64,000 nt of DNA from Lysobacteraceae bacterium NML07-0707 (GTDB lineage Bacteria; Pseudomonadota; Gammaproteobacteria; Xanthomonadales; Xanthomonadaceae), in NCBI GenBank assembly GCA_002798295.1, contig NWQT01000034.1, forward strand, positions 1-64,000, written 5' to 3'. Numbering within the stretch: position 1 is the first letter of the stretch; the number at the start of each line of letters is the position of its first letter. Of the stretch, positions 1-64,000 are shown piece after piece. The translations under genes and the position numbers were made by a program. The notes beneath the pieces were generated by a model. That model searched no databases, was not told the DNA's origin, and saw only the letters and a list, made by a program, of their open reading frames with translations.

Positions 1-135
1 ATAGCGGCTCTTCCATTTGTAGTACGTCGCCACGCTGATGCCGTGACTACGCACCAGATCCTTGATGGGAATGCCTGCATCGCCCTCCTTCAGGATCCCC
101 ACAATCTGGGATTCAGTGAACTTGCTCTTGCGCAT
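1..135 (-). CDS. IS3-family transposase OrfA, N-terminal part (cut by window edge)
   Basis: The reverse strand encodes 45 residues starting MRKSKFTESQIVGIL and running through a helix-turn-helix (DLVRSHGISVATYYKWKSRY) typical of the small OrfA of IS3-family elements, IS407/IS2-like. OrfA binds the terminal repeats and is frameshifted onto the OrfB catalytic subunit. The start is the ATG at 135, preceded by a GGAGAG ribosome site. The element runs leftward out of the window, so its integrity cannot be judged. Its outer end probably lies within about 60 bp to the right of the start; I could not fix the terminal repeat. Confidence 0.85.
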   Translation of the reverse strand, partial: MRKSKFTESQIVGILKEGDAGIPIKDLVRSHGISVATYYKWKSRY

Positions 136-199
136 CAGAACTCTCCTTCAGTCATCTTCATAGACTGCCAAAAGTTCTCCTTTAGAACTGTCTCAATTG

Positions 200-304
200 A
201 GGGGAAGGCTACGGGGCGACTGGATCCAGTTCTACAATCACCGACGCCCGCATCAGGCGCTCGGCATGAAAACACCCGCTCAAGCGTATGCTTTAGCAGC
301 ATGA
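200..304 (+). pseudogene. IS3-family transposase OrfB, C-terminal remnant
   Basis: Read forward, this segment gives DWIQFYNHRRPHQALGMKTP followed by a short tail and TGA. This is the hallmark C-terminus of IS3-family OrfB (rve integrase core). Only about 34 codons remain and the catalytic DDE part is missing. It lies in the opposite orientation to the OrfA fragment at 1-135, so the two are not halves of one intact element. The simplest reading is a newer IS inserted into, or recombined with, an older one. The remnant stops about 30 bp before the recJ stop codon. Confidence 0.85.
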
Positions 305-333
305 CCTGTGCAGAAAGTGGTGGGTCATTACAC

Positions 334-2043
334 CTACGCCAGCGCTTGGCGATGCACTATGACCAGCTGTATCGCACCACCGCCGCGCCACTCGTCCGGG
401 GTCAGGCGATAGGCGATGTGCTGGCGGCCCTGTGGGGGAATGCCATCCCAGCCGCCAAAGTGGATGGCGTTGAGGCGCTGGCTGCCTGAGGCCAGGGTGA
501 GTTTCAGGTGTTTCTCGCCCACTACCCGCCAGTCCAGTACCTCAAACACGCCATCGAACAGCGGCTCGGGGTAATGCTGTCCCCAGACGCCGCCATCGCG
601 CAGCAAGATGGCGGTGGCGATGTTGAAGTCTTCGGCAGCCAGTTCGCCATCGCTCAAGATGTGCTTTTGCAGGCTTTCGGGCGGCAGCAGGGCTTGCGCG
701 GCGGCCTCAAAGGCTTGGGCAAAATCTTGCAGGTTTTGCCGGGCAAGGCTTAAGCCTGCTGCCATCGCATGACCGCCAAAGCGGCTGATAAGCCCCGGGT
801 GATGGGCATCCACCCAGGCCAGTGCATCGCGGATATGAAAGCCGCTGATGGAGCGCGCCGAGCCGCGCAGTTCTTCGCTGCCTTCGCTTGCCGGGGCAAA
901 GGCAATCACTGGGCGATGCAGTTTTTCCTTGACATTGGACGCCACCAGCCCGACCACGCCAGGGTGCCAATGCGGCTGGTACAGGCTGATGGCAAGCCGG
1001 GCACCCAACTGCCCCAGGTCTGTGCCTGCCAGCAGGCTTTCGGCATCGTGCAGCATCTGTGCCTGTAATTGCCGACGCTCCTGGTTGATGTCCGAGAGCA
1101 TTTGCGCCAGTTGTGCGGCCTCGCGCGGGTCATGGCTGAGCAGGCAGGCAATGCCGAGGGTCATGTCCTCCAGCCGTCCGGCAGCATTGATGCGTGGCGC
1201 GATGGCAAAACCGATATCAGCAGGCGTGAGCGTGGCATGTTGCCGCTTGGCGGCCTCAATCAATGCCCGTACGCCGGGCTGCGCCCTGCCCTGGCGGATG
1301 CGGCGCAAACCGGCCGCCACCAGGGCGCGATTGGTTTTATCCAGCGGCACCACATCGGCCACGGTGCCGATGGCCACCAAATCCAGCAGCGTGCTCAAAT
1401 CTGCATCGCCTGCGGCATCGGCCTGTTTGCGCAGATGGGCGCGCAAAGCCAGCAGCAGGTAAAACGCCACGCCCACACCGGCCAGCGCTTTGCTTGGAAA
1501 ACCGCAGCCGGGCTGGTTGGGATTGACGATGGCATCGGCCACAGGCAGTTCCGGCCCCGGCAGGTGGTGGTCGCAGATGATGACCTGCATGCCGTGGGCA
1601 CGCGCGGCGGCCACACCGGCCACGCAGGCAATGCCGGTATCCACGGTAAGGATGAGTTCCGGCGCATCGGCGGCCAGTTCTTCCACCAGGGCAGGACTCA
1701 GACCATAGCCGTGGCGCTGGCGGTCGGGCACGGCAAAACTGAGCTGACGCGCGCCCAGCATCTTCAAGCCACGCATCAACACTGCGCAGCCGGTGGCGCC
1801 GTCGCAATCAAAATCGCCTACCACGCGGATATGGGCATTGCGCTGGATGGCTGAATACAGCAGCGCGACGGCCTCCTCCATACCTTTCATCAAGTCGGGC
1901 GATGGCAGTTGCGCCAGCCGTGGCTGGGCAGTGTCGATATCCTGCGACCCGCGTGCGCCATGCAGGCGGCGCAGCAGTGGCGGCAATCCGGCCAGCGCGT
2001 CGATGTTTTCCGGTAGCGGGCGGCGCAGGATCTGCGTGCTCAT
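334..2043 (-). CDS. recJ: Single-stranded-DNA-specific 5'-3' exonuclease RecJ
   Basis: 569 aa, normal length for RecJ. It degrades ssDNA 5' to 3' in RecFOR recombination, mismatch repair and base-excision repair, using Mn2+/Mg2+. DHH-family motifs are clear: GDFDCDG with aspartates 77, 79 and 81, TVDTGIA near 133-139, DHH at 158-160, and the DHHA1 motif RFGGHAMAAG in the C-terminal half. The ATG at 2043 is chosen because the upstream gene's stop overlaps it as ATGA, giving translational coupling; an upstream start would add a tail lying in that gene. The 3' end abuts IS debris but the reading frame looks complete. Confidence 0.97.
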   Translation of the reverse strand: MSTQILRRPLPENIDALAGLPPLLRRLHGARGSQDIDTAQPRLAQLPSPDLMKGMEEAVALLYSAIQRNAHIRVVGDFDCDGATGCAVLMRGLKMLGARQLSFAVPDRQRHGYGLSPALVEELAADAPELILTVDTGIACVAGVAAARAHGMQVIICDHHLPGPELPVADAIVNPNQPGCGFPSKALAGVGVAFYLLLALRAHLRKQADAAGDADLSTLLDLVAIGTVADVVPLDKTNRALVAAGLRRIRQGRAQPGVRALIEAAKRQHATLTPADIGFAIAPRINAAGRLEDMTLGIACLLSHDPREAAQLAQMLSDINQERRQLQAQMLHDAESLLAGTDLGQLGARLAISLYQPHWHPGVVGLVASNVKEKLHRPVIAFAPASEGSEELRGSARSISGFHIRDALAWVDAHHPGLISRFGGHAMAAGLSLARQNLQDFAQAFEAAAQALLPPESLQKHILSDGELAAEDFNIATAILLRDGGVWGQHYPEPLFDGVFEVLDWRVVGEKHLKLTLASGSQRLNAIHFGGWDGIPPQGRQHIAYRLTPDEWRGGGAIQLVIVHRQALA

Positions 2044-3023
2044 TCGATGTCTGCTTCTGGTTGTACTTGCGGCCATGCCCAGGGCTTGCGCCAAAAGCGC
2101 AGGGCTTGCGCGCGCGTGAGCTGCAGGCAGCAACCATCTTCACTATCCAACGCAAGGCTGGCGATTTGTCCGCGTTTGAGTGCTGCCAGTGCGGGCATCA
2201 ACCACGCTTCTTGCAAGGCTTTGGCATCGCGCAGGTGGCTGAAATCAAACAGCGCATCGCCCTTGGGGATGGCGAACTGCTGCGGCATCGGCTGCGCCGT
2301 GCCGGTAATTTTGGCCAAGGTCATGATGCGGCTATCTTCGGCATAAGTCAGCGCATGGCGCGTGGTCAGCGCCTGTTGCGGCAATACACCCGCGCCCCAG
2401 AACCACAGTGCATTGACTGGCGGCAGGCCGCGCGCTTGCCTCGCCTGGTTGACAGGATGGCCGTGCAGCAGCATCTGTATTTCACCGGCCAGCATCCGCC
2501 ATTGACGGGCTTGGGCACGGGTGTCGGTATGCTCGAAGACATCATCGCCGAGTGCATCTGCCGGGTCGGCAAACTGCGGCAATGACTCGATGCTGCTTTC
2601 TGGGGACAAGCGCAACCAGGCCGCGGCAGGTGTTGGCCAGTCAAAAAACAGCCCGTTTTCGGCAAACAGGGCGGTCAGTGTAGCCGCCAGGGCATCGGCC
2701 TCGGCTTGCGTCAGATGCAGGTGCTCGCCCACGCCCAGCAGGCGCACGCCATTGATGTCCACCACCATCCATGCCGGGTCGGCACGCAGCCACAGTGCAT
2801 CGCCCGCATCGCCGACCTGTGCCTGGCGCGAGAGTGCAGCCAGCGGCCAAGTCGCAGCATCGCCGGGCAGCTGGAAATGCCGCGCCAATTGCGCCATGCG
2901 GCCAGCTGCCACATGGCGGGCATCGCCCTGCCCCAGCCGCTTCATCAGCACCGCGTCCCAGCGCTGCGCCCCAAAAACCTTGGCGCGCGGCAAGAGGAAG
3001 GTGAGGTGCGGAGCTGTGGGCAT
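2040..3023 (-). CDS. Phosphoglycerate mutase-like conserved protein, recJ partner
   Basis: 327 aa. It resembles the protein encoded directly upstream of recJ in Xanthomonadaceae, usually annotated as a regulatory or 2,3-bisphosphoglycerate-independent phosphoglycerate mutase-like protein. I see no metal-binding or phosphatase signature, so enzymatic activity is unproven. The N-terminus (PHLTFLLPRAKVFG) and central VVDINGVRLLGVGEHLHL are the parts I recognise. It has no signal peptide or membrane segment, so it should be cytoplasmic. Its TGA overlaps the recJ ATG by four bases, so the two proteins are probably made together. Exact function is unknown. Confidence 0.75.
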   Translation of the reverse strand: MPTAPHLTFLLPRAKVFGAQRWDAVLMKRLGQGDARHVAAGRMAQLARHFQLPGDAATWPLAALSRQAQVGDAGDALWLRADPAWMVVDINGVRLLGVGEHLHLTQAEADALAATLTALFAENGLFFDWPTPAAAWLRLSPESSIESLPQFADPADALGDDVFEHTDTRAQARQWRMLAGEIQMLLHGHPVNQARQARGLPPVNALWFWGAGVLPQQALTTRHALTYAEDSRIMTLAKITGTAQPMPQQFAIPKGDALFDFSHLRDAKALQEAWLMPALAALKRGQIASLALDSEDGCCLQLTRAQALRFWRKPWAWPQVQPEADIE

Positions 3024-3025
3024 GG

Positions 3026-3280
3026 TCAGTAATGCAGGCGCAGTTGCGCCACAAACAAGGCATCTTCACCTGCTTTGTAAACAAAGCGGTGTTCGCCATC
3101 AATCCGGCGCGACCAATAACCTGAAAGCGCATGTTTCAGCGGCTCGGGTTTGCCAATGCCTTGATAGGGATTGCGGCAGGTCTCCTTGATAAGCGTATTG
3201 ATGCGCTGAAGCAGCTTTTTGTCGGTTTTTTGCCAGTAGAGATAGTCATCCCAGGCTTGCGGCGAAAACACCAGCTTCAC
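3026..3280 (-). CDS. yoeB: Toxin YoeB (ribosome-dependent mRNA endonuclease)
   Basis: 84 aa, exactly the length of E. coli YoeB, a RelE-fold toxin that cleaves mRNA in the ribosomal A site. The known active-site residues are all in place: Glu46, Arg65 (in GEHRFVY) and the C-terminal His83-Tyr84 (LRLHY end). The toxin should therefore be active. Its start overlaps the antitoxin stop by four bases (ATGA), the usual coupled order with antitoxin first. The module sits between greA and the PGM-like/recJ pair, a place where it is not part of the ancestral gene order. Confidence 0.95.
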   Translation of the reverse strand: MKLVFSPQAWDDYLYWQKTDKKLLQRINTLIKETCRNPYQGIGKPEPLKHALSGYWSRRIDGEHRFVYKAGEDALFVAQLRLHY

Positions 3281-3528
3281 TCGGCCAGATTCCGCTGTAC
3301 GCCCTCGCCTGCTTCCAGCGCGGCAATGGATTCCAGCAAGCGGCGGGCATTGCGCGGGTGGCGCAACAGGTACGCGGTTTCTTCCAGCGCCTGATAGTCA
3401 GCCAATGAAATCATCACTACCGATTGCTCGCCATTGCGGGTGATGATGAGCGGCTCATGGTCTTCGCAGACACGGTTCATGGTGTCGGCGAGCTTGGCTC
3501 TTGCAGCGGTGTACGTTATGGCGTCCAT
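3277..3528 (-). CDS. yefM: Antitoxin YefM (Phd/YefM family)
   Basis: 83 aa starting MDAITYTAARAKLADTMNRV. The N-terminal Phd/YefM DNA-binding fold is followed by a C-terminal tail that wraps the toxin. It neutralises YoeB by direct binding and represses its own promoter. The ATG at 3528 is preferred over an in-frame upstream codon because it matches the family N-terminus. A TGTAC palindrome overlaps the start codon (separate entry), as expected for autoregulation. The gene overlaps yoeB by four bases. Confidence 0.95.
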   Translation of the reverse strand: MDAITYTAARAKLADTMNRVCEDHEPLIITRNGEQSVVMISLADYQALEETAYLLRHPRNARRLLESIAALEAGEGVQRNLAE

Positions 3529-3546
3529 GTACGTAATTCTGTACAT
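3527..3546. promoter_or_regulatory. Candidate YefM operator
   Basis: The palindrome ATGTAC-N8-GTACAT lies across the yefM start codon and contains the hexamer TGTACA. E. coli YefM is known to recognise TGTACA-centred palindromes in its own promoter, so this is a well-matched autorepression site. Binding here is inferred. Confidence 0.7.
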
Positions 3547-3577
3547 GCTTGAGCGCGTTGTCAAACATGAAAAGCTA

Positions 3578-3605
3578 CCCTCTCTCCTTTTCGCAGGAGA
3601 GAGGG
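3578..3605 (-). terminator. Hairpin after greA
   Basis: A perfect 10-bp stem (CCCTCTCTCC / GGAGAGAGGG) with an 8-nt loop lies just past the greA stop. On the minus strand it is followed by TAGCTTTTC, a moderate U-tract. It probably ends or attenuates greA transcription before yefM. Confidence 0.7.
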
Positions 3606-3613
3606 CAAGCCGC

Positions 3614-4086
3614 TCAAACGTACTTCACTTCCAGGATTTCAAACTCGTGGGTGCCGCCCGGGGCTTCCAGGGTGACCTCGTCGCCTTCGTGTTTGCCAAT
3701 CAGGGCACGGGCGATGGGAGAAGAAATGGCAATCAGGCGTTGCTTGATGTCCGCTTCCAGGTCGCCGACGATTTGATAGGTCACTTCCTGCTCGGTGGTG
3801 GTGTCCAGCAAAGTGACGGTAGCGCCAAACACCACCTTGTCACCGGCGGTGAGCTTGGTCACATCGATAATCTGCGCGTGCGAAAGTTCGCCTTCGAGTT
3901 GCTTGATGCGGCCTTCGATAAAACCTTGCTGCTCGCGCGCAGCAGCGTATTCGGCGTTCTCCTTCAAGTCGCCGTGGGCGCGGGCTTCGGCAATGGCTTC
4001 AATCACGGCCGGGCGTTTGACGGATTTGAGCTCTTCGAGCTCTGCACGCAGGCGGGCAGCGCCTGCGGCGGTGATCGGTGGATGGT

Positions 4087-4090
<4 letters not shown>
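3614..4090 (-). CDS. greA: Transcription elongation factor GreA
   Basis: 158 aa, standard length. It rescues backtracked RNA polymerase by stimulating transcript cleavage. The N-terminal coiled coil carries the motif [15 protein letters not shown] with the functional acidic tip residues Asp41 and Glu44. The C-terminal FKBP-like domain (residues about 80-158) binds polymerase. The start overlaps the end of carB by four bases (4087-4090), so it is co-translated with carB, the common carA-carB-greA arrangement in this group. Confidence 0.98.
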
Positions 4091-7332
<3,242 letters not shown>

Positions 7333-7335
7333 GGC

Positions 7336-7743
7336 TCAAAAAGTCCGGGACTCGGAACTCGGGATTCGGGACTCGGCATCGAGTCTTTGACTCAAGGCCT
7401 GATGCAGCCGCAGCAGCATCTGTCCCACCCGGTTGCAGGTGGAAAGACATTCCTGAAGCGCCAAGGCGACTTCGGGAAAGAGTTCAATGGAAAGCAACAA
7501 TTGTGTTTGAAGCTCGGCACAGGAGCCCTGTGCAATCGAAATAAAACGAAGGTAATCCTTGAGGCTGGCACGGGCATTGCCTTCGGCGATATTCGAGGGA
7601 ATCGAAACCGCCGAACGCTGCAGTTGCGCACTCAGGCCATAACGTTCTTCGCGGGGAAGCCCTGAGACAGCTTGATAGACCTGCTTGGCCAAAGCCATCG
7701 CCAATTGCCAGACCTCCAGCTCGCGAAAATGCGAAATACTCAA
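7336..7743 (-). CDS. Four-helix-bundle protein of the S23/IVS (23S rRNA intervening sequence, bAvd-like) family
   Basis: 135 aa beginning [20 protein letters not shown], the conserved start of the S23/IVS four-helix-bundle family. Relatives are encoded inside 23S rRNA intervening sequences, scattered in genomes, and include the Avd accessory protein of diversity-generating retroelements. Motifs [20 protein letters not shown] and SNIAEGNAR are intact. The start is a TTG overlapping the carA TGA (TTGA). The last codons ([13 protein letters not shown]) are built from GAGTCCC-type repeats, the complement of the array in the carA 3' end. The gene splits the normally adjacent carA and carB. Molecular role is unknown; members form positively charged oligomers that may bind nucleic acid. 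Confidence 0.85.
7347..7376. repeat. GGGACTC repeat array, arm A
   Basis: About four degenerate copies of the 7-mer GGGACTC on the plus strand, at the 3' end of the S23 gene. It is the inverted partner of the array at 7754-7783. In the carA-S23-carB mRNA the two 30-nt arms could pair with one mismatch and one G-U. Confidence 0.9.
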
Positions 7744-8897
7744 GAGCCATGCTCCGAGTCCCGAGTCCCGAGTCCCGAGTCCCGCATCATCCCCACAAAC
7801 CGGTCAAACAGGCCGTCCACATCATGCGGGCCGGGGCTGGCTTCGGGGTGTCCCTGGAAAGAAAACGCCGGGGCATCGGTCAGCTCAATACCCTGGTTGG
7901 TGTTGTCAAACAGCGAACGGTGGGTCGCACGGGCATTGGCAGGCAGCGTAGCTTCGTCAAGGCAGAAGCCGTGATTCTGCGCGGTAATCAGCACCCGGCC
8001 ACTGGCCAGCGCCTGCACCGGGTGGTTGCCGCCATGATGGCCGTGCGGCATTTTCATGGTGTTGGCGCCGACCGCCAGCCCAAGCAACTGGTGCCCAAGG
8101 CAAATGCCATAAACCGGCACGCGAGCGGCAAGCAATTCCTTGATGGCAGCGATGGCGTAATCACAGGGTTCCGGGTCGCCCGGACCATTGGAGAGGAATA
8201 CGCCATCCGGCTCGATCGCCAGCACTTCGTCCGCCGGTGTTGTGGCCGGAAACACATGTACCTCGCAACCACGGTCGGCCAGCATGCGCAGGATATTGGC
8301 CTTGACGCCGAAGTCATAGGCCGCAACCTTGAAGCGTTTGGCCGGCTGGGTGAAGGCATTGGCATCCAGATCCAGCGAGCCTTGCGTCCACACATAGGGC
8401 TTGGACGTGGTGACTTCGCGCGCCAGATCCATGCCCTTGAGACCGGGGAACTTGCGCGCCGCTTCAATCGCGGCCGCTTCGTCCACCACTTCGCCTGCCA
8501 TGATGGCGCCATTTTGCGCGCCCTTCTCGCGCAGCAGGCGGGTCAGCTTGCGGGTATCAATCCCGGCAATCCCCTGAATGCCACGCGCCTTCATCCATTC
8601 GGGCAACGACATTTCACTGCGCCAATTGCTGGGGCGGCGCGGCACATCACGCACAATCAAGCCCGCCGACCACACCTTGGCAGCCTCATCATCCTGTGCG
8701 GTCATGCCGGTATTGCCAATATGCGGATAGGTCAGCGTCACCAGCTGGCGGGCATAGGAGGGGTCGGTGAGGATTTCCTGATAGCCGGTCATGCTGGTGT
8801 TGAACACCACCTCGCCGACCGACAGGCCGGGCGCACCAATGGAAACGCCCCGGAAGACAGTACCGTCTTCGAGCGCGAGAATTGCTGTATGAGTCAC
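7740..8897 (-). CDS. carA: Carbamoyl-phosphate synthase, small subunit (glutaminase)
   Basis: 385 aa. It hydrolyses glutamine and channels ammonia to CarB. The class I glutaminase triad is complete: Cys266 in [10 protein letters not shown], His350 and Glu352 in FQGHPEAS. The N-terminal CarA-specific domain (1-150) starts [17 protein letters not shown]. The conserved fold ends near FDRFVGMM at residue 371; the last 14 residues ([14 protein letters not shown]) come from the GGGACTC repeats and are not part of the family. The TGA overlaps the TTG start of the S23 gene. An intrinsic terminator lies upstream (8956-8988). Confidence 0.97.
7754..7783. repeat. GGGACTC repeat array, arm B
   Basis: Four perfect head-to-tail copies of the 7-mer (read GAGTCCC on the plus strand) lying inside the carA 3' end, inverted relative to 7347-7376. 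The two arrays bracket the S23 gene, and the array encodes part of the CarA tail. Confidence 0.9.
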
Positions 8898-8955
8898 GGG
8901 CTTCGCCTTGTATCAGAGCCTGGCCGCCAGGGCTGCCAGAGCGGAAACGGGGTTG

Positions 8956-8988
8956 CAAAAAACCACCGAAGTGCGACTGCAACTTCGG
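8956..8988 (-). terminator. Intrinsic terminator upstream of carA
   Basis: On the minus strand a 7-bp stem CCGAAGT / ACTTCGG with a 9-nt loop is followed by TGGTTTTTTG, a good U-tract. It either ends the dapB/HrgA-like transcript or acts as an attenuator in the carA leader. A TAGAAT -10-like hexamer lies upstream at 9016-9021, without an obvious -35. Confidence 0.75.
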
Positions 8989-9063
8989 AGGCGGAAGGGG
9001 TATAGGCGAGGATGGATTCTAGCCGGATTACCCGGATGAATCCAGCCCTTCAAACAACAGGGA

Positions 9064-10029
9064 CTACTTGCGGGCAGGTGTCTCCCAGTCTGCCTCACGC
9101 ACATCGCCCGTCTGATAGAACTGTCGAACCAAGGTCACGTATGCCTTGAAGTCGGCATTCTCTTCAACTAAACGGTTCATCATTTCCCAATCCATCACCT
9201 CACGCTCGCGTGCTGGGATGAGTATTTGACTGTTTGAGGTATCTTCACTATCAAGCTGGATAACACCGATGCCATGCGCTGCCGAAAGCATCCGCAATTC
9301 CTTCAATGTGTCCACACCGGTAATTTCAGCCGCCACCAGATAACCAAAATTCGCCCAAGAAGAATTGGATACTGCTTGAAAAAAACATTCGCGCACATTT
9401 GAACGGTTTAGCAGTAGCTTGACTTCAAATGACCAAAGTCGAGTTCTGCGAACCGAATACTGACGCACACACTCCTGCAGTTCCCGATGCCATTCAGCTC
9501 CCAAGTCCTCCATAGCTGCCATATCCGGATATAGCCAGTGATTGCCGCCGGAGCCGCGCCTGTTGGATGAGCGTTTTTCATCGATCCGCTTGCAATAGAC
9601 CGAAAACTCGCCTTTCAAATACTCGGCCAACAATGGATATAAATCATGTTCGTGAATTTTTCGCGAACTAACCAAACCTGGAGCTTCACTACTAGAGTCA
9701 ACAATTTTACCTCTGTCTTCCAGGGCATCCACTTCGTCCTGATCGGAGAGCAGCGAGTAGTAATACTTTCTTGGTCTCCCTTCGGTGGTTCTCAAACCCG
9801 GTTCACGCTTTTGCATAGCCGGGCGGCTTGCTCCTATTTCGGCCACTAATTGCTGCAAAAGAGCGTCATCATTCTTGATAGCCCGACTCTTTTCCAGCTT
9901 TTCTCGACACGCCTCCGGGTAGCTTTCCATTACCCAAATAGCAATTTCCCTAGCAGTAAAACGCTGACCTTCCCGGGACTTCAAATACTCAATGACTCGC
10001 TGACCCAAATTCAATTTTTTGAACTTCAC
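9064..10029 (-). CDS. HrgA/COG2958-like protein
   Basis: 321 aa from a GTG at 10029 (VKFKKLNLGQRVIEYLKS), chosen because AGGA precedes it at good spacing and longer frames run into dapB. The N-terminus looks like a winged-helix/HARE-HTH segment (RFTAREIAIWVMESYPEACR). The C-terminal half (LYPLLAEYLKGEFSVYCKRI; LWSFEVKLLLNRSNVRECFF) matches my recollection of COG2958/HrgA proteins, which often sit near restriction-modification genes and have a nuclease-like fold (FEVK resembles a D/E-x-K core). The gene is clearly more AT-rich than its neighbours and interrupts the dapB-carA order, so it is probably acquired. No methylase is nearby. Function unproven. Confidence 0.7.
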   Translation of the reverse strand: MKFKKLNLGQRVIEYLKSREGQRFTAREIAIWVMESYPEACREKLEKSRAIKNDDALLQQLVAEIGASRPAMQKREPGLRTTEGRPRKYYYSLLSDQDEVDALEDRGKIVDSSSEAPGLVSSRKIHEHDLYPLLAEYLKGEFSVYCKRIDEKRSSNRRGSGGNHWLYPDMAAMEDLGAEWHRELQECVRQYSVRRTRLWSFEVKLLLNRSNVRECFFQAVSNSSWANFGYLVAAEITGVDTLKELRMLSAAHGIGVIQLDSEDTSNSQILIPAREREVMDWEMMNRLVEENADFKAYVTLVRQFYQTGDVREADWETPARK

Positions 10030-10040
10030 CTGTATTTTCC

Positions 10041-10760
10041 TCAACGCAGCGAAAGCAAGTCGCTCAGCGCATAACAACCGGCGGGCTTTTCCGCCAGCCA
10101 CAGCGCTGCCTGCAAGGCGCCACGGGCAAAAATATCGCGGTTTGTGGCGCGATGAACCAGCTCGATGCGCTCTCCCGTCCCGGCGAACTGCACCCAATGC
10201 TCGCCGACAATATCACCCGCACGGATGGCAGCGTAGTGCGGTGCGGCACCGCCTTTTTCTGCAGCCGCTCCCAGGCTCAGCGCAGTGCCCGAAGGTGCAT
10301 CTTGTTTTTGCGTGTGGTGCATCTCGATGATGTCGCAATCCCAGCCTGGCAAGGCACTGGCAGCCTTGCGCACCAGCTGCTGCAACAAGGCCACGCCGAT
10401 ACTGAAGTTGCTGGCCCAAAGCACGGGAATCTCGCCTGCGGCCTCACGCAATGCAGCCTGCTGCGCACCGGACAATCCCGTGGTGCCGGACACCAGCGGC
10501 TTGCCCCGCTCACGCACCAGTGCCAGTGCGGCATCGAAACCCTCCGGCAGGCTGAAATCCAGCAGCACATCAAACGCCGGCACAGCGTCCAGTTCACTGG
10601 CGGCAAAATACGCCGCGCCCTGGCTGACCCGCTCCAGCGGTTGACGGCGTGACACCGCCAAAGGCGCAGCAAAGCGCTCGTCTTCGGCCACCAGCCGCAG
10701 CAGCGCCTGACCCATGCGCCCACTGGCTCCGTGGATCAAAAGTCGCAATGCCTCTGCCAT
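10041..10760 (-). CDS. dapB: 4-hydroxy-tetrahydrodipicolinate reductase
   Basis: 239 aa, slightly short but complete. It reduces 4-hydroxy-tetrahydrodipicolinate with NAD(P)H in the lysine/diaminopimelate pathway. The Rossmann motif HGASGRMGQALLRL is at the N-terminus, followed by VSGTTGLSGAQQ, SNFSIGVALL, and the catalytic/substrate motif EMHHTQKQDAPSGTAL. The C-terminus returns to the nucleotide-binding fold (NRDIFARGALQAALWL). It lies upstream of the HrgA-like gene and, in the ancestral order, of carA. Confidence 0.97.
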   Translation of the reverse strand: MAEALRLLIHGASGRMGQALLRLVAEDERFAAPLAVSRRQPLERVSQGAAYFAASELDAVPAFDVLLDFSLPEGFDAALALVRERGKPLVSGTTGLSGAQQAALREAAGEIPVLWASNFSIGVALLQQLVRKAASALPGWDCDIIEMHHTQKQDAPSGTALSLGAAAEKGGAAPHYAAIRAGDIVGEHWVQFAGTGERIELVHRATNRDIFARGALQAALWLAEKPAGCYALSDLLSLR

Positions 10761-10837
10761 TTACCGTGCTCCCGTGAAAATGCTCACCATCTCAGCAAAC
10801 GCGAAAAACGACAAGCTCAGTCCTGCGCAAGCGCCTG

Positions 10838-11317
10838 CTAGCGTTTCCGCTGGTATTGCACCAGCCGCACTTGCGCCGGGCTATCGATGCCCGATAGCGC
10901 CTCCAGCATCCATTGCCGTGCCCGCGCCTCACCAATGCCGCCAGTACCGGCGCCGATCAGCGGAAAGGCCACCGATCCAAATCCATGGGCATCGACCAAG
11001 GCCATCGCCGCAACCACCGCCTGCTGGATGGAATGGCGTGAGGCACGCCAAAAGTGATTGATGCCGGCCACATGGATGATGCCGCGATAAGGCAGGCGTC
11101 CAGCCGAAGTCAGTACCGCGCCGCCCAGCGGCAGCACGCCATGGCGACGCAACTCCCGGAACGGCGCATAACCGGCGCGCTTTTTGATTGCACCGGACAC
11201 GCCCTGCGGTAGCAGCAACCACCACGGGATCAGGTTGCGGTTCCAGGCATTGACGATCACATCGACCGGCTGCTCAAGCAAATCCCCTTGCAGCTCTTGG
11301 ATCTGGCTTGCCAACAT
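10838..11317 (-). CDS. Macro-domain protein
   Basis: 159 aa consisting of a single macro domain, the fold that binds ADP-ribose and related nucleotides and often hydrolyses O-acetyl-ADP-ribose or ADP-ribosyl-protein. Signals are LQGDLLEQPVDVIVNAWN at the N-terminus and FPLIGAGTGGIGEARA near residue 117, the usual phosphate-binding loop. The normal catalytic NAAN is replaced by NAWN followed by NLIPWW, as in a divergent branch seen in Proteobacteria. It is transcribed with dnaJ upstream and dapB downstream. Substrate is unknown. Confidence 0.85.
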   Translation of the reverse strand: MLASQIQELQGDLLEQPVDVIVNAWNRNLIPWWLLLPQGVSGAIKKRAGYAPFRELRRHGVLPLGGAVLTSAGRLPYRGIIHVAGINHFWRASRHSIQQAVVAAMALVDAHGFGSVAFPLIGAGTGGIGEARARQWMLEALSGIDSPAQVRLVQYQRKR

Positions 11318-11324
11318 GCCGGGC

Positions 11325-12455
11325 TTAACCGGTCATCCTGTCCCAGAAACTTTTCACCCCATCCATGAAGGTGCTATGGCGCGGTGAATGTTTGCGGGCG
11401 CCCTCGCCCACAAAGGTGGCTTCGAATTTCTCCAGCAGCTCCTTCTGCTCTTTGGTGAGGTTGACCGGGGTTTCGACAATCACCGTGCAGTATAGGTCGC
11501 CTTCGCTGCGGCTGCGTACCGATTTCACGCCCTTGCCGCGCAAGCGGAATACTTTGCCACTTTGGGTTTCGGCAGGAATGCGGATTTCCGCCTCACCCTT
11601 CAGGGTCGGCACGCGCACGCTATCGCCCAGCGCCGCCTGGGAGATGCGGATCGGCACTTCGCAGTGCAGGTCATCGCCCTCGCGGGTGAAGATTTCGTGC
11701 TTGCGCACATGGATTTCGATATACAAATCGCCAGGCGGTGCACCGGCAGGACCGGCTTCGCCCTCACCGGAGAGGCGGATGCGGTCGCCATTGTCCACGC
11801 CTGCGGGAATGGTGACTTCCAGCACCTTGTCTTTTTGTACGCGGCCATTGCCATGGCAGGTTTTGCAGGGTTTGGCGATGGTTTGTCCACGACCGTCGCA
11901 ATGCGGACAGGTCTGTTGCATGCGGAAGGGACCGCGCTGCATCACCACCTGACCGTGACCATGACAATGCCGGCAGGTTTCGAGCTTGCCATCTTCCGAG
12001 CCGCTGCCATTGCAGTCGCTGCATTCAACCCGTGTGGGCATCTCGATGGTTTTCTTCAGCCCGGCCACGGCTTCTTCCAGCCCCAGCTCCAGGTGATAGA
12101 GCATGTCCGCGCCACGCCGTGCGCGCTGCTGGCCGCCCATGCCGCCACCGAAGATATTGCCGAAGATGTCGCCAAAAATATCGCCCATATCGGCATAGCC
12201 AGCGCCTGCACCGCCGCCCATGCCATGCTCGAAAGCGGCATGGCCGTGCTGGTCATACATGCGGCGCTTGCTGGCATCGGAAAGCACGTCATAGGCCTCT
12301 TTCACTTCCTTGAAGGCGGCTTCTGCGGCGGCTTCGTTGCCGGGATTGCGGTCGGGGTGATGCTTGGCGGCAGCGCGGCGGTAGGCGGTTTTGAGTTCCG
12401 CTTCGTTTGCGCTACGGGCAACGCCCAGTACTTCGTAATAATCGCGTTTGCTCAT
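11325..12455 (-). CDS. dnaJ: Chaperone DnaJ (Hsp40)
   Basis: 376 aa, full length. It is the co-chaperone that delivers substrates to DnaK and stimulates its ATPase. The J domain (1-70) has HPD at 33-35. A Gly/Phe-rich linker (about 75-110) follows, then four zinc-binding CxxCxGxG repeats with cysteines 145/148, 161/164, 183/186 and 197/200, and the C-terminal substrate domains. It sits downstream of dnaK, separated by a strong hairpin (12479-12506) that may reduce its expression. Confidence 0.98.
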
Positions 12456-12478
12456 GGCTGGCTACTGGTCTCATGCAA

Positions 12479-12506
12479 ACGGGCAGGCGTGAATCCGCCT
12501 GCCCGT
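12479..12506. terminator. dnaK-dnaJ intergenic hairpin
   Basis: A perfect 11-bp stem (ACGGGCAGGCG / CGCCTGCCCGT) with a 6-nt loop. On the minus strand it is followed only by TTTGCAT, so it is a weak terminator or an RNA-processing/stabilising hairpin setting the DnaK:DnaJ ratio. Confidence 0.6.
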
Positions 12507-12525
12507 GTCTGCGTGTTGAGAAGAA

Positions 12526-14442
<1,917 letters not shown>

Positions 14443-14490
14443 TGTTGATTACTCTCTCTAATGATTGGGCGGCGATGCCGCGATGACAGG

Positions 14491-14519
14491 TATTTGGGGA
14501 TGCCCAGCGCCGCTTCAAG
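14491..14519 (-). promoter_or_regulatory. Sigma32 heat-shock promoter of dnaK
   Basis: Minus strand: CTTGAAG, 13-bp spacer, CCCCAAATA, matching the sigma32 consensus (CTTGAA / CCCCAT-T). It lies about 50 bp upstream of the dnaK ATG, inside a GCCCAGC / GCTGGGC inverted repeat. Confidence 0.85.
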
Positions 14520-14535
14520 GGCTGGGCTGAAAAAA

Positions 14536-15036
14536 TCAGGGGGCAACCACTACCATTGCCGGACGCAACAGGCGCTCGTTCAGCACATAGCCTTTCTGGA
14601 ACACCTGCACGATGGCGCCGCTGGCAATGCCCTCGGCCGCCATCTGGCTCACGGCGTTATGTTGCTCGGGATTGAACGCATCCCCTGCTGCCGCGGCCAC
14701 TTCGGCAAAACCGTTCTTGCCGGCGATATCGGTCAGTTGCTTGAGTGTCAGTTCAAGGCCTGCGCGCAGCGGGTCATCCGCCTTGGCGCTGGCAAGCCCG
14801 GCCTCCAGTGCGTCAAACACCGGAATCATTTCCGACAGCAGCTTTTCATTGGCAAACTTGCGCGCCATTTCAATATCCCGCGCCAGGCGCTTGCGCTGGT
14901 TTTCAAGATCGGCGCGCTCCAGCAGCGATTGCGCCTTGAGCTGCTCGATTTCGGCTTTCAAGGCCTCCAGCTCGTCTTCTGCCGCCATTTCCGGCTGCGG
15001 GTTTTCGTTCGGGTCAAATGTGTTTTCTTGGCTCAT
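14536..15036 (-). CDS. grpE: Nucleotide exchange factor GrpE
   Basis: 166 aa from the ATG at 15036 ([14 protein letters not shown]). It releases ADP from DnaK. An acidic, disordered N-terminus and a long coiled coil (about 35-95, [16 protein letters not shown] onward) precede the beta domain with [12 protein letters not shown] and the ending [17 protein letters not shown]. In-frame codons further upstream overlap the promoter and are rejected. It is first in the grpE-dnaK-dnaJ operon. The repressor gene hrcA, normally in front of grpE in related genomes, is absent. Confidence 0.98.
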
Positions 15037-15067
15037 TGTGGCCTTTCCATGACGGGCGATACCCGCG

Positions 15068-15096
15068 ACATAGGGGCAGTGCCCGCGGCTTTCAAG
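15068..15096 (-). promoter_or_regulatory. Sigma32 heat-shock promoter of grpE
   Basis: Minus strand: CTTGAAA, 13-bp spacer, CCCCTATGT, a near-perfect sigma32 site about 32 bp upstream of the grpE ATG. No CIRCE inverted repeat is seen around it. Confidence 0.9.
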
Positions 15097-15155
15097 AGCC
15101 CACAAATCACAGCCAGTCGCAGCATTTGCAACAGGCGCGCATTAAGCTATGCGCC

Positions 15156-16826
15156 ATGCTGATCCGACTTGCCATTTGTGATTTCGCCGTCGTGCAACAG
15201 GCCGAGCTGGCCTTTGACGCCGGCATGACTGTTATCTCGGGTGAAACCGGCGCGGGCAAATCGCTGTTGGTCGATGCGCTGGGCTTCATTTCCGGCCAGC
15301 GCGCCGATGCCAGTGTGGTGCGCCACGGCGCCGAGCGTGCCGATTTGACTGCCGAATTCAGCCTGCATGACACGCCCGCCGCGCGTGCGTGGCTTGCCGA
15401 GCAGGAGATGGATGAAGCCGACGGCCTATGCCGCCTGCGCCGGGTACTGCGCGCCGATGGCGGCTCCAAAGCCTGGATCAATGGCCGCATGGTCAGTGCC
15501 GGCCAGCTCGGCGAATTGGCGTCCCTGCTGCTGGAAATCCACGGCCAGCACGCCCAGCAGGCGCTGCTGGCGCGTCCGGCGCAACTGGCATTGCTGGATC
15601 AATACGGCGGCCACCAAAATCTGCTCGATGAGGTCGCACAGACTGCCCGCCATTGGCAACAGCTCAAGCGCGAGCAGGAAAAACTCAGCGCCCAGGGCGA
15701 TGTCAGCGAGCGATGCGAATATCTGCGCCACCAGCTGGAGGAGCTGGAAGCCGAAACGCTGGAAACCGATGCCATCGCCACCCTGGAGGCCGAGCACCGC
15801 CGTCTGGCGCATGGCAGTGAGCTTGCCAGCGCCCAGGCCCAAGCACTGGCCTGGCTCGCCGAAGGCGATGAATTCAATGCCCTCAGCCTGCTGCATCGCG
15901 CCCGCCATGCACTGGGCGATGTCATCGCGCATGATCCGCGTCTGGCCGATATCGATACCATGCTGGAATCGGCCGGCATTGCGCTGGATGAAGCCAGCGA
16001 TGCCCTGCGCCGCCTGGGCGATGAGGCCGAACTGGATCCGGCGCATTTCGACGCCCTGGATGCGCGCCTGCAACGGCTGCATACCCTCGCCCGCAAGCAT
16101 CGCGTCGGCATGGATGAACTCATCGATGTCCGCAGCCATATCGGAGGTGAGCTGGAGGCGCTGGAAAACGCCGGTGAACGGCTTGCCGGGCTGGAGACGG
16201 AAATGGGCAAGGCGCTAGAGGCCTGGCAGAAAGCCGCCAAACAGCTTGGCCGTGCCCGCCAGACCGCAGCCACGGCACTGGCCAGCGCCGTGCTTGCCAT
16301 CATCCGTGAGCTGGGCATGGGCAAGGCGGATTTCCAGATTCAGCTTGTCGAACAAGACCGCGACACCCCTGACCCGCAGGGCGCAGAGCGTGCGGAATTC
16401 ATGATTGCCGCCAACCCCGGCCAACCGCCCAAACCATTGCGCAAGGTCGCTTCCGGCGGTGAGCTCTCGCGCATTTCGCTGGCGATTGAAGTCGCCAGCC
16501 ACGCCGCCGGTGGCTCGGCCACCATGATTTTCGACGAAGTGGACACCGGCATCAGCGGCGCTGTGGCCGAAGTGGTCGGTCAGAAACTGCGCGCCCTTGG
16601 CGAACACGTACAAGTAATGTGCGTGACCCATCTGCCACAAGTCGCCGCCCAGGGGCATCAGCAATGGCGGGTCAGCAAAAGCGGGGATGAAATGGTCACC
16701 TCAAGCGCCGTCGAAAAGCTGGACGAAGCCGGCCGGATAGAAGAAATCGCCCGCCTGCTGGGCGGCGTCAACATCAGCGACGCCGTGCGCCAAGCCGCAC
16801 GCAGCCTGCTGCAAAGCGTTGCCTGA
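15156..16826 (+). CDS. recN: DNA repair protein RecN
   Basis: 556 aa, SMC-like ATPase acting early in double-strand-break repair. Walker A is GETGAGKS (residues about 30-37), the ABC signature is ASGGELSRISLAIEV, and Walker B is TMIFDEVDTGISG. A long coiled-coil central region (about 150-370) separates the two halves. The ATG at 15156 (MLIRLAICDFAVV) fits the family start; an upstream in-frame codon would reach into grpE. It is divergent from grpE with about 120 bp between. Its 3' end is followed by IS debris. Confidence 0.98.
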   Translation: MLIRLAICDFAVVQQAELAFDAGMTVISGETGAGKSLLVDALGFISGQRADASVVRHGAERADLTAEFSLHDTPAARAWLAEQEMDEADGLCRLRRVLRADGGSKAWINGRMVSAGQLGELASLLLEIHGQHAQQALLARPAQLALLDQYGGHQNLLDEVAQTARHWQQLKREQEKLSAQGDVSERCEYLRHQLEELEAETLETDAIATLEAEHRRLAHGSELASAQAQALAWLAEGDEFNALSLLHRARHALGDVIAHDPRLADIDTMLESAGIALDEASDALRRLGDEAELDPAHFDALDARLQRLHTLARKHRVGMDELIDVRSHIGGELEALENAGERLAGLETEMGKALEAWQKAAKQLGRARQTAATALASAVLAIIRELGMGKADFQIQLVEQDRDTPDPQGAERAEFMIAANPGQPPKPLRKVASGGELSRISLAIEVASHAAGGSATMIFDEVDTGISGAVAEVVGQKLRALGEHVQVMCVTHLPQVAAQGHQQWRVSKSGDEMVTSSAVEKLDEAGRIEEIARLLGGVNISDAVRQAARSLLQSVA

Positions 16827-16955
16827 TTGCGGCGTTGGCAAGGTAACTCAAAGCCTTCACAATGAGGCTGACCTATGGATACATGTCCCGCACAAAACTA
16901 AAGGGACTTAGAGCTCGTCATCAAATCAAGTTGATGATGTTGCATCATAAGGGGT

Positions 16956-17336
16956 ATGACACGTCGATATGCCCTTACAGATGCCCAATGGGAACGGATT
17001 CAAGACTTGCTACCCGGTAGAGCCGGTCACGTCGGTCGCCCAGCTTCGGATAACCGATTGTTCGTCGATGCGGTGCTTTACCGCTACCGGGCAGGGATTC
17101 CCTGGCGTGATTTGCCCGAACGCTTTGGCGACTTTCGCGTGGTTCATCTTCGGCATTCACGCTGGAGTCGTTCAGGCATTTGGCAACGTGTCTTTGCGGC
17201 ATTGGCTCAGGATGCCGGCAACGAGTGGGTAATGATTGACGCCACCCTTGTGCGTGCACACCAGCACAGCGCCGGGGCTAAAAAACAAGGTGGACAAGCC
17301 GTAAGCTCCCCCAATCACCAGACACTGCATAAGTAG
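16956..17336 (+). pseudogene. IS5-family transposase OrfA, truncated
   Basis: The frame opens MTRRYALTDAQWERIQDLLP and carries GIPWRDLPERFG and MIDATLVRAHQHSAGAKK, diagnostic of the first ORF of IS5-family (IS427-like) transposases. The DDE-containing second ORF is missing; after about residue 112 the reading frame runs into foreign sequence where an IS3 fragment begins. It cannot transpose by itself. Confidence 0.9.
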
Positions 17337-17370
17337 AACTTTCTGGCCTGATTCCCCAGCCAGGCGTTTT

Positions 17371-17965
17371 CATGAAGAAGTCCCGTTTTACTAAAGACCC
17401 AGATCGTTTCCATCCTCAAGCAAGCTGATGCCGGTGTCCCCGTCAAGGATATCTGCCGACAGTCCGGTATCAGCATGCCGACTTCACAAGTGGAAGTCGA
17501 AGTACGGCGGCCTTGAGGCCTCCGAGCTGCGCCGGATCAAGGAGCTGGAAGCGGAGAATGCCAGGCTCAAGCGGCTGTATGCCGAGCTGGCACTGGACAA
17601 CGCGGCCATGAAGGATTTGATCGCAAAAAAACTGTAGGGTCGGCGCAGAAACGTGAGGCGGTGCGATATCTGACCCAGGTACACGCCCGCCCCCTGAGCC
17701 GGTTCTGCAAATGTGTCGGCCTGTCACGGGCTGCCTAGTATCGACCAGCGCCGCACTAGACAGTGCGCGATGCCGAGATCATCGCGGCACTCACCGAGCA
17801 GGTCGCCACACGCCCCAGTCGCGGCTTTTGGAAGTGCTGCCAAGTCTTTGCGGCGTATGCGGCCAGATTGGAATCACAAACGGATTTATCGGGTCTACAC
17901 CGCCATGCAGCTCAAACTGCGCCGCAAGGCCAAGCGACGCTTGCCCAAGCGCGGTCGCTCGGATA
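17371..17965 (+). pseudogene. IS3-family element, OrfA and OrfB broken by frameshifts and stops
   Basis: OrfA begins MKKSRFTK, then shifts frame to give QIVSILKQADAGVPVKDIC, then again to reach HKWKSKYGGLEASELRRI and a leucine-zipper end with AMKDLIAKKL. OrfB follows (KREAVRYLTQVHARPLSRFC) but has two in-frame TAG codons where Trp is expected (RAA*YRPAPH*TVRD) and a later frameshift before DWNHKRIYRVYTAMQLKLRR. It is truncated near 17965. It differs in sequence from the IS3 fragments at the left edge. Confidence 0.85.
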
Positions 17966-18074
17966 TTTCGCTTCCATGCAAAGAACATAGACCCATCATT
18001 GAAAAGATTTTGAACAGGCTCTAAGAACGGAGCCGCATTCAGCGACTCCGGAAAGAGATTTGTCTGCTGGCGAT

Positions 18075-20198
18075 TTACCAAATCCGCACGCGGTCTTCGG
18101 GTTTGATATAGAGCTTGTCGCCGGGTTTCACGTCGAAGGCGTCATACCAGGCGTCGATATTGCGTAGCGGTGCGAAGGCACGGATTTGTCCCGGCGAGTG
18201 CGGGCCATTGACCAGTTGCTGGCGTAGCGCATCATCGCGCCACAGGGTGCGCCAGACCTGTGCCCAGCCCAGGAACAGGCGCTGCTCGCCGGTAAAACCG
18301 TCCAGTACCGGCGCGGGCTTGCCATCCAGTGAGCGGCGATAGGCTTCCAGGGCGATGGTGAGGCCGCCCAGGTCACCGATGTTCTCGCCCATCGACACCT
18401 TGCCGTTGATATGCATGCCCGGCAGTTGCGGGAAGGTGTAGCTTTCGTACTGGGCGCCGAGTTTGGCAGCTTCGGCTTCAAACTTGGCGGCATCCTCGGC
18501 CGTCCACCAGTCACGCAGCATCCCGGCGCCATCGGACTTGCGCCCCTGGTCATCAAAGCCGTGGATGATTTCATGACCAATCACGCCGCCGATGGCGCCG
18601 TAATTGACCGCCATATCCGCCTGCGGGTCAAAGAACGGCGGTTGCAGGATGGCGGCGGGAAAGACGATTTCGTTCTTCACCGAGTTGTAATAGGCATTCA
18701 CCGTTTGCGGGGTCATGCCCCATTCCAGTTTGTCCACCGGCTTGCCCAAGCGGTTGCGGTAGTAATCCCACTGGAAGGCATTGCTGCGCAGCGCGTTGCC
18801 AATGACATCGCCATTGCGGATTTCAAGGCCGCTGTAGTCGCGCCATTTTTCCGGGTAGCCGATTTTCAGGCCGAAGTTGGCCAGTTTGGCGGCGGCCTCA
18901 CGTTTGGTGTCCGCTCCCATCCATTCCAGTTGGGCAAGGCGCGCGCCCATCGCCGCTTTCACATTGGCAACCAATGCGTCCATCTTGGCTTTGGCATCGG
19001 CGGTGAAATACAGCTGCACATAATCGCGGCCAATGGCCTCGCCCATGGTGCGCTCGGCCAGCGATACGCCGCGCTTCCAGCGCGCCTGCTGCTGCGGCTG
19101 ACCGGACATGAACTTGCTGCGGAACTCGAAGTGGGCATCGACAAACTGGCTGGAAAGCAGCGGCGCTGCCGAATCGATGGTTCGGAAAGCCGCCCAGGCT
19201 TTCAAAGTATCCAGCGCGGCCTGATGGTAGATTTCTGCAAGTTTCGGCACCGCGGTGTTCTGCCGCACCACGACGACTGGCGCCTGATCAAGCTGGGCGG
19301 CCTTGAAGTAGTCCGCCCATGGAAAGCCCGGTGCAAAAGCCGCGAACCGGGACATTTCCACCGGGTTATAGGTCTTGTCGCGGTTACGGCTTTCAGCACG
19401 GCTCCAGTGCGCCTCGGCGATGCGGGTTTCCAGCGCCATGATGTGTTCGGCCTGCTTGCCAGCATCCTTCCAGCCGATCAGCCCCAGCATCTGCGCAATA
19501 TATTGCTGATAACGCGCGCGCTGCGGTGCAAAGCGTGCCTCCAGGTACATCTGCCTATCGCCAAGGCCAAGCCCGGACTGGCTCAGGTACAGGGTGTAGC
19601 GTTCGGGGTCGCGCTGGTCATCGGAAACGCCCACGGCAAAGAAGCTGCTACCAAAATGCGTATTGGCACGCCCCATCCATTCGGCCATCTGGCGCTTGTC
19701 GGCAATTTGCGCGATTTCATCCAGTGACGGCTTCAGCGGTGCCAGCCCCTGGGCTTCCACCGCCGCCTCGTCCATGAATCCCCGGTAGATGGCAGCGATT
19801 TTGGCCGCATCACCATCCGTGGCCGGATTGCCCTGCGGGTAGGCTTCCACCAGTTTGCGTACCCGCGCCTCGGAGAGGTCTCGCAGGATATGGAAAACCC
19901 CGTAATTGGAGCGGTCGGAAGGAATCGCAGTGTTTTTTGCCCAGTTGCCGCTGGCGTATTCAAAGAAGTCTTCGCCCGGTTTGACAGCGCGATTCATGCC
20001 ATCGACATCAACCCCCCAAATGCCAAAACGCTGGGCTGCAATCGTGGCATTGCCACTGTCAGCGCCAGAACCCTCGACCCCGGCAAACCGTGCCTGCTGC
20101 CAGCAGGCCTCATCCAGACAATGCGCATGGGCAGAGGCGGGAGCGGCAAAACCAAGCGCGAGCGCGATGGCAACACCGATAACTGCAGGTTTAAACAT
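18075..20198 (-). CDS. pepO: M13-family metallopeptidase (neprilysin-like), exported
   Basis: 707 aa from the ATG at 20198, which has AGGAGA upstream. A signal peptide (MFKPAVIGVAIALALGFAAP, cleavage after ASA) predicts export to periplasm or surface. The zinc motif HEIIH is in VIGHEIIHGFDDQGR, the third ligand glutamate in ENIGDLGGL, and the substrate motif NAYYN lies upstream. The C-terminus DRVRIW replaces the usual CxxW ending. It cleaves peptides. The product is followed by IS debris and lies downstream of gyrA, from which a hairpin separates it. Confidence 0.95.
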   Translation of the reverse strand: MFKPAVIGVAIALALGFAAPASAHAHCLDEACWQQARFAGVEGSGADSGNATIAAQRFGIWGVDVDGMNRAVKPGEDFFEYASGNWAKNTAIPSDRSNYGVFHILRDLSEARVRKLVEAYPQGNPATDGDAAKIAAIYRGFMDEAAVEAQGLAPLKPSLDEIAQIADKRQMAEWMGRANTHFGSSFFAVGVSDDQRDPERYTLYLSQSGLGLGDRQMYLEARFAPQRARYQQYIAQMLGLIGWKDAGKQAEHIMALETRIAEAHWSRAESRNRDKTYNPVEMSRFAAFAPGFPWADYFKAAQLDQAPVVVVRQNTAVPKLAEIYHQAALDTLKAWAAFRTIDSAAPLLSSQFVDAHFEFRSKFMSGQPQQQARWKRGVSLAERTMGEAIGRDYVQLYFTADAKAKMDALVANVKAAMGARLAQLEWMGADTKREAAAKLANFGLKIGYPEKWRDYSGLEIRNGDVIGNALRSNAFQWDYYRNRLGKPVDKLEWGMTPQTVNAYYNSVKNEIVFPAAILQPPFFDPQADMAVNYGAIGGVIGHEIIHGFDDQGRKSDGAGMLRDWWTAEDAAKFEAEAAKLGAQYESYTFPQLPGMHINGKVSMGENIGDLGGLTIALEAYRRSLDGKPAPVLDGFTGEQRLFLGWAQVWRTLWRDDALRQQLVNGPHSPGQIRAFAPLRNIDAWYDAFDVKPGDKLYIKPEDRVRIW

Positions 20199-20301
20199 GG
20201 AATCTCCTGTAAAAAGGGGTTCAATCATTGGCAGGCAAGATACTCCTGCCTCCCAAGCAATCTGCGTTGATATCTGGTGATGGTGCAGATTGCAAATCAA
20301 T

Positions 20302-20327
20302 ACGGCACTGTCAAGTGACAGTGCCGT
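20302..20327 (-). terminator. Hairpin after gyrA
   Basis: A perfect 12-bp stem (ACGGCACTGTCA / TGACAGTGCCGT) with a 2-nt loop 20 bp past the gyrA stop. The downstream tract ATTGATTT is a poor U-run, so termination may be partial. Confidence 0.65.
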
Positions 20328-20346
20328 TAGTTGGTCAAACATCTTG

Positions 20347-22935
20347 CTAGGCGTTTGTCGCGCCCTCGCCTTCGACACTTTCGGCGTCTGTCTCCTCATC
20401 CAGTGACACATCCAGGCGTTCGATGGCTTGCAGCTTTTCGTCCTTGGCAACGCGCATCAGGGTGACCCCCTGGGTGTTACGCCCCACCTGGGCAATGTCG
20501 GCAGCCGGGGTGCGCACCAGGGTGCCGCCATCGGAAATCAGCAGCACGTCATGGTGCTCGGTGAGCTGGATGGCGCCCACCAACTGGCCGTTGCGTTCGG
20601 TGGTTTTCAGGGCAATCACGCCCTGGGTGCCACGGCCTTTCTTGGGGAACTCGGCAAGTTCCGTGCGCTTGCCAAAGCCGTTTTCGCTGGCGGTGAGGAT
20701 ATCGCCCTCGCCATCGACCACGATGAGGCTCTGCACACTCTCGCCTTCGGCAAGCTTCATGCCGCGCACGCCGGTGGCGGTACGTCCCATGGCGCGCACG
20801 GTGTTTTCGTCAAAGCGCACCGCCTTGCCGTTGCTGGCAAACAGCATGATGTCACGCTCGCCGTCGGTCAGCTCGGCATTCACCAGGGCATCGCCTTCGT
20901 CCAGGTTGATGGCGATTTTGCCGCGCGCAAGGCGATAGGCGAACTCGGTCAGCGGGGTCTTTTTCACCGTGCCGTTACGGGTGGCGAAGAATACGAACTT
21001 GCCTTCCAGGTATTCGCGCACCGGCAGCACTGCCTGGACTTTCTCGCCTTCGGTGAGCGGAATCCAGTTGATAATGGGACGGCCACGGGCATTGGGGCCG
21101 GCATCGGGCAGCTGATACACCGACAGCCAGAACACCCGGCCGGCGCTGGTGAAAGTCAGCAAGGTGTCATGGGTATTGACCAGCCACAGCTGGTCGATGA
21201 AATCTTCGTCCTTGGTGGCTGCGGCATTGCGTCCCTTGCCGCCGCGCTTCTGCGCACGGTAGCTGGTGGCCGGCTGACGCTTGGCATAACCGGCATGCGA
21301 GAGCGTTACCACCACATCCTCGGGGGCAATCAGGTCGAGGATGTCGAGGTCTTCTTCGCTGGCGCGGATTTCACTGCGGCGCGCATCGCCAAACTCGGCC
21401 TTGAGCGCGGTCAGTTCTTCGCGGATGACCCGCATCAGCACGCCGGGATGCTCCAGGATTTCAATCAGGCCACGGATGGCATCGAGCAACTGGCGATATT
21501 CTTCGGTGAGTTTTTCCTGCTCCAGCCCGGTCAGGCGGTGCAGGCGCATTTCCAGAATCTGCTGCGCCTGGGTTTCGGTGAGCTGATACACGCCTTCAAT
21601 CAGTCCCACCCCCCTGGGCAGGTCTTCCGGGCGCGAGGCTTCAGCACCACTGGCGGCCAGCAGCGTGCCGACCATGCCCGGCTGCCAGCGGCGGGCGAGC
21701 ATCTTCTGGCGGGCTTCTTCGGGATTGGCCGAGGTCTTGATGAGCTCGATCATCTCGTCGATATTGGCCAGCGCCACCGTCAGTCCTTCGAGGATATGCG
21801 CGCGGGCGCGGGCGCGGCGCAACTCGAAAATGGTGCGGCGGGTGACCACTTCGCGCCGGTGACGCAGGAAGGCTTCGAGAATTTGCTTGAGATTCAGAAG
21901 TTGCGGGCGGCCATCGACCAGCGCCACCATATTGATGCCGAACACCGATTCCATCGGCGTTTGTGCATACAGATTGTTCAGCACCACCTCGGCCGATTCG
22001 CCGCGCTTGATTTCGATATAGATGCGCATGCCGTCCTTGTCGGACTCATCGCGCAGCTCGCTGATGCCATCGAGCTTCTTTTCCTTGACCAGCTCGGCGA
22101 TTTTTTCAATCAGGCGCGCCTTGTTGACCTGGTACGGGATTTCGGTGACGACAATCGCTTCGCGGCCATTGTCGGCCACTTCGATGTCGGCCTTGGCGCG
22201 CATCCGCACCCGGCCCTTGCCGGTGCGATAGGCCAGCTGGATGCCGCCCACGCCATTGATGATGCCGCCGGTGGGGAAGTCCGGCCCCGGGATGTATTCC
22301 ATCAGGCCGTCAATATCGAGGCTCGGCGTTTCAATCAGCGCCAGCAGCGCATCCACCACTTCGCTCATATTGTGTGGCGGGATATTGGTCGCCATGCCCA
22401 CGGCAATGCCCACCGAGCCGTTCACCAGAAGGTTCGGGAAGCGCGTCGGCATGACCGTCGGCTCCAGTTCCTTTTCGTCGTAATTGGGCTGGAAATCGAC
22501 GGTTTCCTTGTCGATGTCGGCCAGCATCTCGTGGGCGATCTTCGACATGCGCGCTTCGGTATAACGCATCGCCGCCGGCGGGTCGCCGTCCACCGAGCCA
22601 AAGTTACCCTGCCCGTCCACCAGCAGGTAGCGCAGCGAGAACGGCTGCGCCATGCGCACCAGGGTGTCATACACCGGGGTATCGCCATGCGGATGGTATT
22701 TACCGATGACATCACCGACGATACGCGCGGACTTGTAATACGGCTTGTTGCTATGCGCGCCCAGCTCGTTCATCGCAAACAATACGCGGCGATGCACGGG
22801 TTTGAGGCCATCGCGCACATCCGGCAGCGCGCGGCCGACAATCACGCTCATGGCGTAATCGAGGTAGCTGCGACGCATTTCGTCTTCGAGATTGACCGGG
22901 ATGATTTCGCGGGCGGTATCGGTCGGTTGAGCCAT
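20347..22935 (-). CDS. gyrA: DNA gyrase subunit A
   Basis: 862 aa. It is the breakage-reunion subunit of gyrase. The catalytic tyrosine is Tyr125 in [10 protein letters not shown] (E. coli Tyr122). The quinolone-resistance region reads [10 protein letters not shown], with Thr86 where E. coli has Ser83 and Asp90 at the Asp87 position; Thr here is also the wild type in some species, so it is not proof of resistance. The GyrA box is QKRGGKG in the C-terminal pinwheel domain. The ATG at 22935 ([20 protein letters not shown]) matches the family start. Confidence 0.99.
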
Positions 22936-23024
22936 CAGATTTCCGTATTGAGTTCGGGAGCGGGACGCTTGCCGTCTGTGCGCCTTGGCGCAAGACAAGC
23001 ATCACATAAATAAAAAGACCGGCA

Positions 23025-23030
23025 ATTCTA
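23025..23030 (-). promoter_or_regulatory. Possible extended -10 of gyrA
   Basis: Minus strand TGCTAGAAT gives an extended -10 (TGnTAGAAT) about 90 bp upstream of the gyrA ATG, in the only AT-rich stretch of the mtnA-gyrA gap. No convincing -35 is present. Confidence 0.35.
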
Positions 23031-23101
23031 GCATTTTCGCGCGCTGAAAGTTAGACGAAATTCACGCAAAAACAAGCACTTGGATATTAACAAAGCCGCC
23101 C

Positions 23102-24163
23102 TCAGGGCTGTTGCGCAAATAATTGGCGCATCATTCCGGCATCGGGCTTGTGTACCACGCCGCGCTCGGTGACGATGGCATCAATCAACGTATGCGGGGT
23201 GACATCGAATACCGGGTTCCAGGCGCTCACCCCTTCGGCCACGCTGCGCTCGCCGCGGTGGCTAAGCAGCTCGGCAGCATCGCGCTCTTCGATTTCAATC
23301 AAGTGACCCGATTCGGTCGCCATATCCACCGTCGAAGAAGCCGCAACCACCATGAATTTCACCCCGAAATGGCGCGCAGCAATCGCCAGCTGCAAGGTGC
23401 CAATCTTGTTGGCGGTATCGCCATTGGCGCAAATCCGGTCAGCGCCCACCACGACCCACTGTACCTGGCCGGTACTCATCAGGTGAGAGGCCGCCGCATC
23501 GGCAATCAAGGTCGCGTCGATGCCATCTTGCAACAGCTCCCATACGGTCAACCGTGCCCCCTGATTCCAGGGCCGGGTTTCACCGGCAAACACGCGCGCA
23601 ATCCGGCCTTCGGCCACCCCGGCGCGAATCACGCCCAGCGCCGTACCAAACCCTGCCGTCGCCAGCGAGCCGGTATTGCAATGGGTCAGCACGCCACTGC
23701 CCGGCGCAATCAGCGCGGCACCGGCCATGCCCATCGCCCGATTGGCGGCGAGGTCTTCCTCTTCGACAAGCCGTGCCTCGGCTTCGAGCTTTTCACGCCA
23801 GTCAGCACCTGCCCCGGCTATTGCCTTGCGCATCCTGGCCAGCGCCCAGGCCAGGTTCACTGCCGTGGGGCGGGCATCATTGAGCTGCTGCATGGCAGGC
23901 GCCAATTGCTGCAAGGCCTCATCACCATTTCCGGCAGACACTTCGCGCGCTGCCAGCACCACGCCCCAGGCAGCGGCAATGCCGATGGCTGGCGCGCCGC
24001 GCACAATCAGCGCATGGATGGCATCGGCCACCTGCGCGTAACCCCCAAGCCGCAGGTATTGACTTGCAAATGGCAGTTGGCGCTGGTCGAGCAACTCCAG
24101 GGCATCGCCACACCAGCGAATCGGGCGAATGCGGTCATAACGGGCATAGTCGAAAGTGTTCAT
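23102..24163 (-). CDS. mtnA: S-methyl-5-thioribose-1-phosphate isomerase
   Basis: 353 aa, full length, an eIF2B-like fold. It converts methylthioribose-1-phosphate to methylthioribulose-1-phosphate in methionine salvage. Motifs: [36 protein letters not shown] (catalytic Cys), [19 protein letters not shown] (catalytic Asp) and [15 protein letters not shown]. It lies just upstream of gyrA. Its likely substrate source, S-methyl-5'-thioinosine phosphorylase, is encoded at 54.8 kb. Confidence 0.97.
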
Positions 24164-24253
24164 GCCGCCATTTTAAAGCCGAGCCATGTCCGTCCGAAAA
24201 ACAAAACGCCGGACTTCAAGCCGACGCTTTGTTGGCTGCCTGATGGCAGGCAT

Positions 24254-25105
24254 TTACCAGATGCGGAACTCGGCACGGCAGCCATGACTGACCCAGACGC
24301 CGTCGTGGTTCCAGCCCCAGCTACGGCCTTCGACACAGGCGCCGCGCGAAAGCTGCCGGGACAACTCCACGCCACGCGGAATATGCACGCGACAGTAGTT
24401 CTGGCGGCCATTATACGAAGCACAATGAATCAGCTGCGGCACCGGCCCATAGCCGCCATAGCCCCAGCCATCACGATCACCGCGCCAGTCATCGCGGTCA
24501 TAACGGTCATCGTCATCACGCCCCCGGTAGCGGTTGCGATAGTGGCGCGGCGCAAACTCGGCACGGCAGCCGTGGTCAACCCAGACATCACCATTGCCCA
24601 CACCCCAATTATGTCCTTCGCGGCAGCGGGTGCTGGAAAGCTGTCTCACCAGAGTAACGCCATAACGGGTATCAATCCGGCAAGTGTTAGGGTTATTCCT
24701 GACCGATTCGCATATCACCGTACCGCTGCCACTCCCCCAGCGGTTGTTATCTCGCCAGTCACGGTCGCGATTCCAGCCATTATTCCAGTCGTTGTCCCGG
24801 CCACGGTAGCGAACCTCGAATTCGGCGCGGCAGCCGTGATTGACCCAAACGCTACCGCGATTGAAACCCCAGGTACGGCCTTCGATGCAGGCAGTCCGCG
24901 AGAGCTGGCGCACCAGGTGCACATCTTGCACTACCCCCTGACCACGCCGGCATTCACGATAGCGCCCGTCATGGGATTCACAAAGAAAATTGGCACTGCC
25001 GCCTTCATCACCACGCCAATAGCCCGTAGCCTCCTGGGCACTGGCCATACCCGCAGCCCCGTAAAGCCCTGCGACAAGCACTGCATAAAAAATCGAAGCT
25101 TTCAT
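24254..25105 (-). CDS. DUF3011 secreted protein with three cysteine-rich repeats
   Basis: 283 aa. A signal peptide (MKASIFYAVLVAGLYGAAGM, cleaved after ASA) is followed by three DUF3011 repeats of about 57 residues, near residues 41-98, 150-207 and 227-283. Each contains C..C, VRQLS, C, WG, VWV and GCRAEF. The four cysteines per repeat suggest disulfides in the periplasm or outside. A long linker between repeats 1 and 2 and again between 2 and 3 is rich in Arg, Asp, Asn, Trp and Tyr (for example RDWRDNNRWGSGSG), probably flexible and charged. A paralogue lies immediately upstream. Function is unknown. Confidence 0.85.
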   Translation of the reverse strand: MKASIFYAVLVAGLYGAAGMASAQEATGYWRGDEGGSANFLCESHDGRYRECRRGQGVVQDVHLVRQLSRTACIEGRTWGFNRGSVWVNHGCRAEFEVRYRGRDNDWNNGWNRDRDWRDNNRWGSGSGTVICESVRNNPNTCRIDTRYGVTLVRQLSSTRCREGHNWGVGNGDVWVDHGCRAEFAPRHYRNRYRGRDDDDRYDRDDWRGDRDGWGYGGYGPVPQLIHCASYNGRQNYCRVHIPRGVELSRQLSRGACVEGRSWGWNHDGVWVSHGCRAEFRIW

Positions 25106-25294
25106 GAGGGTGATCTCCTTGATTGTCGGTTAGTGGTCAAGCCCGACGGGCATCATCCCCGTCCCATGCTGCGTATTGACCCAGTGCAACTGCAGCGGCA
25201 CGACAAACTCTATGGAGTGCGCATGAATGAAGAAGTAAAAAATGCAACGGCTGAAAATCTGGGCAGCCGCCATTCAGGCAACATCGAGCAGGCC

Positions 25295-26029
25295 TCACCA
25301 CAGCATGAATTCGGCGCGGCAGCCGGCATCCACCCACACGGTATCGGCATCCCAGCCCCAGCTCACGCCCTCGCTACAGGCCGCCGTTGAAAGCTGCTGC
25401 ACCAGCACCACCTGGCTGACCCCGGACACGGCGCATTCAGCGCGCATGCCATTGCGGGATTCGCAGCGCAGGCTTTGGCCGCTGTCGTGGTTTTGATTCT
25501 GCCTGTCACGCAACAGCCTGCGCCAGAAGCCCGGTTTGCTGCTGGTGCGCACTTCAAACTCGGCGCGGCAGCCGCGTGATACCCAGATACGGTCTGGCTC
25601 AAACCCCCAGCTGCGTCCCAAGATGCAATCGGGTTTGGAGAGCTGGCGCAGCAGGCGCACGCCATTGCGGGTATCGACCGGGCAGTCCACTTGTGTGCCA
25701 TTGCGGGACTCACAGCGCAGGCGCCGCCACAGCATCGCGCCCTGTGTATCGGTGTGATTTGGGCGCAACACGCCAAACTCGCCACGACAGCCACGCGCAA
25801 CCCAAACGCCGCCCTCGTCCTGCCCCCAGGAGTGGTTGCGTACACAGGCATTGCGCGAGAGCTGGCGCAGCAGCACCGCTTCGCCCGTGAACGGAAAGGC
25901 GCATTGCTGCCAGCGCTCGGCAATGGATTCGCAGGTGATTCTGTCAGGCGGCGCCGATTCTGCCTGCGCCGCTTGGCTGCCAATAAGCGCCATCCCAACC
26001 AGCCAACCGGAAAACATGCTTTTCGCCAT
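25295..26029 (-). CDS. Second DUF3011 secreted protein
   Basis: 244 aa from MAKSMFSGWLVGMALIGSQA; an ATG four codons later is also possible. The signal peptide should cleave near AQA-ES. Three DUF3011 repeats with the same cysteine pattern follow (for example CESRNGTQVDCPVDTRNGV, then RQLS, WG, VWV, GCRAEF), ending EFMLW. Linkers are much shorter than in its neighbour. It is about 190 bp upstream of the first DUF3011 gene on the same strand, so the two probably arose by tandem duplication. Role unknown. Confidence 0.8.
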   Translation of the reverse strand: MAKSMFSGWLVGMALIGSQAAQAESAPPDRITCESIAERWQQCAFPFTGEAVLLRQLSRNACVRNHSWGQDEGGVWVARGCRGEFGVLRPNHTDTQGAMLWRRLRCESRNGTQVDCPVDTRNGVRLLRQLSKPDCILGRSWGFEPDRIWVSRGCRAEFEVRTSSKPGFWRRLLRDRQNQNHDSGQSLRCESRNGMRAECAVSGVSQVVLVQQLSTAACSEGVSWGWDADTVWVDAGCRAEFMLW

Positions 26030-26087
26030 GCGCCCAATGTACCGCGTTGGCGTGAAGCTGTGGAGAAGCCCCCCCAAAAACAGGCGC

Positions 26088-27071
26088 TTAAGCGCGGAAA
26101 AAATCAAAGGCCAGTACGTCGGCGATTTTCCCGGTGTTTTGCATGGCCATCAGTAGCCGGTCGATGCCCAGCGCTACCCCTGCGCAATCAGGCAGGCCGT
26201 GTGCGAGCGCTTCCAGCAGATGCGGGTCGATTGGCGGAATCTGCGCATCGCCGCGCTGCTGGCGCAGCCTGACATCGCGGGCAAAACGCTCGCCCTGCTC
26301 TGACGCATCGGCAAGCTCGTGATAGCCATTGGCAAGCTCCAGCGCTCCCAGATACAGCTCGAAACGCTCGGCCAGCGGATAGCCATCGCCATCATCGCGC
26401 AGCCGTGCCAGGGCGCATTGGCTGGCCGGATAATCGTGCAGTACGGTGATGGCACCGGCGGCAAACCCTGGCTGGATGCGATGGGTCATCAGCAAATCCA
26501 GCCAGTCATCGCGCGTCAAACCATCCGGGTCAATCAGCACATCGCCCAGCGCCCCCTGCAACTCATCAATGCTGGCAGTAAACGCATCCAGCCCCAGGCT
26601 GCGCTGGAACAATTCGCGGTAGCTGACGATTTCAACGCCCACTGCCTTGCGCCCCACCAATGCCAGGGCGGCCTGCACCAGTTCGATGGTTTCGGCCATC
26701 AGCTGATGATGATTCCAGCCCTGCCGATACCATTCGAGCATGGTGAATTCGGGATTGTGACGGCCGCCGGCTTCACCATCGCGGAACACCCGGCCAAGCT
26801 CATAACAGTCGCCCAAACCTGCCGCCAGCAGCCGCTTCAACGGGTATTCCGGCGAGGTGCGCAGCCAGCGGGTTGCCGGGCCGCCTTCGGTGCGGCCGGA
26901 GAAATGCAGCGAAAACGGGGCGATATGCACATCGGTGACGCCTGCCTGCGAGAGCATCGGTGTTTCCACCTCCAACACATCGCGGGCATGGAAAAACTCG
27001 CGAACCAGGCGGTTCAGCCGGGCGCGCAGCCGCAGCGCATCGAACGCAGCAGAAGGTTGCCAGTGACTCAT
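26088..27071 (-). CDS. epmA: EF-P--(R)-beta-lysine ligase EpmA (GenX/PoxA)
   Basis: 327 aa, the size of EpmA, a class II lysyl-tRNA-synthetase-like enzyme lacking the anticodon domain. It attaches beta-lysine to elongation factor P. Motif 1 region VETPMLSQAGVTDVHIAPFS, motif 2 RVFRDGEAGGRHNPEFTMLE and motif 3 ALGIDRLLMAMQ are all present. epmB and efp are not in the window. It ends 4 nt-scale close to mutL on the same strand (gap 3 nt), so the two are co-transcribed. Confidence 0.95.
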   Translation of the reverse strand: MSHWQPSAAFDALRLRARLNRLVREFFHARDVLEVETPMLSQAGVTDVHIAPFSLHFSGRTEGGPATRWLRTSPEYPLKRLLAAGLGDCYELGRVFRDGEAGGRHNPEFTMLEWYRQGWNHHQLMAETIELVQAALALVGRKAVGVEIVSYRELFQRSLGLDAFTASIDELQGALGDVLIDPDGLTRDDWLDLLMTHRIQPGFAAGAITVLHDYPASQCALARLRDDGDGYPLAERFELYLGALELANGYHELADASEQGERFARDVRLRQQRGDAQIPPIDPHLLEALAHGLPDCAGVALGIDRLLMAMQNTGKIADVLAFDFFRA

Positions 27072-27074
27072 CTC

Positions 27075-28895
27075 TCAGCGTCCCCTAAGAAACCAGCGAT
27101 CCATTTCCGCCAGTGTGAAGCGCGCCCAGGTCGGGCGGCCATGATTGCACTGCGCCGAGCGTTCGGTGGCCTCCATATCGCGCAGCAGGGCGTTCATTTC
27201 CGGCAGGGTCAGGCGGCGGTTGGCGCGCACGCTGCCGTGGCAGGCCATGGTGGCCAGCAGCCGGTCGCGGGCTTCGGCCACGCGCAGGCTGTGGCCGTGC
27301 TCGATAAAGTCCGAGAGCACATCGCGCACCAGCGCCTCGGCATTGCCATTGGCAAGCAGTGCCGGCACCGCACGCAGCAATACCGATAGCTCGCCACTGC
27401 GGTCAAGCTCAAAGCCCAACCGCCGCAGTGTCTGCCCTTCTTGCTCCACCAGCTCGGCCTCGCGCAGCGAAACGGCCAGGGTCTGCGGCACCAGCAGCGG
27501 TTGCAGGCGCAGCCCCTCGCCATCAAAAGCCGCCTTCAGGCGCTCGTAATTGATGCGCTCGTGCGCGGCGTGCATGTCCACCACCACCATACCCTCGGCG
27601 GTTTCAGCCAGGATGTAAATGCCATGCAGTTGCGCAACGGCAAAGCCCAGCGGCGGCATTTCGCCATCGCCTTCCGGCATGGCTGGAGCGCTCACCGGCA
27701 ACTCGCCATGTGAAGCGGCCTGGCTGCCGCGATACAGCGCCGCATACGCCGCAGGCGCCTCGGCAACGCCAAGCCGCAAGCCCGGCTGCGGACGCTGCCA
27801 GTCATAAGCCGCCTGTTGCCCGGGGGCCTGTGCGGCAGCCAGTGGGTTGGGCGCCGCTACCGGCATTTCGATGTCAGTTTCTGAACCGGCGCGGGTCTGC
27901 GCCAGGGCTTCTTTCAGGCTGCGATAGACAAAATCGTGCACCAGCCGGCCATCGCGGAAACGCACTTCATGCTTGGCCGGATGCACATTGACATCCACCC
28001 GGCGCGGGTCGATATCCAGAAACAATACATAGGCCGGATGCCGGCCGTGGTACAGCACATCGGTATAGGCCAGCTTCACCGCATGCGCCACGCTGCGGTC
28101 GCGCACCGCACGGCCATTGACATAAAAGTATTGCTGGTCGGTCGCAGCGCGGTTGTAGGCAGGCTGCGCAATCCAGCCGGAAATCTTCAGGCCTGCCGCT
28201 TCATGCTCGATGACGATGGCATTGCGCGCAAATTCCTCGCCCAGGGTTTCCAGCACTCTGGTGCGGGCAAACTCGGCCGCCTCGCCGCCGCGATAGCGCT
28301 TGAGCGGCTTGCCGTTATGCGACAGGCGCAGTTCCACATCCGGGCGCACCAGTGCCAACTGCCGCAACCATTCTTCGATATGTCCAAGCTCGGTGCGCTC
28401 GGTGCGCAGGAATTTGCGCCGCGCCGGCACATTGAAAAACAAATCCCGCACTTCCACCGTAGTGCCCTGCGCTTGCGCCGCAGGCGCCGGCGCGCCGAGC
28501 TTGCCGCCTTCCACTTCCAGGGCATGCCCGTGAGCACTGTCGGCGCGTTTGGAGGCAATACGGAAGCGGCTGACCGAGGCGATGGAAGGCAGTGCTTCGC
28601 CACGGAAGCCCAATGTCGCCACGGCCTCAAGGTCATCGAGCGTGGCGATTTTGCTGGTGGCATGGCGCTGCACGGCAAGCGCCAGCTCATCGGCGGCGAT
28701 ACCCGCACCATCATCACGCACCCGGATCAGGCGCACACCGCCTTCTTCCAGTTCTACATCCACCCGTGTGGCGCCGGCATCCAGTGCATTTTCCACCAGT
28801 TCCTTGACCACCGAGGCCGGGCGCTCCACCACCTCGCCTGCGGCAATCTGGTTGGCCAATGTTTCGGGCAATACACGGATGACTCCAGTGTCCAT
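27075..28895 (-). CDS. mutL: DNA mismatch repair protein MutL
   Basis: 606 aa. GHKL ATPase N-terminus: [20 protein letters not shown] with catalytic Glu32/35 region, DDGAGI, and [16 protein letters not shown]. The C-terminal dimerisation domain contains [12 protein letters not shown], which fits the DxHA(X)2E(X)4E nuclease motif, plus ACHGSVRA and CNHGRP, zinc-site elements of endonuclease-type MutL. The protein probably nicks DNA itself, as expected where MutH is missing. It lies between truB and epmA, each separated by only 1-3 nt. Confidence 0.97.
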
Positions 28896-28896
28896 A

Positions 28897-29853
28897 TCAA
28901 ACCTCGGTAGCCGATGCGGAGGCGGCCGTCACCGCCGCCCACGAAAACAGCCGTTTGCCGCGCAGGCTGCCACTTTTATCTATCTGTGCGATGCCAAGCG
29001 CGCGCCCTTGCCTATCGCAGACGAGCACGTCTCCACGCGGCAAGAACGCGCCCTTCAAGGCCTGCCCTTGACCCAGCTTGTGCGCCTGTACCGCATCGAG
29101 CTGCACTTTCGGCCAGGCCGCCATGCCCGCTTCAATCGGCAACAGGCAGGCATCGAGTGCAGCATCGCCCTGCTCTGCCAGCGCCTGTAATTCCTCCAGC
29201 GTCCACATCTGCGGCTTGCGGAACGGCTCAACCCAAAGTCTGCGCAATTCGGCCACATGCGCGCCACAACCGAGTAGCTCACCCAGATCGCGCACCAGCG
29301 AACGCACATAAGTGCCGCTGCCGCATTCCACTGCAAGGCGCAATGTCGCGGGCGTTGCCGCCAGCAGGCTGAAGGCGTGAACATCGACTTCGCGCGCCTC
29401 CAGATCGATGGTTTCGCCACGCCTTGCCTTGGCATACAGCGGCTCGCCACCACGCTTGAGTGCCGAATACATCGGCGGCACTTGCTGGATGCGGCCGGTG
29501 AGCTTGGCAAGCGCGGCCTGGATGTCGGCCTGGCTCAAGGCTGGAAGCGGGCGCTCACGCAATATCTGGCCTTCGGCATCATCGCTATCGGTGGTGATGC
29601 CGAGCCTGGCCACGGTTTCATAAGCCTTGCTCGCCCCGAGCAGATGACCTGCAATTTTGGTCGCCTCGCCAAAGCAAACCGGCAACAACCCGGTGGCCAG
29701 CGGGTCAAGTGCGCCGGTATGCCCGGCCTTTTCGGCACGAAACAGATGCCGCACTTTTTGCAGCACCTGGTTGGAGCTGGGGCCGCTGGGCTTGTCCAGC
29801 AGCAGGATGCCGTGCAACTTGCGGAAACGGTGGCGGGTGCGGGGTTTGGACAT
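28897..29853 (-). CDS. truB: tRNA pseudouridine(55) synthase TruB
   Basis: 318 aa from the ATG at 29853. It makes pseudouridine 55 in the tRNA T loop. The catalytic aspartate is Asp50 in [36 protein letters not shown] and a C-terminal PUA-like domain (about 245-318) are also seen. An in-frame upstream start would begin inside a terminator-like hairpin and is rejected. The gene follows rbfA across that hairpin. Confidence 0.97.
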
Positions 29854-29860
29854 GGTGTGC

Positions 29861-29889
29861 AAAAACAGATGCCGGGCAAGCCCGGCATC
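29861..29889 (-). terminator. rbfA-truB intergenic terminator-like hairpin
   Basis: Minus strand: 9-bp stem GATGCCGGG / CCCGGCATC, 4-nt loop, then TGTTTTTGC. It has good intrinsic-terminator form and lies directly before the truB ATG, so it should reduce read-through from rimP-nusA-infB-rbfA into truB-mutL. Confidence 0.75.
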
Positions 29890-29894
29890 CTTTG

Positions 29895-30293
29895 TCAATC
29901 GTGCGGTTCCGCCTCGCCTGGGGCCTGCGGGTCTGTCTGTGCTTCGGGCAGCTCGCGCAGCAGTGCGTCGATACGCTCGCCACGGTCAACCGAATCGTCG
30001 TAATGGAAGTGCAACTCCGGCACATGGCGCAGTTTCATCATCTGCGCCAGTTGAAAGCGAATCTCGCGGGCATTGGCCTGCAAGCCGGCCACCGCTTCTG
30101 CCGATTTTTCGCTCAACAGAGCGGTGACAAACACCTTGGCATGCGCCAGGTCACGGGTGACTTCCACATCGGATACGCTGACCGAAGGTAGGCCAAGCTC
30201 GCGCACGGCATTGTGCACCAGGGTGCCCAGGTCGCGGCGCATCTGCGCGGCAACCCGGTCGGTGCGATGAAAGGATTTGCGTTGTCCTGCCAT
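29895..30293 (-). CDS. rbfA: Ribosome-binding factor RbfA
   Basis: 132 aa with the KH-like RbfA fold. It helps mature the 16S rRNA 5' end in 30S assembly, notably in the cold. Recognisable stretches are [38 protein letters not shown] and [20 protein letters not shown]. It starts 3 nt after the infB stop, so it is in the rimP-nusA-infB operon. Confidence 0.97.
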
Positions 30294-30296
30294 CGC

Positions 30297-32960
30297 TTAC
30301 AGCGTCCTCTGCACTTCGATGCGCTCGTAGCATTCGATCTGGTCGCCGGCCTTGACATCGTTATAGGCCTTCACGCCGATACCGCATTCGGTGCCTTCCT
30401 TGACCTCATCGACATTTTCCTTGTAGCGGCGCAGGCTTTCGAGTTCGCCCTCGAACACCACCACCGAGTCGCGCAGCACGCGAATCGGGTTGGACTTCCT
30501 GACCATGCCCTCGACCACCATGCAGCCGGCCACGGCGCCGAACTTGGAGCTGCGGAACACATCGCGCACTTCGGCGATGCCGATGATTTCTTCGCGGATT
30601 TCCACGCCCAAAAGCCCGGAAGCGACCTGCTTCACCTGGTCGATGACGTCATAAATGATGGAGAAATAACGCAAGTCAACGCCATTGCCTTCAATCACCT
30701 TGCGCGCAGTGGCATCAGCGCGCACGTTGAAGCCGATGACGGTGGCCTTGGAGGTGGCCGCCAGCTGGGCATCGGATTCGGTGATACCGCCGACACCGGC
30801 GCCAATGACATTGATGCGGATCTGTTCGTTGGACAGCCCCGTCAATGCCTCGCGCAGCGCTTCCACCGAGCCTTGCACATCGGCCTTGATCACCAGGTTC
30901 AGCACCTGCTGCTCAGCTCCCGCGCCCATCTGCGCCATGATGTCTTCCATGCGGTTGCCGGCCTGCTTGACCAGACGCATTTCCCGGCGCTTGGCATCGC
31001 GTTGCTGCGCCACGTCCTTGGCAAGGCGCTCATCGGCCACCACCACGAAGTCATCACCGGCATCGGGCACGCCCGAAAGCCCCAGGAGCTGCACCGGAAT
31101 CGACGGCCCGGCGCTGGGCACCTGCTGGCCGTTTTCATCAAACAGCGCACGCACACGGCCATATTGCACGCCGCAAACCAGGTAATCGCCCTTGGCGAGC
31201 TGGCCTTGCTGCACCAGCACGGTGGCTACCGGGCCGCGTCCCTTGTCGAGCGAGGATTCAATCACCACACCCGAGGCGCGGCCTTCGGCCACGGCCTTGA
31301 GCTCCAGCACTTCGGCCTGCACCAGGATGGTGTCAAGCAGGTCGTCGATGCCCTGCCCGGTCTTGGCGGAGATTTCCACCATTTCCACGTCGCCACCAAA
31401 TTCCACCGCGACCACTTCCGACTCCAGCAGCTCGTTCTTGATGCGCATCGGGTCGGCAGTGGACTTGTCGATTTTGTTGATGGCCACCAACAGCGGCACC
31501 TTGGCCGCACGCGCATGCTGGATGGCTTCGCGGGTCTGCGGCATCACGCCGTCATCGGCGGCCACCACCAGCACCACGATATCGGTGAGCTTGGCGCCAC
31601 GGGCACGCATCTGGCTGAAGGCGGCGTGGCCGGGAGTATCGAGGAAGCTGACCACGCCCTTGTCGGTTTCAACGTGATAAGCCCCGATATGCTGGGTAAT
31701 GCCGCCAGCCTCACCCGATACCACACGGGTGCGGCGAATGTAATCGAGCAGCGAGGTCTTGCCGTGGTCAACATGACCCATGATGGTGACCACCGGCGGA
31801 CGCGGACTGGCCTCGCCCTGCTGGTCTTCCAGATGGGCAAGCAGTTCCGATTCGGCATCGTTCTGGTCGGCAGCGACCGCCTTGTGGCCGAGTTCCTCGG
31901 TCACCAGCACCGCCGTGTCATGGTCGATGGTCTGGGTAATGGTCGCCATCACCCCCATCTTGAACAGCGCCTTGACCACTTCGCCGCCTTTGAGCGCCAA
32001 TTTCTGCGCCAGGTCGCCGACAGTGATGGCTTCACCGATGGCGACCTCGCGCACGATTTTCTCGGTCGGACGCTGGAAGCCGTGCTCACCGCCACCGCTG
32101 CGCGCAGGTTCTGGACGACGCCCCTTGCCGGGTTTGCCGCGGCCTGCGGCAGCACCGCCACGGCGGCTGCGCTCGCCCGAGGGCAGATGCAACTGGCCGC
32201 TGTAACGGCTGCTGCCGTCATCATCGTCATCGCGCCCCATGCCGTGGCTGCTGCGCGATTTGCCCTTGCTGCTGCCACGCTCATCGCGCGGGGTTTCTGC
32301 ACGGCGCGGCGCGGCGGACTTGGCAGCGCTGCGCGCAGCAGGCTTTGCCTCCTGTGCCGATGCCGCAGGCTCGTCTTGCACAGCAGTCGCTGGCTGCTGG
32401 CGCGCGGCCAGTTCAGCTGCCTTGGCAGCGGCTTCTTCGGCCGCTTTTGCAGCTTCGGCTTCCTCGGCTGCACGCCGGGCTTCTTCTTCCACCCGGCGAC
32501 GCTCGGCCTCGGCCTCTTCGGCGCGGCGGCGGTCAAGCTCGGCCAGGCGCTGCTGCTCTTCCAGATTGCGCCTGCGCGACTCTTCCAGCTTGCGCAGCAC
32601 CTCGGCGTGTTCATCATCCACCGGCTTGATTTTTTCGGCGCCGGCAACGGGCTTTTTCAGCACCACCTTCTTGCGCACCGTGACTTCCACGGTCTGCTTG
32701 TTCTTGCCGCCACCAACGGTCAGCTCTTCGGTCTTGCTGCGCTTTAGGGTGATTTTTTTCGGCGCGACAATATCCGCCGCCCCTTCATCGCGACCATGCG
32801 AGCGCTTCAGGAATGCCAGCAACTTGCTTTTTTGCTCGGTCGTCACTTCCTGGTCGGCGTCCTTGAACGGCATTCCAGCTTCTGCGAGCTGCTCCAGGAA
32901 CTTGTCAACCGGGGTTTTGACCAGTTCGGCAAGTTTGCGGATAGTGGTTTTCTGCGACAT
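30297..32960 (-). CDS. infB: Translation initiation factor IF-2
   Basis: 887 aa. It is the GTPase that positions fMet-tRNA on the 30S subunit. IF2_N domains at the start ([20 protein letters not shown]) are followed by a long Ala/Glu/Arg-rich coiled-coil linker (about 130-300). The G domain has G1 [15 protein letters not shown]3 DTPGHAAF and G4 INKID, and domains II-IV end at [12 protein letters not shown]. The ATG at 32960 suits the family; internal starts giving IF2 beta-like forms were not assessed. Confidence 0.98.
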
Positions 32961-33034
32961 GCGTTTTCCGTATTGCGAGCCATGTCAGGCATGGCCGGTA
33001 TTCGATTCTAAGTGTGATGGCGCCGCCAGCGCCG

Positions 33035-34522
33035 TCATTCAAACCAGTGTTTGCGCGCTTCCATGATCAATGCCGAGGCGCGGGCTTCATCGACATTTTC
33101 AATGTCGGTGATTTCATCCACGGCAAGCTCGGCCAAATCCTCGCGGGTACGCACGCCACGGGCTGCCAATTCGTAGGCAACGGCGGCATCCATCCCTTCC
33201 AGCGAGAGCAGGTCTTCGGCAGGCTGGTTTTCATCCAGCGCTTCTTCCACGGCCAGGGCATCATTGATGAGCGCATCGCGGGCGCGGGCGCGCAGCTCCT
33301 CGACCACTTCTTCATCAAAGCCGTCGATGGCCAGCAGCTCGGCCACCGGCACATAGGCGATTTCTTCCACCGTGCTGAAGCCTTCGCTGACCAGAATCCC
33401 GGCCAGTTCTTCGTCCACTTCCAGTTTTTCCACAAACAGGTTGCGGGCGGCTGCCTGTTCGGCCTCGCTCTTGGCAGCAACCTGCTCGCTGGTCATGACA
33501 TTGAGCTGCCAGCCGGTCAGGCGGCTGGCGAGGCGCACGTTCTGGCCACCCTTGCCAATCGCCTTGGCCAGCGATTCCTCGGCCACGGCCAGATCCATCG
33601 CGTGCTTTTCTTCATCGACGATGATCGACTGCACCTCGGCAGGCGCCATGGCATTGATGACGAACTGCGCCGGATTGTCGCTCCACAGCACGATGTCCAC
33701 GCGCTCGCCATTGAGTTCATTGGTCACCGCTTGCACACGCGAGCCGCGCATGCCGATGCAGGCGCCAATCGGATCGGTGCGGTTGTCATAGGCCAGCACG
33801 GCAATCTTGGCGCGGTCACCCGGGTCGCGGGCACAGGCCTTGATATCCACCAGCCCCTGGCCGACTTCCGGCACTTCCAGACGGAACAGATCCATCATGA
33901 ATTCCGGTGCGGCGCGACTGATGAAGATTTGCGGGCCGCGCGGCTCGCTTTTCACTTCGTACAGATAGCCGCGCACCCGGTCGCCGGTGCGCAGGATGTC
34001 GCGCGGAATGCCCTTGTCCTTGGGGATGAAGCCTTCGGCCTTGCCGCCCAGATCAACATAGACATTGCCGCGCTCCACGCGCTTGACAGTGCCGGTAATC
34101 AGCTCGCCCACGCGGTCTTTCCAGGCATCCACCACCTGCTGGCGCTCGGCATCGCGCACGCGCTGCATGATGACCTGCTTGGCGGCCTGGGCGGCGATGC
34201 GGCCAAATTCGGCGTTCTCGATTTGTTCTTCGATATAGTCGCCCACCTCGACGCCTTCGGCCTCATCGACCGCATCCATCAGGCGGATTTGCCTGTCGGG
34301 CGACTCCATCACCACATCATCGGCCACCACTTCCCAGCGGCGGAAGGTTTCATAGCTGCCATCCTTGGGATTGATGGCCACGCGCACGGCCACATCCTGG
34401 TCGATATAGCGCTTCTTGGCGGCCGAGGCCAACGCCGCTTCGATAGCGGAAAAAATCACTTCATTGGGGACGCCTTTTTCATTGGCGACCGCTTCGGCGA
34501 CCAGCAACAGGTCTTTGCTCAT
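33035..34522 (-). CDS. nusA: Transcription termination/antitermination factor NusA
   Basis: 495 aa. N-terminal RNA-polymerase-binding domain (1-125), S1 domain ([20 protein letters not shown]), two KH domains ([38 protein letters not shown]) and two C-terminal acidic repeats (about 365-490). It controls pausing, termination and antitermination. The start overlaps the rimP stop by 4 nt (34519-34522), showing coupling. Confidence 0.98.
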
Positions 34523-35103
34523 TGTTCAGACTCCGCATCGGCGGCCTGTTCCGCCTGCTTGGGTGAGGTTGGGGATTTTTGCTTGCTGCCACGGCCTGCC
34601 TTGCCAGCGGCATAGCCCAGCGCCGCCCAGTCGGGCACGATGCGGGCCTTGTCGATATTGTCGAAACTGGCCGCAAACGGCTGGCCGTCAATATCGAAAT
34701 GAACCAATTCGCCTTCCACTTTCAGGATGCGTCCAGTCAGGCGCCGACGTCCATCCTGCGGCAGCTTCAGGCCAACCTTGGCGGTTTCGCCGACAAAGCG
34801 GGCAAACTGCGCCAGCGTGAACAGCGGCCGGTCAAGGCCGGGGGAGGAAACCTCCAGGGTGTAATGGCCGCTGATGGGGTCTTCCACATCCAGCTGCGCC
34901 GAGACTTCACGGCTGACTTGCTCGCATTCGTCAATGCCCACCGAGCGCGGCGCCTCGCCTGCGGCCTCGGCTTCGGGCACGTCGATATACAGGCGCAGCA
35001 CCGCCCCGCCGGGCATGTTGAGATATTCAACCCCGAGCAGCTCCAGCCCTAACGCTGCAACCGTGGGTGCCAGCAATTGGCTGATTTGTTGTGCCTTGTC
35101 CAT
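34519..35103 (-). CDS. rimP: Ribosome maturation factor RimP
   Basis: 194 aa, first gene of rimP-nusA-infB-rbfA. It is needed for 30S maturation. The N-terminal domain carries [20 protein letters not shown] and the motif [20 protein letters not shown], then [15 protein letters not shown], the family signature. The C-terminal Sm-like domain follows, with an extra basic, low-complexity tail ([20 protein letters not shown]). A strong terminator-like hairpin lies 10-50 bp upstream of the ATG, within a structured leader. Confidence 0.97.
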
Positions 35104-35253
35104 CGAAAATCCAGAAAAACAAAAAGAAAAGGGCCGCTAGGGCCCCTTCCGGTGAAGACGTGTATCCGGTGCCGATGCGTCAACGACACCGACGGCCCGA
35201 GCCTGCAATCTCATCTGTCAGGCGGGTGATGCAGCAGCAAGCCTGCATCAGGC
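35104..35253 (-). promoter_or_regulatory. Structured leader of the rimP operon, ending in an intrinsic terminator
   Basis: About 150 nt between the predicted start point and the rimP ATG. Three hairpins can be drawn on the minus strand: TGATGCAG / CTGCATCA; CGGTGTCG / CGGCACCG (one G-U); and the terminator AAGGGGCC / GGCCCTTT-type stem at about 35121-35148 followed by TTCTTTTTGTTTTTC. This arrangement suggests transcription attenuation of the translation-factor operon. No tRNA-fMet gene, common before rimP in E. coli, is present. The ligand or sensing mechanism is unknown. Confidence 0.6.
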
Positions 35254-35258
35254 GCGGC

Positions 35259-35287
35259 ATCTTACCGCCAAGCGGCGGCAGTTACAA
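35259..35287 (-). promoter_or_regulatory. Sigma70-type promoter of the rimP operon
   Basis: Minus strand TTGTAA, 17-bp spacer, TAAGAT. The predicted start is about 150 nt upstream of rimP. The rest of the 35254-35424 gap upstream shows nothing else I recognise. Confidence 0.6.
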
Positions 35288-35424
35288 GCCGCTGTATCCC
35301 ATCCCGCCAATACATTTGCACTGGTGCTCGTCTGCGGGGAACTGCATGGGGGACGTAATCCGAGGGCGCTGCGATAACCGGTGCATACGGACAGGGCGGA
35401 AAGCCCAAAGCAACAGGCATGGCT

Positions 35425-37131
35425 TTATCCTGGCACCGCCAAATCCCCGGCACTCAAGTCCTTGCCCTCGCCTCGCGGACGCGCGGCAATTTCGGCATCT
35501 TCTGGCAATGCCGCCTTGCCATCCAGATAGGCATCGAGCCGGTCAAGTGCCGCATACACATACGGCAGCAGCGGCACATAGTGGGCAGCAAACTGCGGCA
35601 GCGCCAAGAACGCATCAAAATGCTGGGCATTTTCCACCTGCCACAGGCGCACCTCACGCCCGGCATCGCGCGCCGCCCGCACATAGGGCACGGCGCTGAA
35701 CGCCTGCGGGATCAGTCCATCGGCCTTGCCATGCACCACCATTACCGGCAGGCCTGGGCGCGGCAATGCCGCATGCGTCCCGGCCACGCCTTGTTGCAGC
35801 CGTTGGGCGATGGCGCTATCCCCCGTCCATAGCGCACGCAGGCATTCAAGGCCGGTGATGCCCCAATCTTCCGGCGCTGCCGGATCCACAATCTGTACAC
35901 CACTACCGGGCGGAATGCCGCTGGCATCGCTCCACCAGCTCGCGCGCGCCGCCGCATCGCCCAGCACAAAGCGGTAGCCGCACGGGTGTGCATCATGACC
36001 GCTGCCGGTATAGGCCGAGGCATAGGTCACCAATACCGCACGCCACATATCAAAGCCGGTACTGCTGGCGGCGGCAATCAGCGCAGCATCCTCCCAGCCA
36101 GCAGCTTTCAATCTGGCCAGCGCCGAGCGTTGCTGTTCGGCCAGTGTCTGGCCTTGCAACACGCCTTGCGCAGCGAGCCGCTTGCATAGCGCCTCACCAT
36201 TGGCTGGTGCGGGCAGCCCCAGCGCGGGCAAGGCACAGGGCATCAGCAAGGCCGCCTCGCTGGCGTAGTCATACAGCGTGCGCGCGCCGGGCACGGGCAG
36301 ATAGATATTGGGGGCGCCTGCCACCACGCCATCGAGCCAGTCGCCCTCAAGCTCGGCAGCGCGCAGCACGGCGCCGCCGCCATTGGAAATGCCGGTGGCA
36401 ATCACCCGGGTATTGCCGAAGGTGAACGGCGCGGCCTCGGGAAAGGCCAGGTTCAGGGCTTGCAAGCCAAATGCGGCGGCCTGCTGCACATGGCGCCCCC
36501 AGTCGCTTTCCGGATGGTCGCCCGAATGTGCATGCTTGGACGCCACGCCCTGACCGCGGGCGGGCACGGGCAAAAACACCGGCGCCTCATCAGCCGTCAC
36601 CAGGCGTCCGTCCAGCCCGACGCCCAGTCCGGCTTGCAGATCGAAATAATCACTGCCCGCGCCCTTGTCGGTATGCACCACCGCGCAGCCTCGCGGCAGC
36701 CCCCAGGCCGCACCCACTGCCATCGCGCCATAGACCCCGCGCGAGCCGGAAGCGGCGCTCACCACCAAACAGCGCTTGTCGTGGTCAAAGCCGTCGGGCA
36801 CTTGTGCCAGCACCCGGTGCGGATGGCGGGCGCCGGGCAGTGTGGCAAGACTTGAGTACTCACGCCCCGGCACAGCCCCAAGCGCGCCATACAGCCGCCC
36901 GTAACCGCCGCTTGGCGAAAGGTCGGCGATACCGCGCCAGCTTGACCAGATTGCGCGACGGCGCAGCTCGGCAGGCGTGGGCTTGCGACTATCGGCAAAC
37001 GCTGGTGGCTGCTGGCTACGCAAACCCGCAAGGCCAAGACCTGCGCTCAGAAGGTCATCCGCGCCGCGATGCGCGCTGACCAGAATCGGCGCTTCGACAT
37101 TGCATTTGGGAGAGTGGAAAGTTTTGTTCAT
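35425..37131 (-). CDS. D-(-)-3-hydroxybutyrate oligomer hydrolase
   Basis: 568 aa. It matches the 3HB-oligomer hydrolase family, which cuts short polyhydroxybutyrate oligomers to monomers. The nucleophile is Ser249 in ATGISNGGGAVLRAAE; RVLAQVPDGFDHDKRCLVV, AASGSRGVYGAMAVGAAWGL and VVHTDKGAGSDYFDL are typical of the family. No signal peptide is seen from the ATG at 37131, so it is predicted cytoplasmic, and it is shorter than the about 690-aa secreted forms. The ATG lacks a strong ribosome site. No other PHB gene is in the window. It is divergent from the MarR gene. Confidence 0.85.
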   Translation of the reverse strand: MNKTFHSPKCNVEAPILVSAHRGADDLLSAGLGLAGLRSQQPPAFADSRKPTPAELRRRAIWSSWRGIADLSPSGGYGRLYGALGAVPGREYSSLATLPGARHPHRVLAQVPDGFDHDKRCLVVSAASGSRGVYGAMAVGAAWGLPRGCAVVHTDKGAGSDYFDLQAGLGVGLDGRLVTADEAPVFLPVPARGQGVASKHAHSGDHPESDWGRHVQQAAAFGLQALNLAFPEAAPFTFGNTRVIATGISNGGGAVLRAAELEGDWLDGVVAGAPNIYLPVPGARTLYDYASEAALLMPCALPALGLPAPANGEALCKRLAAQGVLQGQTLAEQQRSALARLKAAGWEDAALIAAASSTGFDMWRAVLVTYASAYTGSGHDAHPCGYRFVLGDAAARASWWSDASGIPPGSGVQIVDPAAPEDWGITGLECLRALWTGDSAIAQRLQQGVAGTHAALPRPGLPVMVVHGKADGLIPQAFSAVPYVRAARDAGREVRLWQVENAQHFDAFLALPQFAAHYVPLLPYVYAALDRLDAYLDGKAALPEDAEIAARPRGEGKDLSAGDLAVPG

Positions 37132-37226
37132 GAGGACAAAAGCGGTTTGGGCAACACAGTCCCATCCTAGCTTTGCAATTCGCAGCCGGGGGCCAATATG
37201 GGACAAACCCTGCGCATAGGCTGATG

Positions 37227-37347
37227 AAAAAATCACCAGCCCCGGCAATCGCAGGCGGGACAAAGCTTCCTGAAACTTATCCACAAACTTGTGGGCAATG
37301 CCATCCACAACCGCTGTGGAAAAGCGCATCCAGACTGGTGATTTTTT
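37227..37347. repeat. Inverted repeat around the first DnaA-box pair
   Basis: AAAAAATCACCAG at 37227-37239 and its exact inverse CTGGTGATTTTTT at 37335-37347 bracket the first convergent DnaA pair. The rest of the 37132-37502 gap contains an AT-rich stretch just before the MarR gene (GCATTAATTAG near 37480) and a TACAAT -10-like hexamer at 37497-37502. Confidence 0.8.
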
Positions 37348-37436
37348 GTCCAGAGCACTACAGCGCTTGCCCGGCGCGGCTTAGCCGAGTTATCCACAAA
37401 CTTGCCTACAAGGAAGTACACAGTCAGTGTGGAAAA
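37277..37436. other. DnaA-box cluster (two repeated convergent pairs)
   Basis: Perfect TTATCCACA boxes lie at 37277-37285 and 37390-37398 on the plus strand. TTTTCCACA boxes, fitting TTWTNCACA, lie on the minus strand at 37315-37323 and 37428-37436. Each forward box is exactly 38 bp before its reverse partner. A weaker CCATCCACA is at 37301-37309. The density is far above chance. It could be an origin, a DnaA-titration locus or DnaA-controlled promoters; gene orientation around it does not support a replication-origin switch. Confidence 0.8.
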
Positions 37437-37502
37437 GCACCTGCCAGCCTGCTGCCGCGCAGCCAACAGCATGCCATTTGCATTAATTAGCTGCCATACA
37501 AT

Positions 37503-38006
37503 ATGATGGCTAACATGAAGCTGACACAAAAATACCAAGCGCTGCTTGATGAGGCGCAGCGGCGCGAGCTGCCTGATGTCCAGGGCATGAGGCTTTGTCT
37601 TGAGCTGCTGTCGGTGGCTGCCGATATCGACCGCGACTGCGCCGCACGCCTGGCGCCTTACGGCCTGTCCGAGGGACGCTTTGTCCTGCTGTTTTTGCTC
37701 GATGCCGCCAACGACGGGATAGCTCCGAATCTGCTGGCAGCGCGCGCGGGCATCACCCGTGCCACCGTCACCGGGCTGCTGGATGGTCTTGAGCGCGAGG
37801 CATTGATTGAGCGTCAGGCCGATGCCCATGACCGGCGCGCGCTGCGCATCGTGCTCACGCGCAAAGGCAAGCGCCTTGCCAAACAGGTGTTTGCCCAACA
37901 CAGCCTGTGGATTGCCAGCCTGTTGTCCGGCCTCTCCGGCGCAGAGCGCAAACAGCTCAGCGCACTGCTTGGCAAACTTGCCCAGCCTCTGGAGGCCGCC
38001 GCATGA
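37503..38006 (+). CDS. MarR-family transcriptional regulator
   Basis: 167 aa winged-helix regulator. The wHTH region is LLAARAGITRATVTGLLDGL followed by the wing ERQADAHDRRALRIVLT with the conserved DxRxxxI/V pattern. Helices at both ends would form the dimer interface. The start is uncertain: ATGs at 37503, 37506 and 37515 are possible, none with a good ribosome site, and a TACAAT hexamer touches the first, so the third may be used on a near-leaderless mRNA. It overlaps the AlkC-like gene by 4 nt (ATGA) and probably regulates this pair. Confidence 0.9.
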   Translation: MMANMKLTQKYQALLDEAQRRELPDVQGMRLCLELLSVAADIDRDCAARLAPYGLSEGRFVLLFLLDAANDGIAPNLLAARAGITRATVTGLLDGLEREALIERQADAHDRRALRIVLTRKGKRLAKQVFAQHSLWIASLLSGLSGAERKQLSALLGKLAQPLEAAA

Positions 38007-38776
38007 GCGACACCGCCACGCGCAAGGGCGCACGCCGCACCAGCGACATTCCTGCCGATATCCTGCAGGCGCTCTCGCGCGGCGAAATCGCCACCGCCAC
38101 CCTGACCGAAGGACTGGCGCTTGACCAGCGCCTGCTGGCGCAAAGCGTTTTCCCCGGCCTGCCTGCCACGGCGCTGCAAACCATCGACCTGGCCTGCCAG
38201 CAAGGTATCGTCAAGCGCATGACGGCCATCGCCGCCGTTTTGCTCGATGAGCTGGGCATCGACGGCATCAGCCAGTGCGCAGCGCATGGCTCGGATACGG
38301 TACGCGGCTGGGCCTGTTTCATGATCGGTGCACGGCAAGACCTGGATATTCCGGAGAGGCTTGCTGCCATCCGCCCACTGGCCGACGATGCCCATTTTGG
38401 CGTGCGCGAATGGGCATGGCTGGCCGTGCGCCCTCAACTGGTGCGTGAGCTTGAAACTGCCATCAGCGCCCTCGTACCGTGGACGCAGGAAGGCTCGGAG
38501 CGCTTGCGCCGTTTTGCCAGCGAAGTGCTGCGCCCGCGCGGCGTATGGTGCGCGCATATCAGCGCCTTGAAGCAACAGCCGCAACGGGCGCTGCCGATAC
38601 TGGCGGCACTCAATGCCGACCCGTCCCGCTATGTGCAGGACTCGGTCGCCAACTGGTTGAACGATGCGGCCAAAGACCAGCCCGGCTGGGTGACAGACCT
38701 GTGCCGGGCGTGGCAACAAACCTCAAACAGCGCCGCTACCCGGCGCATCTGCCAACGCGCCCTGCGCAATCTGTAA
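38003..38776 (+). CDS. HEAT-repeat DNA alkylation repair protein (AlkC/AlkD-like)
   Basis: 257 aa, mainly alpha-helical, resembling the AlkC/AlkD superfamily of HEAT-repeat 3-methyladenine DNA glycosylases. Supporting segments are DDAHFGVREWAWLAVRPQLV, RLRRFASEVLRPRGVWCAHI and DPSRYVQDSVANWLNDAAKD, followed by WV and a C-terminal ATRRICQRALR. The substrate (N3- or N7-alkyl purine) is inferred from the family. The N-terminus is basic (TRKGARRTSD). It is translationally coupled to the MarR gene. Confidence 0.8.
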   Translation: MSDTATRKGARRTSDIPADILQALSRGEIATATLTEGLALDQRLLAQSVFPGLPATALQTIDLACQQGIVKRMTAIAAVLLDELGIDGISQCAAHGSDTVRGWACFMIGARQDLDIPERLAAIRPLADDAHFGVREWAWLAVRPQLVRELETAISALVPWTQEGSERLRRFASEVLRPRGVWCAHISALKQQPQRALPILAALNADPSRYVQDSVANWLNDAAKDQPGWVTDLCRAWQQTSNSAATRRICQRALRNL

Positions 38777-38790
38777 ATGAAGGAAACCCC

Positions 38791-39126
38791 ATACATTATC
38801 TGGTTGAGCTCTATACCCCCAACGCGGCCTGGAAAGCCCTTGATGACACACAGCGACAGCAGTTTCTTGGCGCCATCGGCAACGCCATGGGCGAGCTGTC
38901 CGGCCTTGGCATTGAAGTATTGACGCTGGCCGAGACAGCGCCCGGCATTGATAAGGCCAGCCCCCATCAATTTGTCGGCATCTGGCGCTTTGCTACGCCT
39001 GAAGCGCGCGATGTCCTGCTGGCAGGCATCAAGGCCAGCGGCTGGTATGACTACTTCGAACATGTCAACGCCGGCTGTGCAAGCGTCGGCTTTGAGCAGC
39101 ATCTTGCCGCACTGATGGCCACATAA
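38791..39126 (+). CDS. DUF6616-like small protein with no NTG start codon
   Basis: 111 aa reading IHYLVELYTPNAAWKALDD to the end at 39126, similar to a family of about 110-aa proteins normally starting MHYLVELY. The codon at the expected Met is ATA (38791-38793), preceded by AAGGA six bases away, which is ideal spacing. The nearest ATG (38778) is in another frame. Either ATA is used as a rare start, or the start codon has mutated and the gene is failing. The body has no stop or shift. Function unknown; it follows the AlkC-like gene by 14 bp. Confidence 0.65.
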   Translation: MHYLVELYTPNAAWKALDDTQRQQFLGAIGNAMGELSGLGIEVLTLAETAPGIDKASPHQFVGIWRFATPEARDVLLAGIKASGWYDYFEHVNAGCASVGFEQHLAALMAT

Positions 39127-39135
39127 AAGCCGGTT

Positions 39136-39702
39136 TCACCACACCAAATCGTCGGGAATCTGGTATTTCGGGTCGCTATAGGGGTCGTCCTCGGCCGGGC
39201 TATCCGGGTTTACCTTGAAGGCGATGGCATCGGCAAATACCGCTTCGGCCTCGGCCAGGGTGGCGGCGCTGACCAGCAGATAGCGGCCATTGTGCTGCAC
39301 TACGCCCAGCTCGCCGGCGTTCAGCGCCTTGAGCTGCTCGGCGCTGACATAGACGCGCTTGATTTTGCCGCCGTACTCGAAATGCCGGGCGATATCGGCA
39401 TCGGCCAAGTTCAGCACTTTATCGGCGCTCAAAAGTGCGGCCAGTTTGTTGCGGGCTTCGCGGCGCAGCCGGGCTTGTTCCTGCTTTTGCCGCTCGGCCT
39501 CCAGCCGCTCTTCTTTTTCTTGCTGCGCACGCATCGCATAGGCACGCGCCAAGTCCATTTCTTCGCGGCTTTTCGGGCTGTGCGCAGGCTGCTTGGGCTT
39601 GGCGGGTTTGACCGCCTTTTGCGCCTTGGCGGCGGCTTTGTTCTGCGGCTTGGGCGCAGCCTTGAAGCCCAGGCCAAGCAATTGGTCGCGTAATGAGGAC
39701 AT
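39136..39702 (-). CDS. DUF2058 family protein (YaiL-like)
   Basis: 188 aa from the ATG at 39702 (MSSLRDQLLGLGFK); an upstream TTG is less likely. A Lys/Ala/Pro-rich N-terminus leads into a long basic-acidic helix (QEKEERLEAERQKQEQARLR, about 60-105), predicted coiled coil, and a compact C-terminal domain with NLADADIARHFEYGGKIKRV and GRYLLVSAATLAEAEAVFAD. E. coli YaiL is a nucleoid- or ribosome-linked protein of unclear role. It lies 12 bp downstream of slyX on the same strand. Confidence 0.9.
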   Translation of the reverse strand: MSSLRDQLLGLGFKAAPKPQNKAAAKAQKAVKPAKPKQPAHSPKSREEMDLARAYAMRAQQEKEERLEAERQKQEQARLRREARNKLAALLSADKVLNLADADIARHFEYGGKIKRVYVSAEQLKALNAGELGVVQHNGRYLLVSAATLAEAEAVFADAIAFKVNPDSPAEDDPYSDPKYQIPDDLVW

Positions 39703-39714
39703 GAGACTACTCAA

Positions 39715-39927
39715 TCAATAATGCGGCGGCGGCGGCTCGTCGGCGGCATCGACGCTGACACCGGCACCACGCGAGGATTTCAATTCTTCCACCACCCGCG
39801 CAAGCAGGCGTGCATGGCAGGCGATTTCATGGCGGGCATCGGCCAGGGCGTCGCTCAATTGGTTGAGCGCATGTTCCTGAAAGGCGATGCGGGTTTCCAG
39901 CTCGGCAATACGGTCGGCGTCGTTCAT
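39715..39927 (-). CDS. slyX: SlyX family protein
   Basis: 70 aa, family length. It is almost one coiled coil: [20 protein letters not shown] then [20 protein letters not shown], ending with PPPPHY, the recurring SlyX tail. The ATG at 39927 overlaps the ugd stop by 4 nt. Biological role is unknown. Confidence 0.92.
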
Positions 39928-41273
39928 GGCGCTATTTTGACAGAACGGCCGCGGCCAATGCCCCAATAGGCAAGCCCCTGTGCTTCCACCTCGGAAGGCT
40001 CATACAGATTGCGGCCATCAAAAATCACCGCATCGGCAAGCGTGGCTTTAAGGCGCGCAAAATCCGGGCTGCGGAATTGTTTCCATTCGGTCACCACCGC
40101 CAGGGCATCGGCGTCTTGCAGTGCCTCTTCGGCGCTTTCGCACAGTTTCAAATCATCGCGCAGGCCAAAAATCCGCGCCGCTTCCTTGCCTGCTTCCGGG
40201 TCATAGGCCTGCACCCGGGCACCAGCCTGCCACAGATCGGCCAGCAGGCGGCGGCTGGAGGCCTCGCGCATATCGTCGGTATCGGGCTTGAACGCCAACC
40301 CCCACACCGCCACGGTTTTCCCTGCCAGCGCCCCGATGCTGCCGTAGTGCCGCAGCATCAGCCGGAACAAATGGCCTTTCTGTGCCTCATTGACCGCTTC
40401 CACCGCATCCAGAATGCGGCTTTTCACGCCCTGCTGGGCGGCGATGCGCGCCAGCGCCTTGACATCCTTGGGAAAACACGAGCCGCCATAGCCCGCCCCC
40501 GGATAAATGAAATGCCAGCCGATGCGCGGGTCGGAGCCAATCCCCTTGCGCACCATTTCCACGTCCGCGCCGACCTGCTCGGCGATATTGGCGATTTCAT
40601 TCATGAACGAAATCTTGGTGGCCAGCATGGCATTGGCGGCGTATTTGCTGAGCTCGGCCGAGCGCACATCCATCACCACCATGCGCTCGTGATTGCGGTT
40701 GAACGGTGCATACAGGCGGCGCATGGTGTCGATGGCCTCGCTGCTTTCGGCGCCGATGATGATGCGGTCGGGCTTCATGCAGTCGTGAATGGCCGCGCCC
40801 TCTTTCAAGAATTCCGGATTCGACACCACCTCAAACGGCAGGCTCACGCCGCGTTTTTCCAGCTCGGCGGCGATGGTGGCACGCACTTGGTCGGCAGTGC
40901 CCACCGGCACGGTGGATTTGTTGACCACCAGCGCCGGGCGCTGCATATGCTGGCCAATACTGCGCGCCACCGCCAGCACATACTGCAAGTCGGCGCTGCC
41001 GTCTTCATCCGGCGGCGTGCCCACGGCGATGAACAGCACATCGGCCGCATCCACGGCACTGGCCGCATCATGCGTGAATTGCAGGCGACCTGCCGCATGA
41101 TTGGCACGCACCATGCCTTCCAGTCCCGGCTCGTAAATCGGCACGATGCCCTGGACAAGCCCGTCAATCTTGGCGCGGTCCACATCCACGCAGGTCACTT
41201 GATGGCCGACTTCGGCCAGACAGGTGCCGGTGACAAGGCCCACATAGCCGGTACCGAAAATGGTGATGCGCAT
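39924..41273 (-). CDS. ugd: UDP-glucose 6-dehydrogenase
   Basis: 449 aa. It oxidises UDP-glucose twice with NAD+ to UDP-glucuronate, a precursor of exopolysaccharide and modified lipid A. NAD-binding [19 protein letters not shown] is at the N-terminus, [13 protein letters not shown] near 120, the catalytic cysteine in [12 protein letters not shown], and the C-terminal domain [20 protein letters not shown]. The ATG at 41273 fits MRITIFG. It is followed by slyX with a 4-nt overlap. No glycosyltransferases are nearby. Confidence 0.97.
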
Positions 41274-41299
41274 CGCTCTGCCCTCTTGCTGAAACGGCC

Positions 41300-41333
41300 A
41301 AAACCACAACTGCCGCATAAGCGGCAGTTGTGG
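41300..41333 (-). terminator. Terminator after the FkpA-like gene
   Basis: A perfect 13-bp stem (CCACAACTGCCGC / GCGGCAGTTGTGG) with a 4-nt loop and a short TTTT on the minus strand, between the PPIase stop and the ugd start. Confidence 0.75.
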
Positions 41334-41354
41334 CAGTTCAACCGCGCGGAAAAA

Positions 41355-42134
41355 TCACTTCGGCGCCTTGACGATTTCCACCAGCTCCACCTCGAACACC
41401 AAGGTGGCATTCGGCGGGAACGGCGCACCCGGCGGCACTTGCTCGCCATAGCCCAGGTTGCCAGGAATCCACAGCTTGTACTTGCTGCCCACCGGCATCA
41501 GCCGCAGGCCTTCGGCCCAGCCGGGAATCACCCGGTCAAGCGGCAGGATGGCCGGCTCACCGCCATTTTTGTCGGTGCTGTCAAACACCGTGCCGTCAAG
41601 CAGCGTACCGGTGTATTTGACCTTGACCGCATCATTGCCGGTCGGTCTGGCGCCCTTGCCTTCTTCCAGCACCTGATATTGCAGGCCGGATGCGGTGGTT
41701 TTCACGCCTTCCTTCTTGGCGTTTTCTTCCATGAACTTCTGGCCTTCTTCGCTGTTCTTGCGCGCTGCGGCCATCTGCTCGGCCATCATCTTGGCCTGCA
41801 TGCGCTCCATGAAGCCGGCCATGATTTCCTGCGCCTGCTCGTCGGTGACTTTCTTGGCGCCACCGGCCAGCTCGTCTTTCAGGCCGCGCACCACGGTATC
41901 GATATCCAGCTCGCCCTTGATTTCGGCCATTTGCTTGCCGAGGGTCATGCCGACCACATAGCTGGACTGTGCCTTTTCATCTTTCAGGCCGGGGATATTC
42001 AGCGTGCTGCCGCTATTTGCGGTTTCGCTCTTTTCCGCGCTCTCGCCCTTGGGCTTGACCGCTTCCTTGTCACAGGCGGCAAGTAGCAGCGCAGAGGCCA
42101 GGGCGGCGGGCAGGATGAGGGAACGTGATTTCAT
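41355..42134 (-). CDS. fkpA: FkpA/Mip-like FKBP peptidyl-prolyl isomerase, lipoprotein
   Basis: 259 aa. A lipobox (LLLAAC, Cys21) predicts attachment to the outer membrane or periplasmic face. The N-terminal helical dimerisation domain (about 40-135; SSYVVGMTLGKQMAEIKGEL) is followed by the FKBP domain (about 145-259): VKVKYTGTLLDGTVFDST, VIPGWAEGLRLMPVGSKYKL and ATLVFEVELVEI. It folds or chaperones envelope proteins. A paralogue lies directly upstream. Confidence 0.95.
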   Translation of the reverse strand: MKSRSLILPAALASALLLAACDKEAVKPKGESAEKSETANSGSTLNIPGLKDEKAQSSYVVGMTLGKQMAEIKGELDIDTVVRGLKDELAGGAKKVTDEQAQEIMAGFMERMQAKMMAEQMAAARKNSEEGQKFMEENAKKEGVKTTASGLQYQVLEEGKGARPTGNDAVKVKYTGTLLDGTVFDSTDKNGGEPAILPLDRVIPGWAEGLRLMPVGSKYKLWIPGNLGYGEQVPPGAPFPPNATLVFEVELVEIVKAPK

Positions 42135-42201
42135 GAAAACTCCAAAATTCTTGATAAGGCGGCAAGCCGCAGGAAAGGGGGAAAATCAGCAAGATGGCCG
42201 C

Positions 42202-43107
42202 TTAATTGAGCACATCCAGTAGCTCGACATCAAACACCAGGGTTTCATTGGGGCCGATATTCGGCGGCGAACCGCGCTCGCCATAGGCAAGCTCGGCAGG
42301 AATCCAGAAGCGGTATTTGGCGCCCGGCGCCATCAGGCCAACGCCTTCGGTCCAGCCCGGAATCACCCGGTTCAGTGCGAACTCGGCAGGCGTGCCGCGC
42401 TGATAGGAGCTATCGAACACCTTGCCATCCAGGAGCCGCCCTTCGTAGTGCACCCGCACTTGCTGGGTCGGCAACGGGCGCGCGCCATTGCCGGGGCGCT
42501 CCACCTGATATTGCAGGCCGGAACGGGTGGTTACCACGCCCCTGACCTTGGCGTTTTCCGCCAGAAAAGCCTCGCCCTTCTTGCGGTTTTCTTCGCCTGC
42601 CTGCGCTGCACGCTGCTGCTGGCGGGCAATCAGGGCATTGCGGATATTGCTGCGCTCTTCATCCGAAAGCAGCGGCTGGCCTTTTTCGGCAGCCACTTTC
42701 ACACCGCGCACCAAGGCGGCCACATCCAGCTCATCACCAATGGCCGCCAACGAGCGCGCCACATTGATGCCAAGCAGCTCGCCCACCTTCTGCCGCGATA
42801 CTTCAGGCGCCTTGTCCAGCGTACCGGCGGCACGCGCCTGTACCCGCTGCATCAGCGCAGCCGAAGTTTGCTGCGCATCCTCAGGCTTCATCTGCGGGGC
42901 TTCACCGGCCAGCACACGCCGCAGCGATTGCTCGAAAGCGGCCATGTCCACATCCGGCAAGGCAGCCTGCAACGAAGGATCAGCGCCGACATCCATACCC
43001 ACCATATAGCCGACTTTTTCGCGTTCATTGGCAAGCGGCGGCTCGGCCACAGCCGCTCCGGCAGCCAATCCCATCGCAAGCGTTGCCGCGCAGATTGCAG
43101 ATTTCAT
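42202..43107 (-). CDS. Second FkpA/Mip-like FKBP isomerase, periplasmic
   Basis: 301 aa from the ATG at 43107, with GGAGAG upstream. Signal peptide MKSAICAATLAMGLAAGAAV, cleaved after VAE/AVA, no lipobox. The helical N-terminal domain (about 28-190) is longer than in its neighbour, followed by an FKBP domain (QVRVHYEGRLLDGKVFDSSY; VIPGWTEGVGLMAPGAKYRF; ETLVFDVELLDVLN). Tandem with fkpA, probably a duplication with divergence. Periplasmic folding role inferred. Confidence 0.93.
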   Translation of the reverse strand: MKSAICAATLAMGLAAGAAVAEPPLANEREKVGYMVGMDVGADPSLQAALPDVDMAAFEQSLRRVLAGEAPQMKPEDAQQTSAALMQRVQARAAGTLDKAPEVSRQKVGELLGINVARSLAAIGDELDVAALVRGVKVAAEKGQPLLSDEERSNIRNALIARQQQRAAQAGEENRKKGEAFLAENAKVRGVVTTRSGLQYQVERPGNGARPLPTQQVRVHYEGRLLDGKVFDSSYQRGTPAEFALNRVIPGWTEGVGLMAPGAKYRFWIPAELAYGERGSPPNIGPNETLVFDVELLDVLN

Positions 43108-43213
43108 TCGTTGACTCTCCAGCAAACAAGTCGGCCATTTTCGCCTTCCAGGGCGTCAACGGCAATCACAAAATCCAGTCTGCATGCAATGCCTTCAGCA
43201 GCGGTTGAGCGGC

Positions 43214-43241
43214 TTGACGGCTACAGAAGTAGTGTTATAGT
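43214..43241 (+). promoter_or_regulatory. Promoter of the GntR/ABC operon with possible operator
   Basis: TTGACG, 16-bp spacer, TATAGT, about 30 bp upstream of the small membrane-protein gene. The imperfect inverted repeat GTGTT-N12-AACAC (about 43232-43253) overlaps the -10 and is a plausible site for the YtrA-type GntR repressor encoded in the operon. Confidence 0.7.
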
Positions 43242-43270
43242 TAAATACAACACCAAACAGAGAGCCCGCC

Positions 43271-43450
43271 ATGCCACGCCGTTATCTCTCTCGCATCACC
43301 GCCCTCACGCTGCTGATGAGCGCCCTTGCCCTCACCGCAGCGGGCGTCCTGTACAGCATGCCTGCTTCATCGCGCACTGCCACAGCGCCGGTCAAGCCCG
43401 GCAAACCTGCGGCTTTCTTTTCGCTGCTGCCGCCAGGGTTGCTGCCATGA
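43271..43450 (+). CDS. Small single-pass membrane protein heading the GntR/ABC operon
   Basis: 59 aa. A basic N-terminus (MPRRYLSR) and one hydrophobic helix (ITALTLLMSALALTAAGVLY, residues 9-28) are followed by a short Pro/Ala-rich tail ending LLPPGLLP. GAGAG precedes the ATG, the promoter is just upstream, and the stop overlaps the GntR start (ATGA at 43447-43450). These features make it a credible gene although I do not recognise a family. It may be a membrane subunit or sensor for the ABC system; that is inference. Confidence 0.6.
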   Translation: MPRRYLSRITALTLLMSALALTAAGVLYSMPASSRTATAPVKPGKPAAFFSLLPPGLLP

Positions 43451-43818
43451 ATACGCATCAATGGCAGGACGGGATTCCCATTTACCGGCAACTCAAAGAA
43501 CTGGTGATCGCCCGGATTATCGGCGGTGAGCTCAAGCCCGGCGATGCCCTGCCCTCGGTGCGCACGGTGGCGGCGGAATATCAGCTCAACCCGATTACCG
43601 TCTCGCGCGCTTTTCAGGAGCTGGCCGACGAGGCGCTGGTGGAAAAGCGCCGCGGCCTTGGCATGTTCGTCATCGAAGGCGCACCACAAAAACTGCTCGC
43701 CAGCGAACGCCGCCGTTTTCTGGATGAGGAATGGCCGCAAGTACTGGCACGCATCGAACAACTGGGGCTGGACTTGAACCAGCTCATCGACCCGGCAAAA
43801 CAATGGGGTAAACCATGA
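43447..43818 (+). CDS. GntR-family regulator, YtrA subfamily
   Basis: 123 aa. The winged helix covers residues 10-75 (PIYRQLKELVIARIIGGELK; VRTVAAEYQLNPITVSRAF) with the short C-terminal helical tail typical of the YtrA branch, whose genes nearly always precede ABC-2 transporters. It probably represses this operon until an envelope stress signal appears. It overlaps both neighbours by 4 nt (ATGA). Confidence 0.93.
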   Translation: MNTHQWQDGIPIYRQLKELVIARIIGGELKPGDALPSVRTVAAEYQLNPITVSRAFQELADEALVEKRRGLGMFVIEGAPQKLLASERRRFLDEEWPQVLARIEQLGLDLNQLIDPAKQWGKP

Positions 43819-44675
43819 GTCATGTCATTCACGCGCAGGGGCTGCGCAAACACTATCGCGGCAAGGCCGCACTCGATGGCGCTGATTTTGCCATCGGCTC
43901 CGGGCGTATCGTCGGCCTGATTGGCCCCAATGGCGCGGGCAAAACCACCGCACTCAAAGCCATCCTGGGGCTGATTCCGTTCCAGGGTGAGCTTTCGGTA
44001 CTGGGCAAGGATCCGCGCCGCGAACGCGATGCGCTGATGAACGATGTCTCGTTTATCGCCGATGTTGCCATCCTGCCGCGCTGGCTGCGGGTCGGCGATG
44101 CCGCCGACTTTTTTGAAGGCATCCATCCGCGCTTTGAGCGCGCCAAATTCGAGCAGTTCATGAAGGGCACGCAGTTGCGGCCGAAGATGCGCGTCAAGGA
44201 AATGTCCAAGGGCATGATTGTGCAGCTGCATCTGGCGCTGGTGATGGCCATCGACGCGCGCCTCCTGGTGCTGGACGAGCCGACCCTGGGGCTGGACATC
44301 CTCTACCGCAAACAGTTCTACCAGCGCCTTCTGGAAGATTATTTCGACGAGCACAAGACCATCCTCATCACCACCCATCAGGTCGAGGAAATCGAGCACA
44401 TCCTCTCCGACGTGCTGTTTATCCAGGATGGAAAAATCGTGCTCGATGCCGAAATGGACGCCTTGAGCCAACGCTATGTGGAAGTGCTGGCCAGCGCCGA
44501 ACAGCTTGAGGCATTGCGCGCACTGGCGCCCATCAGCGAACGCGCCCTGGCGTTTGGCAAGAGCGTGCTGCTGTTTGACGGCGTGGATGCCGCCACGCTG
44601 GCGCGCTATGGCGAAACCCGCAACCCCGGCCTTGCCGACTTGTTTGTCGCCCTCATGAAAGGAGCCTACGCATGA
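43815..44675 (+). CDS. ABC transporter ATP-binding protein
   Basis: 286 aa. Walker A GPNGAGKTTALKAIL (about 38-52), a degenerate signature KEMSKGMIVQLHLALVMA instead of LSGGQ, Walker B LLVLDEPTLGLD, and switch histidine in ILITTHQVEEIEH. The C-terminal extension after residue 215 is typical of YtrB-like exporters. It pairs with the permease whose start overlaps its stop by 4 nt. Substrate unknown; relatives act in antibiotic or cell-envelope stress. Confidence 0.95.
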   Translation: MSHVIHAQGLRKHYRGKAALDGADFAIGSGRIVGLIGPNGAGKTTALKAILGLIPFQGELSVLGKDPRRERDALMNDVSFIADVAILPRWLRVGDAADFFEGIHPRFERAKFEQFMKGTQLRPKMRVKEMSKGMIVQLHLALVMAIDARLLVLDEPTLGLDILYRKQFYQRLLEDYFDEHKTILITTHQVEEIEHILSDVLFIQDGKIVLDAEMDALSQRYVEVLASAEQLEALRALAPISERALAFGKSVLLFDGVDAATLARYGETRNPGLADLFVALMKGAYA

Positions 44676-45703
44676 ATGCCATCACCGCATCCGGCCCGTC
44701 CTACGGCTTTGGCCGCAAACTGCTATGGCTCATCCGCCGCGAATGGTGGGAACACCGCGGCAGCTTCTTCACAGGCCCGGTGATGGCCGGGGGGATTTTC
44801 CTCATCCTCACCCTGCTGATGCTGATCATCGGGCAGGTGCTATTCAACAAGAACAAGCCACTGGATGGCGCTGTCAAAATCAACAATCTTGACCTCGCCA
44901 AACTTGACCAGAACGCGCTGGCGCAGATGTCGCCCGAGCATTTGCAATCCTATGCCGATGCCATCAATGCCAGCCTGCTGTTTGCTGGCACCTGGCCGCT
45001 GGTGATTTTCGGTTTTGCGGTGTTTTTCTACCTGCTCGGCGCCCTGTATGACGAGCGCCGCGACCGCAGCATCCTGCTATGGAAATCGCTGCCGCTCTCC
45101 GATACCCAGACCGTGCTCAGCAAGCTCGTCACCGCGCTGCTGGTTGCGCCGCTGAGCGCCAGCCTGGTTGCGCTCGTCACCGCGCTCGGCTTTGGCCTGC
45201 TAATCAGCCTGTTCATCCTGATCAATGGCGGCAATCCGCTTACCCTGTTCTGGGCGCATGTCTCGCCGCTGCAACTCGCCGGTGGACTGCTTGCCTGGAT
45301 TCCAATTTACATCCTCTGGGCCTTGCCCACCGTGGGCTGGCTGCTGCTGTGCTCGGCCTGGGCACGCAGCGCCCCGTTCCTGTGGAGCCTGCTGGTACCC
45401 ATCCTCAGTGGCATCGCCATCAGCATGTTCTCCACCCTGGGCTATTCCAGCAGCTGGTATTGGCAGCATATTGTCTGGCGACTGATTGCCAGCGCCTGGC
45501 CCGGCAGTCATTGGCTCGGCTATATCGGCAACCTTGAAGGCTCACCATCGATATGGCAAGGCCTCCCGCTCTCTGCCATCAACAGCGAACTCTGGTTCGG
45601 CTATCCATTGCTCACCCGACCCACCCTGTGGCTGGGCGCCGTGGCCGGTATCGCCATGATTCTCATCGCCATCCGCCTGCGCCGCTGGCGCAGTGAGGCC
45701 TGA
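44672..45703 (+). CDS. ABC-2 type permease
   Basis: 343 aa integral membrane protein. About six hydrophobic helices are visible, including FTGPVMAGGIFLILTLLMLI, TWPLVIFGFAVFFYLLGALY, LVALVTALGFGLLISLFILI and LWLGAVAGIAMILIAIRL. The cytoplasmic N-terminus (KLLWLIRREWWEHRG) resembles ABC-2 permeases of the YtrC/D type. A large soluble segment lies between helices 1 and 2. It would form the channel with the ATPase encoded upstream. Confidence 0.93.
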   Translation: MNAITASGPSYGFGRKLLWLIRREWWEHRGSFFTGPVMAGGIFLILTLLMLIIGQVLFNKNKPLDGAVKINNLDLAKLDQNALAQMSPEHLQSYADAINASLLFAGTWPLVIFGFAVFFYLLGALYDERRDRSILLWKSLPLSDTQTVLSKLVTALLVAPLSASLVALVTALGFGLLISLFILINGGNPLTLFWAHVSPLQLAGGLLAWIPIYILWALPTVGWLLLCSAWARSAPFLWSLLVPILSGIAISMFSTLGYSSSWYWQHIVWRLIASAWPGSHWLGYIGNLEGSPSIWQGLPLSAINSELWFGYPLLTRPTLWLGAVAGIAMILIAIRLRRWRSEA

Positions 45704-45730
45704 ACTCCCGCAGTCCTGGAGGAAACCTGC

Positions 45731-46441
45731 ATGAACCCCGTAAAGATTCTGCTCCCCGCCGTGCTTGGCCTGTCACTGCTGGCCGGCTGCAACAAGCAGC
45801 CGCCCGCCACCGATACAGCCGCGCAGGCCGGCACGCCAAACCAGCCCGAGACCATGCTCGGCAGAATGGTGGCGGACAAAACCGCGCAAATGCGCCAATC
45901 CCTGCCCAACAGCTCGTTGATGATTGGCGGCGGCCAGGGCATTCGCTTCGATATCAAGGCGCTGGACAACGTCGATGTCCTGGATGCCGAAAGCCCCATC
46001 CAGAGCCTGCCCTTGCTGGAAATCACCGCCCAGGGCGAGGTGCTTATCAACCAGCAGCGCATCGCGCTCTCGCCCGAACAACAGGCACTCACCGCCCGCT
46101 ATCACCGTCATGCCCAGCAGATTGCCGATGCTGGACTGGATATCGCCATCGCCGGCGCCGACCTTGGCGGCTCGGCACTGATGCAGGTCGCCAGCGGCTT
46201 TTTGAATGGCAAAAGCCAGGCGCAGATAGAAGCTGAAATCACCGCGCAGGCGGAAAAGATCAAAACCCGGACGCGCGGGCTATGCCAGCAAATCAACGGG
46301 CTGATGGACATCCAGAACCAGATTGCGCGAACCCTGCCGCAGTTTGAACCTTATGCGCTGATTGAACCCGGCGTGATTGACAAATGCCTGCAAGACGCTG
46401 AAACCAACATCACTGATGACGGGCAGGCTGTTGCTCCCTGA
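45731..46441 (+). CDS. DUF2884 (YggN-like) lipoprotein
   Basis: 236 aa. The lipobox LLAGC gives Cys20 as the lipidation site. The mature protein has VLINQQRIALSPEQQALTAR and a helical C-terminal half (GKSQAQIEAEITAQAEKIKT, RTRGLCQQINGLMDIQNQIA), in agreement with DUF2884. It ends the GntR-ABC operon, starting 27 bp after the permease with GGAGGA upstream of the ATG. Function unknown; an envelope role follows from its location. Confidence 0.8.
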   Translation: MNPVKILLPAVLGLSLLAGCNKQPPATDTAAQAGTPNQPETMLGRMVADKTAQMRQSLPNSSLMIGGGQGIRFDIKALDNVDVLDAESPIQSLPLLEITAQGEVLINQQRIALSPEQQALTARYHRHAQQIADAGLDIAIAGADLGGSALMQVASGFLNGKSQAQIEAEITAQAEKIKTRTRGLCQQINGLMDIQNQIARTLPQFEPYALIEPGVIDKCLQDAETNITDDGQAVAP

Positions 46442-46554
46442 TTTTCAAGCACCTCTACCGAGCCTGCCAAAGCCGCCATATCGCCATTGTCCTCGCACTC
46501 CTTTGCAAGTGATTGCGAGGCAGGGTCGGGAGGGCTTGCTCTGGAGTGATTCGG

Positions 46555-46960
46555 CTATCGCTGTATTTTCACCGCCGGGATATGCGCCCGGCGGCGCACC
46601 CACTTTCTTTTATAAAGAAAGTGGGCAAAGAAACTGCCCTGGCTGACGCGCTTCGCTACGCGAAGTACCCTGCGCTCCTCGCGCCCAATGGCGGCAGGGC
46701 AAACTCGCATCGCTACGCGCTGCTCAAACATACCCTGCCTTATTCCATTGGTCGCTGCGGTACTCGGCGCGCCAGAACAGGGCGAAAAATCAAAAGCCAT
46801 AACCACACCCCGTCCCGGCATCACAGCAATGACTTCGAGGTCAAAACCGCAAGAACGAGCCCAATACCCGCATCCCAAAACTGTCAGCCCATCGAAGTCT
46901 CCAAGGTCTTGCCAGCCCCCTGGGGAAGATGCTTGCAAATGGCAAACCCATGATGATTTT
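46555..46960. repeat. Palindrome-rich intergenic repeat
   Basis: The 519-bp gap after the DUF2884 gene holds no convincing gene. It contains an 8-bp stem CCGCCGGG / CCCGGCGG (46572-46594), a perfect 12-bp stem CCCACTTTCTTT / AAAGAAAGTGGG with a 3-nt loop (46599-46625), CTTCG-N5-CGAAG, and GGCAGGG / CCCTGCC around 46690-46740. The stretch from CACTTTCTTT through GGGCAAAGAAA to GCTGCTCAAACA resembles a dispersed intergenic repeat I associate with Xanthomonadales and Burkholderiales genomes. 46442-46554 shows nothing distinctive. Confidence 0.65.
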
Positions 46961-48031
46961 TCAGCCCACGGCGCTGCACGCCGGGCATTCGGGGTCAGGA
47001 CGCAGCCGGGTTTGTCCAAAGCGCATGGCGAGCGCATCCAGCTGCAACAGGCGCCCGGTCAGCGGCTCGCCAATGTCCAGAATCAATTTGATGGCTTCGG
47101 TGGCCTGAATCAGGCCGATAATGCCGGGCAACACACCCAGCACCCCGGCCTCGGCGCAGTTGGGCGCATCCGTGGGCGCTTCGGGAAACAGGCAGCGATA
47201 ACAGGGCGCGATGCCCGGCTTGCGACCGGCATCAAACACGCTCACCTGGCCGGCAAAGCGCTGCACTGCGCCATACACCAGCGGCCTGGCAAGCTTGATG
47301 CAGGCATCATTCAACACATGACGGGTGGGAAAATTGTCGGCGCCATCGAGCACCACATCGGCATCGGCAATCAGGCGCTCCACATTGCCCGCATCCACGC
47401 GGGCATTGACCGCTTCCACATGAATTTTCGGGTTGAGCGCGGTAAGCCGTTCAAGTGCAGAGTCCACCTTGGGCTGACCCAGCGCCGCCTCCACATGCAG
47501 GATTTGCCGTTGCAGATTGCTGCGCTCGACCACATCCGCATCCACCAGCCGCAAATGGCCAATGCCGGCAGCGGCCAGATAAAACGCCGCCGGTGAGCCA
47601 AGCCCGCCCGCCCCCACCACGGTGATACGGGCATTTTGCAGGCGTTTTTGTCCTGCAATGCCGACCTGCGGCAGGCGGAACTGGCGCGAATAACGCGCCA
47701 GAAAATCCTCATCAAGCGCCGAGCGGGTCATCGGCAGGCCTGCCGCCTGCCAGGCGTCGGTGCCGCCCTCGACACTGGCGATATGGGCAAAACCCTGCGC
47801 CTGCAAATGCTGCGCCAGTTGCAGCGAGCGCAGGCCGCGCTGGCAAATCAGCAGGATTTCCTGCTGTGCGGGCAGTAATGCCGGATTTTCCAGCAGCATA
47901 TCCTGCGACAGCGCCTCGGCGCCTTCGGCCATACCGCTGGCCTGCTCGGCCTCACTGCGAATATCCACAAGCCGCGCACCGGCCTGTTGACGCTGGTGCG
48001 CCGCATCGGCGGACAGGCGTTTGACCTCCAT
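46961..48031 (-). CDS. moeB: Rhodanese-MoeB/ThiF fusion (sulfur-carrier adenylyltransferase)
   Basis: 356 aa. Residues 1-105 form a rhodanese domain with active-site Cys63 in CQRGLRS. Residues 110-356 form an E1-like adenylyltransferase: ITVVGAGGLGSPAAFYLAAA (ATP), RSNLQRQILH, DGADNFPTRHVLNDAC, and zinc cysteines CYRC and CPAC. It would adenylate a ThiS/MoaD-type carrier and may supply sulfur through the rhodanese domain, here in N-terminal position rather than the C-terminal one of MoeZ-type fusions. Its ATG overlaps the der stop by one base (TGATG). The partner carrier is not in the window. Confidence 0.92.
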   Translation of the reverse strand: MEVKRLSADAAHQRQQAGARLVDIRSEAEQASGMAEGAEALSQDMLLENPALLPAQQEILLICQRGLRSLQLAQHLQAQGFAHIASVEGGTDAWQAAGLPMTRSALDEDFLARYSRQFRLPQVGIAGQKRLQNARITVVGAGGLGSPAAFYLAAAGIGHLRLVDADVVERSNLQRQILHVEAALGQPKVDSALERLTALNPKIHVEAVNARVDAGNVERLIADADVVLDGADNFPTRHVLNDACIKLARPLVYGAVQRFAGQVSVFDAGRKPGIAPCYRCLFPEAPTDAPNCAEAGVLGVLPGIIGLIQATEAIKLILDIGEPLTGRLLQLDALAMRFGQTRLRPDPECPACSAVG

Positions 48032-49428
48032 CAGCGACGCTTGACGTGCCGGATCAGGCGGCGTTTCTTGGCAATCTGCCGCTCGGTCAGTTCGTTTTTC
48101 TTGTCCTTGTAAGGGTTATCCCCTTCCTTGAACACGAAGCGCACCGGCGTGCCGATAAGTTTGAAGCGGCGGCGGAAGAAGTTTTCCAGATAGCGCTTGT
48201 AGCTATCGGCCAGCGTGGACAGGCGATTGCCGTGCACGATAAAGGTCGGCGGATTGCTGCCGCCAGGGTGGGCGAAGCGCATCTTCGCCACATGCCCGCG
48301 CACCGTCGGCGGCGGGTTGCTCTGGTAAGCCATTTCCATCGCCCGGGTGACTTCGCTGGTACCGAACTCGCGCATCGCCGAAGCATGGGCACGATGCACG
48401 GCGCGGAACAGCTCACGCAGCCCGGAGCCATGCAGGGCAGAAATGCGCACCGCCTCGGCCCAGTTGACAAAGGCCAGCTTGCGGGCGAGCAGGTCTTCGG
48501 CCTGCTGGCGCTGGTACTCAGAGAGGCCATCCCATTTGTTGATGGCCACCACCAGGGCGCGGCCGGCCTCCAGAATGGCGCTGAGCACGGTGGCATCCTG
48601 GTCGGTGACGCCTTCGGTGGCATCAAGCATCAGCACCGCCACCTGGCATTGCTCGATGGCCTGCAGGGTTTTGACGGCGGAGAACTTTTCCACGGCCTCA
48701 TCGACCCGCGACTTGCGCCTGAGGCCTGCGGTATCAATCAGCCGGTATTTGCGGCCATCGCGCTCCAGATCCACGGCGATGGAATCGCGCGTGGTGCCGG
48801 GCACATCCGAGGCAATCATGCGCTCCTCGCCGAGGATGCGGTTCACCAGCGTGGACTTGCCCACATTCGGGCGGCCGATAAAGGCGATACGGATGCGCTC
48901 GGGGTCTTCATCCAGCACTTCGCCCTGGCCTTGCTCGGGCAGGCGCGGATAGATTTCATCAAGCAAATCATCAATACCCGAGCGGTGCGAGGCCGCCGTC
49001 GGAATCACCGCGTCAAAGCCGTAATGGGCAAACTCCGACAAGGCCTGACGGGTGTCAATGCCATCGACCTTGTTCACCACCAGCAGCATTGGCCGGCCGG
49101 ACTTGCGCAGCCAGCGCAGGATTTCATCATCCAGCGCCGACGGCCCTTCACGGCCATCGACCACGAACAAAATCAGGTCGGCTTCTTCCGCCCCGGCGCG
49201 CGCCTGTTTGGCAGTGGCGCCGGCGAGGCCGGTTTCATCGCCTGCAATGCCACCGGTATCGACCAGCACGAACGGCCGGCTCTCACGCAGGCGACAAACG
49301 CCGTAATGGCGGTCGCGGGTCACGCCCGGCTGATCGTGTACCAGCGCATCACGGCTGCGGGTAAAGGCATTGAACAGCGTGGACTTGCCGACATTAGGCC
49401 GTCCCACCAGCGCAACAGTCGGCAACAT
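48031..49428 (-). CDS. der: Ribosome-assembly GTPase Der (EngA)
   Basis: 465 aa, full length. Two tandem GTPase domains, each with GRPNVGKST (near residues 8-16 and about 186-194), DTGGIA and DTAGLRRKS switch II, and NKVD/NKWD, followed by the C-terminal KH-like domain. It matures the 50S subunit. A Lys/Arg-rich tail ([16 protein letters not shown]) ends the protein. It is downstream of bamB by 3 nt. Confidence 0.98.
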
Positions 49429-49431
49429 CGG

Positions 49432-50616
49432 TTACGGCTCCAGACGGTAAGCGGCCAGCGCGCCTTCGCTGTCCTGCACCAGCAATACGCCATCGGCCAC
49501 CAGCGGCTGGGCGGTAATCGCCTTGCGCGATGCGCGGCTGCGGGCAGCGAGCTGACCATCATCCATGCGCAGCCAGTGCAGATAGCCGTCATAGTCGCCG
49601 ACCACCACATAATCGCCCTGCACCGCAGGCGCGGTCAGCTTGCGGCGGGCAAATGCATTCTGCTGCCACATCGGCGCGCCATTGCTGCGATCCAGCGCCC
49701 ACACCACATCCTTGGCATCGGCCACCGCCAGGCGGTAACTGCCAAGCCCCACGCCACCGACACCGCCGTTTTCCTGCATCCACAGCACCCGCCCGGTCGG
49801 CGCTTCAATCGCCATGGTGCGCGGCTTGAAGCTGGAAACATACAGCAGGGTGTCATCAATGACCGGCTGGCCATCGACATCGTTCATGCGCTCAAGCTCG
49901 CTGCGGCCTTCGGGCTGCGCCACGGTGACATCCCACAACTCGGCGCCTTCATTGACCGACAACGCCACCAGCTTGCCATTGTCATTGCCGACAAACAGAT
50001 AGCCCGGCCCCAGGGTAAGGCTGGCATTACCGCGCACGGTCAGCGCCGGCATGTCCGCCTGCCAGCGCCAGCGTTCTGCGCCACTCATGGCATCAAAGGC
50101 GGTTACCCGGCCGTCATTGCTGCGCACCATCACCACACCGCCCTGAATGGCAGGCGCCGCGATGACTTCGTTATTGACCTTGCTGCGCCAGCGCTCAGTG
50201 CCGCTCATCGCATCCAGCGCGATGACTTCACCATCCAGGCTGCCAATCACCACCAGACCATCGCCCACCCCCGGGCCGCCGCTCCAGCGGGATTTTTTCT
50301 CGCCATTCCAGCTCCACAAGGTCTGGCCGTTGTTGAGATCCAGCGCCCGCACTGCCATCCCGGCCGTGGCGGCATAAACCCGGCCATCGGCAACCACCGG
50401 GCGCTGTCGCGCACCGCTGGCCGCATCGCCCTTGCCCAAATTGGCCGACCAGATTTTTTGCGGGTTGACACTGGCCGTGAAGTCCACCAGCTCGGCGGGT
50501 TTTTCCGCCTTTTTGTCCTTGCTGCTGAACCAGCCCTTCATGGTGCTGCAACCGGCCAGCGCAACGGCGCAGACGGCAATGGCACTGACACGGGTCAAGC
50601 GGGAGCTAAGTTGCAT
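49432..50616 (-). CDS. bamB: Outer membrane protein assembly factor BamB
   Basis: 394 aa from the ATG at 50616, with AAGGAA upstream. Lipobox ALAGC, Cys23. The rest is an eight-bladed PQQ-type beta-propeller: repeats such as VRALDLNNGQTLWSWNGEKK, GEVIALDAMSGTERWRSKVN and GRVTAFDAMSGAERWRWQAD. It is an accessory lipoprotein of the BAM complex. It lies between yfgM and der, the conserved order. Confidence 0.97.
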   Translation of the reverse strand: MQLSSRLTRVSAIAVCAVALAGCSTMKGWFSSKDKKAEKPAELVDFTASVNPQKIWSANLGKGDAASGARQRPVVADGRVYAATAGMAVRALDLNNGQTLWSWNGEKKSRWSGGPGVGDGLVVIGSLDGEVIALDAMSGTERWRSKVNNEVIAAPAIQGGVVMVRSNDGRVTAFDAMSGAERWRWQADMPALTVRGNASLTLGPGYLFVGNDNGKLVALSVNEGAELWDVTVAQPEGRSELERMNDVDGQPVIDDTLLYVSSFKPRTMAIEAPTGRVLWMQENGGVGGVGLGSYRLAVADAKDVVWALDRSNGAPMWQQNAFARRKLTAPAVQGDYVVVGDYDGYLHWLRMDDGQLAARSRASRKAITAQPLVADGVLLVQDSEGALAAYRLEP

Positions 50617-50662
50617 GGGTATTCCTTGAGAAACGTTTGACTGAAAGCGCGTGCGCAAAAAA

Positions 50663-51313
50663 TCAGCCGGCTGTGGCCGCCGTTTCGGCCTTGGCTGTGG
50701 CAGGCGCTGCGGCATCGACACCGGCATGCGCCAGTTTGATTTCCACAAGTTGACGCGCAGGTGAACCTTCTTCCAGGCTGCGCAGGGCTTTCTGGTAGGC
50801 ATCGCGGGCAGCATCGGTCTTGCCAAGAGCAAGCTGGGCATCACCGATGATTTCCAGTGCCTGGGCATCATCGCTTTGCGCCAGCAGTTTCAGCGCTTCT
50901 TCATACTTGCCGGTGTCCACCAGCAAACGCGCGGTACGGTTGTTCACCACCGGCTTCAAAGCCGGCTCGCCGACCTCGATTGCGCGCAGCGTGGCAATCG
51001 CTTCATCCAGCTTGCCGGCCTCGACCTGCGCCTTGGCAAGATCAAGCCCGCCCATGACCTGATAGGGTGTTCCCTTGGGCAGGTCGCCATAGGCCTTGGC
51101 CAGCGCATCCACGCCGCCATCGAGCTGCTGCTGGAAGCGCTCATAAGCCATCGCCTCAGCCGCCTGGTCGGCACTGCGCTTATCCTGCCACCAGTGCCAG
51201 CCCCAGATCAGCGCCAGCCCCACGGCCACACCGCCCATCAGGCTGGCCGCATTGCGTTGCAGCCACGAGCGCACGCGCTCGCCCTGCTCGTGTTCGTTCA
51301 AAAGTTCATCCAT
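50663..51313 (-). CDS. yfgM: YfgM-like TPR protein (periplasmic chaperone/ancillary SecYEG factor)
   Basis: 216 aa from the ATG at 51313; an upstream TTG is disfavoured. A cytoplasmic N-terminus (MDELLNEHEQGERVRSWLQR), one transmembrane helix (about 22-42, LMGGVAVGLALIWGWHWW) and a periplasmic TPR_21 domain (about 50-200) match YfgM. E. coli YfgM works with PpiD at the translocon. An Ala/Thr-rich tail is extra. bamB is 46 bp downstream. Confidence 0.93.
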   Translation of the reverse strand: MDELLNEHEQGERVRSWLQRNAASLMGGVAVGLALIWGWHWWQDKRSADQAAEAMAYERFQQQLDGGVDALAKAYGDLPKGTPYQVMGGLDLAKAQVEAGKLDEAIATLRAIEVGEPALKPVVNNRTARLLVDTGKYEEALKLLAQSDDAQALEIIGDAQLALGKTDAARDAYQKALRSLEEGSPARQLVEIKLAHAGVDAAAPATAKAETAATAG

Positions 51314-51392
51314 AGGGGAATCCGGTTGCAAAAGTCAGAGCCCCGGACTATCGGGGCGGGAAATCAAAATCGGGGGAAATTTTGCCAACGGC

Positions 51393-52172
51393 TCATTCAC
51401 CTTCGGCAAAACTGCCGTCAGAGGATACCGTAAAGCGCGCCACATTCGAGCGCAGCCAGGGGCTGATATCCACCGGTGCGCCGGCGCGCATAACGCGCAC
51501 CTGCGAAGCATTGCCCAGCACCACACGCCCCAGCTCGCCGCTGTTGAACTGGCGGCTATCGCCGGCCTTCATCAGGCCTTTTTCCAGCAGCTCGCCTTCG
51601 GCATCGTGGAACTGCACCCAGCTTTCTGCATCAAATTCAAAGCTCAGCAACGTTGCGGCCGGAACCACCGGCTTGGACAACGGCGTCATCGAGGCGGTGA
51701 CCGGGTTGCGCATATTGCCGCCATGTCCGCCCTCGGGTGCTGGCTGCTGCACAGCCGCCAGCTCGCTTTCAGGCACAGGCGGGCGGTTCAGCGCCATCCA
51801 GGTCGGAATCACCAAACCCAGCGTCATCACCACATACACGGTTTTCATGCCGAGCTGGTTGATGAAGCGCTCCCAGGAGGAGACATGGCTGCGGCTGACC
51901 AGCTGCACCGGCTCGGCAGGCGCAAGCAATTCGGTTTCAGCCAGTAAAGCGTCCACCTCCAGCCCCAGCAATCTGGCATAGCTGCGCAATTGGCCGCGCA
52001 CGAACACCGGCGCGCCCAATGCCTGCCAATCCCCGGCCTCCAACGCGCGCAACACCCGTACCGGCATATGCAGGCGGGCACTGACATCCTCCAGCGACAG
52101 TTTTGCTCGCAACCGCGCCTGTTGCAGCATCTGGCCCTGGGCGATGTGACTGTCCGGATTGGCATGGCTCAT
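51393..52172 (-). CDS. rodZ: RodZ-like cytoskeletal protein (helix-turn-helix, membrane anchor, DUF4115)
   Basis: 259 aa from the ATG at 52172. N-terminal HTH_25 domain (about 14-85; LSLEDVSARLHMPVRVLRAL), a transmembrane helix (about 109-128, MKTVYVVMTLGLVIPTWMAL), a Pro-rich periplasmic linker and a C-terminal DUF4115 domain (SFEFDAESWVQFHDAEGELL, about 190-259). RodZ links MreB to the wall machinery. It is between pilF and yfgM; ispG and hisS, found here in E. coli, are absent. Confidence 0.92.
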   Translation of the reverse strand: MSHANPDSHIAQGQMLQQARLRAKLSLEDVSARLHMPVRVLRALEAGDWQALGAPVFVRGQLRSYARLLGLEVDALLAETELLAPAEPVQLVSRSHVSSWERFINQLGMKTVYVVMTLGLVIPTWMALNRPPVPESELAAVQQPAPEGGHGGNMRNPVTASMTPLSKPVVPAATLLSFEFDAESWVQFHDAEGELLEKGLMKAGDSRQFNSGELGRVVLGNASQVRVMRAGAPVDISPWLRSNVARFTVSSDGSFAEGE

Positions 52173-52176
52173 CGGA

Positions 52177-52983
52177 TCAATTCCCGGTAGAGGGGTTGGA
52201 AGGGAAATCACGCTGCAAACGCTCGCGATAACGTGCCGCAGCACGAGTATCGCCCATTCTCAGTTCGATTTGTTCGGCGCTTTGCAAAAGTGCGGCAGTA
52301 ATGGGTTGCAACGCCAGGCGGCGTTCAATAAAGGCCCGCGCCTCCAGCAGCTGCCCTTGTGCCAGCGCATGCGTGGCAAGCGTCTCCAGCGCCAGCCGGT
52401 TTTCTGCATCCAGTTGCAGCGACTGGCGCAAATAGCTAACAGCGCGCTCGACATTGCCTGCACGCAGGGCGCAGGCGCCGGCATTGGCAAGCGTGTCGGC
52501 GCGGCTTTGACCGTCGCCCAGACGCTCGGCGGCATAGTCCAGATAGCGCAGTGATTCCTCAAAACGCTGCTGGCCGCACAGCCAGGCGCCATAATTATTG
52601 GCCTCGGCAGCGCCCCCGCCTGAAACCTGCATCGCCTTGAACAGCCAGTCGCCGGACTCGGCCTCGCGGCCGCGACGTGCGGCAATCGCGCCCATCAGGG
52701 TATGCGCATCGGCAGAAGCGGGGTCGGCCTTGAGGGCATCGCGGCTCAGACGCTCGGCCAGATCAAAATCATTGCCCTGCAGGGCGGAGGATGCGCGCAC
52801 CACCAGATCATGTGCTGACATGCGCGCCTTGTCCTGCTGGCTGTCGCGCGCCACCACCGGCCTTCTGGCCTGCTCCACCTTGCCCTTGCCGATGACATCC
52901 TGACGGATAAAGGTGAGCTTGCTGCATCCGCCCAGCAGCGGCAACAGCAACAGGAATCCGGCAAGGCGTCGGTCAAGCCGCAT
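52177..52983 (-). CDS. pilF: Type IV pilus biogenesis lipoprotein PilF (TPR)
   Basis: 268 aa. Lipobox LLGGC with Cys20. About five TPR units follow ([60 protein letters not shown]). PilF pilots the secretin PilQ to the outer membrane. The start at 52983 overlaps rlmN by 11 nt and matches the lipoprotein signal. Upstream extension would lose the signal. Confidence 0.93.
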
Positions 52984-54178
52984 GGCGACCCTCGGCAGCG
53001 GCAAGCCGCTTGGCATGTTCGGCCTGACGGCGGGTGCGATCGAGCACCTGGCCTTTGAGCTGGCCGCAGGCGGCATCGATATCATCGCCACGGGTACGGC
53101 GCAGCGGCGCCACCAGCCCGGCATTGTTCAGCACTTTCTGGAAGGCACGAATTTCCACCTCGCCTGAACGCTGATAGCGGGCACCGGGGAACGGATTGAA
53201 CGGAATCAGATTGACCTTGGCGGCATCCTTCATCTGCACCCGGCGGTCAAAATCGCGCATCAGCTTCGCCAGCGCGCGGGCATGCTCAGGCTGGTCATTG
53301 ACCCCGCGCATCAGCGTGTATTCAAAAGTGACCGACTCGCCCTTTTTGCGCAGTGCATAGCGCACGCAGGCATCCATCAGCGTGGCGATATCGTATTTGC
53401 GATTGAGCGGCACCAGCTCGTTGCGCAGCTCATCGAACGGCGCATGCAGCGATACCGCCAGCGACACATCGCTTTCCGCCGCCAGCCGGTCAATCATCGG
53501 CACCATGCCGGCGGTGGACAGGGTGACGCGCTTGTTGGCAAGTCCATAGCCCAGATCATCGCGCATCACGCTCATCGCGCGCACCACGTTGTCGAAATTC
53601 ATCAGCGGCTCGCCCATGCCCATCATCACCACATTGGTCAGGCGGCGCTGCTGGTGCGGCACATTGCCAAGATGCTTGCCGGCCACCCACACCTGGCCGA
53701 TGATTTCAGCCGTGGACAGATTGCGGTTGAAGCCCTGGGTCGCGGTCGAGCAGAAGCTGCAATTGAGCCCGCAGCCGACCTGCGAGGACACACACAGGGT
53801 GCCGCGCCCCTTGTCGGGGATATAAACGGTTTCGATGGCATTGCCGCCATCCATGCCCAGCAGCCACTTATGCGTGCCATCTTCCGAACCCTTGTCGAAC
53901 AGGGTATTGGGCACCACGATTTCGGCGGCATCTTCGAGCTTGGCGCGCAGCGCCTTGCCCAGATCGGTCATTTCCTCAAACGAGGTGACATGGCGGTGAT
54001 GAATCCATTTCATCACCTGCTGGGCGCGGAAACGCTTTTCATCCAGCGTTTCCACAAAGAATTTCTCAAGCCCTGCCCGATCCAGGTCGAGCAGGTTTTG
54101 CTTGGCCGAGGCAGCCGCCGCCAGCGGCGCCTTGGCAGCGCCCTGTGATGGTTGTTGCGGCGGCAGACTCTGGTTCAT
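52973..54178 (-). CDS. rlmN: Dual-specificity rRNA/tRNA methyltransferase RlmN
   Basis: 401 aa radical-SAM enzyme that methylates C2 of A2503 in 23S rRNA and A37 in tRNA. The CxxxCxxC cluster is CGLNCSFC; the acceptor cysteine lies in [11 protein letters not shown]. Other family stretches are [37 protein letters not shown] and [19 protein letters not shown]. The N-terminal 30 residues are Ala/Gln-rich and variable. It lies between ndk and pilF as in other gammaproteobacteria. Confidence 0.98.
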
Positions 54179-54194
54179 CTCACACGCTCTTGGC

Positions 54195-54623
54195 TTAGCC
54201 GCGTGCGTGCACTTCGGTGGCCGGGAAGAAATAGGCGATTTCAATCGCGGCATTCTCCAGCGAGTCCGAGCCGTGCACGGCATTGGCGTCGATGGATTCG
54301 GCAAAATCGGCACGGATGGTGCCTGCTGCCGCTTCCTTGGGATTGGTTGCGCCCATCAGCTCACGGTTCTTCAGCACCGCGCCTTCGCCTTCGAGCACCT
54401 GAATCATCACAGGACCTGACACCATGAAATCCACCAGCGCGCCAAAGAACGGACGCTCACGGTGTACGGCGTAGAAGCCTTCGGCTTCGGCGCGGGAGAG
54501 CTGGGTGAACTTGGCCGCAGCAATCTTCAGGCCGTTCTTTTCAAAGCGGCTATAGATTTCGCCAATCACGTTCTTGGCAACGGCATCGGGTTTGATGATG
54601 GACAGGGTGCGCTCAAGCGCCAT
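54195..54623 (-). CDS. ndk: Nucleoside diphosphate kinase
   Basis: 142 aa. It transfers gamma-phosphate between NTPs and NDPs. The phospho-accepting residue is His117 in [20 protein letters not shown]; the N-terminus [18 protein letters not shown] and [16 protein letters not shown] are family signatures. It heads the ndk-rlmN-pilF-rodZ run. A TAGAAT hexamer on the minus strand near 54732-54737 may be its -10. Confidence 0.98.
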
Positions 54624-54817
54624 GGGATTCTCCGGTTTTCAAGATGCGGGCAAGCCCCGCTGGGTGGGGGAATAAAGCCGGCCTCCGGCAAGGCCTGCGC
54701 CCTGCAAGATTTCAGCCAAAATTTGGGCAAATATTCTAGCCGAATTTCAGCCAGGCCGTTAAACACCGGCCTCCAAGGCCATTTTTCAAGGCGCAGCGAG
54801 TGTGCCCATTTCCGGGC

Positions 54818-55579
54818 TTACAGCGCCTGCAACAAAGTCTGGATGAGACGCGGCACTTGCTGCATGGCGGCATCGACATTGGCCAGCACTTCTTCCATGG
54901 TGATGATTTCATCCGGGTCGGGGCCTGCGCCGGCCGCCCAGTTGGCCACAATCCCGAGGCTTGCATATTCCAGCCCCAGCTCGCGCGCAAGTCCAGCTTC
55001 GGGCATGCCGGTCATGCCCACCAGGTCACAGCCATCGCGGCGCATCCGGGCGATTTCCGCACGGGTTTCCAGCCGCGGCCCCTGGGTGGCGCCATAGCAG
55101 CCTGTCCCGACCAGTTCGACTCCGGCAGCCACCCCAGCGGCCAGCAAGGCACGGCGCAGCCCGGTGCTGTACGGCTCGCCAAAATCCACATGCAGCACTT
55201 CGCTGCCCGGCTCCTCGCACAGGGTGGAAACCCGCCCCCAGGTGTAGTCGATGATTTGGTCAGCCAACACCAGCGCACGCGGGCCACAGCGCTCGCTAAT
55301 GCCGCCCACGGTATTGAGCGCCAGCACCCGGCTGGCGCCCAGCGCCTTCAGCGCGGCCAGGTTGGCACGGTAATTGATTTTGTGCGGCGGAATGGAATGG
55401 CCTTCGCCGTGGCGAGCCAAAAACGCCACCCGTTTGCCCGCCCATTGGCCGATACGCACCGGCCCGGAAGGCTCGCCATAGGCGGTTTGCGGCTGGTGCG
55501 TTTCGACATTTTCAAGCGCGGCCAGACGGTACACGCCAGTACCGCCAATCAATGCCAAATCAACGGCTGCCAGATTCAT
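54818..55579 (-). CDS. S-methyl-5'-thioinosine phosphorylase (MTAP/PNP family)
   Basis: 253 aa. LALIGGTGVYRLAALEN at the N-terminus, ARHGEGHSIPPHKINYRANL (phosphate/ribose site) and the base-site segment LVGMTGMPEAGLARELGLEY. The MTGMPE sequence and the neighbouring hpt favour methylthioinosine over methylthioadenosine as substrate, as in Pseudomonas aeruginosa. Products are hypoxanthine (used by Hpt) and methylthioribose-1-phosphate (used by MtnA, encoded at 23.1 kb). It is 7 bp downstream of hpt on the same strand. Confidence 0.88.
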   Translation of the reverse strand: MNLAAVDLALIGGTGVYRLAALENVETHQPQTAYGEPSGPVRIGQWAGKRVAFLARHGEGHSIPPHKINYRANLAALKALGASRVLALNTVGGISERCGPRALVLADQIIDYTWGRVSTLCEEPGSEVLHVDFGEPYSTGLRRALLAAGVAAGVELVGTGCYGATQGPRLETRAEIARMRRDGCDLVGMTGMPEAGLARELGLEYASLGIVANWAAGAGPDPDEIITMEEVLANVDAAMQQVPRLIQTLLQAL

Positions 55580-55586
55580 GGTTTGC

Positions 55587-56144
55587 TCAATCCTTCAGGG
55601 CATAAATGGCCGGCAGGTTGCGGCCTTGTTCGTGATAGTCCATGCCGTAGCCGAACACATAGCGGTCGGGGACTTCCAGCCCGGCATAATCGGCGCAGAT
55701 GCCCGGCACGCAGCGATCATGGCGTTTCACCGCCAGCACTGCGATGCGCACCTCGGTCGCACCCTGCGCCGCGCACCAGTGCTTGACCTCCAAGAGCGTC
55801 TGGCCTTCGTCCAGAATGTCATCCACCAGCAGCACACGCCGCCCGGCCAGCGATACCTCCGGCTGGCGCAGCCAGTGCAATTCCTTGCCGCGGGTATCGC
55901 CGCGGTAACGGGTGGCATGCAGATAATCCAGCTGCAAATCCAGCCCGCGCTCGCCCAATGCCAGCGCCAGCGCTGCCGCAAACGGCAGTGCGCCATTCAT
56001 CACGGTCAGAAACAGCGGCGGCTGCGCATCGTGCTGGTAATCGGCATGAATCCTGCCCGCCATCTGCTGGATGATGTGTTGAATTTCGTGGTGCGCATAC
56101 AGCACTTCGGCGTTTTGCAGCGCGGTTTTCAGGTCGGCACTCAT
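55587..56144 (-). CDS. hpt: Hypoxanthine-guanine phosphoribosyltransferase
   Basis: 185 aa. It makes IMP or GMP from hypoxanthine/guanine and PRPP. The PRPP loop is RVLLVDDILDEGQTL; PLFLTVMNGALPFAAALALA and VPDRYVFGYGMDYHEQGRNL are typical of this branch. It overlaps nagZ by 4 nt (56141-56144) and sits next to the methylthioinosine phosphorylase whose product it can recycle. Confidence 0.96.
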   Translation of the reverse strand: MSADLKTALQNAEVLYAHHEIQHIIQQMAGRIHADYQHDAQPPLFLTVMNGALPFAAALALALGERGLDLQLDYLHATRYRGDTRGKELHWLRQPEVSLAGRRVLLVDDILDEGQTLLEVKHWCAAQGATEVRIAVLAVKRHDRCVPGICADYAGLEVPDRYVFGYGMDYHEQGRNLPAIYALKD

Positions 56145-57193
56145 GCCAGGCTCCCATTGTCATAGGCGCCGGATTGACCGGCTGTGGGGGTGATCGCGCC
56201 CAGCGCATCATCAAGGCGCTGCTGGGCGCTGTGGTAGCGGCTATCGGCAAGCAACTGGCTCCAGCCCATCGGCCCACGCCCCATCAGCCCGACCAGCGCC
56301 AGGGTATTGAGTTCGCGGCCTTCCACCGCAGCCAGGCCTTCGGGCACCAGCGCTGGGTCGCACACCAGTACCGCATCACAGCCGGCATCCAGATGCGCAT
56401 CAATACGCGCCTTGACGCCACCTGCGGAAAAACCCGCCGCCATGCCGATGTCATCGGAGAACACTGCGCCTGCAAAACCCATTTGCCGACGCAAAATCTC
56501 GCCAATCCAGTGCGGCGAATAGCCGGCCGGCTCGGGCGCGACCTGCGGATACACCACATGCGCCATCATCACCGCATCGGCGCCGGCATCAATCCCCGCT
56601 GCAAACGGCAGCAAGTCCAGCGCGCGGATTTCTTCCAGACTGCGGTTGTCGATGGCCTCATCAAAATGCGTGTCTTCCAGCACCGAGCCGTGACCCGGAA
56701 AATGCTTGAGCGTGGCGGCCATATCGGCGCTGTGCATGCCTTCGATATAGGCGCGGGTGAACTCGGCAACGATTTCCGGCTCGGCGGCGAATGCGCGGCT
56801 GCCAATGGCGCGATTGCCGCGCCCCAGATCCACCACCGGCGCAAAACTCAAATCCACGCCGCTGGCGCGCACTTCGCTGGCCATCAGCCAGGCATGCTCG
56901 CGCGCCAGTGCCAGTGCGCCTTCACGGTCGCGCCGGTACAGGCTGGCAAAGCCTTCCAGCGCGGGCAGCTTGCTGAAGCCTTCCCGGAAGCGCTGCACGC
57001 GGCCGCCTTCCTGATCCACGCAAATCAATTGCGGAAAGCGCGCCGCCTCGCCGATGGACTGGCTCAGCTCCGCGACCTGATTGCGGGAGGCGAAATTGCG
57101 GGCAAACAGAATCACCCCGGCGCAGGCATCGTGCTGCAACCAGTCGCGCTCACGCGCGGATAGTTCCGTGCCAGCTAGGCCGATGATGAGCAT
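56141..57193 (-). CDS. nagZ: Beta-N-acetylhexosaminidase NagZ
   Basis: 350 aa glycoside hydrolase family 3. It removes GlcNAc from muropeptides in peptidoglycan recycling, cytoplasmic (no signal peptide). KHFPGHGSVLEDTHFDEA holds the His/Asp loop; the nucleophile Asp is in FSDDIGMAAG; CVDQEGGRVQRFREGF and GVILFARNF are also diagnostic. The ATG at 57193 overlaps the CYTH gene by 19 nt; a longer start would run deep into it. Confidence 0.97.
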   Translation of the reverse strand: MLIIGLAGTELSARERDWLQHDACAGVILFARNFASRNQVAELSQSIGEAARFPQLICVDQEGGRVQRFREGFSKLPALEGFASLYRRDREGALALAREHAWLMASEVRASGVDLSFAPVVDLGRGNRAIGSRAFAAEPEIVAEFTRAYIEGMHSADMAATLKHFPGHGSVLEDTHFDEAIDNRSLEEIRALDLLPFAAGIDAGADAVMMAHVVYPQVAPEPAGYSPHWIGEILRRQMGFAGAVFSDDIGMAAGFSAGGVKARIDAHLDAGCDAVLVCDPALVPEGLAAVEGRELNTLALVGLMGRGPMGWSQLLADSRYHSAQQRLDDALGAITPTAGQSGAYDNGSLA

Positions 57194-57720
57194 GCAGATT
57201 CTCCGTTGGCGTCCTCTGCCGCGCGCTCGGCCTGGCTCCAGACCGAAAACGGGCGGGTGGTGAGGTTGAGATTGTAGTAACGCAGCAAATGGGTGACTTC
57301 CCCCCCCACCCATTCGGGCAGGGCGAAGGCTTCGTCTTCGGCGCTCAGTTCCACTTCGGCGACGATAAGCCCGGCGTTATCGCCGAAAAATTCGTCGATT
57401 TCCCATTCATGCTGCTGATGGCGCACAAAATGGCGGCGCTTTTTCAGCACCGGCCCCACGCACAAGGCCAGCAACGCCTCGGCATCTGCCACCGGAAGCG
57501 GATAGTCGAACTCCTGCCGCGAAGCGCCAATTTGCCGCGACTTGATATTGAGCCGGGCCTCATCGCCTTCCAGGCGGATGCGCACCGAGCTGTGCTGTGC
57601 GCCGCTGGCCACGGCCTGGCTGTCATTGAGATAACCCTGCGCCATGTCCAGGGTTTTCCACACCTGCCCGCGCCAGGCATCGGAGACCACCAGAAACTTG
57701 CGCTCGATTTCGATACCCAT
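57175..57720 (-). CDS. CYTH-domain protein (triphosphate tunnel metalloenzyme)
   Basis: 181 aa. The signature EIERKFLV (ExExK) opens the protein, and acidic/basic strands forming the triphosphate tunnel follow (SVRIRLEGDEARLNIKSRQ; HEWEIDEFFGDNAGLIVAEV; FALPEWVGGEVT). Such proteins hydrolyse inorganic triphosphate or organic triphosphates. The C-terminal 20 residues overlap nagZ in another frame and are low-complexity. It starts 4 bp after the rlmD stop. Confidence 0.93.
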   Translation of the reverse strand: MGIEIERKFLVVSDAWRGQVWKTLDMAQGYLNDSQAVASGAQHSSVRIRLEGDEARLNIKSRQIGASRQEFDYPLPVADAEALLALCVGPVLKKRRHFVRHQQHEWEIDEFFGDNAGLIVAEVELSAEDEAFALPEWVGGEVTHLLRYYNLNLTTRPFSVWSQAERAAEDANGESACSSSA

Positions 57721-57723
57721 GCG

Positions 57724-59055
57724 TCAGTCTCGCTCAAATACCGCGATGGATTCGACATGCGCAGTATGCGGGAACATGTCCATCACCCCGGCCTTGCGCA
57801 GCGTCCAGCCACGCTCATTGACCAGAAAACCGGCATCGCGCGCCAGCGAACCGGGATGGCAGCTGACATACACAATGCGGCGGATGCTATCGAGCGGCAG
57901 TTGCTTGAGCACCTCCAGCGCGCCGGCGCGCGCCGGATCGAGCAGCAGCTTGTCAAAGCCCTTGCCAAACCACGGCTCATGGCGCAAGTCAGTGGTGAGG
58001 TCGGCCATATAAAAATGGGCATTGCCAAGCTGATTGCGCCCGGCATTTTCGCGCGCCCGCGCCACTAGCCCGGCATCGCCTTCCACGCCCACCACTTCCG
58101 CCGCACAGCGCGCCAGCGGCAGGGTGAAATTGCCCAGCCCGCAGAACAGATCCAGCACACGCTCGCCAGGCTGCACATCCAGCAATGCCAGCGCATGGGC
58201 AATCATTTTTTCATTGAGGCCGCGATTGACCTGGATAAAGTCCAGCGGCCGGAACGCCAGTTCCACATCCCACGCTTCCAGCCGGAACGCCAGCTTGGGC
58301 GGCGGCGCATCATCCAGCGGATGCACCGAATCAATGCCCTTGGGCTGCAAATAAATGGCAAAGCCGTGCTCGGCGGAAAAATCGCGCAGTTTTTGCAAAT
58401 CGCCCTCGCTCAAGGGCTCCAGATGGCGAAACACCAGCGCGCGCGCCTCATCGCCGGCGATGAATTCAATTTGCGGCATTACCCGGCGCGCTTCCATCGA
58501 ATCCACCAGACGCGAAAGCTCGGCAATCTTGAAGCCGATTTCCGGCACTACCGTGTGACATTCATGCAAATCGGCAACAAAGCGCGGGTCTTGCTCACGG
58601 AAGCCCACCAAAGTCTTGTCTTTCTTTTCCACCCGGCGCACCGAGAAGCGCCCCTTGCGGCGATATCCCCAAGCGGCATCGGTCAAGGACGGCAAGACTT
58701 GCTGCGGACTGACATGGCCGATGCGCTCGAAGTTTTCCAGCAATACCCGCTGCTTGGCATGGATTTGCCTATCTTCAGCCAGATGTTGCAAGGTGCAGCC
58801 GGCGCACACGCCAAAATGCGGGCAGCGCGGCGTCACCCGGTCGGGCGAGGCCTCCAGCACTTCCAGGGTTTTGGCTTCATCAAAACTGCGCGAGCGCGCG
58901 GTTTGCTGCACGCTCACCACTTCGCCCGGCAAAGCGCCACTGACAAACAGGGTCTTGCCTGCATGCGGGCCATCTTCACGGCGGGCAACGCCACGGCCAT
59001 CGTGGCTAAGGTCGAGAATGCGGACTTGGAACGGGGTTTGGTCGATACGGGCCAC
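57724..59055 (-). CDS. rlmD: 23S rRNA (uracil-1939-C5) methyltransferase RlmD
   Basis: 443 aa. N-terminal TRAM domain (1-60), an iron-sulfur cluster region CPHFGVCAGCTLQHL (Cys78, 84, 87 plus a later Cys), and the SAM-dependent catalytic domain: VLDLFCGLGNFTLPLA and the nucleophile Cys in VYVSCHPGSLARD. The C-terminus KAGVMDMFPHTAHVESIAVF is the family ending and separates it from the tRNA TrmA group. It lies upstream of the CYTH-nagZ-hpt run. Confidence 0.96.
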   Translation of the reverse strand: MARIDQTPFQVRILDLSHDGRGVARREDGPHAGKTLFVSGALPGEVVSVQQTARSRSFDEAKTLEVLEASPDRVTPRCPHFGVCAGCTLQHLAEDRQIHAKQRVLLENFERIGHVSPQQVLPSLTDAAWGYRRKGRFSVRRVEKKDKTLVGFREQDPRFVADLHECHTVVPEIGFKIAELSRLVDSMEARRVMPQIEFIAGDEARALVFRHLEPLSEGDLQKLRDFSAEHGFAIYLQPKGIDSVHPLDDAPPPKLAFRLEAWDVELAFRPLDFIQVNRGLNEKMIAHALALLDVQPGERVLDLFCGLGNFTLPLARCAAEVVGVEGDAGLVARARENAGRNQLGNAHFYMADLTTDLRHEPWFGKGFDKLLLDPARAGALEVLKQLPLDSIRRIVYVSCHPGSLARDAGFLVNERGWTLRKAGVMDMFPHTAHVESIAVFERD

Positions 59056-59074
59056 GGTTGCTGGCTATAGGCTG

Positions 59075-59108
59075 GCAAAGAAGGGGCGGCATTGTCGCAT
59101 GCCGCCCC
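59075..59108 (-). terminator. Terminator after the YdbL-like gene
   Basis: A 10-bp stem GGGGCGGCAT / ATGCCGCCCC with a 6-nt loop, followed on the minus strand by TTCTTTGC, between the YdbL-like stop and the rlmD start. Confidence 0.65.
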
Positions 59109-59127
59109 CGCACTTGTGCCTGGATGT

Positions 59128-59736
59128 TTATTTCTGCTTCCAGCCTGCGGCGCTTTGATACCACCAGCCCGCATGGGCGCGCTCAATCCATTGCCGGGCA
59201 AACACTTCACGGATCTGCCCTTCCCATTCCGGGTGCCCATTGGCCACTGCGACTTCGCGGTACAGCGCCTTGCGGTCGCGGTTGTCATCGGCTACGGCGG
59301 CATTCATCGCCACCCGGTCTTTGAGCTCCAGTTTACCGGCATCGCGCACCGTGACCATGCCGTCCTGGGTAAAGCCAAGCGCCCCGGAATCAAAACCGGC
59401 GCGCAGCGTGCTTTCAAAACGGCTCTGCATCTGGTTCTGGATGGCGCGAATGGCCGGGGTATTGATGCTGATATCCGGCGCAGACTGTGCATAGGCCGAG
59501 CCAATTCCCAGCAGCGACCACGGGTCGATGCGGCGTAGCAGCGCCGACAGGCCGCCGCCGGCTTCGGGTTTTTGCGGCGATGTTTCTTGTGATGGCGTGG
59601 CCTCCTCGCCAATCACCTTGTCCACGAACTCACGCGCCGCCTCGCGCGCTTCGGCCGCCGGGAAATACACATTGATGGTGACGCAGGCGGTCAGCGCCAG
59701 GGCTGCCGGAAGCGGAAGCCAGTTTTTGATTGCCAT
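59128..59736 (-). CDS. YdbL/DUF1318-like lipoprotein
   Basis: 202 aa. Lipobox ALTAC with Cys18, then VTINVYFPAAEAREAAREFV, the recurring N-terminus of DUF1318 proteins. A Pro/Gln-rich insert precedes the helical DUF1318 domain (about 95-202; INTPAIRAIQNQMQSRFEST, GFTQDGMVTVRDAG). YdbL partners the large YdbH protein in lipid transport across the envelope; the gene directly follows the YdbH-like gene with 11 bp between. The third E. coli partner gene, ynbE, is not between them. Confidence 0.85.
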   Translation of the reverse strand: MAIKNWLPLPAALALTACVTINVYFPAAEAREAAREFVDKVIGEEATPSQETSPQKPEAGGGLSALLRRIDPWSLLGIGSAYAQSAPDISINTPAIRAIQNQMQSRFESTLRAGFDSGALGFTQDGMVTVRDAGKLELKDRVAMNAAVADDNRDRKALYREVAVANGHPEWEGQIREVFARQWIERAHAGWWYQSAAGWKQK

Positions 59737-59747
59737 GAAACTCTCCT

Positions 59748-61772
59748 CTATTCAATGACAGGTTCAATCTCGCCGCTGCCTGCCGCCTGCAAACGCTCCA
59801 GCAGGGTCGGCCAGTCCACGCGGCGATTGTGCCCGATAACTTCAAGGCGCGGCAGGCCACTGCCCTTGACGATAGTAAACCCGGCCTTGGCTGAATCCGC
59901 CGTAGCTGCCTCATCCAGCCCTGCCATTTGGCAGACTTCGTTTTCCAGCCGGCAGGCAATGCCGATACGTGCATAGCCAAAATCATCGAACAGGCCAATC
60001 AGGCGGTTTTGCAGGCTGGTCATGAAAGTGGCATCACCGACACTGGAAATATTCTGCACGGCGCGCTGGCTGATGCGCTGGCGCACGCCGGGTTTGCGCT
60101 CGGTCACCAGGCGTGCATCAAAACGCACCGGCTGCCAGTCCACCAGGCGCAGGTCGTGCAGATAGCCATCCAGCCGCCCGCTGATGCTGCCAAAACCGAA
60201 AACTTCCGTCAGGCGCAAAAGGTCAAGGTCGTTGAAATCAATATCGGCACTCAAGGTGGGCGCGGTGCCAAACGGGCGCTCCATGGATAATTCGGTGATT
60301 TGCACCGCGCCTTCAAAAAGGCCGATGGCAAGCCCGCCATCAAAATCAATGCGGTCATTGGCATACACCACGCGCGGGATTTTACCGTTCAACTCGCCGC
60401 GAAACTCCGGCAAGCCAAGGCTCCTGGACATCTTGCCAATATCGATTTGCTCAAGGTCAAGGCCGAATGCCATCTGCATCGCGCCCTCGCGGCCTGCCGG
60501 TTGCAGGCGCAAATCATGCAACTGCATGCGGCCATCGAAAATCGGCAGCTCGGCGCTTTGCCGCAAGCCCAGCACGCCCTGGTGGCTGCGAAAATCGAGC
60601 TTTGCCGGGTCAAATACCAGCCCCAGCACTTCGGCACGTTGCCAGCCCAGTGTCGAATCGACATTTTCATCAGCAGAAAGCGCAATATCGCCTGCCAGGC
60701 GCTCAAAGCCAAAGCGCTGCTGCGGGTCTTTTATATCCACCGCATCCAGCCGGACATGGAGGCCTTGCAGATGACCTGCCGCCCAGTCCAGCCGGGTCTG
60801 CAATGCCCCCTGCATCTGCAAATCGGCAAGCCCCAGCTGCCCCAGCACACCACTCAAATAGCGCACTGGCAAGCCGGAAATATCCCCACTTTGGGCGTGC
60901 AACCGGATGCGCTCAAACTCGCCTCCAGCATCCAGCGCAATACTGCCCTCGGCTTCAAGCAGGTGCGCATCTTTCCAAAACAGCTGCGGCAATTGCCAGA
61001 TGCCCGCCGCATCCTGCCGCATTTGCAGCGCCAGATGTACCGGCTTCTGGGTCAGCGCCAGATAATGCGCGCCATAAAGCAACTCACCGGAAAAATCGGC
61101 CTGCACTGCCATTTCCGCAGCGCGCTTGTGGTGATAGTCAAACTGCAGGCGTCCGCCAAGCCCGGCCACCACAAGACTGCCATCGGCACTTTGCAGGCCG
61201 ATGTTTTCAAGCTGCAAATCCGCTTTGGCCTGCAACGCCACGCCCCCCATCAGCAGCGCCACCTCGCCATCGATTGCGCCACTTTCCACCTGCGCCCCTT
61301 CCAACATCATGGCAAGCCAGGCCTCCAGCCATTTCAGCGGCAACTTTTGCAAATCAATCTGCGCCAGATCCGGCGTTGCCGTGCGCATGGAAAACTTCGC
61401 CTGCTGCCGACCACGGCCAAGCTGCCCCCATGTTGTTTCATCATCCAGATGCAGCGCCAGCTGTAGCGGCGGCAGCTTCCCGGCACGCAGCGGCCCGTTA
61501 CAATGCCAGCCATTGTTGGCCGCCCGCCGCAGTGGGCAATGCCAGTGCAGATTCTGGAACTTGTAGCCCAGACTTCCGGCATCCAGTTGTCTGGCATGCA
61601 ATTGCAACTGCCCCTCGGCATTGCCCTCCGGCCACTCCAGCCGCAACGTCAATCCTTCAAGCTGGGCCATATCCGTACTGACTTTTGCCGCTTTCATGCT
61701 TAACACCCGCGCACTGGCTGTCCCGGCCAGCAACAGGCCAAGCAAAATCAGGAGTAAGATGCGTGCAAGCAT
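59748..61772 (-). CDS. YdbH-like intermembrane lipid-transport protein (AsmA/TamB-type)
   Basis: 674 aa from the ATG at 61772. A signal/anchor helix (MLARILLLILLGLLLAGTAS) is followed by a long run of beta-strand repeats, as in YdbH/YhdP/TamB proteins that form a groove bridging inner and outer membranes. Near the C-terminus QNISSVGDATFMTSLQNRLI and FDDFGYARIGIACRLENEVC resemble the conserved YdbH end. At 674 aa it is shorter than E. coli YdbH (about 880). The pairing with a YdbL-like gene supports the call. It is divergent from the receiver-Hpt gene with only 18 bp between start codons. Confidence 0.8.
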   Translation of the reverse strand: MLARILLLILLGLLLAGTASARVLSMKAAKVSTDMAQLEGLTLRLEWPEGNAEGQLQLHARQLDAGSLGYKFQNLHWHCPLRRAANNGWHCNGPLRAGKLPPLQLALHLDDETTWGQLGRGRQQAKFSMRTATPDLAQIDLQKLPLKWLEAWLAMMLEGAQVESGAIDGEVALLMGGVALQAKADLQLENIGLQSADGSLVVAGLGGRLQFDYHHKRAAEMAVQADFSGELLYGAHYLALTQKPVHLALQMRQDAAGIWQLPQLFWKDAHLLEAEGSIALDAGGEFERIRLHAQSGDISGLPVRYLSGVLGQLGLADLQMQGALQTRLDWAAGHLQGLHVRLDAVDIKDPQQRFGFERLAGDIALSADENVDSTLGWQRAEVLGLVFDPAKLDFRSHQGVLGLRQSAELPIFDGRMQLHDLRLQPAGREGAMQMAFGLDLEQIDIGKMSRSLGLPEFRGELNGKIPRVVYANDRIDFDGGLAIGLFEGAVQITELSMERPFGTAPTLSADIDFNDLDLLRLTEVFGFGSISGRLDGYLHDLRLVDWQPVRFDARLVTERKPGVRQRISQRAVQNISSVGDATFMTSLQNRLIGLFDDFGYARIGIACRLENEVCQMAGLDEAATADSAKAGFTIVKGSGLPRLEVIGHNRRVDWPTLLERLQAAGSGEIEPVIE

Positions 61773-61790
61773 TTGGCAAGGATACGAAAA

Positions 61791-62504
61791 ATGCCCGAGC
61801 ATGCGATGAACCCGCACCTGCTACTGGTCGAGGATGATCCGGTGAGTCAGGCATTCTTGTCTGAAGCTGCGCGCAGCCTGCCTGCTGACGTCTCCTGCGC
61901 CGCCACTGCCGAGCAGGCCTGCCAGCTTGCCCGTAACCACCATTTTGACGCTTGGCTGATTGATGCCCACCTGCCCGATGGCAGCGGTATTGAGCTGCTG
62001 GCGCGACTGCGCAAGGCACACGGTAGCGCAACACCTGCCCTGCTGCATACCGCATCACAAGCCCCGGAAAAACTGGCCGAGCTCAAAACCGCCGGATTCA
62101 ATGCTGTCATCGTCAAGCCACTGCCTGCCGGTGCCTGGCGCAATGCCTTGGGACGCCTGCTAAACCTTGATCCCCAAAGCCGCGCAACTACGCCTGATGA
62201 CTGGGACGACGCCAGCGCCCTGCGTGCGCTCAATGGCAATCAACAGGCGCTCGAAACCTTGCGCAACCTGTTTTACAAAGAACTGCCGCAGCAATACCGG
62301 AAAATCATGGACGCACTGGATGCGGGCGATAGCGACACAGCCTTAGCCGAGCTGCACCGCATGAAGGCCAGCTGTGCCTTCGTGGGCGCCTGCGCCCTGC
62401 AACAAGCCGTTATCGCCCTGCGCGCCACCCCTGCCAACCCAGCAGCACGCCAGACCTTTGCACTTGCCGCTGAAAAAATGCTGGCGACATCACCACTCGG
62501 GTAA
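61791..62504 (+). CDS. Response-regulator receiver fused to an Hpt domain
   Basis: 237 aa. Receiver domain about 7-125: acidic pair Glu14-Asp15-Asp16 (LLVEDDPVSQ), phospho-acceptor Asp58 (LIDAHLPDGSG) and Lys110 (VIVKPLP). Hpt domain about 150-237 with phospho-accepting His190 in ELHRMKASCAFVGA. No output or kinase domain is present, so it is a phosphorelay intermediate. The ATG at 61791 has AAGGA upstream; 61806 is an alternative. Its 3' end converges on the GacA/UvrY-like gene with 14 bp between, a possible partner. Confidence 0.88.
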   Translation: MPEHAMNPHLLLVEDDPVSQAFLSEAARSLPADVSCAATAEQACQLARNHHFDAWLIDAHLPDGSGIELLARLRKAHGSATPALLHTASQAPEKLAELKTAGFNAVIVKPLPAGAWRNALGRLLNLDPQSRATTPDDWDDASALRALNGNQQALETLRNLFYKELPQQYRKIMDALDAGDSDTALAELHRMKASCAFVGACALQQAVIALRATPANPAARQTFALAAEKMLATSPLG

Positions 62505-62518
62505 ACATTTCGCACACG

Positions 62519-63166
62519 CTAAAGCATGTGCGAGTCGTCGCTCAAGCCATACTGACTAGCCAGCCGTGCAAGCGCGATATTGTCTTCCACCGACAGCTTT
62601 TCAAATAGACGTGATTTGTGGGTGCTGATCGTTTTGGCACTCAAGCTCAGTTTCTTGGCAATCAAGTCCTGTTTGACCCCCTGTACCAGCAACATCGCCA
62701 CTTCAAGCTCACGCGGTGAAAGTTTGTCAAATGGCGAGGCCTCACCATCAAAAGCGGAAAGCGCCATGTTCTGGGCGATATTGTTGCCCAGATAACGACG
62801 CCCCTTGGCTACCTCGCGTACGGCGCGCACCAACTCCACTGCATCACCAGCCTTGCCCAAATACCCCCTGGCACCCGCATCCAGCAACCGTTTGGGCAAA
62901 GGACCATCCTCCAATACCGAAACGATGATGACCTTGCAATCGACACTGCCCTTGCTGAGTCGCTCGGTGATTTCAAGTCCGCTGATACCGGGCAGATGCA
63001 GGTCACATAGCACTACATCCGGCTTCAGCTGCCGGATCATCGGCAAGGCCTCCTCGCCCGAAGCTGCTTCTCCAACCACCTGAATATCCACTTCCTGCTT
63101 CAGGATCAGGCTCATACCCGTGCGCACCAGCACATGGTCATCAATCAGAAAAACCTGGATCGCCAT
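62519..63166 (-). CDS. uvrY: NarL/LuxR-type response regulator, UvrY/GacA-like
   Basis: 215 aa. Receiver domain with Asp10-region (FLIDDHVLVRTGM), phospho-acceptor Asp55 (VVLCDLHLPGISGLE) and SV..K (GYLGKAGD). C-terminal LuxR helix-turn-helix: LSPRELEVAMLLVQGVKQDL, IAKKLSLSAKTISTHKSRLF. Length, start (MAIQVFLIDDHVLVRTGM) and HTH match GacA/UvrY, which activate Csr/Rsm small RNAs. The adjacent gene is not uvrC here; the 3' neighbour is the receiver-Hpt gene. Confidence 0.85.
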   Translation of the reverse strand: MAIQVFLIDDHVLVRTGMSLILKQEVDIQVVGEAASGEEALPMIRQLKPDVVLCDLHLPGISGLEITERLSKGSVDCKVIIVSVLEDGPLPKRLLDAGARGYLGKAGDAVELVRAVREVAKGRRYLGNNIAQNMALSAFDGEASPFDKLSPRELEVAMLLVQGVKQDLIAKKLSLSAKTISTHKSRLFEKLSVEDNIALARLASQYGLSDDSHML

Positions 63167-63292
63167 TCCACACCCTCCCCCTAATTCCTCCTTACCGAAG
63201 ACTAGACCGATCAGCAAGCATATACAAGCTGAATGCGCAGAGTTGCAAGGTCGACTTTTCCTGAAATAGTGAGTAATACTCCCTCACACTGT

Positions 63293-64000
63293 TCACAAAT
63301 CCCGGCAAAACCGCTGCCGGTATTCCATTGCCTTGGGTTGCAGCGATTCAAGATGGCGGATGCGGGTTTCGGCGCTGGGATGGGTCGAGGCAAATTCCGG
63401 TGGCGCCTTGCCGCCGCTTTGTGCGCCCATGCGCTGCCATAGCGGCATGGCTTCTGCGGGGTTGAAGCAGGCTGCGGCCATCAACAGCAGGCCGACTTCA
63501 TCGGCCTGCGACTCATGCGCGCGGGCATAAGGCAGCTGCGAGGTTACGCCATAGGCCTGAAAAATCATCTGCTGGGTTTGCGCATCCATGCCACTGGCAG
63601 CGCCCGCCATGGCGCCGATTTGCTCCAGCTTGCCGCGACTCATGCGTTGCGCGCCATGACGCATCAGTGCATGGGCGATTTCATGCCCCATCACCACCGC
63701 CATACCGTCGGCATTCTGCGCTACGGGCACCAGCCCGGTATACACCGCCATCTTGCCGCCGGGCAGGGCAAAGGCATTGGCCTGTGGCGAGTCCAACACA
63801 CTCACCTGCCATTGAAAATCACGGGAAAAATTCTGCGCCTGCATGCCTGCCTCCTGGGCAAGTGCCGCCTCTACCTCGTCAATCTTGTCAATCAGCCGCG
63901 CGGCGATAGCCTGCATCTGCCTGGAGATTTCCGCATCTGCAGGCAGTGGCCGCTCTTGCTGCAATATCTGCTGATAGGCCTGCAAACCCAGTGCTTCCTC
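63293..64000 (-). CDS. M48-family metallopeptidase (LoiP/BepA-like), 5' end outside window
   Basis: At least 235 aa; the frame runs off the right edge. Zinc motif HEIAH in VVMGHEIAHALMRHGAQRMS, third ligand Glu in AHESQADEVGLLLMAAACF. FALPGGKMAVYTGLV is the conserved strand before the active site, and TRIRHLE closes the family domain. Such periplasmic proteases degrade or mature outer-membrane proteins; the signal peptide would lie beyond the window. The C-terminus (EYRQRFCRDL) is complete. Confidence 0.93.
   Translation of the reverse strand, partial: EEALGLQAYQQILQQERPLPADAEISRQMQAIAARLIDKIDEVEAALAQEAGMQAQNFSRDFQWQVSVLDSPQANAFALPGGKMAVYTGLVPVAQNADGMAVVMGHEIAHALMRHGAQRMSRGKLEQIGAMAGAASGMDAQTQQMIFQAYGVTSQLPYARAHESQADEVGLLLMAAACFNPAEAMPLWQRMGAQSGGKAPPEFASTHPSAETRIRHLESLQPKAMEYRQRFCRDL

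Follow-up and report, generated by a model that had tools for sequence, protein, structure and literature searches.

Control of the nucleotide state of DnaA by chromosomal sites is described, in passages of the literature, for E. coli and bacteria close to it as well as for V. cholerae, and part of a review states that DARS-like sequences occur in V. cholerae. Two such sites in E. coli share a compact arrangement of DnaA boxes: DARS1 is TTATCCACT-N5-TGTGGATAA-N3-TGTGTATTA, and DARS2 is TTATTCACC-N5-TGTGGATAG-N3-TGTGAAGAA. Head-to-head pairing of DnaA on boxes I and II is presented as a prominent feature of DARS in sections of PMC5742627, and also of PMC8682772. Excerpts of PMC4245941 describe a requirement of DARS2 for both IHF and Fis, and a crucial role of DnaA residue T435 in DARS2 activity; the passages on DARS1 in reviews state no requirement for IHF or Fis. 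A third site, datA, depends on an IHF site that is essential there, according to part of PMC4585315. Passages of PMC11317965 add that E. coli DnaA favors direct boxes 2-3 bp apart in vivo.

The locus described here, when its modules are read from the other strand, has the same three box positions as DARS1 and DARS2 plus one more. With moderate confidence, and from sequence comparison, we read it as a probable DnaA-reactivating element that resembles DARS, in a variant with four slots per module and two modules in tandem.

Two four-slot modules in an intergenic gap

The window (the whole 64,000-nucleotide stretch that was analyzed) contains two perfect DnaA boxes, TTATCCACA, on the + strand (37277-37285 and 37390-37398), each partnered by a perfect inverted box, TTTTCCACA, on the - strand (37315-37323 and 37428-37436). 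A first-pass annotation of this DNA had described two box pairs with one shared geometry, and direct reading confirmed it: box starts are 38 bp apart within each pair (37277/37315 and 37390/37428), and the pairs are 113 bp apart. That annotation had also listed one weaker box. The sequence is better read as two weaker slots per pair (37289 and 37301; 37402 and 37414). The 38 bp then resolve into 12+12+14, with three direct slots 3 bp apart followed by a convergent box across 5 bp. Module 1 (37277..37323, + strand) and module 2 (37390..37436, + strand) are each 47 bp long, with slots IV, III and I at 0, 12 and 24 on one strand, slot II at 38 on the opposite strand, and spacers of 3, 3 and 5 bp. 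In module 1, slot IV is TTATCCACA at 37277, slot III TTGTGGGCA at 37289, slot I CCATCCACA at 37301 and slot II TTTTCCACA at 37315 (- strand), with 8, 5, 6 and 8 matches to the consensus, each of 8. The corresponding slots of module 2 are TTATCCACA at 37390, TTGCCTACA at 37402, AAGTACACA at 37414 and TTTTCCACA at 37428 (- strand), with 8, 5, 5 and 8 matches.

Taken alone, the number of boxes is only modestly unusual. Two perfect boxes were observed against a shuffle mean of 0.15 (at least two in 1 of 100 shuffles), and TTWTNCACA occurred 7 times against a shuffle mean of 2.55, a count reached in 3 of 100 shuffles. Across the assembly, perfect TTATCCACA occurs 14 times, compared with 8 for the word read backwards. 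It is the geometry of the pairs, rather than box number, that is the strong part of the observation. A search of the 2,392,057 bases (2.39 Mb, 54 contigs) of this assembly found TTATCCACAN29TGTGGAAAA in exactly two places, both in the element, and no match in the backward controls.

The gap that holds the element is flanked on the left by a 3HB-oligomer hydrolase gene (35425..37131, - strand; Pfam PF10605) and on the right by a MarR-family regulator gene (37503..38006, + strand; Pfam PF12802 and PF01047). The divergent gap had been put at about 370 bp; it measures 371 bp, between 37131 and 37503, if the hydrolase starts at 37131. This start was our choice, because the mechanical open reading frame extends to an ATG at 37329. 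Subject to that uncertain start codon, the site of the element is non-coding and away from oriC. No RNA family reached its gathering threshold in 36500-38100.

Perfect DnaA boxes clustered in an intergenic gap would suit a chromosomal replication origin, or a second origin, which was among the options first proposed. Skew and the position of dnaA rule this out, leaving it virtually no probability. As the first-pass annotation had noted, dnaA lies outside the window, and it was located on contig C12 at 102848-104179. The cumulative GC-skew minimum (500-bp steps) is at C12:102500, adjoining dnaA at the dnaN/dnaA junction, and the 5-kb skew bins of C12 are positive in 0 of 20 cases before 100 kb and in 15 of 16 after it. 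On contig C2, which carries the element, only the left end contributes a positive bin (1 of 14), and the cumulative curve drops through the element with no change of sign. Base composition also differs: the dnaA-dnaN gap, which contains DnaA boxes, is 35% GC, whereas the window gap is 53% GC. AT content across the latter is 43-51% in 100-bp windows, compared with 65% in the dnaA-dnaN gap, and no AT-rich unwinding region is present. A relative with one element copy on each of two contigs (G009, C9 and C1) gave 1 positive bin of 61 per contig among the stretches sampled, neither at the element. Separately, two 5-kb bins of G009 at C9:304001-314000 (L266) have a GC skew of -0.21 to -0.23, much stronger than that of the sequence around them.

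Register and gene neighborhoods in relatives

The outer-pair pattern TTATCCACAN29TGTGGAAAA is present in 4 of 100 genomes, the window's own included (G000, G001, G009 and G012), all of one genus. Each carries a 113-bp tandem, and a different contig of G009 holds one extra, single copy; among the matches listed, the tandem occurs in the named records Lysobacteraceae NML95-0200 and NML08-0793. The full register, searched as TCCACAN18TNCACAN5TGTGGA, was found in 44 of 297 family genomes and 13 of 54 genera, with no backward matches; the genomes behind these counts are related to one another. Two or three matches are present in 16 of the 44 (a table count), with neighbors 113-184 bp apart except in G133 (591 bp). 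Conservation in close relatives, a check that had been proposed at the outset, proved partial. Six of the 17 genus genomes have the register (G000, G001, G008, G009, G012 and G016), and the other 11 lack the strict pattern, absence being judged by strict patterns in assemblies that are mostly drafts.

A conservation profile was built from 51 distinct modules at 38 loci. Mean information is 1.46-1.57 bits for slots IV, I and II, a level that the search pattern itself largely dictates, 0.89 bits for slot III, and 0.22, 0.68 and 0.48 bits for the spacers. Slot III, which the pattern leaves free, reaches 4.73 of 8 at the N3 register, compared with 1.00-2.98 at six other same-strand offsets; the best opposite-strand offset scores 3.65.

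The outer pair alone was rejected as a search query. It is too loose, with inner slots in just 9 of 114 stretches from named genomes. Among its matches, TTATCCACA-N29-TGTGGAAAA occurs in Komagataeibacter (L036, L055, L064) and Pedobacter (L038, L041, L057), at loci whose interiors are similar within each lineage and do not contain the inner register. These are perhaps DnaA-box loci of their own.

Given the pattern's absence from 11 of the 17 genus genomes, the weak inner slots of the window copy and one degenerate module in the G009 C1 copy, the element might be a relic that once worked and is no longer selected in this clade. This explanation is highly unlikely: the outer boxes and the 38-bp and 113-bp spacings are intact in four copies (G000, G001, G012 and G009 C9) despite variation in the sequence between them (82-85% identity).

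Dyads are also present near the modules. A 13-bp inverted repeat reported earlier is exact, with arms at 37227..37239 and 37335..37347; the left arm is part of an A-centered dyad, and the right arm is part of a T-centered dyad between the modules. G001 and G012 have a perfect between-module dyad; that of the window copy is imperfect. Of 7 copies, 4 have an A- or T-centered dyad between the modules with a stem of 6 bp or more, 58 bp (G001, G012 and G016) or 59 bp (G009 C1) after the start of the first slot IV. Both arms of the G016 dyad (L030) have changed together, CTGGTGA/TCACCAG compared with GTGGCGA/TCGCCAC. The dyad may be a site for a dyad-binding protein. A terminator function was considered and rejected, the T-run of the dyads sitting in the loop instead of a tail; the only site from a terminator scan of 37050-37600 falls within the MarR gene and is no more than expected by chance.

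Gene order around the element falls into several arrangements. The G000 locus reads nusA, rimP, hydrolase, element, MarR gene, HEAT gene; G001 and G012 share this order but have no hydrolase match. The G008 and G009 (C1) loci read nusA, rimP, hydrolase, LuxR-type response regulator, element, hybrid sensor kinase, and G016 has the same order but no hydrolase match. The differing orders of G000/G001/G012 and G008/G009/G016 indicate that the element stayed near rimP while its neighbors changed. The regulator and kinase genes also flank the element in Pseudoxanthomonas sp. PXM01 (L105) and at L213. Among 30 loci from other genera (L184-L213), folP adjoins the element in 27, with miaA on the opposite side in 18 of these and putP in 8; of the remainder, L192 has putP only, L196 has none of the tested genes, and L213 has the regulator and kinase. 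At L184-L212, which span several of the family's genera, the four-slot modules directly adjoin folP and often form tandems. The folP-side element is 1.28-1.39 Mb from dnaA in three single-contig genomes (G182, G281 and G292), all of one genus.

These neighborhoods bear on the possibility that the gap is a DnaA-controlled promoter region for the MarR gene, the hydrolase gene, or both, as had been suggested from the window alone. The flanking genes in the window are indeed divergent, the annotated MarR start lies 66 bp past the end of module 2, and the element precedes the MarR gene in four genomes; the MarR gene itself is present in 4 of 17 genus genomes. However, in G008, G009 (C1) and G016 the regulator and kinase genes are convergent and the element lies between their 3' ends, and in other genera it follows folP, at the 27 loci already noted. 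No sigma-70-like site was found in 37050-37600, which is weak evidence in the same direction. As the explanation of the element, promoter control is improbable, though it may apply in the window.

Plain DARS-type pairs in the order and class

Sites with DARS spacing are present in many related bacteria. The plain pair TTATCCACA-N5-TGTGGATAA was found in 78 of 100 order genomes, once in 71 of the 78, with no backward matches. When any spacer of 0-30 bp was allowed in 60 of these order genomes, 54 of 56 strict convergent pairs had a spacer of exactly 5 bp; the two remaining pairs have a spacer of 17 bp, which can be written as 3+9+5 with a box-like sequence in the middle. At the level of the class, TTATCCACN6TGTGGATAA occurs in 153 of 369 genomes, again with no backward matches. 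A third box was sought at 60 loci among the matches listed, 30 from the order and 30 from the class, with a cut-off of at least 6 of 8 matches. It lies exactly 3 bp outside the pair in 54 of the 60, compared with 0-4 of 60 at eight other spacers.

Many of these cores neighbor priA. A priA match is present within 1.5 kb of 15 of the 30 order loci and 13 of the 30 class loci, among the matches listed, and priA is present at 14 of 14 further loci from the genus (about 2 kb searched on each side), where the third box lies on the far side of the pair from priA, as judged by eye. At L150-L179 and L315-L344, the core of N5 pair and third box at 3 bp recurs across the order and the class, often beside priA. 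The window's own genome has two TTATCCACA-N5-TGTGGATAA pairs, 338 bp apart, upstream of priA (C35:6544-6904; L014-L017). Two priA-side pairs are present in G012 and three in G009, 336-338 bp apart. Among the matches listed with both on the same contig, the pair is 150-371 kb from dnaA in nine family genomes (G003, G006, G011, G013, G028, G029, G053, G054 and G055) and 36 kb from it in a tenth, G049; outside the family, pair and dnaA are about 0.9 Mb apart in G087, and in G092 about 1.1 Mb by the shorter way. In a limited literature search, no report linked a DnaA-reactivating sequence to Xanthomonas, or DARS or DnaA boxes to priA.

A tentative joint reading is that DARS-type reactivating cores, rather than being confined to E. 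coli and bacteria close to it, are widespread in Gammaproteobacteria, often beside priA, and that this family could have evolved a second kind of element with the same register. The second kind would be, equally tentatively, an extended DARS of four-slot modules, often in tandem, that either follows folP or sits near rimP, flanked by a response regulator and a hybrid kinase. The window would hold a copy of this second kind, and the cell would therefore have two structurally different DnaA stations. If so, both stations may recharge DnaA, or one may oppose the other. The spacing rule (5 bp convergent, 3 bp direct) finds candidate sites throughout the class, in draft genomes too, and would make DnaA recharging testable in other Gammaproteobacteria. 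The four-slot tandem, as a naturally occurring variant, lends itself to dissecting the role of each box.

Predicted function and comparison with E. coli DnaA sites

In the DARS-like reading, the four slots of each 47-bp module would be open to DnaA at set positions. Two DnaA molecules would meet head to head on the convergent pair with its 5-bp spacer, further DnaA would be drawn in by the direct slots at 3-bp spacing, and a strong box would anchor each end of the module. The resulting ADP-DnaA oligomer could then release ADP, as proposed for E. coli DARS, and DnaA freed in this way would take up ATP again; the higher level of ATP-DnaA would contribute to the timing of initiation at the real oriC beside dnaA. 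We infer DnaA binding from the box arrangement; that the element would reactivate DnaA and not inactivate it, and that two tandem modules would bring a benefit, are predictions at a further remove. Because E. coli DnaA prefers closely spaced direct boxes and pairs head to head on boxes I and II, the window element, with its strong outer and weak inner boxes, has a DARS-type look.

Several observations count against the DARS-like reading: the weak inner slots, the missing IHF consensus, a Fis match that other copies do not share, the register's presence in only 6 of 17 genus genomes, the degenerate module of the G009 C1 copy, flanking genes other than uvrB and mutH, and serine in place of DnaA T435. 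In favor of the reading, the DnaA of the window organism has 216 identities with E. coli DnaA in 441 aligned residues, and R399, R407, P423, D433, H434, D269, R285 and L290 are kept; against it, T435 is changed to S, V211 to F, R227 to T and R245 to S. The window copy contains no IHF consensus within 2 (or 1) mismatches, so that neither the IHF/Fis arrangement of DARS2 nor a datA-type IHF site between required boxes was found in it. An IHF reading of the A-tracts was rejected, there being no match in the window copy and only weak two-mismatch matches in 2 of 7 element copies, at differing positions. A Fis reading was also rejected, since the one consensus match in the window copy is absent from the six other copies.

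Decay or a sink would also be compatible with the weak inner slots, the lack of an IHF consensus and the patchy distribution. In the latter case, the modules of a DnaA sink or datA-like inactivating site would load many ATP-DnaA molecules, and less DnaA would be free or active once the locus has been replicated. Up to eight slots lie within 160 bp, strong boxes flank weak ones in a manner that would suit cooperative ATP-DnaA loading, and the tandem copies in 16 of the 44 register genomes would increase capacity; moreover, datA, DARS1 and DARS2 contribute jointly to titration in E. coli, according to part of PMC12371093. Nonetheless, a plain sink would have no need of an exact 12/12/14 register, datA has no N5 convergent pair at the threshold used, and the IHF dependence of datA has no counterpart in the window copy. 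We consider a sink doubtful. Of the earlier suggestion of a datA-like sink, a putative DnaA-binding locus outside oriC is supported, but its box spacing matches DARS and not datA. The first-pass interpretation as a whole is partly supported.

The preferred DARS-like reading draws on the family-wide register counts, the slot III score, the 5-bp spacer and third-box counts in relatives, and the placement of the element between convergent genes or near rimP. It also draws on a scan of 11 E. coli stretches (DARS1, DARS2, datA, oriC-mioC, nrdA, polA, purH, nrdD, rpoH, dnaA and rne), in which convergent pairs were called at no more than 2 mismatches in all. A 5-bp convergent spacer was found in DARS1 and DARS2 only, the other nine having none; at this threshold module 1 passes and module 2 fails. 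The spacing of DARS boxes I and II is present in both modules, with one partner at 6 of 8 in module 1 and 5 of 8 in module 2. At the position of DARS box III (direct, N3), both modules have a slot, with 5 of 8 matches each, and this register stands out over the 51 modules.

The known sites compare with the window element as follows. DARS1 and DARS2 share with it a convergent N5 pair, a further direct position at N3, weakly matched in the window, and an intergenic position away from oriC. The window element differs from them in several ways: each module has an additional strong slot, IV, 12 bp beyond slot III, the inner slots are weak, the modules form a tandem with a 113-bp offset, there is no IHF consensus, and the neighboring genes are not uvrB or mutH. 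The priA-side pair in the organism's own genome (C35) has the N5 convergent pair and the third box at N3; unlike the window element, it has strong boxes at both pair positions and lies beside priA, and no fourth slot was read there. The datA site is alike as a DnaA-box cluster outside oriC, but its one convergent pair has a 3-bp spacer, whereas the window pairs have 5 bp. The E. coli "double DnaA box" sites (polA, purH, nrdA and others) have direct boxes 2-3 bp apart, as described in passages of PMC11317965, which resembles the direct slots of the window; unlike the window modules, they have no N5 convergent pair in the scanned stretches.
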